Below are positions 1 to 50,485 of a DNA stretch of 50,485 nucleotides, one piece after another (position 1 is the stretch's first letter; the number at the start of each line of letters is the position of its first letter). Source of the DNA: Thermoplasmata archaeon. GTDB lineage: Archaea > Thermoplasmatota > Thermoplasmata > Lutacidiplasmatales > UBA184. A model generated the notes under the pieces. The model saw only the letters and a program-made list of their open reading frames with translations, did not search any database and was not told the origin of the DNA. A program made the translations under genes and the position numbers. The DNA lies in contig JAKIVU010000008.1 in assembly GCA_022750375.1 (NCBI GenBank), positions 1-50,485 on the forward strand, written 5' to 3'.

Positions 1-479
1 AGGAACTGGCGTTCCTCGCCCTGGCCCTGGTCGCGATCTTCACGGCCCTCGCCGCGCTGCTCGTACGGGAACTCGTCCACACGATCCTGTGGGTCGCGAT
101 CTTCTTCGTGGACCTGTCGGCGATCTACTTCCTGCTCGACGCCCCGTTCCTCGGCGTCCTCCAGCTGGGTGTGTATGCCGGCGCCGTCACGATCCTTCTC
201 CTCTTCGGGATCATGACCACGCGCAAGCGGATCTTCTCGCGCGAGGCGGCGACCGGGATTGGTCCGGTGCCGGTCGCGCTCGCCCTCGTCACGTTCATCT
301 TCCTCGTCTCCGCGCTCGGGGAGCTCCCGCAATCGTCGACGACCATCCAAGCCTACGACCCGACCGCCCTGTCGGTGAACCTGTTCGGACCCAACGGTCC
401 GTGGCTCCTCCTGCTCGGCCTCATCATGCTCGCGGGCGTCGCCGGCGCGATCTACCTCGTTCGGGAGGGCCGGGAGTGA
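1..479 (+). CDS. nuoJ: NADH-quinone oxidoreductase subunit J (5' truncated by window edge)
   Basis: Frame 3 is open from the window edge (ELAFLALALVAIFTALAALLVRELVHTILWVAIFFVDLSAIYFLLDAPFLGVLQLGVYAGAVTILLLFGIMTTRKR...); NuoJ-like multi-TM protein; GTGA overlap with nuoK. Confidence 0.88.
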   Translation, partial: ELAFLALALVAIFTALAALLVRELVHTILWVAIFFVDLSAIYFLLDAPFLGVLQLGVYAGAVTILLLFGIMTTRKRIFSREAATGIGPVPVALALVTFIFLVSALGELPQSSTTIQAYDPTALSVNLFGPNGPWLLLLGLIMLAGVAGAIYLVREGRE

Positions 480-793
480 CCGAACTCGCCCTCACCGGCT
501 TCCTCGGCCTCTCGGCCGGCCTGTTCGGGATCGGGATCTTCGGGATCCTCACGCGTCGGAATTTCATCCTCCTCCTGATCTCGATCGAGATCGCGATGAA
601 CGCCGCCATCCTGAACTTCGTCTACTTCGCCGCGTTCCCCTCGGGGACGAGCGGTCTGTCGGGCCAGTCGATCGCGGTCGTGCTCATCGGCTTCGCCGCG
701 ACCGAGGTCGCGGTCGGCCTCGCGATCGTGCTCGCGCTCAACCGCCTGAAGGGGACGATCAACGTCGCCCGCGCCAACGACCTGAAACTGTAA
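476..793 (+). CDS. nuoK: NADH-quinone oxidoreductase subunit K
   Basis: GTG start at 476 overlapping nuoJ stop; LTGFLGLSAGLFGIGIFGILTRRNFILLLISIEIAMNAAILNFVYFA is typical NuoK. Confidence 0.92.
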   Translation: MTELALTGFLGLSAGLFGIGIFGILTRRNFILLLISIEIAMNAAILNFVYFAAFPSGTSGLSGQSIAVVLIGFAATEVAVGLAIVLALNRLKGTINVARANDLKL

Positions 794-807
794 GGAGGGG
801 GTAGGTC

Positions 808-2817
808 ACGGTTTCGCTCAACTTCCTGTTCGACTGGGCGTTCGTCGTCCCGCTCCTCTCGGTCCTCGCGTTCGCGATCGTCGGGATCGCCGGGACGCGC
901 CTCGAGAAACTCGAGTGGGGCGGCTGGGTCGCGGTCGCGCTCTCCGGTGCCGCGATGATCCTCGGCGTGCTGATCGCCCTCGGGGAGATGTGGAGCCCCG
1001 GCTCCTACACGAACGTACAGTTCACCTGGCTGCATCTCGCCCCGGCGCCGGGGCCGTTCCCGAACGGTCTCTCGCTCGTGATGGGGACGCTCGTCGACCC
1101 GCTCTCCTCCCTGATGCTCGTGGTCGTGACGGTCGTCGGCTTCCTGGTCATGCTCTATTCGATCGGCTACATGCACCACGACCACGGGCTGCCGCGGTAC
1201 TACGCGGAGCTCTCCCTGTTCCTCGCGTCGATGACGGGGCTCGTGCTCGCCAACAACCTGCTCGAATTCTTCCTGTTCTGGGAGCTGGTCGGCGTTTGCT
1301 CTTACTTCCTCATCGGGTTCTATTACGAGAAACCGAGCGCCGCGAGCGCGGCGAAGGAGGCGTTCCTCGTCACCCGGGTCGGCGACGTGCTGTTCCTCGC
1401 CGGGATCTTCATCCTCTTCTCGACGTACTCGCTCGCCGGCCCCGTCGGCAGCGGCGGGTGGGCCGCGAACGGCTTCGTCTTCGTCCAAGGGAGCACCGCC
1501 GTCCCGTTCCTGGCCACCGCGATGGGCGGCCATACGACCCTGCTCACCGTCGCCGGCCTCCTGATCCTCGGGGGGGCCGCCGGGAAGAGCGCGCAGTTCC
1601 CGCTGCACGTCTGGTTGCCGGACGCGATGGAAGGTCCGACGACCGTCTCGGCACTGATCCATGCCGCGACGATGGTCGCCGCGGGTGTCTACCTGCTCGC
1701 GATCACCAGCGTCTTTATCGGGTTCACGCCGGCCGACCAGCTCGCGATCGTGGCGATCGGCGGGTTCACCACCTTCTTCGCCGCGACCATGGCGGTGGTG
1801 CACCCGGACATCAAGCGGGTGATCGCCTACTCCACGATCAGCCAGCTCGGGTACATGGTCCTCGCCATCGGCGCCGGGTTCGCGATGGTCGGGCTCTACC
1901 ACCTCTTCACGCACGCGTTCTTCAAGGCGCTCCTGTTCCTCGCGGCGGGCTCGGTCATCCACGCCGTCGGGACGCAGGACCTGTTCAAGATGGGCGGTCT
2001 GAAGAAGCACATGCGGGTGACCGCCGCCGCGTTCGCGATCGGCGGACTCGCCCTCGCCGGAATCCCCCCGTTCGCCGGATTCTGGAGCAAGGACGACGTC
2101 CTCTCCGCGGTCTACTCCCAACTCGGCTCCCATCCCCTCTACTGGCCGTTCTTCCTGCTCGCCTTCGCGGCGGTCTTCCTGACGGCCTACTACATCTTCC
2201 GCGCCTGGTTCCTCGCCTTCTCCGGTGAGACGACCCGGGACCCGACCCTTCCGGCCGCGCACGAGGGACCGTGGGTGATGCAGGTCCCCCTCGTGATCCT
2301 CTCCGGGTTCGCGGTCGTCGCCGGCCTCTTCGTCTTCCTTCCCGGCTTCCAGAGCCTCCTGCTCGGCGGCGCCGGGGTCGCCGGCATCCCGCCCACGTAC
2401 GGGACGACGGACCTCCTCCTCTCGAGCGTCAGCGTCGGTCTCGGACTGGGAGGGGTCGGACTCGCCTGGTCGATGTGGGGGAACGGGCGAGTGTACGCGC
2501 TCGCGGAAACGAGCCCCGTCCAGGCGGTCCGGCGGCTCCTCCTCAACCGGTACTACTTCAAAGTCGGATACGATTGGATCGGGCTGAAGGGCGTCTACAC
2601 GATCTCCCGCGCGGCGGACTTCTTCGACCGATTCGTCATTGACGGGACCATTCGGGGCCTTCAGCGGATGTTCGCGTTCGCGAGCAACCGCGCCCGAGCC
2701 CTACAGTCGGGGTTCGTGTCCGACTACGCAGCCTACGTCGTGGCGGGCCTGCTCGGGCTGTTCGTCCTGCTCCTGATCGTTGGACCGTACCTTCTCGGGC
2801 GGTTGGGAGGCGGATAG
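808..2817 (+). CDS. nuoL: NADH-quinone oxidoreductase subunit L
   Basis: Long antiporter-like protein with LPDAMEGPTTVSALIHAATMVAAGVYL; the homologous N-terminus appears to extend upstream of the first ATG (955) to an ACG at 808 behind a strong SD; start uncertain. Confidence 0.9.
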   Translation, partial: TVSLNFLFDWAFVVPLLSVLAFAIVGIAGTRLEKLEWGGWVAVALSGAAMILGVLIALGEMWSPGSYTNVQFTWLHLAPAPGPFPNGLSLVMGTLVDPLSSLMLVVVTVVGFLVMLYSIGYMHHDHGLPRYYAELSLFLASMTGLVLANNLLEFFLFWELVGVCSYFLIGFYYEKPSAASAAKEAFLVTRVGDVLFLAGIFILFSTYSLAGPVGSGGWAANGFVFVQGSTAVPFLATAMGGHTTLLTVAGLLILGGAAGKSAQFPLHVWLPDAMEGPTTVSALIHAATMVAAGVYLLAITSVFIGFTPADQLAIVAIGGFTTFFAATMAVVHPDIKRVIAYSTISQLGYMVLAIGAGFAMVGLYHLFTHAFFKALLFLAAGSVIHAVGTQDLFKMGGLKKHMRVTAAAFAIGGLALAGIPPFAGFWSKDDVLSAVYSQLGSHPLYWPFFLLAFAAVFLTAYYIFRAWFLAFSGETTRDPTLPAAHEGPWVMQVPLVILSGFAVVAGLFVFLPGFQSLLLGGAGVAGIPPTYGTTDLLLSSVSVGLGLGGVGLAWSMWGNGRVYALAETSPVQAVRRLLLNRYYFKVGYDWIGLKGVYTISRAADFFDRFVIDGTIRGLQRMFAFASNRARALQSGFVSDYAAYVVAGLLGLFVLLLIVGPYLLGRLGGG

Positions 2818-4293
2818 ATGCTGCCGCTGCTCTCGATCATCCTCGCGACCCTCCTCGTCGGCACCGTCGGGACGTTCCTCTCCGGGACCAAAGCGCGGTG
2901 GGTAGCGCTCGCTACCTCCGCCGTATTCCTGGCGGAGGTCGGGCTCCTGTTCATGAGCTACCCCGGCTGGCCGGGGTACTCGGGCTCGCTCGTCCCCGGA
3001 TTCTCCGACACCGAGACGTACACCTGGATCTCGCTCGCCTGGATGCACGTCAACTATTCGGTCGGGGTCGACGGGATCTCGCTGATCTTCATCCTTCTGA
3101 CCGCGATCCTTCAGATCGCGACGGTCGTCTACTCGTGGGGCGAGACCCAGCGGCCGGCGGGGTACTTTGGCCTCGTACTGCTGACCTGCCTCGGGTGTTT
3201 CGGGGTCTTCGTCGCGCTCGACATCCTCCTGTTCTTCCTCTTCTGGGAGGCCGTCCTCGTACCGATGTTCTTCCTCATTGGGTACTGGGGAGGGCCGAAC
3301 CGTAGATACGCCGCGATCAAGTTCTTCGTCTACACCCACGTCGCATCGATCGTCATGCTCGTGGGCCTCCTGGCCCTCGTCTTCTACTCGGGAGCGACCT
3401 CTTTCGACTTCACCGCGGTCTACGCGGCCGCTCACGGAATGGCCCCGGTCGTCCAGACGTTCCTGTTCCTCGCACTGTTCTTCGGTTTCGCGGTGAAGTT
3501 CCCGATCGTACCATTCCACACCTGGTTGCCCGACGCGCACGTCGAGGCGCCGACCGGCGGGTCGGTCCTGCTCGCCGGACTGTTGCTCAAGCTCGGCGGC
3601 TACGGGCTGATCCGCTGGGCGGTCGAGGTGCTGCCGAACGGCTTCCATTCCGCCCAGCCGTTGCTCTTCGTCATCGCGTTCCTCACGATCATTTGGGGGT
3701 CGGTCCTCTCCCTCGCCCAGCGCGACATCAAGCGGATGGTCGCGTACTCCTCGATCAACCACATGGGGATCGTGCTGCTCGCGATCGCCCTCGACTCCTC
3801 GCTCGGTCTCCTCGCCGCCGTGCTGCTGATGTTCGCGCACGGGGTCGTGAGCGCGCTCCTGTTCATGGCGTCGGGAAGCGTGCACCACCAGTACGGAACT
3901 CGGGACATCGCGTCGCTCGGAGGGATCACGCCGAGCGCCCCCGGACTTGCGACGATGATCATGGCCGGTTCGCTCGCGTCGCTCGGGCTCCCCGCGCTCA
4001 TCGGCTTCCCGGCCGAGTTCACGGCGTTCCTCGCGACCTGGGACGCGCTCGGCTACTGGGTCCTGATCCCGCTTGCGGTGCTCGTCGTCACGGCGGGGTT
4101 CTACCTCTGGATGATGCAACGCATGCTGTTCGGCCTGCCCAAGGGGGTCCCGGAGCACGCGCACGACATTCCGTGGTACGAGGGCGCGGGCATGGGACTC
4201 CTCGTGGCGCTCACCATCCTGTTCGGCATCTTGCCGAGCCTCCTGGTCAACGTGATCGTGAACTCGCCCATCAAAGGCTGGCCGGGGACGTGA
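2818..4293 (+). CDS. nuoM: NADH-quinone oxidoreductase subunit M
   Basis: LPDAHVEAPTGGSVLLAGLLLKLGGYGL and AYSSINHMG motifs; adjacent to nuoL. Confidence 0.95.
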   Translation: MLPLLSIILATLLVGTVGTFLSGTKARWVALATSAVFLAEVGLLFMSYPGWPGYSGSLVPGFSDTETYTWISLAWMHVNYSVGVDGISLIFILLTAILQIATVVYSWGETQRPAGYFGLVLLTCLGCFGVFVALDILLFFLFWEAVLVPMFFLIGYWGGPNRRYAAIKFFVYTHVASIVMLVGLLALVFYSGATSFDFTAVYAAAHGMAPVVQTFLFLALFFGFAVKFPIVPFHTWLPDAHVEAPTGGSVLLAGLLLKLGGYGLIRWAVEVLPNGFHSAQPLLFVIAFLTIIWGSVLSLAQRDIKRMVAYSSINHMGIVLLAIALDSSLGLLAAVLLMFAHGVVSALLFMASGSVHHQYGTRDIASLGGITPSAPGLATMIMAGSLASLGLPALIGFPAEFTAFLATWDALGYWVLIPLAVLVVTAGFYLWMMQRMLFGLPKGVPEHAHDIPWYEGAGMGLLVALTILFGILPSLLVNVIVNSPIKGWPGT

Positions 4294-4297
4294 GCCG

Positions 4298-5896
4298 ATG
4301 ACGCTCAGTTCGTTCGGCGCACCGTTCCTCCCCGAGATCGTCCTCCTTGCCGCGGTCCTGCTGATCTTTCTCCTCGACGTGCTCAAGGTCCGCCGGATCG
4401 AGCTGACGGGCGGGATCGCGGTCGCGGCGACCCTCTTCGCCCTCGGGTTGATCGTCGCCGACCTCGGCTTCGCCCCGCTCGCGTTCCTCTCCTCGATCCC
4501 GTCGTCGCAGATCGATCAGCTCCCCGCGGTCGGTGCGGCGCCGCTGTACGCGTTCACCTCGCTCGGCCTCGTCTTCCAGGCGATCTTCCTGCTCGCCGCG
4601 TTCTTCGTCTGTCTCGCCTCGACGAGCCGCCCCTCGGACGAGCGGGGCTCCCCGATCTTCTACGGACTCCTTCTGCTCGCGACGATCGGTATGCTGCTCG
4701 TCGCGATCGCCTCCGACCTGATCTTCCTGCTCCTCGCGATCGAGGTCACGTCGATCGCCTCGTACCTCCTCGTGGCGTACACGCGGAAGGACGTTCGGGG
4801 CCTCGAAGCGGCGATGAAGTTCTTCGTCATCGGCGCCCTCTCGACGGTGCTCTCCTTCTTTGGCGCCTCGCTGCTGTTCGGTGCGTACGGCACGACGAAC
4901 CTCTACCTGATCCGCGAGGCCGGGGCGGCGGTCGGGTACCCGATCCTCGTGCTCCTTGGCTACGGATTCCTGATCGCCGGCCTCGCGTTCAAGGTGACCC
5001 TCGTTCCGTTCCACGCCTGGGCGGTCGACGTCTACGACGGCGCCCCGGACGACGTCTCGGCGTTCCTCGCCGGGGGGACCAAGAAGATCGGCGTCTTCGC
5101 GTTCTTCCTCGTCTTCCTCGGTCCCGTGCTCGTCGTGGGAACCGTCGGGCAGAGCGGCTACGGGCTGTTCGGGGGTTCGGTCGCGCTCGGTCCGAGCTTC
5201 CAGATCGCGCTGGGAGCGATCGCGGTGCTGACGATGACGGTCGGCAACGTCCTCGCCCTCCTCCAGAAGGAGATGAAGCGCATGCTCGCCTACTCGTCGA
5301 TCAGCCAGGCCGGGTACATGCTCATCGGCATCGCGATCGGCAGCGCTCCCGCCCTCGGCGGGGCGACGCTCCAGGTGTTCGCGCACGTCCTGATGAAAAC
5401 GGGCGCCTTCCTGGTCGTCGGCGCGGTCGCCGCCCTCGGCGTCGGCCCGTTGATCGAGGATTGGCGGGGCCTCGGACTTCGGCGGCCGTTGCTCGGCACC
5501 TCGTTCGCCCTGATGCTCCTCTCGCTCGCGGGCGTCCCTCTCACGATCGGGTTCGTGTCGAAGTTCGTGCTGTTCAGTGCGGCCGTCCAGGCGCAAGGCT
5601 GGTTCATCTGGCTCGCGGTCGCCGGCCTTCTGAACAGCGCGCTGTCGGTCTTCTACTACGCTCGGGTGCTGAAGGTGATGTTCTTCGACGCTCCGCCGGT
5701 CCCCTCTTCACCGGCGACGACCGGGGTGATGGGCGCGGCGGGTCCCCCCGTGCTCCCCGTCGGCGGTCTCGGCTACGGACGGGCCGCGACCATCGCGGTC
5801 ATCGCGGCGATCATCGTCGCGTTCGGTATCTACCCTCAACCGGTCCTCGGCGCGATCCAGGCCGCCGCCTACCACTTCGTGACGGTCGGAGCGTGA
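4298..5896 (+). CDS. nuoN: NADH-quinone oxidoreductase subunit N
   Basis: Multi-TM antiporter-like protein, AYSSISQAGYMLIG, WAVDVYDGAPDDVSAFLAGGTKKIG; operon position. Confidence 0.94.
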   Translation: MTLSSFGAPFLPEIVLLAAVLLIFLLDVLKVRRIELTGGIAVAATLFALGLIVADLGFAPLAFLSSIPSSQIDQLPAVGAAPLYAFTSLGLVFQAIFLLAAFFVCLASTSRPSDERGSPIFYGLLLLATIGMLLVAIASDLIFLLLAIEVTSIASYLLVAYTRKDVRGLEAAMKFFVIGALSTVLSFFGASLLFGAYGTTNLYLIREAGAAVGYPILVLLGYGFLIAGLAFKVTLVPFHAWAVDVYDGAPDDVSAFLAGGTKKIGVFAFFLVFLGPVLVVGTVGQSGYGLFGGSVALGPSFQIALGAIAVLTMTVGNVLALLQKEMKRMLAYSSISQAGYMLIGIAIGSAPALGGATLQVFAHVLMKTGAFLVVGAVAALGVGPLIEDWRGLGLRRPLLGTSFALMLLSLAGVPLTIGFVSKFVLFSAAVQAQGWFIWLAVAGLLNSALSVFYYARVLKVMFFDAPPVPSSPATTGVMGAAGPPVLPVGGLGYGRAATIAVIAAIIVAFGIYPQPVLGAIQAAAYHFVTVGA

Positions 5897-5900
5897 GGGG

Positions 5901-7001
5901 ATGGAGTCGTACGATGTCGTCGTGGTGGGCGCGGGTCCCGCCGGCTCGCTGGCCGCTCGAGCGGCCGCGGAGGGAGGGGCGACGACGCTCCTCCTCGACC
6001 ACCGCCCGGAACTCGGTCACCCGGTGCAGTGCGGTGAATTCGTTCCTGCCGCGACCGAGCTCGCGGACCTGTTCGGTTGTCCGGGCCTGATCGCCACCGC
6101 GTTCGAGATACCGGCGGAGACCGTCCTGCGGGAGACCCGCTGGATGACCTGCGTCTCCCCGTACGGCCACCGGTTCCGGTTCCCGCTCTCGGGGTATTCT
6201 GTCTCACGGCGGGCGTTCGACAAGGCCCTCGCCTATCGGGCGGAGGGGGCCGGCGCGGAGCTCCGCCATCCGGTGGGGGTGACCGGTGTCCGAGAGGACG
6301 AGGTCCGGCTCGCGAGGGGAGCGAGCATTCGCGCCCGCGTGGTGGTCGGTGCCGACGGTCCGCTCTCGACCGTCGGTCGTTCGGTCGGGTTCGCTCCCGT
6401 TCGGACGATGTTCCGCATGATCACCGCGACCGTGGACGGGCCGCTCACCGACGAGATCGACCTGCACTTCGGCCACGCGGCCCCGGGAGGGTACGCCTGG
6501 AAGTTTCCGCGCGCCCACGACGCGAACGTGGGACTGGGAGTGACCCGGTCATCGGACGGCCGGTCCCTCGACCTTCTGCTCAACGACTTCGTCGCCGCCC
6601 AGGGGTTGGGCCCGGCCCGCGACCCCACGCACTGGTGGGTGCCGGTCGGGCCGCCACCGGACAGCCTGGTACGCGGGCGGGCGCTGTTCGCGGGGGACGC
6701 GGCGAATCTGGTCATGGCAACGAACGGAGGTGGCATCCCGACGGCGATGATGAGCGGATGGCTCGCCGGCGAGGCCGCGGCGCGCCACGTCCGGGACGGT
6801 CGACCTCTGAGCGACTACGACCTCGCCTGGCGGTCCGCATTGTTCACCCCGCTCCGCCGTGCCGCGCGGATCCAACGATTCGGCGACCATTTCGCCGGGT
6901 TCGACCCCCTCCTGGCGCTGGGCATGCGATATATCGGGGCGTCGGGTCTGGACGACATGATGCGCCTGCGCTGGCCGAGCCGTCTCGGAGGACACGCATG
7001 A
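5901..7001 (+). CDS. Geranylgeranyl reductase family FAD-dependent oxidoreductase
   Basis: N-terminal YDVVVVGAGPAGSLAARAAAEGG dinucleotide-binding motif; LFAGDAANLVMATNGGGIPTAMMSG motif of GGR family. Confidence 0.88.
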   Translation: MESYDVVVVGAGPAGSLAARAAAEGGATTLLLDHRPELGHPVQCGEFVPAATELADLFGCPGLIATAFEIPAETVLRETRWMTCVSPYGHRFRFPLSGYSVSRRAFDKALAYRAEGAGAELRHPVGVTGVREDEVRLARGASIRARVVVGADGPLSTVGRSVGFAPVRTMFRMITATVDGPLTDEIDLHFGHAAPGGYAWKFPRAHDANVGLGVTRSSDGRSLDLLLNDFVAAQGLGPARDPTHWWVPVGPPPDSLVRGRALFAGDAANLVMATNGGGIPTAMMSGWLAGEAAARHVRDGRPLSDYDLAWRSALFTPLRRAARIQRFGDHFAGFDPLLALGMRYIGASGLDDMMRLRWPSRLGGHA

Positions 7002-8056
7002 CGGGCCCGTCTCCGTCCTCGGAGACGATGGAGCCGTCGCTCGAGGCGCTCGTCACCGAGACGTTCGGAGCTGCGGCCCTCCCGCACGTCTCGGACCTCC
7101 TCCCGGTGCTCGTCCGCGACCTCGCGGACATCGATTGGCGTCTCCACCAGGTGCTCGGCTCGACCTACGCCCAGCTGACCGAGGCCGCCCGCTACGCCTG
7201 CGCGACCGGAGGGAAGCGGGTGCGTCCGCTCCTCATGGCGGTCGCCCACCGTGCGCTCGGAGCGGAATCGACCCGACCGATCCACTCGCTGGCGGCCGCG
7301 TTCCAGCTGATCCACACCGCAACCCTGGTGCACGACGACGTCATCGACCACGCGGAGACGCGCCGCGGTCGGCCGTCGATGCCTCGCGCCTTCGGGATCC
7401 CTCTCGCGATCGTTTCGGGCGACTATCTGTTCGTCCGCGCTTTCGAGCTCGCGGCGGAGTACCCCCGTTCGATCATCCTGAAGTGCGGCGAGGCGTGCGC
7501 CGACCTGGTCGAGGGCGAGGTCCTCCAAGAGTCGTCTCGATTCGAACTTTCGACGGGGCGGGAGCATTACTTCCGCATCGTCGAACGGAAAACCGCGGCG
7601 ATCATCGCTGCGGCGCTCTCGTCCGTGGCGGAGATTTCCGAGGTCACCCCGCCGATGACCGACGCGCTCACCAGCTACGGAAAGGCCCTCGGGATCGCCT
7701 TCCAGATCCGTGACGACCTCCTCGACGTCTACGGAGACCCGGATCTCCTCGGAAAACCTCTCTACACCGACCTTCGGGAGGGGAACCCGACGCTCGTATC
7801 GCTGGAAGCGTTCGACCAGCTCGACCCCAAGCGGCAGGCGGAGTTCGAGGCGCTCTTCCAACTCCGTCACAAGAAGACCAAACACCTGCTGCGGCTTCGG
7901 GAGCTGACTGACCTGACCCAGGCCGGGCCGAACGTCGCCGCCCAGGCGTCGCAATGGGCGGACCGGGCCGTCCGTTCGCTCGAACCGATCCCCGCGGGGC
8001 CGTATCGACGTCTCCTGGAACTGCTGGCCCGCGGAGCGGCCGACCGCCGGTTCTAG
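6998..8056 (+). CDS. Polyprenyl diphosphate synthase (probably long-chain)
   Basis: Trans-prenyltransferase DDxxD motifs (HDDVIDHAETRRGRPS, RDDLLDVYGD), GGKRVRP; ATGA overlap with upstream gene. Confidence 0.9.
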   Translation: MTGPSPSSETMEPSLEALVTETFGAAALPHVSDLLPVLVRDLADIDWRLHQVLGSTYAQLTEAARYACATGGKRVRPLLMAVAHRALGAESTRPIHSLAAAFQLIHTATLVHDDVIDHAETRRGRPSMPRAFGIPLAIVSGDYLFVRAFELAAEYPRSIILKCGEACADLVEGEVLQESSRFELSTGREHYFRIVERKTAAIIAAALSSVAEISEVTPPMTDALTSYGKALGIAFQIRDDLLDVYGDPDLLGKPLYTDLREGNPTLVSLEAFDQLDPKRQAEFEALFQLRHKKTKHLLRLRELTDLTQAGPNVAAQASQWADRAVRSLEPIPAGPYRRLLELLARGAADRRF

Positions 8057-8118
8057 AGCGACCCGTCGAACGAAAGCTACAAGTTACCTGCACGGACTCG
8101 ACCGTCCACCGGGCCCTC

Positions 8119-8571
8119 ATGAGCGGAAGTTCCACCGCCACTTCGTCGGGCGACGCGCCCGTCACCTTCGACCGCCTGCCGGCGCCCTGGCAGCCGACCT
8201 CGGTGGTCCCCCGCCGCCCGCTCGGGGTCGCGATCATCTCCGTCCTGATCGCGATGTTCGCGGTCGTTCTCGTGCTCGCAGGGGTCCTCTACCTGCTCTC
8301 CACCTACCTCCAGACCTTCGTCCCCGCCTCGCTCGAGCTGATCCCGTCGCTCGACCTCTGGGGGGCCGCGATCGTCGCGCTCCTCGGGGCGGCGCTCCTC
8401 GGCATCGCGACCTCGCTCTGGCGACAGGAGACGTGGGCGCTCTGGACCACGGTCGTTCTGATCTTCGCGACGACGACTTACCTGTTCTTCACCGGCTCGA
8501 TCACGGTCCTGCTCCTCATCTTCATCGTCCTGTTCGTGTATCTTATCTCGGTGCGCCGATACTTCTATTGA
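8119..8571 (+). CDS. Small multi-TM membrane protein, unknown function
   Basis: ATG at 8119 in ORF 7954..8571; several hydrophobic helices; abuts the nitrilase gene. Confidence 0.65.
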   Translation: MSGSSTATSSGDAPVTFDRLPAPWQPTSVVPRRPLGVAIISVLIAMFAVVLVLAGVLYLLSTYLQTFVPASLELIPSLDLWGAAIVALLGAALLGIATSLWRQETWALWTTVVLIFATTTYLFFTGSITVLLLIFIVLFVYLISVRRYFY

Positions 8572-9392
8572 TGCGCATTTTGCTGGCCCAGCTCGCGCCG
8601 CGGCCGGGCGACGTGACCGCCAACCTCGAGCGCCTCCGAGCGGCCGTCGCGGCCGCCCCCAGCGACCTTGCGGTCTTTCCCGAGCTCTTCCTTTCTGGCT
8701 ACCGCATCGGCGACCGGGTGCACGGTCTCGCGCTGCGCGACGGCGACGCGCCCACCGCCGCCCTCCGTGCGATCGCTCGGGAGTCTCGGGCCACGATCGT
8801 CGTGGGGACCCCGATCGTCTCCATGGAGCGTCACGGAGAGGTCCAGAACGCAGCGATCGCGGTGCGGCCCGACGGGGAGGTCCACACGCAGGTCAAGCGC
8901 TACCTTCCGACGTTCGGTCCGTTCGAAGAGGGGGCTCATTTCACTCCCACGGACGAGAGTCAGCCCGTGCCGGTGGCGGCGCGTTCGGTCGGTCTCGAGA
9001 TCTGCTACGACGTGTTCTTCCCTGAGGTCTCCCGCACGCTCGCGCTCGCGGGAGCCGAACTCCTCGTCGTGATCTCGGCCTCGCCGGTGACGAGCGGTCG
9101 GATGTTCTCGCGACTACTGCCGGCCCGCGCGATTGAGAACGGCTTCCCTGTTGTCTACGTCAACCGGGTCGGGGTCGAGGACGGGGTCGTCTTCGGCGGC
9201 GGGTCCGGCGCCTGGGATGCGAGGGGCGAGCCGGTCACTGGCTCGGCGGCGTCCGACCCCTCACTCGCGCCCGAGGAACAGTTGCTGGTCGTCGAGATCG
9301 ATCTCCTCGAGGCAAGCCGGTGGCGACCGTTCCGACCCGTGCTTCGCGATGTAGCGACGCGGCCGGGTATGACCGGCTCTCGCAGCAGCTGA
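8571..9392 (+). CDS. Carbon-nitrogen hydrolase (nitrilase superfamily)
   Basis: Glu-Lys-Cys triad context: FPELFLSGY, VKRYLPTFGPFEEG, LEICYDVFFPE. Confidence 0.9.
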   Translation: MRILLAQLAPRPGDVTANLERLRAAVAAAPSDLAVFPELFLSGYRIGDRVHGLALRDGDAPTAALRAIARESRATIVVGTPIVSMERHGEVQNAAIAVRPDGEVHTQVKRYLPTFGPFEEGAHFTPTDESQPVPVAARSVGLEICYDVFFPEVSRTLALAGAELLVVISASPVTSGRMFSRLLPARAIENGFPVVYVNRVGVEDGVVFGGGSGAWDARGEPVTGSAASDPSLAPEEQLLVVEIDLLEASRWRPFRPVLRDVATRPGMTGSRSS

Positions 9393-9425
9393 GCACCCGG
9401 GGAAGGGCTGAACTCGCCCGTCGAA

Positions 9426-10196
9426 TCAGCGGATCGCGAGCAACACGCGGTTCTGGAAATCCTGCCAGACGACCGACCGGACCCGAAAGCCCCCGTCGCG
9501 GAGTCCTCGCAGGTGGGCGTCGACCGTCGGGGCCGCCTGGTGCGGGTGGCTCGCTTGACGGCGGTCGTGCTCTGCGAACGCCTCCCGCAGGGCGGGGACC
9601 TTCCGCGCGTCGCGCCACCAGCGCCGCCACGCGCCCCACTGCATCTCGTCCCGACGATTCGGGAACCGGGCCTTCAGGACCTCGTTCCCCAGGCGGGCGA
9701 GCTCCCGGTCACGCGCGGCGTACGGAAGGAAGTCTCCGTTCAGGAAGACCCCGCCGCGTCGGATGACGTGACCGAGGTCGAGGTACAGCCGGCGGAGTTG
9801 CGGGGCGGTCAGCCAGTGCAGCGCGGTCGTACTCACCGCCGCATCGTAGCCGAGCTTCGGTATCGCGGCCCGCCAGCCCGGCATCCCAAGGTTCGCGTCG
9901 ACCCACGTGAGACGCCCTCGCGCCGTGCCGAGGGCGCCTTCGCCCACGCGCCGGACGACGGGGTCATAGTCGACCGCGACGACGCGGGCCGACGGGAAAC
10001 GACGAAGGATGCGGGAACTGAACGATCCCGGACCGGAGCCCAGGTCCAAGACAGTGAAACGTCGGCCCAACTTCGCCGCGAGCACGTCCATCATCGCCGA
10101 AAAGCGGTGCTCCCGCTCGGGGTTGAACGATTCCTGCTGCTCGTCCCAACCCCGGAAGAGCGCTCCCCAATCCGGCGAGCGCGGGACGGTTGACAT
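9426..10196 (-). CDS. Class I SAM-dependent methyltransferase
   Basis: VLDLGSGPGSFSSRILRRFPSARVVAVDYDP motif I/II. Confidence 0.87.
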   Translation of the reverse strand: MSTVPRSPDWGALFRGWDEQQESFNPEREHRFSAMMDVLAAKLGRRFTVLDLGSGPGSFSSRILRRFPSARVVAVDYDPVVRRVGEGALGTARGRLTWVDANLGMPGWRAAIPKLGYDAAVSTTALHWLTAPQLRRLYLDLGHVIRRGGVFLNGDFLPYAARDRELARLGNEVLKARFPNRRDEMQWGAWRRWWRDARKVPALREAFAEHDRRQASHPHQAAPTVDAHLRGLRDGGFRVRSVVWQDFQNRVLLAIR

Positions 10197-10290
10197 CCTC
10201 TGTCGTCAACTCTGCTCGCGCGTTAAGCGCGTCGATATCGGCGAGGTCGCTCCGTCGACCGCTCGGGCATCGCTCGATTCCAACGCGGGG

Positions 10291-10298
10291 CTTATAGC
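10291..10298 (+). promoter_or_regulatory. TATA box for top6B (near-leaderless spacing)
   Basis: cttatagc about 29 bp upstream of the GTG start at 10323. Confidence 0.55.
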
Positions 10299-10322
10299 GA
10301 AGGTCGGGCCCCACCTCCACCG

Positions 10323-12338
10323 GTGCCGCCGCCGACCATCGCTCAACAACTCGCCGCGAAGCAGCGGGAGATTTCCGTTGCGGAATTTTTCGAGCGCAAT
10401 CGTCAGATTCTCGGCTTCGACAATCCCCAGCGGTCGCTGCTCACCACGGTCAAGGAAGGAGTGGATAATTCAGCCGATGCCTGCGAGGAGGCGGGTATCC
10501 TCCCCGAGATAGAGGTCGAGATCACCAAGGAGGGCGAGGAGCGCCTCCGAGTTTCGATCACCGACAACGGACCGGGAATCCTTCGCAAGGAGATTCCGAA
10601 TGTCTTTGCCCGCCTGCTCTACGGATCTCGTTTCCATTCGAATCGCCAGGCACGTGGGCAACAAGGTATCGGTATCTCCGCCGCGGTTCTCTACGCGAAT
10701 CTCACCACCGCTCGCCCGGCTCACATCACCTCCAAAGTCCAAGAGGAAGAAGCGGCGCACGTCCTCGACCTGGTGATCGACACCCAGAAGAATCAACCCC
10801 GGGTGGTATCGGAAGACCTCGTGCTATGGGATCGCCCCCACGGCACGCGCATCGAGCTTGTCCTCAAGGCCCGGTACGTACGCGGCCGTCAGTCTCCGTA
10901 TGAGTACCTCCGAGGGACTGCGATCGTGAACCCTCACGCTCGAATCGTGTTGGTCGAGCCCGACGGAACTCGGGTCACTTTCGAACGGGCGGCGCAGGAG
11001 TTGCCGCCGATGGCGAGGGAGACCCTCCCTCACCCGTACGGCCTCGAGCTCGGAGAGCTCGGCTACCTTCTGAAGGCGACGCGACGGCCGACCATGGGAG
11101 AATTCCTCTCCAAGGACCTCGCGGGGGTCAGTCCCCGAGCGACCAAGGAAGTTTTCGAGCGGTGTGGCCTCCGGGCCTCCAACTCCCCAGGGTCCATCCA
11201 GGGGGAAGGCCAAGAACGTCTCCTCACGGCCCTCCACGAGGTGTCGCTCGTCGCTCCGTCGGCGGAATCTCTCTCCCCCATTGGCGCGATGCTGATCAAG
11301 CGCGGGCTGCGCAACGTCCTCGGGGAACTTCGGCCCGAGTTCTACGCACCCCCGGTCAGCCGGCCTCCGAAGGTCCGGGGGGGGTTTCCCTTCATGGTAG
11401 AGGTCGGGCTGGTCTACGGCGGAGGCCTCCCTGCGGACCAGTCCGTACAGATTCTTCGATTCGCGAACCGGGTGCCGTTACTCTTTCAACAGGGTGCGTG
11501 TGCGATCACTACCGCGATTGGAAATCTCGACTGGCGACGGTATGGCCTCGAGCAGAAGGGTGGTTCCGGAATCCCGAGCGGTCCCGCCGTGATTCTCGTG
11601 CACGTCGCCTCGACCAAGATTCCGTTCACGAGCGAGGCCAAAGAAGCGGTGGCCGAGGACCCGGAAATCGACAAGGAGCTCACTCTCGCACTTCAGGCGG
11701 CGGCGCGCCATCTTCGAACCCACATCTCACGAAAGAGCCGCCGCGAGTTCGCGAGCGACAAGTTCGAGATCATACAGCGCATCCTGCCGAAGCTCGCCGA
11801 GAAGACCAGCCGACTCGTGGGCAAACCGATCCCCGACCTGACACCGGTCATCACACGGATCATGGACGTCGTCAACGTAGAGACCCAACTCCTCTCTGAA
11901 AAGGACCGAGTTCGGGTGCCGGTCGAAGTGACGAACTACACGCCGCGCCCGCGGGTCCTGGAGCTGTTCGTAGAGATTCCGCCGGAAGAGTTCGCTGTCG
12001 CTACGTTCAACCCCGCCCCGGAGGGGACGGAGCCGGCCCTGGGACGCGCTTGGTGGACGTTGCCGAAGCTCGTCCCGAACGGACGGACCAAGCTCGAGGT
12101 CGCGTTCCCTGCTACGACGGAGGTCGAAGCGAGCGACCTCGACTGGTACGTGGCAGGGATCGACGAGTCGCACGTCCTCGGCGCCGACCCACTCCCGGGC
12201 GACTGGGATGTCCGTCTCCCGCGAACGATCGTGGAAGCCGCGGAGGCCGCGGCCGCCGAATCCGCCGCGAGCGGAGAGGAAGGGGAGGTGGACTACGATG
12301 CCGCCGAGTCGAGCGCGCACGCGAGCGACGAAGAGTGA
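10323..12338 (+). CDS. top6B: DNA topoisomerase VI subunit B
   Basis: GHKL ATPase: [45 protein letters not shown]. Confidence 0.96.
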
Positions 12339-13440
12339 GGACGACGACCTCCCGAAGATCCGGGCGGACGCGCTGAAACCGACCCTCAATCTCGCCGAAC
12401 AGATCTACCACCAGCTCGACGAGGGGGAGATCCCCCGGATGCGTCTCCCGCTCCGGACGAAGCAGAACCTGTCGTTCCAGGCGCGCGACGGAGTCTGGCG
12501 CCTCGGAAAGGCGATGGGAACTCGGAGCGCGCGCAAGCTCGACGGCGCCCTGATGCTCCTCCGGACGTTCTATCTCGTGGATTTCATCAACGAGATGGCC
12601 CGCGACAAGAAGACGTCCACTCTTCGGGAGCTCTACTACATCAGTGAGGCGTGGGAGGACGCGAAGTTCCACAGCGAGGACGAGTCGAACCTTCTGATCG
12701 AGGACTTGGAAGTGATGTGCGAACGTCTCCGGGAGGACTTCCGCCTCCATCCGGAAGAGAACGGCGCCTCCGTGATCGGCGACCTCACGATCAAGGAGAA
12801 GAATCGCAAGGGGATCGTGAAGAAGATCAACTGCAAGGACGACGTCGGGGACGGGGGTTATTCACTGCCCTTCAACGTCGAGAAGGAGAAGATCGAGTTC
12901 GTCAGCACGAACGCCAAGTTCGTGATCGCGATCGAATGCGGCGGCATGGTCGACCGTCTCGCCGAGAACAATTTCGACGAAGACCAGGACGCGATCCTGC
13001 TCCACCTGAAGGGCCAGCCGGCTCGCTCCACCCGACGATTCCTCAAGCGGATCACGGAGGAGCTGAAGCTCCCCGTGGTGGTCTTCACCGACGGGGACCC
13101 GTGGTCGTTCCGGATCTACGCCAGCGTCGCGTTCGGGGCGATCAAGACCGCCCATTTGTCGAGTTATCTCGCCACACCGTCCGCGGAGTTCCTCGGCGTC
13201 TCCGCGTCCGACATCGAGAACTACGAGCTCCCGTCCGACAAACTTTCGGAGCAGGATATCCGCGCCCTGCAGGCGGAGCTGACCGACCCCCGGTTCGCGA
13301 CCGCGGACTGGCGGGCGGAGATCGAGCTGATGCTGAAGAACGGCAAGAAAGCCGAGCAGCAGTCGCTCGCAAAGTACGGGTTGAACTATGTCACGGAACA
13401 TTACCTTCCCGAGAAGCTCACCGAGATGGGCGTGATCTGA
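12298..13440 (+). CDS. top6A: DNA topoisomerase VI subunit A (Spo11-like)
   Basis: ATG at 12298 preceded by [18 protein letters not shown] catalytic Tyr region; [26 protein letters not shown] Toprim region. Confidence 0.95.
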
Positions 13441-13483
13441 TCGGCGAGGGCGGAGGGGACGGGAGCCCGCGCCGACCGGAAGG

Positions 13484-13491
13484 CTTAAAAT
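13484..13491 (+). promoter_or_regulatory. TATA box for aquaporin gene
   Basis: cttaaaat about 29 bp upstream of ATG 13516. Confidence 0.55.
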
Positions 13492-13515
13492 TCGGGAATT
13501 CTCGTCGCACGCTCG

Positions 13516-14247
13516 ATGACGTGGAGTCTCAGCCAGAAGTGTCTCGGCGAATTTCTCGGAACGTTCGGACTGGTCGTCTCGGTCACCGGTGCTGCGATCT
13601 TTACGTTCGGACTGGGCGCGGACACCAACGGGCGAGTGCTCCTGATCGCCATGGCCCTCGGCTTCGGCGTCCTGGGGATGGTCTACGCATTCGGCGATGT
13701 TTCGGGGGCCCACTTCAACCCCGCCGTCACGATCGGTATGTGGGCGTCGGGCCGCATGAAGACCGGCGAGGTCGTTCCCTACATCGTCTCCCAACTGCTC
13801 GGAGGGATCGTCGCGGTCGCGGCGATGGCCGGCGTCGCCTACGGCTCTTCGGTCGCCTGGGCTAACGCCCAGACCATCTCCCTCGCCTCGCAAGGTTATT
13901 CCGGGAACGGCAGCGGGTACCTGTTCAGTGCCGGTTCGGTGTTTCTGCTCGAGGTCGTATTCACCTTCTTCCTAGTGCTCGTCATCCTCTACGCCACTCG
14001 CTCCGATGGATTCGCGAAGAACCTCGCCCCGGTCGGGATCGCCTTGACGCTCCTGATGACGAACCTGGTCGCGATTCCCGTCGACGGGGCGTCGGTCAAC
14101 CCGGCCCGGAGCTTCGCCCCCGCCCTACTGTCCGCGATGTTCTGGTCCAGCGACCGATGGGCGATCACCCAGGACTGGATCTTCTGGGTCGCTCCGATCA
14201 TCGGCGGTCTCCTCGCCGCCGGCGTCACCCGGATGTTGCGCGAGTAG
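13516..14247 (+). CDS. MIP family aquaporin/glycerol facilitator
   Basis: Two NPA boxes: SGAHFNPAVTIG and GASVNPARSF. Confidence 0.96.
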   Translation: MTWSLSQKCLGEFLGTFGLVVSVTGAAIFTFGLGADTNGRVLLIAMALGFGVLGMVYAFGDVSGAHFNPAVTIGMWASGRMKTGEVVPYIVSQLLGGIVAVAAMAGVAYGSSVAWANAQTISLASQGYSGNGSGYLFSAGSVFLLEVVFTFFLVLVILYATRSDGFAKNLAPVGIALTLLMTNLVAIPVDGASVNPARSFAPALLSAMFWSSDRWAITQDWIFWVAPIIGGLLAAGVTRMLRE

Positions 14248-14255
14248 GCGCCGAT

Positions 14256-14699
14256 TCAGACCAGGCCGACGGCCGCGAAGCCGTCCGCCGTGAGCCACCG
14301 GTCGGCGATCTCTCCGGGCGCGTAGACGTACGAGGCAGACGGTCCCCCGACGCGCCGGAACGGAATCCCTTGTTCGTCGAACTCGGTCCGTTCGGCTCCG
14401 ACCTCCACGACCTGATCGCTCAGGCGGACCGGGATCGTCGCCCCATCTCGGGCGAGCAAGAGGACGTCGTTCGGTTCATCGAATACCACCCACTCGACGG
14501 GGACCAATAGGTGGAGGTGGATCAGTTTGGGTCGGAACTGACTTTCCGTCTCCGTTTCGGTCCGGGAGAAGTGCGCGACTTCCCGACCGTCGAACGTCAC
14601 GATCCGCTGGAACTGGAACGAACGTTGCCGGAACTCGAGGACGTTGACCTCGAGGTCGCCGGCGGTCAACACGGTGCGTGCGAGCGAGGGCAGATACAT
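14256..14699 (-). CDS. Hypothetical protein, 147 aa
   Basis: Continuous ORF with own divergent promoter position; protein-like composition. Confidence 0.6.
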   Translation of the reverse strand: MYLPSLARTVLTAGDLEVNVLEFRQRSFQFQRIVTFDGREVAHFSRTETETESQFRPKLIHLHLLVPVEWVVFDEPNDVLLLARDGATIPVRLSDQVVEVGAERTEFDEQGIPFRRVGGPSASYVYAPGEIADRWLTADGFAAVGLV

Positions 14700-14747
14700 A
14701 AGCGGGGCTCGAATCGGTCGCTCTCGGCGGTGCGGCGCGAGGCAGCT

Positions 14748-14755
14748 TTATAAAC
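14748..14755. promoter_or_regulatory. Palindromic TATA box TTTATAAA between divergent genes
   Basis: TTTATAAA in a GC-rich intergenic region between 14699 (minus) and 14793 (plus). Confidence 0.65.
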
Positions 14756-14792
14756 CGACGACCCTACCCGCGCCCGTTCGGACGCGGCTTGA

Positions 14793-14900
14793 ATGAAACG
14801 TTCTTCGCGGGTTTGGAAGAAGCGCGGGCACATGCGCTGGAAGTGGCGCAAGAAGCGTATGCGGCGACGCATGCGAGCCCAGAAGATGCGCAAGCAGTGA
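14793..14900 (+). CDS. rpl41e: 50S ribosomal protein eL41 (35 aa)
   Basis: Reads MKRSSRVWKKRGHMRWKWRKKRMRRRMRAQKMRKQ*, matching the Arg/Lys-rich MRxKWRKKRMRR eL41 pattern; TATA box at the right distance; shorter than the ORF-track cutoff. Confidence 0.88.
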   Translation: MKRSSRVWKKRGHMRWKWRKKRMRRRMRAQKMRKQ

Positions 14901-14932
14901 GCGGAACGTTCCGCACCGGATAGCCATCGGGT

Positions 14933-15913
14933 TCACACGCCCGCCGGCAGCTTCAGGAACCGCTGGCGAAGTTTCAGCTCTCCGGTATTCCGATCGATGG
15001 TGCCGGCGACCCCGACGCTCCGGCCGAACATCGACATGCCGAGGACGTACCACGTTACCTCGAACGTCTCTCCGTTCAGGACCGCAAAGCCGGAGTGATG
15101 GCGGAACCCGAGGAGCCGGCTCCGCGCTCGAGCGGTCGCGTACGACCGCTCGAGCGCTTCCGCGGGCGACCCGACCGGGCCGGCCCGGGCGGGTGCCTTC
15201 GCGACTTCCAGCGAGCGGGCGGGTCGAGCCTGTCGTTCCCCCAGCGTGGCCGGCCGGTAACGGATCCGATACCGGTCGGGTGTGTCCTCCTCCTCGATCA
15301 GGAGCCAGGACCACGGATTCGTGCTCGGCGTCACCTCAGTGAATCCTTCCCGGGCCGCGAGACGCCCCGCGCGCCACCGCGCCGTCCCGCGCAGGACAAG
15401 GTATCCCCCATAGATCGCCACCAGCAGCCAGGCCGTCTCGACCCAGACGTTGAACGCGACGGTGCCGTGCTCGAGGATCAGCACGACGAGGGTGCCCGCG
15501 GTGAGGACGATGGTGACCAGGCTCACGGCGACGTCCGCGTCCATTCGGATTATCCGTTGCGAAAATGGCGCCAGGGGAGCCACGGCGAAGTTGGTGAACC
15601 CGTCGAGCACGAGGTGGGAGAGCCCCCCGATCTCCATCGCGACGAAATAGAGGAGTGTGGACGCAGCGCCGAAATACGGGAGAAACGGCACGAGCAGGCT
15701 GCCGACGGCCGCGATGATCGTGACGCCGAGCACCGAATGCACAATCCCGCGGTGCTGCAGCGCAGGAAATCTTCGAGCGAGCGGGAAGAGGAGAATGTCC
15801 GAGTCCGGCAATCCGCCCGCGAGCGCACCCGCGGCGATGTACTGGGGGGCCGCCGGCCCCCAGATGATGAACGACAGAAGGTAGGCGAAGATCACGTGAG
15901 TGAACAGATCCAC
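14933..15913 (-). CDS. DUF457-type membrane-bound metal-dependent hydrolase-like protein with conserved C-terminal domain (paralogue 1)
   Basis: MDLFTHVIFAYLL...GALAGGLPDSDILLFPLARRFPALQHRGIVHSVLG; Asp/His pattern; matches ORF 33422..34402 over its length. Confidence 0.82.
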   Translation of the reverse strand: MDLFTHVIFAYLLSFIIWGPAAPQYIAAGALAGGLPDSDILLFPLARRFPALQHRGIVHSVLGVTIIAAVGSLLVPFLPYFGAASTLLYFVAMEIGGLSHLVLDGFTNFAVAPLAPFSQRIIRMDADVAVSLVTIVLTAGTLVVLILEHGTVAFNVWVETAWLLVAIYGGYLVLRGTARWRAGRLAAREGFTEVTPSTNPWSWLLIEEEDTPDRYRIRYRPATLGERQARPARSLEVAKAPARAGPVGSPAEALERSYATARARSRLLGFRHHSGFAVLNGETFEVTWYVLGMSMFGRSVGVAGTIDRNTGELKLRQRFLKLPAGV

Positions 15914-15956
15914 GCGCTACGCCCCGGTCCCTCGACCCGTGCGGGATTATCACCTT

Positions 15957-15994
15957 CGCGGAGTCGAACCGGCTTCCGCCTGCGGTCCTCCGCG
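15957..15994 (-). other. Hairpin in leader of the DUF457-like gene
   Basis: Minus strand CGCGGAG-GACCGCAGGCGGAAGCCGGTTCGA-CTCCGCG: 7-bp perfect outer stem with further inner pairing. Confidence 0.45.
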
Positions 15995-16070
15995 TGCCGT
16001 CCGCCTCGCCATCGGCGCTTAGCCCTCCGGCGAAGCGCGGCCGATCCTGGGCCCCCGTTTTCTGGTGGTC

Positions 16071-16469
16071 TCACCCCGGGGGATTACGCGGCAACGCCCG
16101 TTTGCAGTTCCAGCACTCGGTCGCGACTTCCGACGAACGAGCCCCGCAATTCCCGCAGCGGACGGGCAACGGGACGTTCGGTGACCCCGGCGACTCTGCC
16201 GACGGTCCAGCTTCGGCGGCGTTCGCCTTGTCGAGCGCCCATCGGGGACCGATGAGCAAGAGCACTGACAGAATGAGCAGAGCTACCCCTAGGCCGGCAA
16301 ATCCCGTCGCGGCGAGTTGGTGGCTGATGGCGCATCCGTTCGAAGTTCCGTTTACGGTGATCGGGATGCAGTAAGTGAACAGAAAGGCAGAGATGACGAA
16401 CGCCGCGGCGGAGAAGATCCCCGCAAGCACCCCCCACTGGGCTCCCGACACGTTCTCGGCTTCGGTCAC
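16071..16469 (-). CDS. Membrane protein with C-terminal zinc ribbon
   Basis: TM segments then CGNCGARSSEVATECWNCKRAL; GTG at 16469 preceded by GGAGG (ORF extends to 16544). Confidence 0.65.
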   Translation of the reverse strand: MTEAENVSGAQWGVLAGIFSAAAFVISAFLFTYCIPITVNGTSNGCAISHQLAATGFAGLGVALLILSVLLLIGPRWALDKANAAEAGPSAESPGSPNVPLPVRCGNCGARSSEVATECWNCKRALPRNPPG

Positions 16470-16629
16470 CACTTCCTCCGACCCTCTGAGCGACACCGCG
16501 CGAGCGACCAGAACCGAATGGATCCGTCGCGGCGTGATCCCCACACTGCCTCGAATTCAGTGGAGCGAACGACTCGCGAAATCTCCGTTATTTCGGGACC
16601 GCCGTCGGACCGGGGGTTCATCGGGGTTC

Positions 16630-17340
16630 TCAGTTCGAACTGCCCGCGACGGGTTCGGGGCGCGGCGACCTCGTGTCCTCGAAACCGCGGATCAGCTGGA
16701 CCCCGATGGCGACGAGCCAAAGGATGAGTGGAAGCACGATCAACCGCTCGGATCCTCCCGGGTAGACGGACGCCACCCAACTCGGCACGTTCGTCCGTCC
16801 CACGGAGGTAGGGACCACGTAGAGCACGAGGGCCACGAGACTGACCAACCCCCCGAGGATACTCAGCGGCCACCACCAACCCTTCCACCGGGGGGCATCA
16901 CGCGCGTAAACGCCGAAGAGGACCAGCGCCGCCCACCCCGATCCGAACGCGATCAAGGCGCTGATCGAGTGAAGTTCCAATGCGTCAACTTCGTTGAAGA
17001 CTGCCACGCCTATGGCGCCCAGCGCGACGACCGCCAAGATGACCAGCGTGATCTTTCCCAGCACCCGGTTCCAGAGGAGGGGCCCAAACCCGACCATCCC
17101 TACGAAGATCAAGAGGGACATCAAGGTCAGTGAGACGGAGAACACCCACCACAACGAGGTGCCCGGCGCGAAATGGGGCGCGTTATTCGGGGGCGCCCCC
17201 AGGTCGCTGATCCAGTGGGTGATCAACCCGTAGCCGGGGATGAGCGCACCTTCGACGAGGGTCGCGACGGCAAACTGGAGGGGTCCGATCACGAACGCCC
17301 AGCCCGAGATCTTCTGCCAATCTCGTTCCGTGAGTGCCAT
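16630..17340 (-). CDS. DUF998-like multi-TM membrane protein
   Basis: About 6 hydrophobic segments; GYGLITHWISDLGAPPN N-terminal motif. Confidence 0.75.
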   Translation of the reverse strand: MALTERDWQKISGWAFVIGPLQFAVATLVEGALIPGYGLITHWISDLGAPPNNAPHFAPGTSLWWVFSVSLTLMSLLIFVGMVGFGPLLWNRVLGKITLVILAVVALGAIGVAVFNEVDALELHSISALIAFGSGWAALVLFGVYARDAPRWKGWWWPLSILGGLVSLVALVLYVVPTSVGRTNVPSWVASVYPGGSERLIVLPLILWLVAIGVQLIRGFEDTRSPRPEPVAGSSN

Positions 17341-17483
17341 TCTTCCCGGCCCACGCCGCTTCGAGCCTTAACCCCACCTTCGGCGCCCGCGGACCAATAA
17401 ACAACCACCCACGGCGACGAGATAGGTGGGACCGGGGGTGACTACCTCCGTCGTTCCGGTGGGGATGCATCGAGGTCGAACGG

Positions 17484-17714
17484 TTACCAACCGAGTCGGT
17501 CGAGCTTTCGCGCGGCCTTGGTGGATTTCTTCCACTCTCGATAGTGGTCGCGGCAGAGCGGCGCCCGCCGGCCCTTGTCCGGCAACTGGGGGAACGCCTT
17601 TCGCGCTTCCGTGAGCGCGAGGTGACGGAGCGACGGCGACCCGCAGCCGGGGACGATGCACGGCTCCTCCATCTCCTCCCCGTTCCGCCGAGAGGGAGCT
17701 TCGGCGGGACTCAT
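17484..17714 (-). CDS. Small putative zinc-binding protein (76 aa)
   Basis: CIVPGCG...PLCRDHYREWKKSTKAARKLDRLGW (C-x4-C ... C-x2-H); start overlaps sucD stop. Confidence 0.65.
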   Translation of the reverse strand: MSPAEAPSRRNGEEMEEPCIVPGCGSPSLRHLALTEARKAFPQLPDKGRRAPLCRDHYREWKKSTKAARKLDRLGW

Positions 17715-18595
17715 CGGTGCGCCTGCTTCGCCACGATCTCTGCGACGAGGTCAGGGATCTCGTAGGGGAATCGTGCGACGCGCGCTCCCGCCGCCGAGAG
17801 CGCGGCGAGCTTCGTCTCGGCGGTGCCCCGCCCGCGCGAGATGATCGCGCCGGCGTGCCCCATTCGCTTTCCGGGAGGGGCACTGCGCCCGGCGATGTAG
17901 GCAACGACCGGTTTCGTGACGTGGTGTCGAATGTACTCGGCGCCCTCCTCCTCGGCCGTGCCGCCGATCTCGCCGACCATGACGATCACGTCGGTCTCCG
18001 GGTCGGCCTGGAACAGAGGCAGCGCGTCCACGAACGATGTCCCGACGACCGGGTCGCCGCCGAGACCGATGCACGCGGACTGGCCGAGCCCGTGCTCCTT
18101 GATCCCGTTCACGATCTCGTAGGTGAGCGTGCCGCTCCGGGAAATGACCCCCACGCGCCCCGGATGGAACACCACGTTCGGGATGATCCCGATCTTGGCT
18201 TTTCCCGGGGCGGCGATCCCCGGGCAGTTCGGGCCGATGATCCGACCGCCCTTCGACCGGGAGTAGTGGTACATCACGAGCATGTCGTGGAACGGGATGT
18301 GCTCGGTCACGATCACCGAGAGCAGGATGCCCGCGTCGACCGCCTCGAGAAGAGCGTCCTTTGCGTACGGCGCGGGGACGAAGATGCATGATGCGTTCGC
18401 CTGCGTCCGTTGGACCGCCTCTCTCACGGAGTCGAACACGGGGACGCCCTCGACCTCGGTCCCTCCCTTTCCTGGGGTGACCCCCGCGACGACCTGAGTT
18501 CCGAACTGTTTCATCTGTCGAGTGTGGACGGTCCCCTGGTGACCGGTGATCCCCTGGACCACCACGCGGGTCCGTTCGTCGACGAGCACGGTCAT
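17711..18595 (-). CDS. sucD: Succinate-CoA ligase (ADP-forming) subunit alpha
   Basis: VVQGITGHQGTVHTRQMKQFGTQVVAGVTPGKGG, MGHAGAIISRGRGTAETKLAAL (phosphohistidine region). Confidence 0.96.
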   Translation of the reverse strand: MTVLVDERTRVVVQGITGHQGTVHTRQMKQFGTQVVAGVTPGKGGTEVEGVPVFDSVREAVQRTQANASCIFVPAPYAKDALLEAVDAGILLSVIVTEHIPFHDMLVMYHYSRSKGGRIIGPNCPGIAAPGKAKIGIIPNVVFHPGRVGVISRSGTLTYEIVNGIKEHGLGQSACIGLGGDPVVGTSFVDALPLFQADPETDVIVMVGEIGGTAEEEGAEYIRHHVTKPVVAYIAGRSAPPGKRMGHAGAIISRGRGTAETKLAALSAAGARVARFPYEIPDLVAEIVAKQAHR

Positions 18596-19725
18596 GCCTT
18601 GCCTCCGGCGGCGGCGACGACCGCTTGGGCCGATTCACGGAGGGTGGGGATGGAAGTGATCCCGGCGGCACGGAGGATCTCGACTCCTTCCTTCTCATTG
18701 TTCCCGCGGATTCGGGCGACCAAGGGGAACCGTTCGGCGGTCGGAACCTGCTTCATCGCTTCCACGAGCCCGGTCGCGACCGTGTCGCAGCGAGTGACCC
18801 CGCCGAAGATGTTCAGGAACACCGCCTTCGGTTTCGCCTGCGCCATGAGGAGGAACGCCTCGGTCACTTTCTTGGGGTCGTCCGTCCCCCCCAGGTCGAG
18901 GAAGACACCGGGTTCGCCGCCGAACTCCTTCAACACGTCCAGGGTCGCCATGGTCAGCCCGGCACCGTTCGCGATGACCCCGATGTTCCCGTCGAGCTGC
19001 ACGAACGCGATCCCCTTCTCCCGAGCGACCTCCTCGAGCGGCGTTCGGTCGTCCTGAATGTCGTCCCATTCGGGGTGCCGGAACCCCGCGTCGTCCTCGA
19101 TGATGACCTTCGCGTCCAGGGCCACCAGGCCATCGCCCACGACGGCGAGCGGGTTGATCTCCACGAGTTCCGCGTCTTCGCGCTGGAACAGCGTCCACAG
19201 GGATTCGAGGAGACGGTCCAAGGACTTGGCGGGGCCCCCCGTCAGACCGAGGGTCTGTCCGGCACGCCGCTTCTCGTACGACGCGAGTCCGGGGAACGGG
19301 TGAACGGGAATCTTGTCGATGGCGGAGTCGTCGACCGATTCGATCTCGACTCCCCCCTGAGGGCTCACGATCAGGATCGGAAGCCGAAGACTGCGGTCGA
19401 GTGTGAGCGAGAGGTAGAGTTCCTTCGCGATGGGGAGCTTCTCCTCCAGCAGGAGCTCGCGTACTTTCTCTCCCTTGAACTCGAGCCCGAGGATCGCGGC
19501 GGCCGCGACCCGCGCCTCGTCGGGAGTGTTGGCGAACTTGACCGCCCCGCCTTTTCCCCGACCGCCCGACAGCACCTGTGCCTTGATGACGCACGGAAGC
19601 GGTACCGTTCCGTTGCGCGTCAGCGCTTCCGCTTCCTCCGGTGTCCGTGCGACCTGTCCCTTCGGAAGCGGTAGGCCGTACTTTCGAAAGAGATCCTTCC
19701 CCCGCCACTCGGCGAGCTTGACCAT
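18592..19725 (-). CDS. sucC: Succinate-CoA ligase (ADP-forming) subunit beta
   Basis: KAQVLSGGRGKGGAVKFA, NIGVIANGAGLTMATLD, ATP-grasp; overlaps sucD. Confidence 0.96.
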   Translation of the reverse strand: MVKLAEWRGKDLFRKYGLPLPKGQVARTPEEAEALTRNGTVPLPCVIKAQVLSGGRGKGGAVKFANTPDEARVAAAAILGLEFKGEKVRELLLEEKLPIAKELYLSLTLDRSLRLPILIVSPQGGVEIESVDDSAIDKIPVHPFPGLASYEKRRAGQTLGLTGGPAKSLDRLLESLWTLFQREDAELVEINPLAVVGDGLVALDAKVIIEDDAGFRHPEWDDIQDDRTPLEEVAREKGIAFVQLDGNIGVIANGAGLTMATLDVLKEFGGEPGVFLDLGGTDDPKKVTEAFLLMAQAKPKAVFLNIFGGVTRCDTVATGLVEAMKQVPTAERFPLVARIRGNNEKEGVEILRAAGITSIPTLRESAQAVVAAAGGKA

Positions 19726-19848
19726 TGAAATCCTCGGCGCGCCGAGGCGGGCGGTCTATTAAGGCCGCCGGGGGGAAGTGGGTTCCGAGACCCATTTCGC
19801 TGTCCTCATGAACTCCAAGATCCGATCCGGCCCGGAGTTGCCCCGACA

Positions 19849-19861
19849 TTCACATTGTGAA
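19849..19861. promoter_or_regulatory. Candidate operator TTCACA-T-TGTGAA upstream of ZIP gene
   Basis: Perfect 6-bp inverted repeat about 30 bp upstream of TATA-like ttaagta (19891). Confidence 0.45.
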
Positions 19862-19927
19862 GTTCATACCGTACATGTTCACGGCGGAACTTAAGTACCC
19901 GTCGCTCCCGACGGCCCCGAACTCTGC

Positions 19928-20692
19928 ATGTCGAACTTCCCCGAGCTGCTCGCGCTGTCGGCGGTGATGGGCCTCTCGATCTACCTCTCGCTGCCGATCG
20001 TTCTCGCAAAATCGGTCCGCTCCCGCACCGTGATCGTGCTGAACGCGGTCGCGATCGGGATACTGATCTTCCTGCTCGCGGACGTCTTTTCCGACGCCGC
20101 CACGATCATCTACACCAACCCGGCGAGCCCGTACATCGCGAACTGGACGTACGCGTTCGCGTTCACCGCTGCGGTCGTCGTCTGCTTTCTCCTGCTCTTC
20201 TTCGCGGAGCACCACTCGAGGGGCAGCGTGCTCAGCCCCCGGGGACTCGCGCTCGTCGTCGCACTCGCGATCGGGTTTCAGAACCTCACCGAGGGTCTGG
20301 TCTTCGGGGCGACCTGGGCGGCGGGGACGCTCGGTCTGCTGACCGTCATCTTCGTCGGCTTCTTTCTCCAGAACGTCACCGAAGGCTTCCCGATCGCCGC
20401 CCCCCTGATCGGAAAGAACGAGCGCGGGCTCGGAGTGCTGGCCCTGCTCTTCCTGGTCGGCGGCCTCCCGACGGTGCTCGGCGGCGCCGTGGGGTACTTC
20501 TACAACAGTCAACTCCTCGACGTGACGTTTGACGCCCTCGCGATCGGCGCGATCCTCTACTGTATCCTACCGATGTTGCGGAACTCGTTCCGCCCTGCGG
20601 AGACTCCGGAGGCGTCCTACCTCAAGATGCGCCTGACGTACCTCGGAATCCTGCTCGGGTTCATCCTGGGATTCCTCGTCAACGCGGTCTAG
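19928..20692 (+). CDS. ZIP-family metal transporter homologue with atypical metal-site motifs
   Basis: Eight-TM-like profile; paired motifs IGFQNLTEGLVFGA and FLQNVTEGFPIAAPL at the positions of ZIP HNxPEG motifs. Confidence 0.8.
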   Translation: MSNFPELLALSAVMGLSIYLSLPIVLAKSVRSRTVIVLNAVAIGILIFLLADVFSDAATIIYTNPASPYIANWTYAFAFTAAVVVCFLLLFFAEHHSRGSVLSPRGLALVVALAIGFQNLTEGLVFGATWAAGTLGLLTVIFVGFFLQNVTEGFPIAAPLIGKNERGLGVLALLFLVGGLPTVLGGAVGYFYNSQLLDVTFDALAIGAILYCILPMLRNSFRPAETPEASYLKMRLTYLGILLGFILGFLVNAV

Positions 20693-22050
20693 TCTGGACG
20701 CGATGGCCCCGCCGGCGCGCGGCGCGGCGACCGGCGGCCGGGTCCCCGATTCGAGCGGGCGGGGATCGAACGATGGGGCCGGGACGATCCTTTCGTCGGC
20801 GCGGCTCGCGTCGTGGAAGCGGGGCCGGCGAGCTCCCGGCCGATTTCGTCCAGCAGACGGCCCGCGAATACGGGTTTCGAGGCACGGATCCAAAACTTCG
20901 GCCCTTTCGGGGGAAGGATGAGGGCGTTCGTGTCGGTGCTTCCCATGGTCGCGACGTCGTTCGCCACGACCCAATCTGCCCCCGTGTCCTTTCGAAGTCG
21001 ACGGCCCTCCTCCTCGAGGCGGGCCGCTGAATCGCCGGCGAGGAGTTTGAACGCGACCAGGACCGCCGGCCGGGGAGACAGTCGGCGCAATTCGGGCAAC
21101 ACCTTGGGAGCTAGTTGCAGGGTGACCGACAACGTCGCCTGTTCGGCGGAGCGGATCTTCCCGGGTCGCCGGTCGACGACAAAGTCCGACAGGGCGGCCG
21201 GGACGAAGACGGCGTCCGCGGCCCGGAGCTCTGGGCTCCGTTCACGAGCGAGCGTGATGAGGTCGCCGACGCTCCTCCACGCCACCGGACGCAAATACGG
21301 CGGAACAGTCACTTGCAGAGCGCCGGTCCAAAGAGCGACCTCGGCGCCTCGAAAGAACGCCTGGGACGCCAACGCCACGGCCGACGCTCCCGAGCTTTCG
21401 TTCGTGAGCGAACGGACCGAGTCCAGTGACTCCCGGGCCGCGCCGCCGATCACGAGCACCCGTCGACCGGCCCAGGGTCCCCGGGCGATCCGGTGGAGCA
21501 CCGCCGCAGCGACCTCCTCCGGCGTCGCGATCTTCTCTTCTCCTTCTGCCGACGCTCCTTGGACGATGCCAACTCCCCACGACCGCAGCTTGTCGATGCT
21601 CTCGCGAACGGCCGGGTTGAGCCCCATGTGTTCGTGCATCGCCGGGGCGATCAGCAGGGGGACGCCCCCACCGAGCGCGACCGACGCGAACGAGGTCACG
21701 GGAGTGTCGTCAATCCCGTGGGCGATCTTCGAGATCGTGTTCGCGGTGGCAGGGGCGATGAGATAGAGGTCGGCGCGCCCCTCTCCGGGACCAAGTAAGG
21801 TCACGTGCTCGACGTTTCCCGTCAGCTGCACGATCGCCGGATGACCGGTCGCGAACTCCAACGCTTCCGCCGTGACGATGCGGGTCGCTTCGGGACTCAT
21901 CACGGCGCGGACATCGGCCCCGTGGCGGATGAGTTCGCGAATGATCTTCGGGACTTCGACCGCGGCGATCGACCCGGAGACCCCGACGAGAATACGGCGA
22001 CCGGCGAGGAGCTCGGTCGTCCGCCCGCGGATCACGTGGCTTGGGTGCAT
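20689..22050 (-). CDS. coaBC: Bifunctional phosphopantothenoylcysteine decarboxylase/phosphopantothenate-cysteine ligase
   Basis: RRILVGVSGSIAAVEVPKIIRELIRHGADV, APAMHEHMGLNPAV flavoprotein region plus CoaB half ending ...WVVANDVATMGSTDTNALIL. Confidence 0.93.
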   Translation of the reverse strand: MHPSHVIRGRTTELLAGRRILVGVSGSIAAVEVPKIIRELIRHGADVRAVMSPEATRIVTAEALEFATGHPAIVQLTGNVEHVTLLGPGEGRADLYLIAPATANTISKIAHGIDDTPVTSFASVALGGGVPLLIAPAMHEHMGLNPAVRESIDKLRSWGVGIVQGASAEGEEKIATPEEVAAAVLHRIARGPWAGRRVLVIGGAARESLDSVRSLTNESSGASAVALASQAFFRGAEVALWTGALQVTVPPYLRPVAWRSVGDLITLARERSPELRAADAVFVPAALSDFVVDRRPGKIRSAEQATLSVTLQLAPKVLPELRRLSPRPAVLVAFKLLAGDSAARLEEEGRRLRKDTGADWVVANDVATMGSTDTNALILPPKGPKFWIRASKPVFAGRLLDEIGRELAGPASTTRAAPTKGSSRPHRSIPARSNRGPGRRSPRRAPAGPSRPD

Positions 22051-22157
22051 GGGACTCTCTCGCCGGGGGTCGGCGGACTCCGGAGATAAGACCCGGCCTA
22101 TTAGGGAGGCGGCGGTCGGCTCCCTGCCTTAAAGAGGCGCGACTCCTCGACCCCAGC

Positions 22158-23036
22158 ATGCCCGGCGCGATTCCGCCCGTACCGCCCCCCGCGCCGGATG
22201 CCTCCTCTCCCGCCGAGCCTCCGCTCCAGGAACTCGAACTCCCGACCATCGGGCCCACGAGCCAGTTTGCCGAGATCGGCCACGGCGTGGGGCGGCCGAA
22301 GGAAACGATCGCTCCGGTCCGCGTGGAGCGCGGGCTGGTCGTCTTCGACCTGGATGGGACGATCCTCGACGACTTGGGCCTCATCAGCGTCGTGGCCGCG
22401 GACGTGATGTTCAAGGCGTTCGGCACACCGCTCGACGAAGCTCGGATCCACTACCTGGCCACCACGGGGATGCCGTTCGAGGCCCAGCTCTCCCAGCTCT
22501 ACCCAACCGCCCCGGTCGCACTTCGCGCGTCGACCGCTCGGACGTTCCATCAGCGCAAGGTGACGGAGGCCTACACGAAGGCGAAGCCGTTTCCCGAGAT
22601 CCCGAAACTTCTGAAGCGACTGGGGACGGAGCGGTGGACCCTCGCAGTATCGACCGGCGCGGAGACGGAAATGGCCGACGTGCTGCTCGAACGGGAGGGA
22701 CTCCGCTACTGGTTCGAGGATGTATTGGGCTCGGCAGAGGGGACGAAGCGGGAGCACCTCGCCGAGTATCGACGTCGATTCCCGGAGGTCCCGATGTTCA
22801 TGGTCGGTGATTCCCGATTCGATATGGAGGCGGCGCAATCCGTTCCCGGTGTCGCAGCCCTCGGTCGTGCCTCCACGCTGAAAGGATGGGGGTTGACTCC
22901 GCTCGACCTCCGGCAGTGGGGGGCGAAATGGGCCGACTACTCCCTCTCCGGGCTCCCGGAAGTGCTCGCCGAGTTCGAGCAGGCCACTCTCGATCCTGTG
23001 GGGCTCAAGCCTCGGCGCCGAGCGAAGCGGTCGTAG
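22158..23036 (+). CDS. HAD-superfamily hydrolase (phosphoglycolate phosphatase-like)
   Basis: VVFDLDGTILDD, AVSTGAETEMADVLL, MFMVGDSRFDMEAAQ. Confidence 0.9.
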   Translation: MPGAIPPVPPPAPDASSPAEPPLQELELPTIGPTSQFAEIGHGVGRPKETIAPVRVERGLVVFDLDGTILDDLGLISVVAADVMFKAFGTPLDEARIHYLATTGMPFEAQLSQLYPTAPVALRASTARTFHQRKVTEAYTKAKPFPEIPKLLKRLGTERWTLAVSTGAETEMADVLLEREGLRYWFEDVLGSAEGTKREHLAEYRRRFPEVPMFMVGDSRFDMEAAQSVPGVAALGRASTLKGWGLTPLDLRQWGAKWADYSLSGLPEVLAEFEQATLDPVGLKPRRRAKRS

Positions 23037-23144
23037 GGCCGGGACCGAGAGTCTCAGGGCGCGGGGTTCGGCCCCACGCCGCTTTGAACCCGGGTCGAGG
23101 GATCCACAGTCCCCCAGGATAGGCCAAGCTACCCCATCCCGGCC
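23037..23144 (-). tRNA. trnH: tRNA-His(GTG) with a 32-nt intron in the T-loop (59/60; intron 23051-23082)
   Basis: Minus strand: G-1 at 23144; acceptor GCCGGGA/TCCCGGC (7/7 bp) with C73 at 23037; anticodon stem GGGGA/TCCCT around loop CTGTGGA; T-stem CCGGG/CTCGG; TTCAAA then intron; spliced product is 76 nt; BHB motif present. Confidence 0.93.
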
Positions 23145-23224
23145 ACGGGAGTTGGAGGAGGCGGCCGGGAGAAAAGGTTTCGCTCGAGGCCGCCGACGTT
23201 CGGGGGCAGGGAACAGTAACCCAC

Positions 23225-23938
23225 TCAGCGGTACGCCCAGACAACGGCCTGGCCGAAGAACCGCCACGGAACCCCGACATGCCGGAAGCCCGCGCGCTCG
23301 AGCGCGGCGAGCTCGGCGGTCAGCGTCGACGGGTGGTCGAATTTTTCGTGACCGTGCCAAACTTCCTGCGGACTCGTCCAGGCGCCGGTGCGACCGCCGG
23401 GGGCTGGGAGCATGGAGGCGATCTGGGCGTAGCGGGTGTCGAAGATCGAATCCTCGGGAAGGTGGTCGTCGGCGTCGCCAAAGTATCCTCCCGGAGCGAG
23501 GCAGCGATACACGCGCCGGAATAGACGCCACTTTTCCACGTCCGAGAGATGGTGGATCGCGAGGGCGGAGACGACGACGTCGTAGGTTCCTTCTTCGAAG
23601 GTGGCGAGGTCACCGGCGCTGAGCTCGAACCGCTCGCGGTACGGCCGGAGCTTGGTTCGCGCCCGGGTGATCATCTGAGGCGACAGGTCAATCCCCGTAA
23701 GATGGGCGTGCGGGAACCCCTCCAAGATCCGGGCGGTGAGGGTGCCGGTTCCGACTCCCAGCTCGAGCACTCGGAACGACCGGGTAGCTACGAACGGGAT
23801 GCCCCAAATGAGCGTTCGATGGAGGTCGCTGTACCCCGGCATCGACGCGCGGGCGGTTCGGTCGTACGCCGGAGCCTCGCGGTCGAACTCGCGGCGCATC
23901 CCCGTCGGGGTTCCGCGAGTGACCATGGATTCGCTCAT
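23225..23938 (-). CDS. Class I SAM-dependent methyltransferase
   Basis: RVLELGVGTGTLTARILEGFPHAHLTGIDLSPQMITRARTKL, YDVVVSALAIHHL. Confidence 0.9.
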   Translation of the reverse strand: MSESMVTRGTPTGMRREFDREAPAYDRTARASMPGYSDLHRTLIWGIPFVATRSFRVLELGVGTGTLTARILEGFPHAHLTGIDLSPQMITRARTKLRPYRERFELSAGDLATFEEGTYDVVVSALAIHHLSDVEKWRLFRRVYRCLAPGGYFGDADDHLPEDSIFDTRYAQIASMLPAPGGRTGAWTSPQEVWHGHEKFDHPSTLTAELAALERAGFRHVGVPWRFFGQAVVWAYR

Positions 23939-24042
23939 CGCCGCGAGTCCTTAGGGTTTCGCAGCCGCAGGCCATCGGCCCGCGCAAGGGTAAAGACCTT
24001 CACCGGCAGGGCCGACTACCTCCCCGCGGGGCGGAGCAACGC

Positions 24043-24408
24043 ATGACGGCCGACGGGGACCGCAGACTCGCCCTGATCTTCGGGGTCATCGCCGCAGTAC
24101 TCCTCATCGCCGACGCGATCCTCCGCTTCCTGGTCAGCATTCTCTTTATCGCGACGGGGCGAGAGCTCGCCGCGCTCGGCTCAGTGAACGAGGCGGTGAT
24201 CTTCCTGGTGGTCGGCCTCGTCATCGGTTTCTTTTCCGTCATGGGTCGGAGCCGGACCGCCGACGGGAGCCTTGCGGTGGGAGTCATCCTCGTCGTCCTC
24301 GCGCTCCTCGGCTGGCTCGCGCTCGGGTTCTCGGGCAGCCTGCTCGCCCTTCTCGCGGCCGTTTTCACGTTGATCGCCGGCATCCTCTTCCTGGTTGCCG
24401 GTCGTTAA
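24043..24408 (+). CDS. Small multi-TM membrane protein (121 aa)
   Basis: Four hydrophobic segments; promoter-like taaag upstream. Confidence 0.7.
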   Translation: MTADGDRRLALIFGVIAAVLLIADAILRFLVSILFIATGRELAALGSVNEAVIFLVVGLVIGFFSVMGRSRTADGSLAVGVILVVLALLGWLALGFSGSLLALLAAVFTLIAGILFLVAGR

Positions 24409-24453
24409 GTTCGTCGTCCGCCCCAAGAAAGCTCGGGCAAGAAAAAGAGAGGG

Positions 24454-24481
24454 GCGGAGGAGGGGCGAACCCCTCCTCCGC
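24454..24481 (-). terminator. Intrinsic-terminator-like hairpin plus T-rich tract after secreted-protein gene
   Basis: Minus strand GCGGAGGAGGGG-TTCG-CCCCTCCTCCGC (12 bp perfect stem) followed by CCCTCTCTTTTTCTTG; 15 nt past the stop codon. Confidence 0.7.
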
Positions 24482-24496
24482 GGGCGAGGGTTGGCG

Positions 24497-25126
24497 TTAC
24501 GGGCAGGTCGTCGCGCTCGTGCAGCTGTTCACCGTGATCACGACGTTCGTGATGGACGGAGGGGTGATCGACGGAGTTCCGAGGCCCACAAACAGGAACA
24601 CCGAGATCGTGGACGAGGTGTCGGCCGAAGTCTGGGTGTCGAAGTACCCCGAGCCAAAGGCGTAGACCGTGGTAAGCGGCGCGGTGCTCGGCGAGTAGAT
24701 CACTTCCACCTGGACGTCAAAGCCCACGGCCGTGGCGCCCTGGAGGGCGAGCACGACGACTTGGAGCGCGGTCTGGCTGGTCACGAGACCGAAGGTCGCG
24801 TCCACGGCGGAGAAGTTCCCGGAGCAGCTGGCCACGGGGCATGAAGTCAGTCGGACGTTCGTTCCGTACGTCGAGTTCAGGCCATTGCCGGTGCCCGGCT
24901 GAGTGCCCGCGGCGCCGAGGCCAGCGGTCCAGCCAGACGCGGTGATCATCTGCGAGGACTGCACGATCTCTGGCGCGCCGTTCGGCGTGACGACGGTGAC
25001 CGTCGAGCTCTGGGGCGGGGGGTTCGCCGTTACGACCGTGGCCGCGAACGCCCAACTCCCCGCGAGCGCGAGGATGGCGACGAGGGTGATCGCATAGACT
25101 GTTCTTCGTTGCATTGCTTTTTGCAT
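24497..25126 (-). CDS. Secreted protein with Sec signal peptide, unknown function
   Basis: ATG at 25126: MQKAMQRRTVYAITLVAILALAGSWAFA-ATVV..., four Cys in pairs; TATA-rich promoter and terminator-like hairpin. Confidence 0.8.
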   Translation of the reverse strand: MQKAMQRRTVYAITLVAILALAGSWAFAATVVTANPPPQSSTVTVVTPNGAPEIVQSSQMITASGWTAGLGAAGTQPGTGNGLNSTYGTNVRLTSCPVASCSGNFSAVDATFGLVTSQTALQVVVLALQGATAVGFDVQVEVIYSPSTAPLTTVYAFGSGYFDTQTSADTSSTISVFLFVGLGTPSITPPSITNVVITVNSCTSATTCP

Positions 25127-25156
25127 AGATTTCCCCTGAGGGGATAACGGTATTTC

Positions 25157-25261
25157 TTCGACTACGTATTTATACGTATTCAATGAAGTATATCGCTGCC
25201 AAAACTCGGTTCGGGCGAGGCAACAAGTACAATTGCCCGCACGATACATTCGACTAGGTAT
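25157..25261. repeat. Direct repeat TTCGACTA(C/G)GTAT at 25157-25169 and 25249-25261
   Basis: 12 of 13 bp identical; in the AT-rich divergent promoter region. Confidence 0.6.
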
Positions 25262-25285
25262 ACACGGAGCGCGCACCTCGATTCC

Positions 25286-25879
25286 ATGACCCACCGCGAC
25301 GCCGCCGCCTCACCCGAATCCGAGCCGCCGCCGAAGTCCGGGTTCGTCGCCACCCTGCCCCTCCTCGTGTTGACTTTCGCCCTGTTCCTCGGCTCGTACT
25401 TGGTGTACCTGGAGGCGCCTCACTTGGGCCCGGTCAACTTCCCCCTCTGGGGGTTGATGCTGACGCTCGGGTTCGTCGCCGCCATCGGTTCCGTCGTCTC
25501 GTGGTTTTTCGCAACGGATGACCGCGGCTCGACGGTCGAGGAGGAAGAACCGACGTCGAGCGACGCCGCCCCCGACCCACCACTCCCCCGCAAGGCGTTC
25601 GGGCGGCCCGCGCCGGAACTCGTTCCTCCGATCGCACCGCTGGGGCCGTCGAGCGGACTCGGTCACGCCGCCGCGGTCGCCGGCACGAAGCCCGCCGCTC
25701 CCTGGGACGAAGACGCGCTTCCGCCGGTTTCCGCCCGTGGACCGCGCCCCGTGCTGACGACGTTGGACGACCCGGGGGAGATCGGACGCGCCCTCGAAGA
25801 GATCGCGGATATCCAACGCCAGCTCACCACGCGCCCCTCGCCGGCCGCGGGCCGAACCGAGGCACCGGCGCGCGCTTAA
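25286..25879 (+). CDS. Two-TM membrane protein with low-complexity acidic/proline-rich tail
   Basis: Hydrophobic segments LPLLVLTFALFLGSYLVYL and LWGLMLTLGFVAAIGSVVSWFF. Confidence 0.65.
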   Translation: MTHRDAAASPESEPPPKSGFVATLPLLVLTFALFLGSYLVYLEAPHLGPVNFPLWGLMLTLGFVAAIGSVVSWFFATDDRGSTVEEEEPTSSDAAPDPPLPRKAFGRPAPELVPPIAPLGPSSGLGHAAAVAGTKPAAPWDEDALPPVSARGPRPVLTTLDDPGEIGRALEEIADIQRQLTTRPSPAAGRTEAPARA

Positions 25880-25905
25880 GACCCCCTCGCGCGCTGAGCC
25901 GGTCC

Positions 25906-26460
25906 ATGGTGCTGGCACCCTTCGATTCGGTGGACGCGACCTCGCTGCGGTGGCTCCGCCAAAACGAGAAGCCGCTCGAGTTCGACCTGCTCGCGGGCGA
26001 TCGGGCCATCGCCACCTTGCGCTGGGATGCCGCGACGGGCACCCTTGCGACCGTTCAGACCGCCCAGGGCGCGTGGACCCTGAAACGGGTCGGCTTCCTC
26101 AACCCGCGAGTGACGCTCCGAGCCGCGGGCGCGACGGAGGATCTCGCGCGTCTCTCGGTGCACTGGAACTACCATCAGATCGAGGTGACCGGGGGCCCCT
26201 CGTATAAGTTCCATCGCGCGGGCGTCCTCGTTCCGGCGTGGCAGGTGACCGACACCTTGGGTCACGAGGTTCTGCACATCGAGCCGGTCCGGGAGGGCCG
26301 GAAGCTCGCGGCCGGGGCGGTCATCGCTTCGCCGACGGCACCGAAGCGACCGGAATTCCCGCTCCTGGTGGTCGTCAGCTGGTACTTCATCGTCCTCGCG
26401 TGGTTCGAAGATGAAGCGCTCATACCGCTCGAAGGGCCGGACGCCCCCGCGACCGGTTGA
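25906..26460 (+). CDS. Hypothetical protein, 184 aa
   Basis: Continuous protein-like ORF; beta-rich sequence with hydrophobic C-terminal segment. Confidence 0.65.
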   Translation: MVLAPFDSVDATSLRWLRQNEKPLEFDLLAGDRAIATLRWDAATGTLATVQTAQGAWTLKRVGFLNPRVTLRAAGATEDLARLSVHWNYHQIEVTGGPSYKFHRAGVLVPAWQVTDTLGHEVLHIEPVREGRKLAAGAVIASPTAPKRPEFPLLVVVSWYFIVLAWFEDEALIPLEGPDAPATG

Positions 26461-26476
26461 GCCCGTTCCCCGACGT

Positions 26477-26626
26477 TTAGCCTCGGGAGACCGATTGCTT
26501 CTCGAGCGCGAGGAAGCAGGACGAGCAGAGGTTGTGCATCGCTTCCCAACCCGTGGGGGGTGCCTCGGTGATGCGCGATATCAGCTTCTGACACGAGTCG
26601 CAGAACAACTGACCGTCCCGTAGCAT
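26477..26626 (-). CDS. Small two-CxxC zinc-ribbon-like protein (49 aa)
   Basis: Reads MLRDGQLFCDSCQKLISRITEAPPTGWEAMHNLCSSCFLALEKQSVSRG*; GGAGG SD upstream; below the ORF-track cutoff. Confidence 0.72.
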   Translation of the reverse strand: MLRDGQLFCDSCQKLISRITEAPPTGWEAMHNLCSSCFLALEKQSVSRG

Positions 26627-26677
26627 CGTGTCCTCCTTCGACCGAGCTACCTGAGCTACTAAAGCCGCAGGGCCCGG

Positions 26678-27742
26678 CTACCGCATCGGGAAACCGAGCG
26701 CCGCGAGGAGTCGGGGAATCATCACATCGTACCGGGGACCCTTGTCAAAGTGCCCGCCGTCGAACTCTTCGAAGTCGACCTTGGCGCCGTGCCGTCGAGC
26801 GGCCCCCGCCAAGATGCGCGCGCTCACGTCGAGGCCGAACTCGTCCCGCAGCCCGCCGTCGAGGTACAGATACCCGAGCTTTCGCACGGCCTCGGCGTAC
26901 CTCGGTGTTTCGAGCATTCGCACCGGATCCCAGGCGAGCCATCGGGACCACGTCTCTGGGACGATCGCCCCCGTCTCGAGGTCGAACGGCATATCGAAGC
27001 GACCGGGCTCGGACTCTCGCGGGGAGTAACACGATGCGTAGGCCATCGTCGAGAGTGTCCGCGCCAACGGATTCGTGGGCGAAAACCCCGGCGTCGTACG
27101 TTCGAAGATCGCTCGGAGGAACGCCTCGGGTCCGCCCGCCTTTCGGATCTCCCGGAAGGCGACGGGAAAGTCCGGTGGGTAGCAGTACTCGAAGTAGGCG
27201 TCCCCCGCGTTCGAGCCGACCGCCCGGAACACATCGGGGTGACGGAGCGCCAGAACGACCGCTCCGAAGCCCCCGCTGGAGGTCCCGAAGACCGCGGTGG
27301 GGCCCGTTCGGTACCGCCGCTGAACCCACGGGACGAGCTCCTCCACGACGTAGTCCTCATACCGACCCGTCGCGGTCGAGTTGAGGTATTGGCTGCCGCC
27401 CAACGTGGTGAGGCAATCGGGCGCCATGAGCACCGTCTCCGCCGCTTTCCCGGTGCGGACCAATCGATCGAGTCTTCCCACGAGGGAATCCTCGAGGTAC
27501 CTCGGTCGCTGAAAGTGCGCGAGGCCGGTTCCGGAGTAGCCGCTGAGGTAGACGAGGAGAGGGCATCCCGCCGTTTCGCCGGACGGAGGGAGGTAGACTG
27601 GGACGTCGCGCTCGGTGGGGTCGTCCCACGGATTCCCGAGGAGCACCTTGCTCTGATGGCGATGAATCTCCGTCGCCCCGGCCCTGGGCCGGGGGAACAC
27701 CTCCTCGCTTCGTGCTTCGACCGGGACCCGCCAAGACTCCAT
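26678..27742 (-). CDS. Putative esterase (alpha/beta hydrolase, esterase D/enterochelin esterase-like)
   Basis: AVFGTSSGGFGAVVLALRHPDVFRAVGSNAGD nucleophile elbow; late His in EFDGGHFDKGPRYD; N-terminus uncertain. Confidence 0.8.
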   Translation of the reverse strand: MESWRVPVEARSEEVFPRPRAGATEIHRHQSKVLLGNPWDDPTERDVPVYLPPSGETAGCPLLVYLSGYSGTGLAHFQRPRYLEDSLVGRLDRLVRTGKAAETVLMAPDCLTTLGGSQYLNSTATGRYEDYVVEELVPWVQRRYRTGPTAVFGTSSGGFGAVVLALRHPDVFRAVGSNAGDAYFEYCYPPDFPVAFREIRKAGGPEAFLRAIFERTTPGFSPTNPLARTLSTMAYASCYSPRESEPGRFDMPFDLETGAIVPETWSRWLAWDPVRMLETPRYAEAVRKLGYLYLDGGLRDEFGLDVSARILAGAARRHGAKVDFEEFDGGHFDKGPRYDVMIPRLLAALGFPMR

Positions 27743-27913
27743 CAGGCCCTCCACACGCCGAGGCCGGAGAGGTTCAAGAAGCATCAGTTCGTGCGCGGAG
27801 GCGACCGCGGGCCAACGTTGTCCGGCTCCCGTCACCTTGATTTCAGCGTGGGGTCTGCAGGGCATATCGGGGGCGGCGGGGGCACGGTCTCGGTTTCGTG
27901 CACCCGAAGGAAG

Positions 27914-28243
27914 ATGGAACGGATCGGAGCATCGGAGTTCGAGGAAGACCGCCTTCGCCGGCCCGGAGTCTGGGCGATTGCCTTTCTGGCAGACTGGTGT
28001 CCTTTCTGCCGGGACTTTGACCCGAAGTTCGGCGAGCTGGCTGGTGACGGCCTCTACCACCTCGCCGTGGCGAACTTGACCGATGAGGAGAGCCCGCTCT
28101 GGGAACGATTCAAGATCGAGGTCGTGCCGACCGTCATCGTCTTTCGCGACGGAAAGTCGACCTTCCGGCGCGACGGCCGACTCGGACGAGGCCTCGGTCC
28201 AACCGACCTGAAAGCGATTCGAGACGCTCTCCCGCAAAAGTAG
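27914..28243 (+). CDS. Thioredoxin-fold protein
   Basis: AFLADWCPFCRDFDPKFGELA ... VVPTVIVFRDGK (cis-Pro). Confidence 0.88.
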   Translation: MERIGASEFEEDRLRRPGVWAIAFLADWCPFCRDFDPKFGELAGDGLYHLAVANLTDEESPLWERFKIEVVPTVIVFRDGKSTFRRDGRLGRGLGPTDLKAIRDALPQK

Positions 28244-28338
28244 TCGAACACGCCCGGCCCGTCGAGCCGTGGTTCTTCGAGAGGATCGGGAGTTCGACCC
28301 GCGTCATCGATTTAGACCCCCATCGACTTGGTCGCGAC

Positions 28339-29169
28339 GTGACGAACGGCGCGACGTCTCCGCGCACGGACGCGAAACCCGTCGCCCTCATCACCGGAGG
28401 CGGAACGGGGCTCGGCCGCGCCATCGGAGCGGCGCTGGCGGCGGACGGTTTCAACCTCGTCATCGCCAGTCGTTCCGCGGAGCATCTCGCCGCAGGCGCC
28501 GGCGAACTCCGTGGCAAAGGGGCGAGGGTCCTGGAGGTTCCGACCGACGTACGCGACCCCGCCCAGGTGGACCGCCTCCTCGAGGCGGTGCGAAAGGAGT
28601 ACGGACGGCTGGACGTCCTCGTCAACAATGCCGCGGGAAATTTCCTGGCCCCCGCGGAAAATATCACCCCCAACGGCTGGAGGGCGGTCGTGGGCATCGT
28701 GCTGGACGGGACGTTCTTCTGTTCGCGTGCCGCGCTGCCGCTGCTGCGCCAGTCGCCCACCCCCTCCATCGTGAACATCATCGCATCCTACGCCTGGATG
28801 GCCGGTCCCGGCACGGCACACTCGGCCGCCGCGAAGGCCGGCGTGCTCGCCCTGACCCGTACGCTCGCAGTCGAATGGGCGCAGTACGGCGTCCGCGTGA
28901 ACGCGGTCGCTCCCGGGCCGGTCCGTACGGAGGGAACCGACCGTCAGCTCTGGGTTTCGGAGGAGATCGTCGAGTCGGTCCGCCGCGGCGTTCCGCTCGG
29001 CCGATTCGGCACTCCCGAAGAGATCGCGGAAAGCGTACGATTCCTCGCGAGCACCCGAGCGAGCTACATCACCGGACAGGTCTTGGCTGTCGATGGGGGC
29101 CAGTGGCTCGGCAAGGGTGTGATGGATCTGCGGGGGCAGGCGTTCCCGCCCGACCCGAAATCGCCCTGA
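28339..29169 (+). CDS. SDR-family oxidoreductase (2,4-dienoyl-CoA reductase-like)
   Basis: ALITGGGTGLGRAIG, VLVNNAAGNFLAPAE, HSAAAKAGVLALTRTLAVEW; GTG start. Confidence 0.88.
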   Translation: MTNGATSPRTDAKPVALITGGGTGLGRAIGAALAADGFNLVIASRSAEHLAAGAGELRGKGARVLEVPTDVRDPAQVDRLLEAVRKEYGRLDVLVNNAAGNFLAPAENITPNGWRAVVGIVLDGTFFCSRAALPLLRQSPTPSIVNIIASYAWMAGPGTAHSAAAKAGVLALTRTLAVEWAQYGVRVNAVAPGPVRTEGTDRQLWVSEEIVESVRRGVPLGRFGTPEEIAESVRFLASTRASYITGQVLAVDGGQWLGKGVMDLRGQAFPPDPKSP

Positions 29170-29190
29170 CGAGCCTGCGTCCGCCGCCAG

Positions 29191-30045
29191 TCAGCTGCCG
29201 GGAACGTTCCTCTCGAGCAGGAAGGTGACCAGGATTCCGTTGTACTGGTGCGGGCGCACGATCTGGGGGACGCTCCCGGCCCCCGGGATCTCGAGGACCT
29301 GACTGTTGCGGAGGAGCCCGCCCAATTCGCGAGCGATGTCGTGGAGGAAGCCGGGGCTCTCGCTCCCCACGGTGAGCAGCGCGGGGAGCATCAACTCCCG
29401 AGAGGCGGCCCGGTCCGGCGCGCGGGCCGCGGGGTCATTGAACTCCTCCGACCAAAGGTAGAGGCTCCGAACCACGCTCTGCTGCGCCTCGGTGGGAAGA
29501 CGGTCCCAGGCACCCCGCTGGTCCGAGTACATCCCGACCAGCAGCTCCGCCGCCCGAGTTCGCTGACCGGCGCGGATCATCTCCTGGAGCCGACGCGCTC
29601 CATCGAGCAGTTCCTGGCCTTCGGACTCGGTGGTCGGGTCATCCGCGAGTAGTCCGATGAATGGTGGCTCGTGGATCGCGACGCTCCGGACCATTTCGGG
29701 ACGCTCGCTGGCGAGGCGGAGCGCGACCGCCCCCCCGTACGAGTGTGCGACCACGTGCGCGGGGAATACATTGAGCTCCTCGAGCAGGGCCGCGAGATCG
29801 GCGGCGTCGTCGCTCACCGGGTGGGGTCGGGGGGCTGTCCCGCTGTCGCCATGGCCCCGCCGGTCGTAGGTGACGACCTCCATGGACTGCGAGAGCCCCG
29901 GGACGACCTGGTCCCAGGATCGTCGGTCGGCCAACGATCCGTGGACCAGCACCACGGGGTCGCCGGAGACTCCGTGCACCTCGTACGCCAGAGGGATTCC
30001 GCGGACAGTTCGCATCGGCACGATCGGATCGATCTCGAGCGGCAC
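29191..30045 (-). CDS. Alpha/beta hydrolase
   Basis: VVLVHGSLADRRSWDQVVPGLSQ, YDRRGHGDSG, VAHSYGGAVALRLA. Confidence 0.92.
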   Translation of the reverse strand: MPLEIDPIVPMRTVRGIPLAYEVHGVSGDPVVLVHGSLADRRSWDQVVPGLSQSMEVVTYDRRGHGDSGTAPRPHPVSDDAADLAALLEELNVFPAHVVAHSYGGAVALRLASERPEMVRSVAIHEPPFIGLLADDPTTESEGQELLDGARRLQEMIRAGQRTRAAELLVGMYSDQRGAWDRLPTEAQQSVVRSLYLWSEEFNDPAARAPDRAASRELMLPALLTVGSESPGFLHDIARELGGLLRNSQVLEIPGAGSVPQIVRPHQYNGILVTFLLERNVPGS

Positions 30046-30200
30046 GCGAGCGTCGGGGCGACGCGCGAGATGGCGGCGAGGGCCGGCCGCCGTCTTAGCT
30101 TCCCGGGCGGGCCGCCGAGCCGAAGCCCTTTATGCCGCGGTCGCGGCTCACGGTCCGGTCACAGTCCGTGAGCGCGATCTTCCAGCGGCCGCTGTGCGAC

Positions 30201-30488
30201 ATGGGGAAAGCGTACGACTATTCGTTCCGCTCCTACGTCGGAGACCCGGACACGGGGGCGGGAGGTCCGTGCGACGATCATCCCCATCGGGTCGAGATGT
30301 TCTTCGCCACCGCCGACGCGAACTCCTCCACGGCGGAATGGCAGATCTTCTCGCTCTGCCCGGGACACGAAGACCAGTTGCGCGTCTACGACGCCCGGTT
30401 GCGTCCGCTCGGCGTCTCGACCCGATTCCGCTCGACCGACCGCTCCGCCGGCCTCCCGCCGCGCGCGGGAGCGAAGGCCCGAACATGA
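30201..30488 (+). CDS. Small hypothetical protein in operon with aldo/keto reductase
   Basis: MGKAYDYSFRSYVGDPDTG...HPHRVEMFFATADANSSTAEWQIFSLCPGHEDQLRVYDARL; ATGA overlap with next gene; TATA-like ctttatg at about 30128 argues against the ORF-track start at 30132. Confidence 0.55.
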   Translation: MGKAYDYSFRSYVGDPDTGAGGPCDDHPHRVEMFFATADANSSTAEWQIFSLCPGHEDQLRVYDARLRPLGVSTRFRSTDRSAGLPPRAGAKART

Positions 30489-31336
30489 GCCCGCTTCCAC
30501 TGGACGCCCTCTCGAGCCGGGTCCGGCTCAATCAGGGAACCGAAATGCCCGTGCTCGGACTCGGCGTCTTCCAGTCGCCTCCGGGTTCGGAGACGCGACA
30601 GGCGGTGGCTTGGGCGCTGGCCGAAGGCTACCGGCTGATCGACACCGCCGCGATGTACGGGAACGAGGCGGACGTGGGAGCGGCGGTCCGAGAGAGCGGC
30701 ATCCCCCGGGAGGAGATCTTCGTCACGACCAAGTTGTGGCATACGGACCACGGGTTCGAGGCGGCCCAGCGGGCCGGTCGGCGGAGCCTGGAGGCGTTGG
30801 GGATCGAGTACATCGACCTCTACCTGATCCATTGGCCCCGGGCGAACCCACCGTCCCAACGGCTGGACTCTTGGCGCGCCCTTGAGCGATTGAAAGAAGA
30901 CGGAGTCTGTCGTGCGATCGGCGTCAGCAACTATGCCATACGGCATCTCGAAGAGCTCGCCGGTCACAGCCATGTCACTCCGGCCGTCAACCAGGTCGAG
31001 TTCCATCCGTTCGTCTACGATCCGGAGCTGCTGACGTACTGCTCGGCGCACGGGATCCAGCCCGAAGCGTACAGCCCGCTCACACGCGACCGCCGGTTGG
31101 ACGACGCCACGATCGCGGACGTTGCGCGCACCCATGGGCGGTCTCCGGCGCAGGTCCTGATCCGCTGGGGGCTCCAGCACGGTGTGGTCGAGATCCCGAA
31201 GTCCGTCCGGCAGGAGCGGATCCGAGAGAACGCGAGGGTGTTCGACTTCACCCTCACCGCCGAGGAGATGACCCGACTCGACTCGCTTCGGGATCGCCGG
31301 CGGATCACGCAGTGGGACCCTGCCGAGATCCCCTGA
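30485..31336 (+). CDS. Aldo/keto reductase
   Basis: MPVLGLGVFQ, LIDTAAMYGNEADVG, TTKLWHTDHG, YLIHWP, GVSNYAIRHLEEL, QVEFHP, PKSVRQERIREN. Confidence 0.96.
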   Translation: MSPLPLDALSSRVRLNQGTEMPVLGLGVFQSPPGSETRQAVAWALAEGYRLIDTAAMYGNEADVGAAVRESGIPREEIFVTTKLWHTDHGFEAAQRAGRRSLEALGIEYIDLYLIHWPRANPPSQRLDSWRALERLKEDGVCRAIGVSNYAIRHLEELAGHSHVTPAVNQVEFHPFVYDPELLTYCSAHGIQPEAYSPLTRDRRLDDATIADVARTHGRSPAQVLIRWGLQHGVVEIPKSVRQERIRENARVFDFTLTAEEMTRLDSLRDRRRITQWDPAEIP

Positions 31337-31503
31337 GTGCACGCGCTGACGCGGAGGGAGGTCCGCCCGGGTCTCGCCGACAGCGGTTCCGGGGCCTATC
31401 CCCGGAGGGGTAGCGGGATCGAGCGCCGAGTGAGCCTGGGGGAGCAGCGCGGGGCACACCCTGCGTGTGTACGCTCTTAGCTGTCGGAGGGTTTTGCTCG
31501 GCC

Positions 31504-32970
31504 GTGTCGGTCCCCCAACGATCGAAGCCAGCGAGGGGAGCCGACGCTCGGCCATCCCGATCGGGACGGAGATCGAGGGCGTCTCGCCCGCAGGCGGAGC
31601 TGCGCGGGCTCCTGAGGGAACTCGCGGGGGGGGATGCCCTGGCGGCTCGACGGGCCGCCGCTCGGCTCGGAGTGCTGCGCGACCTCCGCGCCCGGGTCCC
31701 ACTCGAGACGGCGCTCACACGTCCGGACGTCGCGCTTCGGGTGAGTGCCGCCTCCGCGCTCGCTGAACTCGGTCAGCTGGAGAGCCGGGTCCCCCTGGAA
31801 TCGACGTTAGGCGATCCGGACTGGCGCGTCCGCGCCCAGGCGGCCTACGCCCTTTCCCGGTTCCACGACCCGAGGTCCACCGTGCTGCTGGCCGAAGTGC
31901 TGTCCAACGACCCGAGCGCTCTCGTCCGGAACGCCTGCGGCTTGGCGCTCGGACGGATCGGGGACCCGAGGGCGGTGCCCGCGTTGGTCGCCGCCCTGGA
32001 TGACCCGTCCGACCGCGTGCGACGGGAGGCGATCCTTGCCCTCGAGCGGTCGCACGATCCCGATGCCGCCGAAAGGGTCCGTCGCTTCCTCCGCGACCCG
32101 GTCCGCCGCGTTCGGATCGCGGCGACGGTAGTGATCGGGATCCGGCGTGACCACGGGGGCGTGGAATCCTTGCTCGCACATCTTCCGCGGTCCGACACGT
32201 GGGAGAAGCCGGCGCTCATGGTCGCGCTCGGACGTATCGGTACTCCCGAGTGCGGTGAGGCGCTCGCTCGGGCCACGGAAGACCCGATGCTCTGGGTCCG
32301 GGTCTGCGCGCTGCACGGCCTCGCGGAGATGCGCTCGCCTCGCACTCCCGCCGCCGCGGCGGGAAAGCTGAGGGACACGTCGTGGGCGGTCCGGGGCGCG
32401 GCGGCGCTGGCTCTCGGACGGGTCGCGGCTCGCGACATTCACCCCCAGCTCCTTCCGCTCCTCCAGGACGGGAGCCCCTGGGTTCGGCGGTGCGCGATCT
32501 ACGCCCTCGGGCAGTTGGAAAGGTCGGAGACCCTGCCCGAGATCCGCGGTGCGCTCGGCGACCCCGACGCCGAGGTTCGACTCGCCGCGATCTGGGCGCT
32601 CGGCCACCTCCGAGACGTCGAGTCCGCGCCCCGTCTGATCGGGCTCCTTCGGACCACCCGGCCCAGCGCCGTCTCCGATCGACCGGTCTTGATGCAGACG
32701 GAGGGAGCCGTCCGGCTCGTCTCCGACGCGGAGGCGCGACTGTTCGATGGACTCGTGGAGGCGGTCGGATCTCTCGCCATCGGACCGACCCGACCGGCCG
32801 CACGCCGGGCGCTCTCCGCCGCGCGTAAAGGCCTCACCGCGGCAGAACTCGACCGACTCGCGCGACTGCCGACGCCCCTCGGCTCGGGCGAGGACCGTCG
32901 GACGCTTCGCGACGTGTTCGACCCACCGACTCCCGCGCCACGCCCCCGGGCCCCTTCCGGCGGTACGTGA
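31504..32970 (+). CDS. HEAT-repeat (PBS lyase-like) protein
   Basis: Tandem units such as DPDWRVRAQAAYALSRFHDPRS, DPSALVRNACGLALGRIGDPRA, DPDAEVRLAAIWALGHLRDVES. Confidence 0.9.
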   Translation: MSVPQRSKPARGADARPSRSGRRSRASRPQAELRGLLRELAGGDALAARRAAARLGVLRDLRARVPLETALTRPDVALRVSAASALAELGQLESRVPLESTLGDPDWRVRAQAAYALSRFHDPRSTVLLAEVLSNDPSALVRNACGLALGRIGDPRAVPALVAALDDPSDRVRREAILALERSHDPDAAERVRRFLRDPVRRVRIAATVVIGIRRDHGGVESLLAHLPRSDTWEKPALMVALGRIGTPECGEALARATEDPMLWVRVCALHGLAEMRSPRTPAAAAGKLRDTSWAVRGAAALALGRVAARDIHPQLLPLLQDGSPWVRRCAIYALGQLERSETLPEIRGALGDPDAEVRLAAIWALGHLRDVESAPRLIGLLRTTRPSAVSDRPVLMQTEGAVRLVSDAEARLFDGLVEAVGSLAIGPTRPAARRALSAARKGLTAAELDRLARLPTPLGSGEDRRTLRDVFDPPTPAPRPRAPSGGT

Positions 32971-33019
32971 CCCGACCCGCGGGAGCCGAACTTAGCACGC
33001 AAACCGGAGCCGAGACTTC

Positions 33020-33042
33020 GCCGGAAACCGGGGTTTGCCGGC
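33020..33042. repeat. Inverted repeat upstream of ferredoxin promoter
   Basis: GCCGGAAACC-GG-GGTTTGCCGGC, one unpaired base. Confidence 0.5.
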
Positions 33043-33066
33043 GACCGGAACGCCGTGGCGGCGTGC

Positions 33067-33075
33067 CTTAATATA
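33067..33075 (+). promoter_or_regulatory. TATA box for ferredoxin gene
   Basis: cttaatata about 35 bp upstream of ATG 33106. Confidence 0.65.
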
Positions 33076-33105
33076 CCCGGCTTTCGTCGGCGAACTAGGT
33101 AAGCC

Positions 33106-33384
33106 ATGGTCAGCGTCGATGTGGCTCTCGAAAAGTGCACCGGGTGCGCCCACTGCCGCGATGTCTGCCCGGTCACCGTCTTCGAAATGAAACCGCGAGA
33201 CAACTGGCCGGACGTCGTGGACGACCCCGGGGTCGCCGCAAAGTTCCAGTTCCGAGGAGAGCGGTCGGCGGTCATCCACGGTCCCGACTGCATCATGTGC
33301 GAGGCGTGCCTGTTCGAGTGCGAAGGCGAGTGCATCACCATCGTCGACGACGAGGGGACGACGCACCTGTCGACGTACAAGTAG
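33106..33384 (+). CDS. 4Fe-4S ferredoxin-type protein
   Basis: CTGCAHCRDVCPV and CIMCEACLFECEGEC. Confidence 0.93.
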   Translation: MVSVDVALEKCTGCAHCRDVCPVTVFEMKPRDNWPDVVDDPGVAAKFQFRGERSAVIHGPDCIMCEACLFECEGECITIVDDEGTTHLSTYK

Positions 33385-33421
33385 ACCGGCGTCCGCGCCC
33401 GGACGGACGAACCGCGTCCGG

Positions 33422-34402
33422 TCAGAACGCCGGGTGGGTCGGTCGATAGAACGCCGTCTTCAGTACTGGCGATTCTCCTCCGGGGGGAAACCGCACGCGG
33501 ACCGCCGAGGCCCGGCCGAACGCCGTGAACTCGAGCGAGTACCAGACCGCGCTCCATTCTCCCGCCGCGGAGACGAACGCCTCGCCGAAGTGGTACGTCG
33601 ATTCGATCACCTCGCTCTTCCGGCGGGCGAGACCGTACGACCAGTCGAGCGCCTCTTCCGCGGAGTGCGGCGCCCCGGCGTGAGGCGGCGGCTCGATCGG
33701 GGCCTCGACCGTGTACGGGCCGTCCACGATCCCCCGCCCGAAGGCGTACCGTGCCCAGCGCGTCCTGACGCGTCCGCCGAGGTTCTCTTCCGAGAGCATC
33801 ACCCAGTTGAGCGGGTTCCCCGTGGGAACGACGGCGGAGTAGCCGCCGTCCTTCATCCGTCTCCCGACTACGTAGCGGCCGGCGAGACGTATCGCGAAGT
33901 ACGCTCCGAAGAACGCCATGAGCCCGTAGACGGTGAGCAGATACCAGGCGAACGGCACGTGGTTCCGCTCGACGCCGAGGAGGAGGTAGAACGACGCGAT
34001 CGAGATCGCCATCGTGAGGAAGTTGATCGCGCGGTCGGCGTCGAGGTGGAGCGGCTTGTTCGAGAACGGCAACAACGGCGGGACGGCGAAGTTCGTGAAC
34101 CCGTCCTGGAGGATGTGGGCGCAGCCGCCGACCTCCATGACGAGAAAATAGATGTACGGCGACCCCGGGGCGAGCATCGGCGCGACGATCGCGCCGACGA
34201 CGGCGACGATCGTCACCCCGGTGAGCGAGTGGGTGATCCCGTGGTGGCGGAGGATCGGAAAGCGCCGCGCGATCGGGAAGAACAGGGCGTCCGCGTCCGG
34301 GAGACCGCCCGCGAGCGCGCCGGCCGCGAGGTACGACGGCTGGAACCCGACGATGCCGAAGGTGACGAGGTAGGCGACGAGAACGTGGGTGAAGAGGTCC
34401 AC
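33422..34402 (-). CDS. DUF457-type membrane-bound metal-dependent hydrolase-like protein (paralogue 2)
   Basis: MDLFTHVLVAYLVTFG...GALAGGLPDADALFFPIARRFPILRHHGITHSLTG; same architecture as 14933..15913. Confidence 0.84.
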   Translation of the reverse strand: MDLFTHVLVAYLVTFGIVGFQPSYLAAGALAGGLPDADALFFPIARRFPILRHHGITHSLTGVTIVAVVGAIVAPMLAPGSPYIYFLVMEVGGCAHILQDGFTNFAVPPLLPFSNKPLHLDADRAINFLTMAISIASFYLLLGVERNHVPFAWYLLTVYGLMAFFGAYFAIRLAGRYVVGRRMKDGGYSAVVPTGNPLNWVMLSEENLGGRVRTRWARYAFGRGIVDGPYTVEAPIEPPPHAGAPHSAEEALDWSYGLARRKSEVIESTYHFGEAFVSAAGEWSAVWYSLEFTAFGRASAVRVRFPPGGESPVLKTAFYRPTHPAF

Positions 34403-34424
34403 GGAGAGGAGGTCGGGCCGCTGG

Positions 34425-34691
34425 CTAGAGCAGTCCCTCTTCCATCACCTCGACTGATTCCACGTGCGGGATCTTGGCGAGCGCGTGCTCGGTCGAGTCG
34501 AGGATCCCTCCGGTGTCGTCCATGGTGACGGAGATCAGGAGCGACTTCAGGCCGTAGGCGATGTCCTTCACCTGCATGCCGCGGATCGTGACCCCCACGG
34601 GCAGCGAGGTCGTGACCTGCTTCGCCACGTCCTGAAGGTCGGTCTCGACGCCGTGGGGCATCAAGCGGAACAGCACGGCGACTCGACCCAT
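34425..34691 (-). CDS. ef1b: Translation elongation factor aEF-1 beta
   Basis: MGRVAVLFRLMPHGVETDLQDVAKQV...IAYGLKSLLISVTMDDTGGILDSTEHALAKIPHVESVEV. Confidence 0.93.
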   Translation of the reverse strand: MGRVAVLFRLMPHGVETDLQDVAKQVTTSLPVGVTIRGMQVKDIAYGLKSLLISVTMDDTGGILDSTEHALAKIPHVESVEVMEEGLL

Positions 34692-34701
34692 ACGCGACCC
34701 C

Positions 34702-34878
34702 TCAGGGACCTTCGAAGTTGCACTTCGGGCAATGGTAGGGAACGCTCTGGTCGCGGCACCGGGCGCAGCGGCCGATCACCGCGTCGCCGCAGCTCGGGCA
34801 CGGGAACTGCGTAGCGCCCTTCGCGGGGACCGCCCGACCGCACGACGTGCAGCGGAGATCGACCCGGGTTTCCATCAT
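34702..34878 (-). CDS. Small four-CxxC zinc-ribbon protein (58 aa), HVO_2753-like
   Basis: Reads [58 protein letters not shown]; next to aEF1B; just below the ORF-track cutoff. Confidence 0.9.
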
Positions 34879-34886
34879 GAAATCGC

Positions 34887-35708
34887 CTACTTGCGCGCGG
34901 GGTTGCGCCGGCGGGCGGCGACCCGGGTGACGAATATAAAGATGGCCCCGAAGAACGCCACCGCTCCCGCCACGTACCAGAGCGTGTAGTCCGGCGGGGG
35001 TCCCGGAATGTAGAACGACGCCGAGAACGATGTGGCGCCTCCCTTGAAGGTGACGAGGCCGTGTTCGTTCACGAGCGACACCGTGAACGTGTGGGTACCG
35101 GCCCCAAGGCCGAGGGTCGCGTACGAGAACGTGGCCGGGTACGTCTCTCCGGCCGTCAGGCTGGGCACATGGATCGTCCCCACCGGAGTGCCGTCGAGCG
35201 CAACGGTCAGCGGGAACCCGATGATCGTGCTCGCGCTGTTGGAGACCAGGGTGACGCTGAGGGTGTACGGTTGCACCACGGACACTACGTAGGTGAGGTT
35301 GATCGAGTCGTTCTCGGCCTGGTAGGTCGAGCTGACCTCGACCAGGATCGTGAGGACCTCCGCGATGTTGCCGACGGCGAGCAGGGTCGGGTGTCCCGAG
35401 ACGTTGGTGATCGCCGACTCGGAGGGCGTGACCGACACGCCGGTGAGATTCTCTCCGGTGACGGAGGCGAAGTAGGTGACGTTCCCGATCAGGGTGCCGT
35501 TGGCGGCGTACGCCGGGCCACCCGTCCCATTGATCGTGTAGTACTTGTTGGTGTTGTAACCGAGCACGGTCGGGCCGGTGATGTTCCCGACGAGTGAGCC
35601 CGTCGCCGCGGGCGTCGGATGGGCGGTCGCGACCCCCGGAGCGCCGAGTACGATGCCGCCCGACAGGAGTACGAGCGCGACGATCACGAAAGCGGAGGCG
35701 AGCCTCAT
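34887..35708 (-). CDS. Secreted, C-terminally membrane-anchored surface protein
   Basis: ATG at 35708: signal peptide [29 protein letters not shown]; multiple N-x-S/T sequons; C-terminal TM then [16 protein letters not shown] overlap with the aglB-like gene. Confidence 0.85.
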
Positions 35709-38700
35709 CGGCGCGTCCACCTCCGGCTGCGCCACCACCGGTACGTGATAACTCCCAAAACGAGCGCGAGGGCCGGGATGAACGAGAGGAGCGGCACGAC
35801 CCAGTCCGGGAGCACGGACGGTACCGGTCCGACCGACGGCCCCGTGACGGTGATCGCCGAAGTGCCGTTGGTCGTCCCCGTGCCCACGGAGACGCTGGGG
35901 ACGGCGAGCGTCGTGAACGCCTGGTACGACCCGCTCTGGAAGACGACCGATGCCTGGACCGTCACCTCGCCGACGGGAACAAAGATCGGCTCGACGGCGG
36001 TGAGATTGACGGAGTAGGTGTTGTTGGTGAACGCGGCCACGGTGACGGTCGGGCTGCTGAGCGGCCCCGAGACGCTCCGGAACGCCACCTTCCAGCCGAG
36101 GCTCGCGAGCCGCGACCCGTCGACGATGCTGAGGGTGACCGTCTCGTTGATGTTGCCGGTGTTCGCGAGATAGAACGGCACGAGCGCGTAGGCGACCCCG
36201 ATCTGGGCCGGCGAGGTCGCCGTCGACCCGATCGAGACACCGTAGTACGCGACGATGTTGACCGTCGGGGAGATCGCTCCGACCACGGTGCCGTTCGCGA
36301 GCTCGATGTCGATGATCACCGGCGGATGCACGCTTTCCGTGCTCGCGCTGACCTGGATGACGACGCTCGCGGACAGAGTGTTCCCACTGGGGCCGGGGAG
36401 GAGCGTGGCGTTCGTGAACGTGAAATTGAAACCCCAGAACGCCGGGCTCCCGACCGCGTGCACAACGACCGGGACATTTCCGGTGTTCCGCACGGAGAAC
36501 GCGAACGACGCGGTCCCGGGCGAGGTAACGGTCGCGTGATCGGTTCCCACGATCGACGCTTTCACGGTGTACGTGAACTTGTACGTCAGCGCGAGCGCGG
36601 TCGCGACGTTCCCGTTCACGACCTTGACGGTCTGCGACGCGGTGGCATTCGCGGGGAGTCCGTTCGGGGCGCCGAACGACGATGCGCTCACGGTGTAGCC
36701 CCCGACCGGGAGGGCCACGAGCAATCGGGTCGACGGCGTGACGCCCGAGAACGAGGTGCCGACGCCGAACGCGTTCGTCACGGTCACATTGATGTTGCCC
36801 AGTAACGCCGACGATCCCGTGGGCGGTGCGACAGAAACGGTATCGGTCCAGGTCGATGCGAGCAACAGCGTCACGGGCGCGACGGTGTTCAGGGAGACGG
36901 CGACCGAGGTGAAACCGGCGAGCGGCTCGCTCCCCCCACCTCCCGCGGCGTAGAGGGAGTACCGGCCGGGGAGGAGGCGAACGGTGAACGTCCCATTGGC
37001 CGCCGTCAGGACGGTGAGCGTCGGGTCGCCCGACGGCCCGTAGAGTCGTACGGTACCGCTGATGAGGCCGGGGACCCCAAGCGACATCAGATCGCCCGTG
37101 AGAGTGACCAGCTGGGTCGTCCCAACGACCGTCACCGTGCACGGAGCTCCGGCCGCGGCGAGAACGCAGCTCGCGCCGGGCGCCTCGACCCACGACGTCG
37201 CATAGGTTCCCGTCGGCCCCTGCGCGAGCGTCGTGACGGCGAGGCTGACCGCGTAGGTCTGGTTGCCGGGCAGCACCGCCGCGAACGACCCGTTCGTCAC
37301 CGGCACGAGAGCGCTCGCCCCGGACGGCGTCGTGAGGCTCAACGAAGCGTTGAAGAAGACCGGGAGGCCGTTCGTGTTCAGCAGCGACCCCGTGACACGG
37401 TATCCCGGCGTCGTGAGGGGAAGGGCCGGTGAAACCGTCCCTCCGGCGGCGATGGTGACGGGCAGGAGCGCGGCGTAGGTCGTCGTGCCCGTTTCGACCG
37501 TGGCGTACGCGGAGTAGCTGCCGACCGGCGCGAAGAACCCCTTCGTGTAGTTTGTCCCGTTCAGCGTGTCATTGAACAGGGCGGAGGAGAGGGTCACGGT
37601 CACATCCGGCAGCATCGCGCCGCCGGGAAGACCGATCGTGCCGGTGGAGTTGGTCTGCGCGACGAGCGTGAGCGAGAGAGAAGCCGCGGTCGCTCCGAAC
37701 GGTACCGACTCCGTTCGCGCGCCCGTGGGCAAGTAGAGCACCGACCCGCTCCCCGTCGGCGCCCAGCCGGTGACTTGGTACGTCCCCGGGGCGAGACTGA
37801 CCGTCCACGTCGGACCGCCGGAGAACGTCTGGTTCACCGCGGTGACGCTCCGCGCCGTCAGGTTCACGGTGATGGACGTTCCCGACGGGACGCCGGTGGC
37901 GACGACCGTCACGGGCACCGAGGCGAGCGCGAGCGAGAACCGGGTCATGGTCTGGAGGCCGTTCGGCGTGATCCCGCACGCCGAGGCGTTCGTGAAGCCG
38001 ACCGATCCCGCCGCCACGCAGTAGGAAGTCGCCGGTAGCGGGAGGGATGCCGGCACGTAGACCACGGCGGTACCGTCGAGCCCGGCGAGGGACGTGACGG
38101 TCGGTCCGCCGCTGCCGGCGGCGACCGACACTCGGGCCCCGCTGGCGGGCACGAGGACATTCCGTGGCAGCGTCGTTCCCACGAAGAAGCGCGCGGCCAC
38201 AGCGACCGAGGGCCGCAGGTTCACGTTCGTCGGGTAGGAGAGCGAGACCGACCCCAGGCCGGCGTAGACCGTCCCGATCGCCGACCGGGGCCCCTCGAGC
38301 GCGAGCACGCTGTACGTGCCGCGCGGAAGGTAGAACGCGTAGGAGCCGTTGGACGCCCAAGTGGTGACGGGAGTCCCGGCCGCGTTGTAGGCGAAGACGA
38401 CCGTTCCGGTCGCGTTCGTCGACGACCCGACGGGGGAGACCGACCCCGACAGCCGGATCGCGGGTCCGAGCGACAGCTGGATCGCCGCGTTGGGGGTCAA
38501 GGGCGACGCCGCGACCTCCCCGACTCCGGCGTAGAGCGTCGTGCCGACGTACCCGAGGGCGGTGACCGAGTAATTGCCGAGCGGGAGCGAGATCGACACC
38601 GCGCCGTTCGGGCCACTCAGCGCGGTCGTACCGTTGTTGCCGGCCGAGGCGATCTCCGCGAGCGGAGAGACCGAGCCGTTGTTGTACGACGGGATCGGCA

Positions 38701-41700
38701 GGAACTGGACGGGGATCCCGGCGACCGGGGCGCCGTTCGCCTCGACCGTCGCGGAGACCGTCGACATCGGGGTCAGCGTCAGGTTTCCACTGAAGCCGGC
38801 GCCGGGCGAGTCGATCGGGACGCGCAGCCCGAGCGAACGCTCGTTAGTGCCGGGCAAGGTCGCCGTGAGGGTGAAGTTGCCGGGCGTGTAGCCGGAGATC
38901 GAGAACAGCCCGGTAACGTTGGTGACGTTCGTGCGGACGACCCCGAGGGCGTCACCGAGCGTGACGACCGCTCCGTTCGCGGGAGTCCCGGCCGGGGTCA
39001 GCACGGAGCCGTGCACCTTTCCGACCGTGAGGCCCACGGTCGCGTTCGCCGGCGCCGCGGGAGGGGGCGAGACGGTCACCGCCGATTCCGTGAAGTTGTA
39101 CCCGCGATAGATCACGTTGTAGTTGTAGACCCCGGGCGGGATGTCGGAGAGCACGAAGGTTCCGCTCGCGTCCGTGGTCGCCGTGAGCTTCGTGAGATTG
39201 CCGGACCCCCAGAGGATGACCTGGGCGCCCGGCACGACCGGGTCGGTCGGCTGGAAGGCCGAGTTGTTCCCGTTGTTGAAGTAGACGAACCCTTGCACCG
39301 AAGCGGCGGGGAGCGTGATCACTTCCTGCAGGCTCGGCGCGTTGTACGAAAGGCCGACCGCGTTCGGGACGGTGATGTTGACGTGCTTCAGCAAGAGGTT
39401 CCCCTGCTGGCTCAACCCGAGGAACGTTCCGGTCGTGACGTTCAGCGAGTCGTTCCCCGGGGGAAGGACCACCGAGAACGTGCCGGTCGGCGAAGTGACG
39501 ACCGACTCGTGGGGGATGCCCCACTGGTCGAACACGGTCACACGCGCGCCGCCGACCGGCGCACCGTTCGGAAGTCGGACCTGCCCGTAGAGGGACTGAC
39601 CGGGGTAGTACTCCAGCATCGACTCCCCGCCCGAGAAGTACATTCCGGAGGAGGTGTTGGCGGTCCCGTTCGTCCGGGCGGCGAGGGAGAGCGCCTCGGG
39701 CGTGTTGAGCGGAACGAAGCAGTTCGAGTTGGTGCGGGCCTCCGTTGCGTTGGAGCAGTAGTAGGCGGTCTTGTAGACGACCTGGAAGTGCTGCAGCATC
39801 CATCCCGGCTCGATCGGTTCGGAGCCCGCGGCCCCCTCGAGACCCGGGATCCCGCCCGACAGTCCGATGTCGGTGCCGTTGTAGCCGAAGTACGTTCGGT
39901 AGATCATCGAATTGTAGAACGGCGAGAAATAATTGATGTAGTAATTCTCCGGGGAGACATCGGCGGGGACCTGGCCGAGCGGGTAGTAGTTCCCGTCCGA
40001 GCCGAGGACCGTGACGTTGAAGAACGACGCCGGAAGGCCGGCCGAGTCGATGATCCGGCCCGTGAGGTCGGCCGGCGCGTAGAAGATCCCGGTGTTGTCG
40101 CCGCTGAACGGGATCAGCCGGCTGTCGGCCATGTCGTACCGGATCGACCAGCCGGTGTACGCCTGCACGTCGTTGTAGATCTTCGCGACGCCATTCAGGG
40201 TCTGCGACGTCGCGAGGAAGTACGACATCGCAAGGTACATCGCGTTGTCCGCCGTCAAGGTGTTCGGATTCACGGGGAGGTACCGCTCGGGGTGGCCGAC
40301 GACGAGAGGAACGTCCGTGCTCACGTTGGCCAGCAGGTTGTGGAGCTGGGTGAGATTCAGGCCGTCCCCGGAGAGGATCGCGTTCAAGGTCGGAGGGAGG
40401 TATCGGTCCCCGGACGCCGCCTGTTCGGCCTGGAGCAGCGTCGTCGTCAGGACCGCGATCGCGTTCGACTCGTTCTGGGCGAGCAGGAACTGGCCCGCCG
40501 GGTCGATCCCGTTCTGGAAGTTGTCCGCGACGCTCGGGTGGTTGCCCTGGTCGATCGCCTGGAACCCGTAGTCCCACCAACTCACGAACGCGGGCCGTAA
40601 TGGAGGCGGCGTATTCGAATCCTGTTCGGCCAGCCAGTTGTATCCGGCGCTGTCGTACTGGTTCGACGTGTCGATCGTCGTGCCCGCAGCTCCGAAGTAG
40701 TTCGATTCGGTCGTGGTGTTTCCCTTCAGGAACGGCGGTAGGGTGTCGTAGACCTGGGCGGAGAGCTGGGTCTTCGTGTTGCCCGGAATCCCGGCGTCGA
40801 TCGATACCCAGACGTTCGGGAGGATGATCATGAGGATGAGCAGCATGATCAGAACGTGACGGGGTTTGAACGCCTTCCGGAACGCGGCCGCCTGGCTGCG
40901 TCGGTCGGAGAGCGAGGCGACGGTCCGACGGAGTTCCGGATACCCTCCGACGTCCAGCGCCCGGCGGATCGCTTCGGCGGGGAGGAGCGCGAACGCGGGC
41001 GAGCCGAGCAGGAAGAACTTCGCGGCCGAGATCGGCAGGTAAATGGAAAGGATCGCGAAGACGAGGAACACCACGTGATGGCGCTTGAACTTCCCCCGGG
41101 CGAGGACGTAGATGAAGATCGCGAGGCCGGCGAATGCGAGGAAGAAAGTGACGACGCCGTAGCCCACGACCAGTTCATCGATCGAGGGCGCCTGTGCCTC
41201 CGCGACGGTCGAGTAGATCAGTGTCTTCGCGAAGTACCCCTGCCCGGTAATGATGTTCAGGAAGTACGTCGGTTCGAATAACGCGAGGAATCCCGCGGCG
41301 CCGAGGACGAGAAGGAAGAGGGCCGGGATCGAGAAGACCCACGGAACGTCCCGCAGCAACAGGAACGGGAACAGGAGCGCCAGGATCCCGAAGAACAAGA
41401 GGAGCGGCAGGTCGAACCAGGCGGCGAACTGGTGTTGGACGATGTAGTACGGCATCGCCATCGGGAAGCCCACGAGTCCCACGATCCAGGTTGTGACGTA
41501 GAGCCCGAACGAATCGACGCGCCGGATCCGCTCGACCATCATCACGATGAGGAGCGAGATGCCGATCACGACGACCGCGTACGTGTAGCCCTGCCACGCG
41601 AGCGCGAGCGCCCCGAGCGAAACTCCCGTGAACACCGCCCACTTCACGGCAGTACGTTCGGTGCGGAGGAACGCACGTAACCCGGGCACGTACTGCGACG

Positions 41701-42307
41701 GATGGCGGTAATCCTCGACCCAACGCCGCGACCCGACCGCTTTGACGGTCCGGATGTACGAGTAGACCGTGACCAGGATCACGAAAGTGTAGAAGGAAAG
41801 ATAGTTCGCGTAACCGAAGATGGACGAATCGATATTCGCACTGAGGAACGGGAAGATCAGGGCGGCGATGAGCCCCATGCGCCGGCCGCTGACCTCTCGC
41901 CCGATCAGGTAGACGGGAAAGACGCCGAGCGCGGCCCAGAGCGGCGCCTGCAGGTCGAGGAACCAGGCGCCCGCGACGACGGCGTTGCCGCCGAACAACG
42001 GGGCGAAGACCATCCCGAGGATGGCGTTCATCCAGTCGAAGAGCGGCTCCCGCGGGTTGTAGCCGCCGGCAGGGTAGTGGAGCAGCGGGTCGAAGACGAG
42101 ATTCTGGTGGTTGAGGATGATGTACGTCGTGACGCGGGAGTGGTAGTACGAGTCCGACCCGCCCGCGTAGCTGAACAGCGGGCCGAACTGCTGGATGATG
42201 GGGTACGTCCAGATCGTTCGGACGGCGAACGCCATACCGAACGCAGCCAGCAGGATGGCGACCGTCCAACCGTGGCGGCCCCACCAACCCGAATGCGACG
42301 ACTCCAT
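35705..42307 (-). CDS. aglB: AglB/STT3-type oligosaccharyltransferase with very long C-terminal beta-sandwich repeat region and terminal TM anchor (2200 aa)
   Basis: N-terminal multi-TM domain with [11 protein letters not shown] and [20 protein letters not shown] motif at about 40562-40585; then successive CarboxypepD_reg-like units; C-terminal [31 protein letters not shown]. Confidence 0.9.
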
Positions 42308-42351
42308 CCTCGCGGCTCTCCCCGAACCGGCGGCGCGCGAGACCTGGGGCG

Positions 42352-42359
42352 GGTATAAA
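42352..42359 (-). promoter_or_regulatory. TATA box for aglB-like gene
   Basis: tataaata (minus strand TATTTATA) about 48 bp upstream of ATG 42307. Confidence 0.55.
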
Positions 42360-42437
42360 TAGCCTGCCTGTCGCGGGGCCTCCGCCCGTCAGAAATCGGG
42401 CCGTCCGGGCGGTTTCCGAGCGAGAACGATCGGGACC

Positions 42438-42971
42438 TTAGTCGATCGTTCGAAAACGGTAGAAGACACGTCCGTCGCCGAGGTCGTACGGCTCCACCCG
42501 GACCGAGTCACCGACGTGGAGCTCGGGCCAGGGTCGGCCCTCGATGCGGCCGAACAGACGGAGCGGGACCCCATTCAGGTCGACGAGCCCGACCGAGAAC
42601 GGCACGTCGGCCTCCATGCCCATCGGTGCGCCGCCGAGCACCGCACTGAACGCATAGATCCGACCACGTTCGGGGAGGTCCTTCCACTCGAGCTCCTCGG
42701 AGTGGCATTTGGGGCAGGCGACCCGAGGGGGCCAGTGCCACTCGTCGTCCTTCGGACACCGAGTGGTGGAGAGCCGCCCCTCGCGAAGGCGGTCGTAGAA
42801 TCGGGAGAGCCGGGTCTGGTCGGGGCCTTCGAGCGGGAAGAAATCCAGAAGGAACGGGCGCTTCTCGCGCGGCCGCTCTGTCGGGGGCACCGCCCGAGGG
42901 ACAGACCGTGTCTCCGTGTCCGACGAGGCGGGCGTCGGTGCGATCCGCCGCGATTTCGCCCCCGCGCTCAC
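42438..42971 (-). CDS. DUF35/OB-fold zinc-ribbon protein (thiolase partner)
   Basis: RCPKDDEWHWPPRVACPKCHSEELEWKDLPERGRIYAFSAVLG; GTGA overlap with thiolase. Confidence 0.92.
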   Translation of the reverse strand: MSAGAKSRRIAPTPASSDTETRSVPRAVPPTERPREKRPFLLDFFPLEGPDQTRLSRFYDRLREGRLSTTRCPKDDEWHWPPRVACPKCHSEELEWKDLPERGRIYAFSAVLGGAPMGMEADVPFSVGLVDLNGVPLRLFGRIEGRPWPELHVGDSVRVEPYDLGDGRVFYRFRTID

Positions 42972-44152
42972 GATGCTCCACCCCCATGGTAGACCATGAC
43001 GGAGTGAACGTTCGCGCTGCCGGAGAGGTTGTGGACCAGCGCCCACTCCGGGTCCGGAACCTGGCGGGCCACCGGCACCTGCTTCGCGAACTGCTGGTAG
43101 ACCTCGACCGCCTGCGCGATACCGGTGGCGCCGAGCGGATGCCCGCAGCCGAGAAGGCCGCCCCTCGGGTTGACCACGAGGTCGCCGCCCAGGTCGCCTC
43201 GCCCGTCCGCGGCAAACGCTCCACCCTCGCCGGGAGAACACAGTCCCAACGCCTCGTACTCCACGATCTCCGAGATCGTGAAGCAGTCGTGGATCTCCGC
43301 GAAATCGATGTCGCCGATCGCGACCTTGGCGCCCCGCAGTGCCTCGCGCGCCGCGTGGGTCATCCCGGTCCACTTCGTGAGGGACCCGGCGTTCGCGAGG
43401 TTGTGGAAATCCGAGTACTGTCCGGTGCCCCGGACCCACGCCGGGGTCTCCGTGTACTTCCGGACGAACTTGTCGGCCACCAGAAGGACCGCCGCCGCGC
43501 CGTCGGTCATTGAAGAGCAGTCGCCGAGGCGAAGCGGGGGCGCAACGACCGGCAAACCGAGCAGTTTCTCCTTCGAGAACTTCTTCGCGTAGAACTGAGC
43601 GTGAGGGTTCGAGTTCGCGAACCGATGATTCTTCTCGGAGACCGCCGCGAGCTGCTCTTCGGTGGTGCCGTACTCCATCATGTGCCGCTGCGCCACCATC
43701 GCGAAGAACGGCGGGGCGGTCGCACCGTGCGGGCCGTCCCAGGGTCGGTCCATCACGCACCCCATCGCGGAGTTCGCCTCCGCCATCGAGGGCAGATTCA
43801 TCTTCTCCACTCCGACCGCCACGGCGATATCTGAAAGTCCCGCAGCGATCGCGGCGTACGCGGAACGTATGGCGCTCTGGCCCGACGCACAGGCCAGTTC
43901 CGTGCGCTGAATGACTCGGTGCGGTTGCAGTCCCATCTGCTCGGCCGCGAGCGGCGCCACGTGCGACTGGAACGCGAACCGTTCGGGCTCGGCCGCGCCG
44001 ACGAAGAGCGAGTCCACGTCCTCCGCACGCAGCGTGGGGATCGCACGGAATAGCGCGGCCCCGACCTCCTGGGCCATCTCGGCCCAGGTCGTCGGACGTA
44101 CGCCAAAAGCGGTGGTGACCCCGCCGACCAACGCCACCGGTCGTCCGGTCAT
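42968..44152 (-). CDS. Thiolase (archaeal/SCP2-like acetyl-CoA acetyltransferase family)
   Basis: RTELACASGQSAIRSAYAAIAAG nucleophile Cys; NPRGGLLGCGHPLGATG. Confidence 0.93.
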   Translation of the reverse strand: MTGRPVALVGGVTTAFGVRPTTWAEMAQEVGAALFRAIPTLRAEDVDSLFVGAAEPERFAFQSHVAPLAAEQMGLQPHRVIQRTELACASGQSAIRSAYAAIAAGLSDIAVAVGVEKMNLPSMAEANSAMGCVMDRPWDGPHGATAPPFFAMVAQRHMMEYGTTEEQLAAVSEKNHRFANSNPHAQFYAKKFSKEKLLGLPVVAPPLRLGDCSSMTDGAAAVLLVADKFVRKYTETPAWVRGTGQYSDFHNLANAGSLTKWTGMTHAAREALRGAKVAIGDIDFAEIHDCFTISEIVEYEALGLCSPGEGGAFAADGRGDLGGDLVVNPRGGLLGCGHPLGATGIAQAVEVYQQFAKQVPVARQVPDPEWALVHNLSGSANVHSVMVYHGGGAS

Positions 44153-45282
44153 CTCGGCTCCGCCCGCAGGGTCGCGGCGAGCAGGTCACCCGCGCCGCTG
44201 GTGGTGACCGTGCCTCCCTGGTCGTACGTTCGCCCTTGTCCTTCCCGCAGCGCGGTCGCGATCGCCCGTTCCAACCGGTCGGCCGGGGTGAGGAGTCGTG
44301 CGTCGTGGTGTCGGTCTCCCAGCCAGCGGAGGAGCTGCTCGACCGCGAAGAACGTCGCGAAGGGATTCACCTGGTTCTTCCCGGCGTATTTCGGCGCACT
44401 ACCGTGCACCGGCTCGAACATCGCATGCTCGGCCCCGATGTTGCCACCGGAGGCGAACCCCATCCCCCCCTGCAGGACGGAGGCGAGGTCGGTGATGATG
44501 TCCCCCATCATGTTCGTGGCGACCACGACGTTGTACCGCTCCGGATTCCGCACGAGCCATTGAGTGAAGGCATCCACGTAGGCGTAGTCGCGCTCGACCT
44601 CGGGGTACTCTGCCCCCACGCGGTCGAACGTCTCACGGAAGAATCGGCACCCTTCCATGACGTTCGCTTTGTCGACGCAGGTGACCCGGCGGACCCCGTC
44701 CTCCGGCGCGCCTCGAGGTCGGGCGCGGGCGAGTTCGAAGGCGTAACGCACCACCCGCTCGGCGCCTTTCCGGGTGATCACCCGGGTGTCGATGGCGAGC
44801 TCGGTGTCCCCGGCGCGCCGGAGCCGGCCCCGAATGGGGGTGTATAGGTCTTCGGTGTTCTCGCGCACGATCACCATGTCGACGTTCTTCGGGGTCCACA
44901 CCTCGCGATACTCTCCGCTGATGCGATGCTTCACCCCCGGGTAGAGCCGGCACGGCCGAACGTTCGCGAACAGGTCGAGGGATTCCCGCAATCCGAGCAC
45001 GAGGGCCCGTCCAGCGATGTCACCGTTCGCGAGGGTCGCTCCCGGCCAGCCGACGGCCCCGAGAAGGACGGCGTCCGCGCGATGCGCGGCGGCTTCTCCC
45101 TCGGGGTCCCACTCCCGACCGGTCTTCAGGAAGTACTGTCCTCCGCCGGAATACTCCGTCGCCCGCCACGGAGCCGCGCCTCCCTCGGCGAGGACGTTGA
45201 GGATCTTCACTCCCTCCCGGATCACTTCCGGGCCGGTCCCGTCACCGGGGAAGATGGCGAGCTCGTACCCGGCGTCCCTCAT
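44149..45282 (-). CDS. Isopropylmalate/homoisocitrate/isocitrate dehydrogenase family protein
   Basis: IFPGDGTGPEVI, IVRENTEDLYTPIRGRL, NMMGDIITDLASVLQGGMGFASGGNIG. Confidence 0.93.
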   Translation of the reverse strand: MRDAGYELAIFPGDGTGPEVIREGVKILNVLAEGGAAPWRATEYSGGGQYFLKTGREWDPEGEAAAHRADAVLLGAVGWPGATLANGDIAGRALVLGLRESLDLFANVRPCRLYPGVKHRISGEYREVWTPKNVDMVIVRENTEDLYTPIRGRLRRAGDTELAIDTRVITRKGAERVVRYAFELARARPRGAPEDGVRRVTCVDKANVMEGCRFFRETFDRVGAEYPEVERDYAYVDAFTQWLVRNPERYNVVVATNMMGDIITDLASVLQGGMGFASGGNIGAEHAMFEPVHGSAPKYAGKNQVNPFATFFAVEQLLRWLGDRHHDARLLTPADRLERAIATALREGQGRTYDQGGTVTTSGAGDLLAATLRAEPR

Positions 45283-45806
45283 GGCGGCGCCGCGGCGGCC
45301 GCCTTTCGCGCGGCGAGCTCGGTCCGGACCTTCTCCACAAGCCCGCCTGCGTCGAGCAGGCCGAGTAAGTGGGGAGGCAATGGGGGGAACGTTACCGTCG
45401 CGCCGGTCCGAACGTTCGTGATGCGACCGGCGCGCATTTCGATGCGCGCGGTGTCGCCCTGCTCAAAAATCGCCCGGACCCCGCGCGCTTCCACCGTGGG
45501 GAGACCGAGGTTGATCGCATTCCGGAAGAAGATCCGTGCGAACGAATCGGCGACCACCGCGCCCACCCCGATCGCCTTCATCGCCTGCGGCGCGTGTTCC
45601 CGGCTCGAGCCCGAGCCGAAGTTCTCGTCCGCGACGAGGATGTCCCCGGGGCGCGCCGCCTGGGCGAACTCCGGGAGCGCGATCTCGAAGACATGCTTCT
45701 TCAGCTCCTCCGGATCGATGATCGTAAGGTATTTTCCGGAGATGATGCCGTCCGTGTCCACGTCGCGGCCCAGGGTCCACACTCGACCCTCGATGACGTC
45801 CTTCAC
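45279..45806 (-). CDS. leuD: 3-isopropylmalate/homoaconitate dehydratase small subunit
   Basis: GRDVDTDGIISGKYL, DENFGSGSSREHAPQAMKAIGVGAVVADSFARIFFRNAINLGLP. Confidence 0.95.
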   Translation of the reverse strand: MKDVIEGRVWTLGRDVDTDGIISGKYLTIIDPEELKKHVFEIALPEFAQAARPGDILVADENFGSGSSREHAPQAMKAIGVGAVVADSFARIFFRNAINLGLPTVEARGVRAIFEQGDTARIEMRAGRITNVRTGATVTFPPLPPHLLGLLDAGGLVEKVRTELAARKAAAAAPP

Positions 45807-45818
45807 GCCGCCCCCCGC

Positions 45819-47102
45819 CTACAGGTACTCCCGGTGGTCGGCGACCTCACCGCGGATCGCCGCGGCAACGGTCGCCGCCGGCGACATCAGGTAGATGCGA
45901 GCCTCTTTGGCGCCCATTCGGCCCGGGAAGTTCCGGTTGGACGACGACGCGCAGACCTCGTCCGGCGCGAGGATCCCCATGTTGCCTCCGAAGCACGCGG
46001 AGCAGCTGGAGTTCGTGAAGACGGCGCCCGCGTCCGTGAACGTCTGGATGATCCCTTCTTTGAGACATTGGTCATAGATCTTCGTCGACGCGGGAGAGAC
46101 GATGAACCGGACCCCCTTCGCGACCTGGCGGCCCTTCATCAGGGCCGCCCCCTCCCGCAGGTCCTCGATCCGGGCGTTCGTGCAGGAGCCGAGGAACACC
46201 TGATCGACCTTGATGTGCTCGCGGACGACGTCCGGGAGCGGACGCACGTTGTCCGGGGAGTACGGGCACGCGACCATCGGAGGCATCCCGTCGAGGTCGA
46301 TCTCGACCACTCGCTCGTACTGTGCGTCGGCGTCGGGGGTGAGCGGATGCATCGCGTGCTTCGCGATCGGGGCGAGATAGTCGAACGTCTTCTGGTCGGG
46401 GGCGACCATCCCGCACTTCGCACCCATCTCCGTCGTCATATTGCAGATCGTGAACCGCTCGGGCATCGAGAGGGCTTCGATGGCCGGACCGGAGTACTCG
46501 ACCGACTTGTACGTCGCACCGGTCGTCTTGATCTCACCGAGAATGCGGAGGACGAGGTCCTTCGCCGTGACGCCGCGCCCCATCGTTCCGTGTACCTTTA
46601 CCTGGATCGTCGGCGGGACCTTGAGCCAGAGCTGCCCCAACGCGAGGACGGCGGCCATCTCGGTGGGACCGATGCCGGTCGCAACCGCTCCCATCGCACC
46701 GAGCATGTTCGTGTGGGAATCGGTGCCGACCGCCAGGTCGCCGGGGACGACCCATCCGTTCTCGGCGAGGATCTGGTGACAGATGCCGTGCCGGCCGACG
46801 TCGTAAAAGTGCGGTAGCTGCGTCTCGGCCGCGAACTTTCGAAGGATCCGGTGCAACACCGCGGCCCCTTCCGTGGAGGCGGGTACCCAATGGTCGATGG
46901 CGATGACCACGCGCTCGGGGTCCCAGACCTTCTCCGCGCCCATCTGATGGAACGGGCCGACGGTCTGCGCGCCCTGCTCGTGCATCATCGCGAGATCGAC
47001 ATTGCCCTCGATGATCTCGCCCGGTACGACGCGTTCCGCTCCCGAGGCGCGAGCGAGGACCTTCTCGGCCAGCGTCATACCGTGGCCGTTCGACGCGGTC
47101 AT
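45819..47102 (-). CDS. leuC: 3-isopropylmalate/homoaconitate dehydratase large subunit
   Basis: TVGPFHQMG, GTDSHTNMLGAMGAVATGIGPTEM, FLGSCTNARIEDLREGA, SSCSACFGGNMGILA. Confidence 0.95.
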   Translation of the reverse strand: MTASNGHGMTLAEKVLARASGAERVVPGEIIEGNVDLAMMHEQGAQTVGPFHQMGAEKVWDPERVVIAIDHWVPASTEGAAVLHRILRKFAAETQLPHFYDVGRHGICHQILAENGWVVPGDLAVGTDSHTNMLGAMGAVATGIGPTEMAAVLALGQLWLKVPPTIQVKVHGTMGRGVTAKDLVLRILGEIKTTGATYKSVEYSGPAIEALSMPERFTICNMTTEMGAKCGMVAPDQKTFDYLAPIAKHAMHPLTPDADAQYERVVEIDLDGMPPMVACPYSPDNVRPLPDVVREHIKVDQVFLGSCTNARIEDLREGAALMKGRQVAKGVRFIVSPASTKIYDQCLKEGIIQTFTDAGAVFTNSSCSACFGGNMGILAPDEVCASSSNRNFPGRMGAKEARIYLMSPAATVAAAIRGEVADHREYL

Positions 47103-48346
47103 GTCGTCACCGCCGCGATGCCCAGTGCGTCCACCATGGTCCAGAACTCGTCATCGGACAGACCGGGACGCTCGAAAAGGTGTCGGTACTCCCGGAGGAA
47201 GCGCCGCAAGTCATCTTTCGAGCGGGACTCTGTCCCGGTCTTGATCCGGTGCAGCAGCTCCAAAAGGAGCGGGTCGGGTGCGGTGATCCCCCGCTCCTTC
47301 AGCTTCTCGACGACCGCGGCTTTCCCGGTATGCTTTCCCAGGATCATCTGCCGACGCGCCCCCACCGTCTCCGGCTGTAGCGGCTCGTAGGTCAGCGTGT
47401 TCGCGAGGATGCCGTGCGTGTGGATCCCCGCCTCGTGCGAGAACGCGTTGTACCCGACGAGGGCTTTGTTCGGTGCGACCGGGATCCCGGAAAGTTCTTC
47501 GACGAGTCGCGACAGCTCGGTCAATCGTTCGGTCTGAATGCCCGTATGGATACCGTAAAGCGCCTCGAGCTCGACGACGACCTCCTCCAGCGAGGCGTTG
47601 CCGGCGCGTTCGCCGAGGCCGTTGACGCAGACGTGGGGAGCCCGCGCGCCGCATTCGATGGCGGTGAGCGTGTTCGCCGCCGCGAGCCCGAGGTCGTTGT
47701 GACAGTGGACGGAGAGGTCCTTCGGATGCACCCGCCGCTGAAACTCCGTCAGGTACCATCGAAAGGTGAGCGGAGTCATGATCCCGACAGTGTCCGCGAC
47801 CACCAACCGGTCCGCCCCCGCGTCCTGGACTTCCCGGTAAAGTCGTTCGACGAAATCGAACGGGGCGCGCACCGTGTCCTCGGTCACGAACGCGACATGG
47901 AGACCGGCCTCCTTCGCCTGACGGACCGACTTCAGGGAGACCGCTAGAACTTCCTCCTGCGTCATCCGAAGTTTGTACTTCAGATGGACTTGGCTCGCGG
48001 CAACGAAGATCGCGATATGGGTCGCCCCGCTCCGGATCACCGCATCCACATCCGCGGGCACGGTCCGCGCCGCGGCGAGCACTTTTGCTTTCAGGCCCGC
48101 GGACGCGACCAGTCGGACCGCGCGGGCTTCCTCCTCGGAGACTACCGGGATCCCGGCGTTGACCACCGACACCCCAATCTCCGAGAGCAGGGTCGCGACC
48201 CGGAGCTTCTCCTCCGGTGAGAAATGGACCCCGGGGGTCTGCTCCCCGTCCCGGAGAGTTTCGTCCCAGAAGACGATCGACTCGGGGATCCGACGTTGCG
48301 ACGCCGTCTGCGGATGATAGTTCTCGACGAGGCGAGGCTCCGCCAT
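47099..48346 (-). CDS. 2-isopropylmalate/homocitrate/citramalate synthase family protein (no C-terminal regulatory domain)
   Basis: IVFWDETLRDGEQTPGVHFSPEEK, SVHCHNDLGLAAANTLTAIECGA, NGLGERAGNASLEEVVV, HEAGIHTHGIL; ATG 48346; chain ends soon after the catalytic and linker regions. Confidence 0.93.
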   Translation of the reverse strand: MAEPRLVENYHPQTASQRRIPESIVFWDETLRDGEQTPGVHFSPEEKLRVATLLSEIGVSVVNAGIPVVSEEEARAVRLVASAGLKAKVLAAARTVPADVDAVIRSGATHIAIFVAASQVHLKYKLRMTQEEVLAVSLKSVRQAKEAGLHVAFVTEDTVRAPFDFVERLYREVQDAGADRLVVADTVGIMTPLTFRWYLTEFQRRVHPKDLSVHCHNDLGLAAANTLTAIECGARAPHVCVNGLGERAGNASLEEVVVELEALYGIHTGIQTERLTELSRLVEELSGIPVAPNKALVGYNAFSHEAGIHTHGILANTLTYEPLQPETVGARRQMILGKHTGKAAVVEKLKERGITAPDPLLLELLHRIKTGTESRSKDDLRRFLREYRHLFERPGLSDDEFWTMVDALGIAAVTT

Positions 48347-48442
48347 CCCGAGTTCTACGGGTTTCGACCCATTAAGGCTTAGCCGCCCGGGACCCCGTTC
48401 TTCGCGACGCGACGACGTTCCGCCGACTCCGGGGGCGTGACT

Positions 48443-48451
48443 GCTTAAATA
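48443..48451 (+). promoter_or_regulatory. TATA box of 2-oxoacid oxidoreductase operon
   Basis: gcttaaata upstream of inverted repeat CGGTT-CTCA-AACCG (48457-48470). Confidence 0.6.
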
Positions 48452-48505
48452 CGGTTCGGTTCTCAAACCGGACACAAGTCCGTTGCGACCTGTTTCCGGT
48501 GAAGA

Positions 48506-50299
48506 ATGACCACTCCCGCTGCACGCACCACACCCCTTTCCGGGGAGTCCGGACCGAGCGTCGCTCGACCTCCCACGGAGCTCACTGACCTCAGCGTGAT
48601 GATCGGCGGCCAGGGCGGAGACGGCACGCTCACGGTCTCCGACCTTCTCGGCCGATATTTCCGGAAATGCGGTCTCTACGTCTACACCTCGCGTAACGTC
48701 CTCTCCCGCATCCGGGGGGGCCACGCCGACGCCTCCGTCCGCGCCTCCCGCGACCCGATCGCGGCGATGAAGCCCGAGGTGGATGTGCTGGTCGCGTTCG
48801 ATAACGAAGCCGTGGAGATGGGGCGGACCGAGCTCGCCTCGCACGGCTACGTCATCTACGACTCGACCGCCTTCCACGTGGAACTCCCTAATGCGTCGGG
48901 CTTCCCGTTCGCTACGCTCGTCGGCGGGCCGCTGGGCCAACCGATCTTCAAGAACACGGCGGCCTACGGTGCCCTCTCCGTCCTGCTCGGTTTCGACCCC
49001 GTCAAGACCCGGGAGGTCATCGAAGACCGCTTCAAGCGACGCGGCGGCGAGGCGCTCGAGAAGAACCTCAAGGCGCTCGAGATCGGCCGGAAGGCGGCGC
49101 TCGAGGTGAGCGACATACCGAATCGCTTCTCGGTAGCCGACGGCGATGCCCACGACCAGATCCTGACCACGGGCAACCAGGCCGTCGCACTCGGATTCGT
49201 GGTCGGTGGTGGACGTTTCTTCGCGGGCTATCCGATCACACCGGCGACCGAGGTGATGGAGTACCTTCAGCGATACCTTCCCGCATTCGGAGGGATCGTC
49301 CGGCAGGCCGAGGACGAGCTCGCCGCGGTGAACATGATCATCGGAGCCTCGTACGCCGGGGCTCGCGTGATGACGTCGACGAGTGGGCCGGGACTCTCTC
49401 TGATGACCGAGGGAATCGGACACGCCGGCACCGCGGAGATTCCCATCGTGGTCGCGGACTGCCAACGGGTGGGACCGAGCACCGGCCAGCCGACCCGTCA
49501 CGAGCAGTCGGACCTATCTCACCTCGTCAACCTCGGCCACGGGGAATACCCGCGGTTCGTGATCACCCCTGCGACCCCAGAGGATTGTTTCGAGCTCACG
49601 ATCGACGCGCTGAACCTCGCCGAAAAGTGGCGTCTCCCCGTGATCCTGCTGTTGGACCAGGCGCTCTGTCAGAATACGACCACGAGCGCGCGGTTCGACC
49701 TGGGAGGGGCCCGGGTCGACCGGGGTAAGCGCCTCGGGCCGGCCGATGCGGCGGCGCTCACGGAGTACAAAGCGTACCGATTCACCGACGACGGAGCCAG
49801 CCCCTACGCCCCGCCGGGGACCCCCGGCCTTTGGGCCGAGATCACGGGCAACGAGCACGATGAGTGGGGCCACGTATCGGTCAACACGACCAACCGCGTG
49901 CGGATGATGAAAAAACGGATGGGAAAGATGGTACAGGCCCGGGACGAGCTCCCGCCTTCCCGCTTCTTCGGCGACGCCGATGCGAAGATCGGGCTGATCG
50001 GCTACGGAAGCACCTCGGGACCGATCCGCGAGACACAGGCGATCCTCGCCGCGCGCGGGATCAAGACGCGGTACCTGCAGGCCCGGACGATCTACCCGGT
50101 GCCAGTCCATGAGATCGACCCGTTCTTGAAGGGCGTCGACGTGGCGTACGTCATCGAGCACAACTACACCGGGCAGTACGGCCGCCTGCTGCGCGAGTTC
50201 CTCCCGTGGCACCACGCGAAGCTCCGGTCGATCGTGAAGTACGACGGCTACTCGTTCCGAACCCCGCAGATCATCTCCGAGATCAAGGAGGTCGCCTGA
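48506..50299 (+). CDS. korA: 2-oxoacid:acceptor oxidoreductase, fused gamma-alpha subunit
   Basis: MIGGQGGDGTLTVSDLLGRYF gamma domain fused to GYPITPATEVMEYLQRYLPAFGGIVRQAEDELAAVNMIIGASYAGARVMTSTSGPGLSLM. Confidence 0.94.
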   Translation: MTTPAARTTPLSGESGPSVARPPTELTDLSVMIGGQGGDGTLTVSDLLGRYFRKCGLYVYTSRNVLSRIRGGHADASVRASRDPIAAMKPEVDVLVAFDNEAVEMGRTELASHGYVIYDSTAFHVELPNASGFPFATLVGGPLGQPIFKNTAAYGALSVLLGFDPVKTREVIEDRFKRRGGEALEKNLKALEIGRKAALEVSDIPNRFSVADGDAHDQILTTGNQAVALGFVVGGGRFFAGYPITPATEVMEYLQRYLPAFGGIVRQAEDELAAVNMIIGASYAGARVMTSTSGPGLSLMTEGIGHAGTAEIPIVVADCQRVGPSTGQPTRHEQSDLSHLVNLGHGEYPRFVITPATPEDCFELTIDALNLAEKWRLPVILLLDQALCQNTTTSARFDLGGARVDRGKRLGPADAAALTEYKAYRFTDDGASPYAPPGTPGLWAEITGNEHDEWGHVSVNTTNRVRMMKKRMGKMVQARDELPPSRFFGDADAKIGLIGYGSTSGPIRETQAILAARGIKTRYLQARTIYPVPVHEIDPFLKGVDVAYVIEHNYTGQYGRLLREFLPWHHAKLRSIVKYDGYSFRTPQIISEIKEVA

Positions 50300-50300
50300 G

Positions 50301-50485
50301 ATGGTGCAGTCCGCGAAACCGGTACCCCCGATCTGGTGCCCGGGCTGTGGGGACTTCAGCCTGCTCGCGGCCGTGAAAAAGGCCGCCCTCAACCTCAAGA
50401 TCCCGACCCACGACCTCGTGCTCGTCGGGGGGATCGGCTGCTCGGGGTCGATCCACAACTTCCTCGAGGTCAACGGGATCCACGC
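50301..50485 (+). CDS. korB: 2-oxoacid:acceptor oxidoreductase beta subunit (3' truncated by window edge)
   Basis: MVQSAKPVPPIWCPGCGDFSLLAAVKKAALNLKIPTHDLVLVGGIGCSGSIHNF. Confidence 0.92.
   Translation, partial: MVQSAKPVPPIWCPGCGDFSLLAAVKKAALNLKIPTHDLVLVGGIGCSGSIHNFLEVNGIH

Follow-up and report, generated by a model that had tools for sequence, protein, structure and literature searches.

When a histidine tRNA gene carries 32 extra nucleotides in its T-loop, is it a working gene whose transcript is spliced, a decaying copy, or the gene for a tRNA with an unusual arm? The case arises in a 50,485-nt stretch of DNA from a Thermoplasmata archaeon (hereafter the window, meaning the whole stretch analysed), which is contig 1 of assembly G000 (0.93 Mb in 17 contigs, ~69% complete) and has a GC content of 65-69%. 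Neither ARAGORN nor Rfam at its gathering threshold reports any tRNA in the window, and a search of phage DNA gave no match. Read on the minus strand from 23144, the sequence runs GGCCGGGATGGGGTAGCTTGGCCTATCCTGGGGGACTGTGGATCCCTCGACCCGGGTTCAAA, then 32 bases, then TCTCGGTCCCGGCC, with its last base at 23037. The features are as follows:

23037-23144, minus strand: precursor tRNA-His(GTG) gene, G-1 to C73 (sequence, family survey, and ARAGORN on the spliced form)
23083-23144, minus strand: exon 1, G-1 to A59 (no variation between the anticodon arm and A59, both included, among 56 different equal-length sequences from the family)
23051-23082, minus strand: 32-nt bulge-helix-bulge (BHB) intron at position 59/60 (BHB pairing, covariation, and ARAGORN on spliced versus unspliced forms)
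23037-23050, minus strand: exon 2, T60 to C73 (family-invariant apart from position 62)
23105-23107, minus strand: anticodon GTG (sequence and ARAGORN)
23085-23088, minus strand: central BHB helix, exon strand TTCA, positions 54-57 (sequence and family pairing)
23053-23056, minus strand: central BHB helix, intron strand TGAG (sequence and family pairing)
23058-23080, minus strand: intron hairpin GGCGTGGGG-CCGAA-CCCCGCGCC (covariation; present in the minimum-energy fold too)
23169-23182, minus strand: promoter-like CGAAACCTTTTCTC, ~30 bp upstream of tRNA-His (from the sequence; function putative)
22041-23036, plus strand: HAD-family hydrolase ORF, convergent neighbour whose stop abuts the tRNA 3' end
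23225-23938, minus strand: SAM-dependent methyltransferase gene, upstream neighbour

The acceptor stem pairs in all seven positions, with G-1 (23144) opposite C73 (23037), an arrangement identical in the congeners listed from a DNA search; the T-stem is CCGGG/CTCGG, with one G-U. The BHB consists of a four-base-pair central helix (TTCA/TGAG, one G-U) flanked on either side by a 3-nt bulge (AA^G, AC^T). The intron hairpin, which sits on a C-C mismatch, is 9 bp long. On re-reading the sequence, the coordinates and letters that a sequence-only reading had assigned to the tRNA, intron and BHB were all correct; the single nucleotide it had placed between the tRNA 3' end and the HAD stop codon does not exist, the ORF ending at 23036. 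With 23082-23051 removed, the resulting 76-mer is called as tRNA-His(gtg) by ARAGORN, with a cloverleaf and a GTG anticodon, and the unspliced precursor receives no tRNA call. The suggestion that such genes are easily missed by gene finders holds for ARAGORN and Rfam, but tRNAscan-SE 2.0 has BHB models in its archaeal mode (PMC8450103). Promoter-like forms, AAACCTTTT or AAAGGCTTTT, lie at roughly the same ~30 bp distance from the tRNA-His of congeners. Near the methyltransferase gene there is also a 265-aa ORF (24497-25294, minus strand) that contains a hydrophobic segment and matches nothing in Pfam.

The layout suggests a mechanism. The sole tRNA-His gene of the cell would yield a 108-nt precursor (plus flanks) with its T-loop broken between A59 and T60. 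This precursor would fold into a BHB whose outer helix is the T-stem, whose central helix is TTCA/TGAG and whose inner helix is the intron hairpin. An alpha'2-type splicing endonuclease (EndA) would cut within each 3-nt bulge (AA^G and AC^T); ligation of the exons by RtcB would then give a 76-nt tRNA-His with an encoded G-1. We hold it to be very probable that this is the sole tRNA-His, that its BHB intron at 59/60 is cut by alpha'2 EndA and its exons joined by RtcB, and that it belongs with roughly a dozen introns sharing this site. The basis is the sequence, its conservation and covariation, the lack of an intact copy, the EndA of congeners, and RtcB in G000, from which we infer transcription, cleavage, ligation and use in translation.

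Conservation is extensive. In a DNA search covering 60 relatives, most congeners turned out to have the interrupted tRNA-His. When 400 genomes of the class were surveyed with a pattern demanding an interruption of 15-45 nt at 59/60 of tRNA-His, 95 of them matched: 61 of the 70 in the genus, including all 26 congeners at least 90% complete; 22 of 25 from the family's other genera, for a family total of 83 of 95; and 12 from three other families (f16, f20, f23). Since the interruption recurs family-wide at the same 59/60 position and the reversed-pattern control gave no matches, chance is not the explanation. The intact pattern was found in 201 genomes of the class, but in none of the 95 genomes of this family, the window's own included, and in none from f16, f20 or f23; the tRNA-His of the order's two sister families (G037-G039) matched neither pattern.

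These counts bear on whether the locus is a decayed pseudogene, carrying an insertion, whose working counterpart lies elsewhere in the genome and went unassembled. The assembly is indeed incomplete, and such decay can occur: a distant relative (G055, loci L060 and L303) has two tRNA-His genes in tandem, one of them intact, the other disrupted in the T-arm and poorly matched in its 3' half, possibly a case of tRNA gene decay. A missing working copy is harder to reconcile with the absence of any intact tRNA-His from the whole family, the 26 near-complete congeners among them, or with exons that are invariant around an insertion that covaries. This explanation was dropped on the strength of the family survey and the covariation data, and we regard it as exceedingly improbable.

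The interrupted tRNA-His stretches of two genomes (G306, G025) are identical to those in the MAGs SubAcS15-120 and AcS5-107, listed as Lutacidiplasmatales, a Thermoplasmatota order from acidic soils with ~69% GC (PMC9287336). The type genome of the order is reported to encode tRNAs for all 20 amino acids, as determined with tRNAscan-SE 2.0; introns go unmentioned in that paper (PMC9287336). Within exon 1, the D-loop shows a one-base variation, GGTTATCC versus GGCCTATCC (L037, L041, L045, and L046 versus other congeners), the rest being almost invariant. MAGs of Hadesarchaea (Ca. Hadarchaeum) and an uncultured archaeon have tRNA-His T-loop insertions of ~20 nt (L098, L099, L106, L108, L109). 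A scan of GTDB contigs with position 62 fixed as C, which is an undercount, places the interruption in at least the Hadesarchaea and several Thermoplasmata; one bacterial hit (L100) was rejected as a chance match.

The intron boundaries can be located by comparison. In an alignment of the 56 different equal-length sequences, the 28 columns 5' of the intron are invariant, as are the 14 columns 3' of it, position 62 in the T-stem excepted, while all four letters occur at both the first and the last base of the intron; the boundaries therefore fall exactly at the cut sites predicted from the BHB. Within the intron helix, 90% of cells are paired and seven of ten pairs show double changes; these occupy 72 cells, whereas shuffling gives 24.9 on average and slid versions give 27 at most. 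The T-stem and the central helix vary too little to inform on covariation. Across 74 sequences from the family, the central helix is fully paired (four standard pairs) in 44, and has three such pairs in 29 and two in one; where there are three, the fourth position is in nearly all cases A-G or A-A, mostly A-G. The comparative data thus back the tRNA-His identity, the 59/60 position and the splice sites first proposed from the window sequence. The energy model is less favorable: the minimum-energy fold of the isolated RNA keeps the cloverleaf and the intron hairpin but shifts the central region, and this register (-28.8 kcal/mol) is preferred to the BHB (-24.8 kcal/mol) by 4 kcal/mol.

Could the insertion instead be retained, unspliced, as an extended T-arm of the mature tRNA? 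In favor of this, the stem-loop shows conservation and, in the predicted fold, lies stacked on the T-stem. But it interrupts the T-loop, the partner of the D-loop in docking; other families of the class have an uninterrupted tRNA-His with closely similar exons; and the insertion is free in both sequence and length (28-33 nt) beyond the constraints of the BHB. With variability ending precisely at the predicted cut sites and uninterrupted forms elsewhere in the class, an unspliced arm was set aside as very improbable. Comparison of sequences argues instead that the sole tRNA-His gene found has a real and conserved T-loop intron, which is almost certainly spliced. This intron is an archaeal noncanonical tRNA intron, an already known kind of element.

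Splicing would need an endonuclease and a ligase. G000 itself encodes RtcB. EndA had no match in this 69% complete assembly, but is present in 27 of 27 genomes at least 90% complete, as two PF01974 endonuclease units in one ORF. In the C-terminal unit of the congener protein, the residues aligned to Y246, H257, R280, and K287 of A. fulgidus are conserved; two units in one chain, with the catalytic Y/H/K in the C-terminal one, correspond to the alpha'2 type. In an alignment with M. jannaschii, A. fulgidus, and A. pernix, the congener catalytic unit has no lysine-bearing loop insertion before the LSLxE segment; its spacing equals that of M. jannaschii and A. fulgidus, and A. pernix is ~9 residues longer. 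Judged by its sequence, the congener splicing endonuclease is a single-chain, two-unit alpha'2 enzyme without the Crenarchaea-specific loop.

The interrupted tRNA-His had been described by itself; the gene is real, but it is one of a genome-wide set. A splice-aware scan of weak tRNA hits in a 100% complete congener, G029, found 12 isoacceptors with a 59/60 intron, ruling out an isolated oddity in one tRNA: besides His, these are Arg(tct), Glu(ctc), Asn(gtt), Ser(gct), Gln(ctg), Ala(ggc), Ser(gga), Gly(tcc), Ser(cga), Arg(tcg), and Asp(gtc). ARAGORN misses these eleven non-His genes (L160, L161, L159, L195-L201, L203) or mis-ends them at the 3' side. When all DNA downstream of A59 was resampled as a control for the splice test, any candidate at all appeared in 31 of 480 trials, with a top score of 112.1, so that no trial reached 115; 11 of the 12 real G029 genes did. 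Gly(tcc), at 110.7, is the weakest case taken alone, but recurs in relatives. The window's own genome has four such introns, in His and in three further genes:

L234, C4:109092-109189: Arg(tcg) with 59/60 intron
L235, C16:22961-23067: Arg(tct) with 59/60 intron
L236, C16:16233-16332: Ala(ggc) with 59/60 intron

A covariance model built on the intron-bearing tRNA precursors of G029 (model R1, from alignment A2, where the D and anticodon arms of two rows are one base out of register), together with a further scan, recovered much the same isoacceptor set in G001, G018, G025, G079, and G202; the 59/60 counts leave out L276, L280, L303, and L304, which have no clean single-intron solution. Some tRNAs carry two introns. 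G038, from the sister family f3, combines an anticodon-loop intron with a 59/60 intron of 13-14 nt in both Gly(ccc) and Gln(ctg), and tRNA-Lys(ttt) has both D-loop and T-loop introns in G018, G025, G202, G037, and G038 (L266, L256, L281, L285, L292), genomes that span three of the order's families. For the rest of the class, a check of one or two genomes from each family turned up few 59/60 introns, mostly in Arg(ccg).

Several further cases were seen in passing. A tRNA-Met(cat), apparently the initiator, has a D-loop intron in G029 (L152) and G082 (L301), with a T-loop intron as well in G082. In many of the other Thermoplasmata families Arg(ccg) is interrupted by an intron at 59/60, often with an anticodon-loop intron as well (L306, L307, L309-L311, L313, L321); for Arg(ccg) in G038 (L293) a three-intron reading is plausible by eye, and the two-intron scan gave no solution.

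Some twelve isoacceptors interrupted at an identical site could conceivably be the work of a mobile intron recently copied among tRNA genes, and there is a precedent in the intron transposition proposed for Thermoproteales (PMC4090602). The intron cores give no sign of recent copying, however: between different tRNAs in one genome, their similarity hardly exceeds that of shuffled cores (mean score 0.027 versus -0.005), while the same isoacceptor compared across genomes scores 0.109. The isoacceptor set is also largely common to several genera, which points to old gains. A recent mobile origin seems unlikely, although less so than either of the two alternatives above; we infer that old gains, followed by rapid drift under BHB constraint, fit these sequences better.

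Position 59/60 is among the noncanonical archaeal intron sites already listed, with Crenarchaeota and Nanoarchaeota as rich sources (PMC4090602), and Thermoproteales average 0.84 introns per tRNA gene (PMC8450103). The noncanonical introns best known from Thermoproteales and other Crenarchaeota (sites including 20/21, 25/26, 56/57, and 59/60; PMC4090602, PMC8450103) resemble those described here in having a short BHB, in using 59/60, in occurring in several genes per genome, and in some tRNAs having two. They differ in that the host here belongs to the Thermoplasmatota and has an alpha'2 enzyme without the Crenarchaea-specific loop, that most of the noncanonical introns found sit at the one site, and that intron sequences are not common between genes. 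Canonical euryarchaeal 37/38 introns, a described substrate of alpha'2 EndA, share the 3-nt bulges and 4-bp central helix (often 3 bp here), but interrupt the anticodon loop, not the T-loop. The epsilon2 endonuclease of ARMAN-2 and the crenarchaeal (alpha-beta)2 enzymes, which have specificity loops (PMC12397907), likewise occur in hosts whose tRNA introns occupy diverse positions; the congener EndA, with two units in one chain, has no insertion at the place of the A. pernix loop.

Euryarchaea with alpha4 or alpha2 enzymes are described as having single introns at the canonical position (PMC4090602, PMC4033280), and the restricted range of alpha'2 enzymes has been attributed to the missing loop (PMC12397907), although a 2021 paper grants homodimeric endonucleases a wider range (PMC8707768). 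No description of the Lutacidiplasmatales 59/60 set was found in open-licence papers, most subscription literature lying outside the search, and within those papers the one-site load of this order appears to be undescribed. On balance we lean toward the view that Lutacidiplasmatales, and to a lesser extent other Thermoplasmata, have undergone an undescribed one-site expansion at 59/60, in about a dozen isoacceptors, some with two introns, alongside a loop-less alpha'2 enzyme, contradicting the association of alpha2 enzymes with single canonical introns.

For annotation, the consequence is that pipelines based on ARAGORN or Rfam lose or mis-end a large share of the tRNA genes in these genomes. 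For specialists, the surprise would be a loop-less alpha'2 lineage with about a dozen introns at one noncanonical site. Reviews tie diverse intron positions to endonucleases with a broad-specificity loop (PMC4090602, PMC4033280, PMC12397907), and the 59/60 set bears on that rule: the lineage would allow a direct test of whether intron position is free so long as a BHB can form, the strictness of the enzyme lying in the fold rather than in the position.

Follow-up and report, generated by a model that had tools for sequence, protein, structure and literature searches.

Archaeal oligosaccharyltransferases (OSTs) have been described as single-subunit enzymes, among them AglB-Long of Archaeoglobus fulgidus (AfAglB), a protein of 868 residues (PMC3703281). 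Its metal ion is held by D47, D161 and H163, and the glutamate of its TIXE motif, E360, acts through water (PMC8342417). R154, D161 and H163 of AfAglB are the counterparts of R147, D154 and D156 of PglB, whose R375 touches the phosphates of the glycan-lipid (PMC7226087). For Thermoplasma acidophilum, an N-linked membrane glycoprotein is reported in a passage of PMC2952790 that cites Yang and Haug (1979). In the open-access literature on Thermoplasma, Thermoplasmatota, Methanomassiliicoccales and Lutacidiplasmatales we found no description of the giant AglB form analyzed below; the Cuniculiplasma paper notes only the presence of AglB genes, and glycosylation is absent from the main text of the Lutacidiplasmatales paper.

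The window analyzed here is a stretch of 50,485 nucleotides from an archaeon of the class Thermoplasmata (GCA_022750375.1, JAKIVU010000008.1:1-50485), in which an earlier note had pointed out a giant homologue of AglB. The uninterrupted ORF of 2200 codons that it described begins with ATG and has zero internal stops; GC3 lies between 0.86 and 0.93 in each 200-codon block and codon-position GC is continuous from end to end, so there is no sign of the frameshift against which the note had cautioned. Pfam STT3 matches residues 46-448 and the Pfam AglB core residues 573-620, and the WWDYG motif stands where it had been placed, near residue 577. TIGR04154 (archaeo_STT3) aligns with residues 17-636 at E 9e-65, yet below the model's cut-off. 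The GT-C transmembrane domain and central core of STT3/AglB/PglB proteins are both represented by homologous regions: a PDB profile search matched 5gmy/7e9s (E 3e-36), and an AlphaFold2 model of residues 1-1000 (mean pLDDT 90.7, pTM 0.86) found 7e9s, AfAglB, as its best PDB fold match (E 4e-26). The model of residues 1001-2200 (pLDDT 89.4) consists of a continuous string of beta-sandwiches followed by one long helix at about 2170-2194, in agreement with the proposed ectodomain and second, C-terminal membrane anchor. Four stretches match Pfam CarboxypepD_reg, and there is a match to EMC7_beta-sandw; an APHP-like unit is present as claimed, although two NTGN units were found rather than one. The profile alignment with AfAglB reaches about residue 956, within the first beta-sandwich, so the added part comprises about residues 1000-2200, that is 1.2 kaa and not the 1.6 kaa first estimated. 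The features are collected in Table 1.

Table 1. Features of the aglB locus in window coordinates
Feature	Residues	Position	Strand	Basis or state
aglB (giant STT3/AglB), single copy	2200 aa	35705..42307	-	ORF; Pfam and TIGR04154 matches; no other STT3 found
GT-C transmembrane domain	1-520	40748..42307	-	STT3 Pfam; AlphaFold2/7e9s fold match
D52, first DxD motif (GGSD; AfAglB D47)	52	42152..42154	-	kept
E87 in external loop 1	87	42047..42049	-	alignment to AfAglB
Replaced second DxD motif	161-170	41798..41827	-	AfAglB R154/D161/H163 aligned with S161/N168/L170
TVAE (TIXE motif)	367-370	41198..41209	-	kept
K430, aligned with AfAglB R426 / PglB R375	430	41018..41020	-	Arg in nearly all other rows
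C-terminal core	521-895	39623..40747	-	homologous to AfAglB soluble part
WWDYG	577-581	40565..40579	-	Pfam AglB core match
First beta-sandwich	896-1000	39308..39622	-	still matched by AfAglB C-terminus
Extension, serial CarboxypepD_reg-like beta-sandwiches	1001-1925	36533..39307	-	Pfam; AlphaFold2
Two APHP/CARDB-like NTGN units	1926-2160	35828..36532	-	NTGN at about 1941-1944 and 2049-2052
C-terminal transmembrane helix and basic tail	2161-2200	35708..35827	-	AlphaFold2; hydropathy
Partner gene	273 aa	34887..35708	-	N-terminal signal peptide or anchor; CARDB-type beta ectodomain; membrane helix and basic tail at the C-terminus; ATGA overlap

The host is a soil archaeon, and named relatives include UBA184 and Ca. 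Lutacidiplasma silvani, on which grounds we assign the window to the Lutacidiplasmatales ("the order" below meaning Ca. Lutacidiplasmatales and kin). In the source genome, which is fragmented (17 contigs, 69% complete), aglB is the sole STT3/AglB detected. A giant AglB is encoded by 99 of the 106 genomes of the order; 78 match Pfam STT3, almost always once, with frames mostly of 2170-2270 aa on long-enough contigs. No second AglB, the other ground for doubt named at the outset, was found in the order with Pfam or with our own or canonical query sequences, and apparent double AglBs in the order look like fragments at contig ends. Our survey covered the phylum Thermoplasmatota. Closed ORFs measure 2185-2411 aa in the order and 1851-2382 aa in the class sample, and across the class Thermoplasmata some 30 families have predominantly frames of about 2050-2440 aa, an AglB of 2.0-2.4 kaa ending in a transmembrane helix being the rule; the large size once remarked upon is real, and it is a class-wide trait rather than an oddity of one genome. 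In closed long AglBs the membrane helix lies 4-16 residues from the C-terminus (the one exception among those sampled, L163, was unscored by a simple hydropathy rule), and it is absent from short forms. Other classes of the phylum have AglBs of 0.9-1.4 kaa, 2.3-2.7 kaa or about 3.2 kaa. The class AglBs are collinear over about 2100 residues, the extension included. Most short forms bear a few homologues of the extension's first units, which suggests that the extension grew stepwise. In a quick tree of the AglB core the class sample forms one clade except for L164 (SH-aLRT 100), as does the order (SH-aLRT 99), and long versus short form requires two changes. Three side observations may be added: in two loci of the order (L038, L084) the ORF begins about 215 codons further upstream and so measures 2411 and 2407 aa, with some uncertainty as to where translation starts; in the AglBs of about 3.2 kaa (L202, L203, L207, L208; f48, f49) WWDYG occurs only at about 950-1010, with extra sequence both preceding and following the core motif; and four genomes of f51-f53 (G484, G485, G486, G487) have two STT3 genes each, of about 0.9-1.0 and 1.1-1.4 kaa where both are listed.

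Directly downstream of aglB lies the partner gene, which overlaps the aglB stop as ATGA. A CARDB protein occupies this position in nearly all class aglB loci with enough downstream sequence, and in 82 of 95 loci the aglB stop is overlapped by a start codon as [AGT]TGA. Of 44 partner sequences, 43 match PF07705 (CARDB) with E values up to 1; for the partner in the window E is 6.6e-5, over the cut-off. A profile built from 44 partner sequences gave full-length matches in f36 and in all class genomes sampled, and partial CARDB matches elsewhere; outside the class and f36 no partner was found. It is not adjacent at the loci of short AglBs, of long AglBs from f43-f47, or of the forms of about 3.2 kaa (f48, f49). 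In the PDB the profile matched archaeal CARDB domains and Ig folds; homology to eukaryotic OST or TRAP was rejected, as ribophorins, OST48, TRAP and any other OST subunit were absent from the 60 best matches. This CARDB membrane protein is a candidate second subunit of the giant AglB, and the stop-codon overlap suggests matched production, though overlap and co-occurrence would not in themselves prove a complex. Further downstream, a YdjM-type membrane protein (33422-34402, minus strand) is kept in 51 order loci. Upstream, genes on the minus strand at 42438-49501 encode a ChsH2-type OB protein, a thiolase, an isocitrate/isopropylmalate dehydrogenase, a split aconitase and an HMGL/homocitrate synthase-like protein; these adjoin aglB only within the order.

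We propose that the gene encodes the sole OST of this archaeon, a doubly anchored protein in which the GT-C membrane domain and the core that binds sequons would be followed by a 1.2-kaa string of beta-sandwiches leading back to the membrane through the C-terminal helix. The giant AglB would work with the small membrane protein from the overlapping next gene, and lipid-linked glycans would most likely still be transferred to N-X-S/T sites of exported proteins, its own ectodomain among them, at a metal site predicted to keep D52 and the TIXE glutamate with the second DxD pair replaced. Anchored at both ends, the extension would arch over the membrane; together with the partner it would probably form a surface scaffold that keeps client proteins close to the active site as they emerge, a role that we liken to that of accessory OST subunits in eukaryotes. 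To this reading as a whole, a still-active OST with remodelled metal site, partner and scaffold, we give a probability of roughly 0.6. Its foundations, namely architecture, conservation, gene overlap with co-occurrence, motif loss and sequon enrichment, are established in this analysis; what we infer from them is that the protein is an active enzyme, forms a complex with its partner and serves as a scaffold.

For the extension, our preference for a client-protein scaffold has one main rival: an ordinary OST might carry it as a surface coat or adhesin, in cells without a rigid wall, with the CARDB protein as another coat protein. Surface proteins often contain CarboxypepD_reg, CARDB and APHP-like domains, and identity per 50-residue block is lower in the extension (0.10-0.28) than in the core (0.20-0.59), both of which favour a coat. 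A further point in its favour comes from one family (f8; L278-L290 and L182), which we take to be Methanomethylophilaceae and whose giant AglB homologues of 1818-2013 aa have lost the DxD pair, TIXE and WWDYG, D52 included except in a few rows, and have nonetheless kept the architecture and the partner gene. By keeping the body and not the motifs, f8 shows that the giant body has some value without catalysis, and the ectodomain may have a role apart from the enzyme reaction. Length, unit order and end anchor are, however, conserved class-wide, unlike those of a typical fast-changing adhesin, and the matched production suggested by the stop-codon overlap also speaks against a coat. We regard the coat as unlikely.

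We then compared the active-site motifs with those of known enzymes. The second DxD motif reads D-H-H in AfAglB, D-X-D in PglB and D-X-E in yeast Stt3. In the order it is N-Y-L: of 86 rows, 80 have N168 and 6 have D at this position, 82 have L170 and 4 have Q there, and 84 hold Ser or another non-Arg residue at the position of AfAglB R154; outside the order most rows read D-H-D. At the position of AfAglB R426 every order row with data has Lys, and 98% of the other rows have Arg. The remaining motifs are kept: D52 in 83 of 83 order rows with data, the TIXE/SVSE glutamate (TVAE in the window) in all rows with data, and WWDYG across the order. E87, two residues away from the counterpart of AfAglB H81 in the alignment, is Glu in all 76 rows with data of the window's family and Pro in most others. 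In the region of the DK/MI motif (Ser/Thr pocket) the window reads D728-S-R-L731, the fourth position being Leu or Met class-wide, and neither consensus is fitted exactly. Since the whole order lacks the second DxD motif, the retained SWWDYGF is not by itself proof of a canonical active site, and we class the protein as an STT3/AglB homologue, as the earlier note did, and not as a canonical OST. Altered second DxD motifs also occur in L179 (VHD), L181 (GYD), L184 (LFD) and L218 (RHY), so changes in this motif have arisen several times within the phylum.

A second rival follows from these replacements, namely that catalysis was lost and an envelope scaffold remains, exported proteins being un-N-glycosylated or served by another enzyme. 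Counting against an active OST, two of the three protein metal ligands of AfAglB (D161 and H163) are absent and the phosphate-site Arg is Lys, and f8 is a case of like architecture persisting with every motif lost. Sequon counts bear on this question. We compared sequons (N-x-S/T) with their mirror image ([S/T]xN), which is identical in composition. The window AglB has 45 sequons. Residues 1001-2160 contain 33 of them where composition predicts 14.5 (z 5.7), more than chance would give, and the mirror-image motif occurs 14 times in the extension (33 to 14, P 0.008). Across 62 order extensions the ratio of sequon to mirror is 2300:886, or 2.6-fold, these counts from related genomes being non-independent. 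In a sample of contigs with genes called by a home-made caller, exported proteins gave 377:149 (genome G058) and 153:83 (own genome), and cytosolic proteins of the same two genomes 270:292 and 95:104, with no enrichment. In f8 the excess is gone (227:209). A second contrast family (f19; L291-L296 and L180), apparently Thermoplasmatales, with G178 presumably T. acidophilum and G172 presumably T. volcanium, has R-M-H or R-A-H as the second DxD motif in its giant AglB; it keeps the excess (507:252) without the DxD pair, which we count for an active OST, together with the N-linked glycoprotein reported for T. acidophilum (PMC2952790).

In sequence terms, the order extensions stand in clear contrast to f8 and to cytosolic proteins, and this asymmetry lends indirect support to activity. 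Strong enrichment in exported proteins and ectodomain, order-wide retention of D52, TVAE and WWDYG, and the failure to find another STT3 in the order all argue against a pseudo-enzyme, which we hold to be improbable; on the strength of the sequon excess, an enzyme active with a remodelled metal site is probably the better description than a dead one. Self-glycosylation as a special feature was rejected. The sequon number per class AglB ranges from 8 (L171) to 79 (L181), with 100 in L197 outside the class, and although glycosylation of the ectodomain is probable, as had been suggested, its excess resembles that of other exported proteins, so nothing marks it as a special substrate of its own enzyme. 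Two loci of the order (L226:7346-10999 and L274:2395-8121) encode exported proteins that are beta-propeller-like, rich in sequons and marked by NVSVI-type motifs in repeated form; they are likely glycoprotein candidates.

A further reading of the extension is that of a NOMO-like translocon factor fused to an OST, with a role at the protein-export channel comparable to that of NOMO in the eukaryotic BOS complex, where NOMO is itself a string of prealbumin-like domains in the ER lumen (PMC11186639). Of the PDB sequences, NOMO2 matches the extension profile best (E 1e-39). The match, however, is due mostly to the initial two or three units, which hit many NOMO repeats, and is non-collinear, and the fold search returned only generic bead-on-string matches (query-normalised TM-score at most 0.14), with no specific global match. 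With no collinear array of prealbumin-like domains as in NOMO found by profile or fold search, orthology was rejected and we consider such a factor very improbable. Finally, although the source genome is fragmented and incomplete, misassembly or a chance fusion of two genes has a negligible likelihood, since orthologues of like length with the end anchor occur across the class, the full-length ORF recurs in dozens of separate assemblies and in complete one-contig genomes, and codon-position GC is even along aglB.

Two findings are new beyond the earlier claims, the coupled partner gene and the loss of the second DxD motif throughout the order. We tentatively extend the doubly anchored, still-active OST to a wider hypothesis, possible though doubtful, in which Thermoplasmata would have a two-subunit enzyme of giant AglB and CARDB protein, a separately arisen archaeal counterpart of multi-subunit OSTs, and Lutacidiplasmatales, lacking the second DxD ligands, would use a different metal shell or none. 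If true, a class-wide 2-kaa AglB with second anchor and coupled partner would be the first archaeal multi-part OST, testable in T. acidophilum, which is cultured and apparently carries a giant AglB. The need for the second DxD metal ligands is an unsettled point of OST mechanism, and their replacement while sequons are still selected would be a natural experiment on it; f8, a body without motifs, would separate scaffold from catalysis.

Among known systems, AfAglB (868 aa; PDB 7e9s, 5gmy, 3waj) shares with the window protein the GT-C fold, the first DxD Asp, the TIXE Glu, WWDYG and the C-terminal core followed by a beta-rich unit. It differs in lacking the 1.2-kaa extension and C-terminal membrane anchor, in binding metal through a D-H-H second DxD where the window protein has N-Y-L, and in its phosphate-site Arg426, which is Lys here. 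The short AglBs of Thermoplasmatota (L189-L196, L205, L206, L209, L215, L218; 0.9-1.4 kaa) share the STT3 core and mostly a few units of the extension start, but have neither the terminal anchor nor the adjacent CARDB partner, and in nearly all of them the second DxD is intact. NOMO and EMC7 share a broad domain family with the extension, as judged by the EMC7_beta-sandw and NOMO2 matches, but without collinearity, and neither has an OST domain. Eukaryotic OST resembles the proposed complex by analogy only, as a catalytic GT-C subunit with single-pass membrane proteins bearing beta ectodomains; in the window protein the putative scaffold is instead fused to the catalytic chain, and the 60 best PDB matches of the partner's profile include CARDB and Ig-like structures but no OST subunit.
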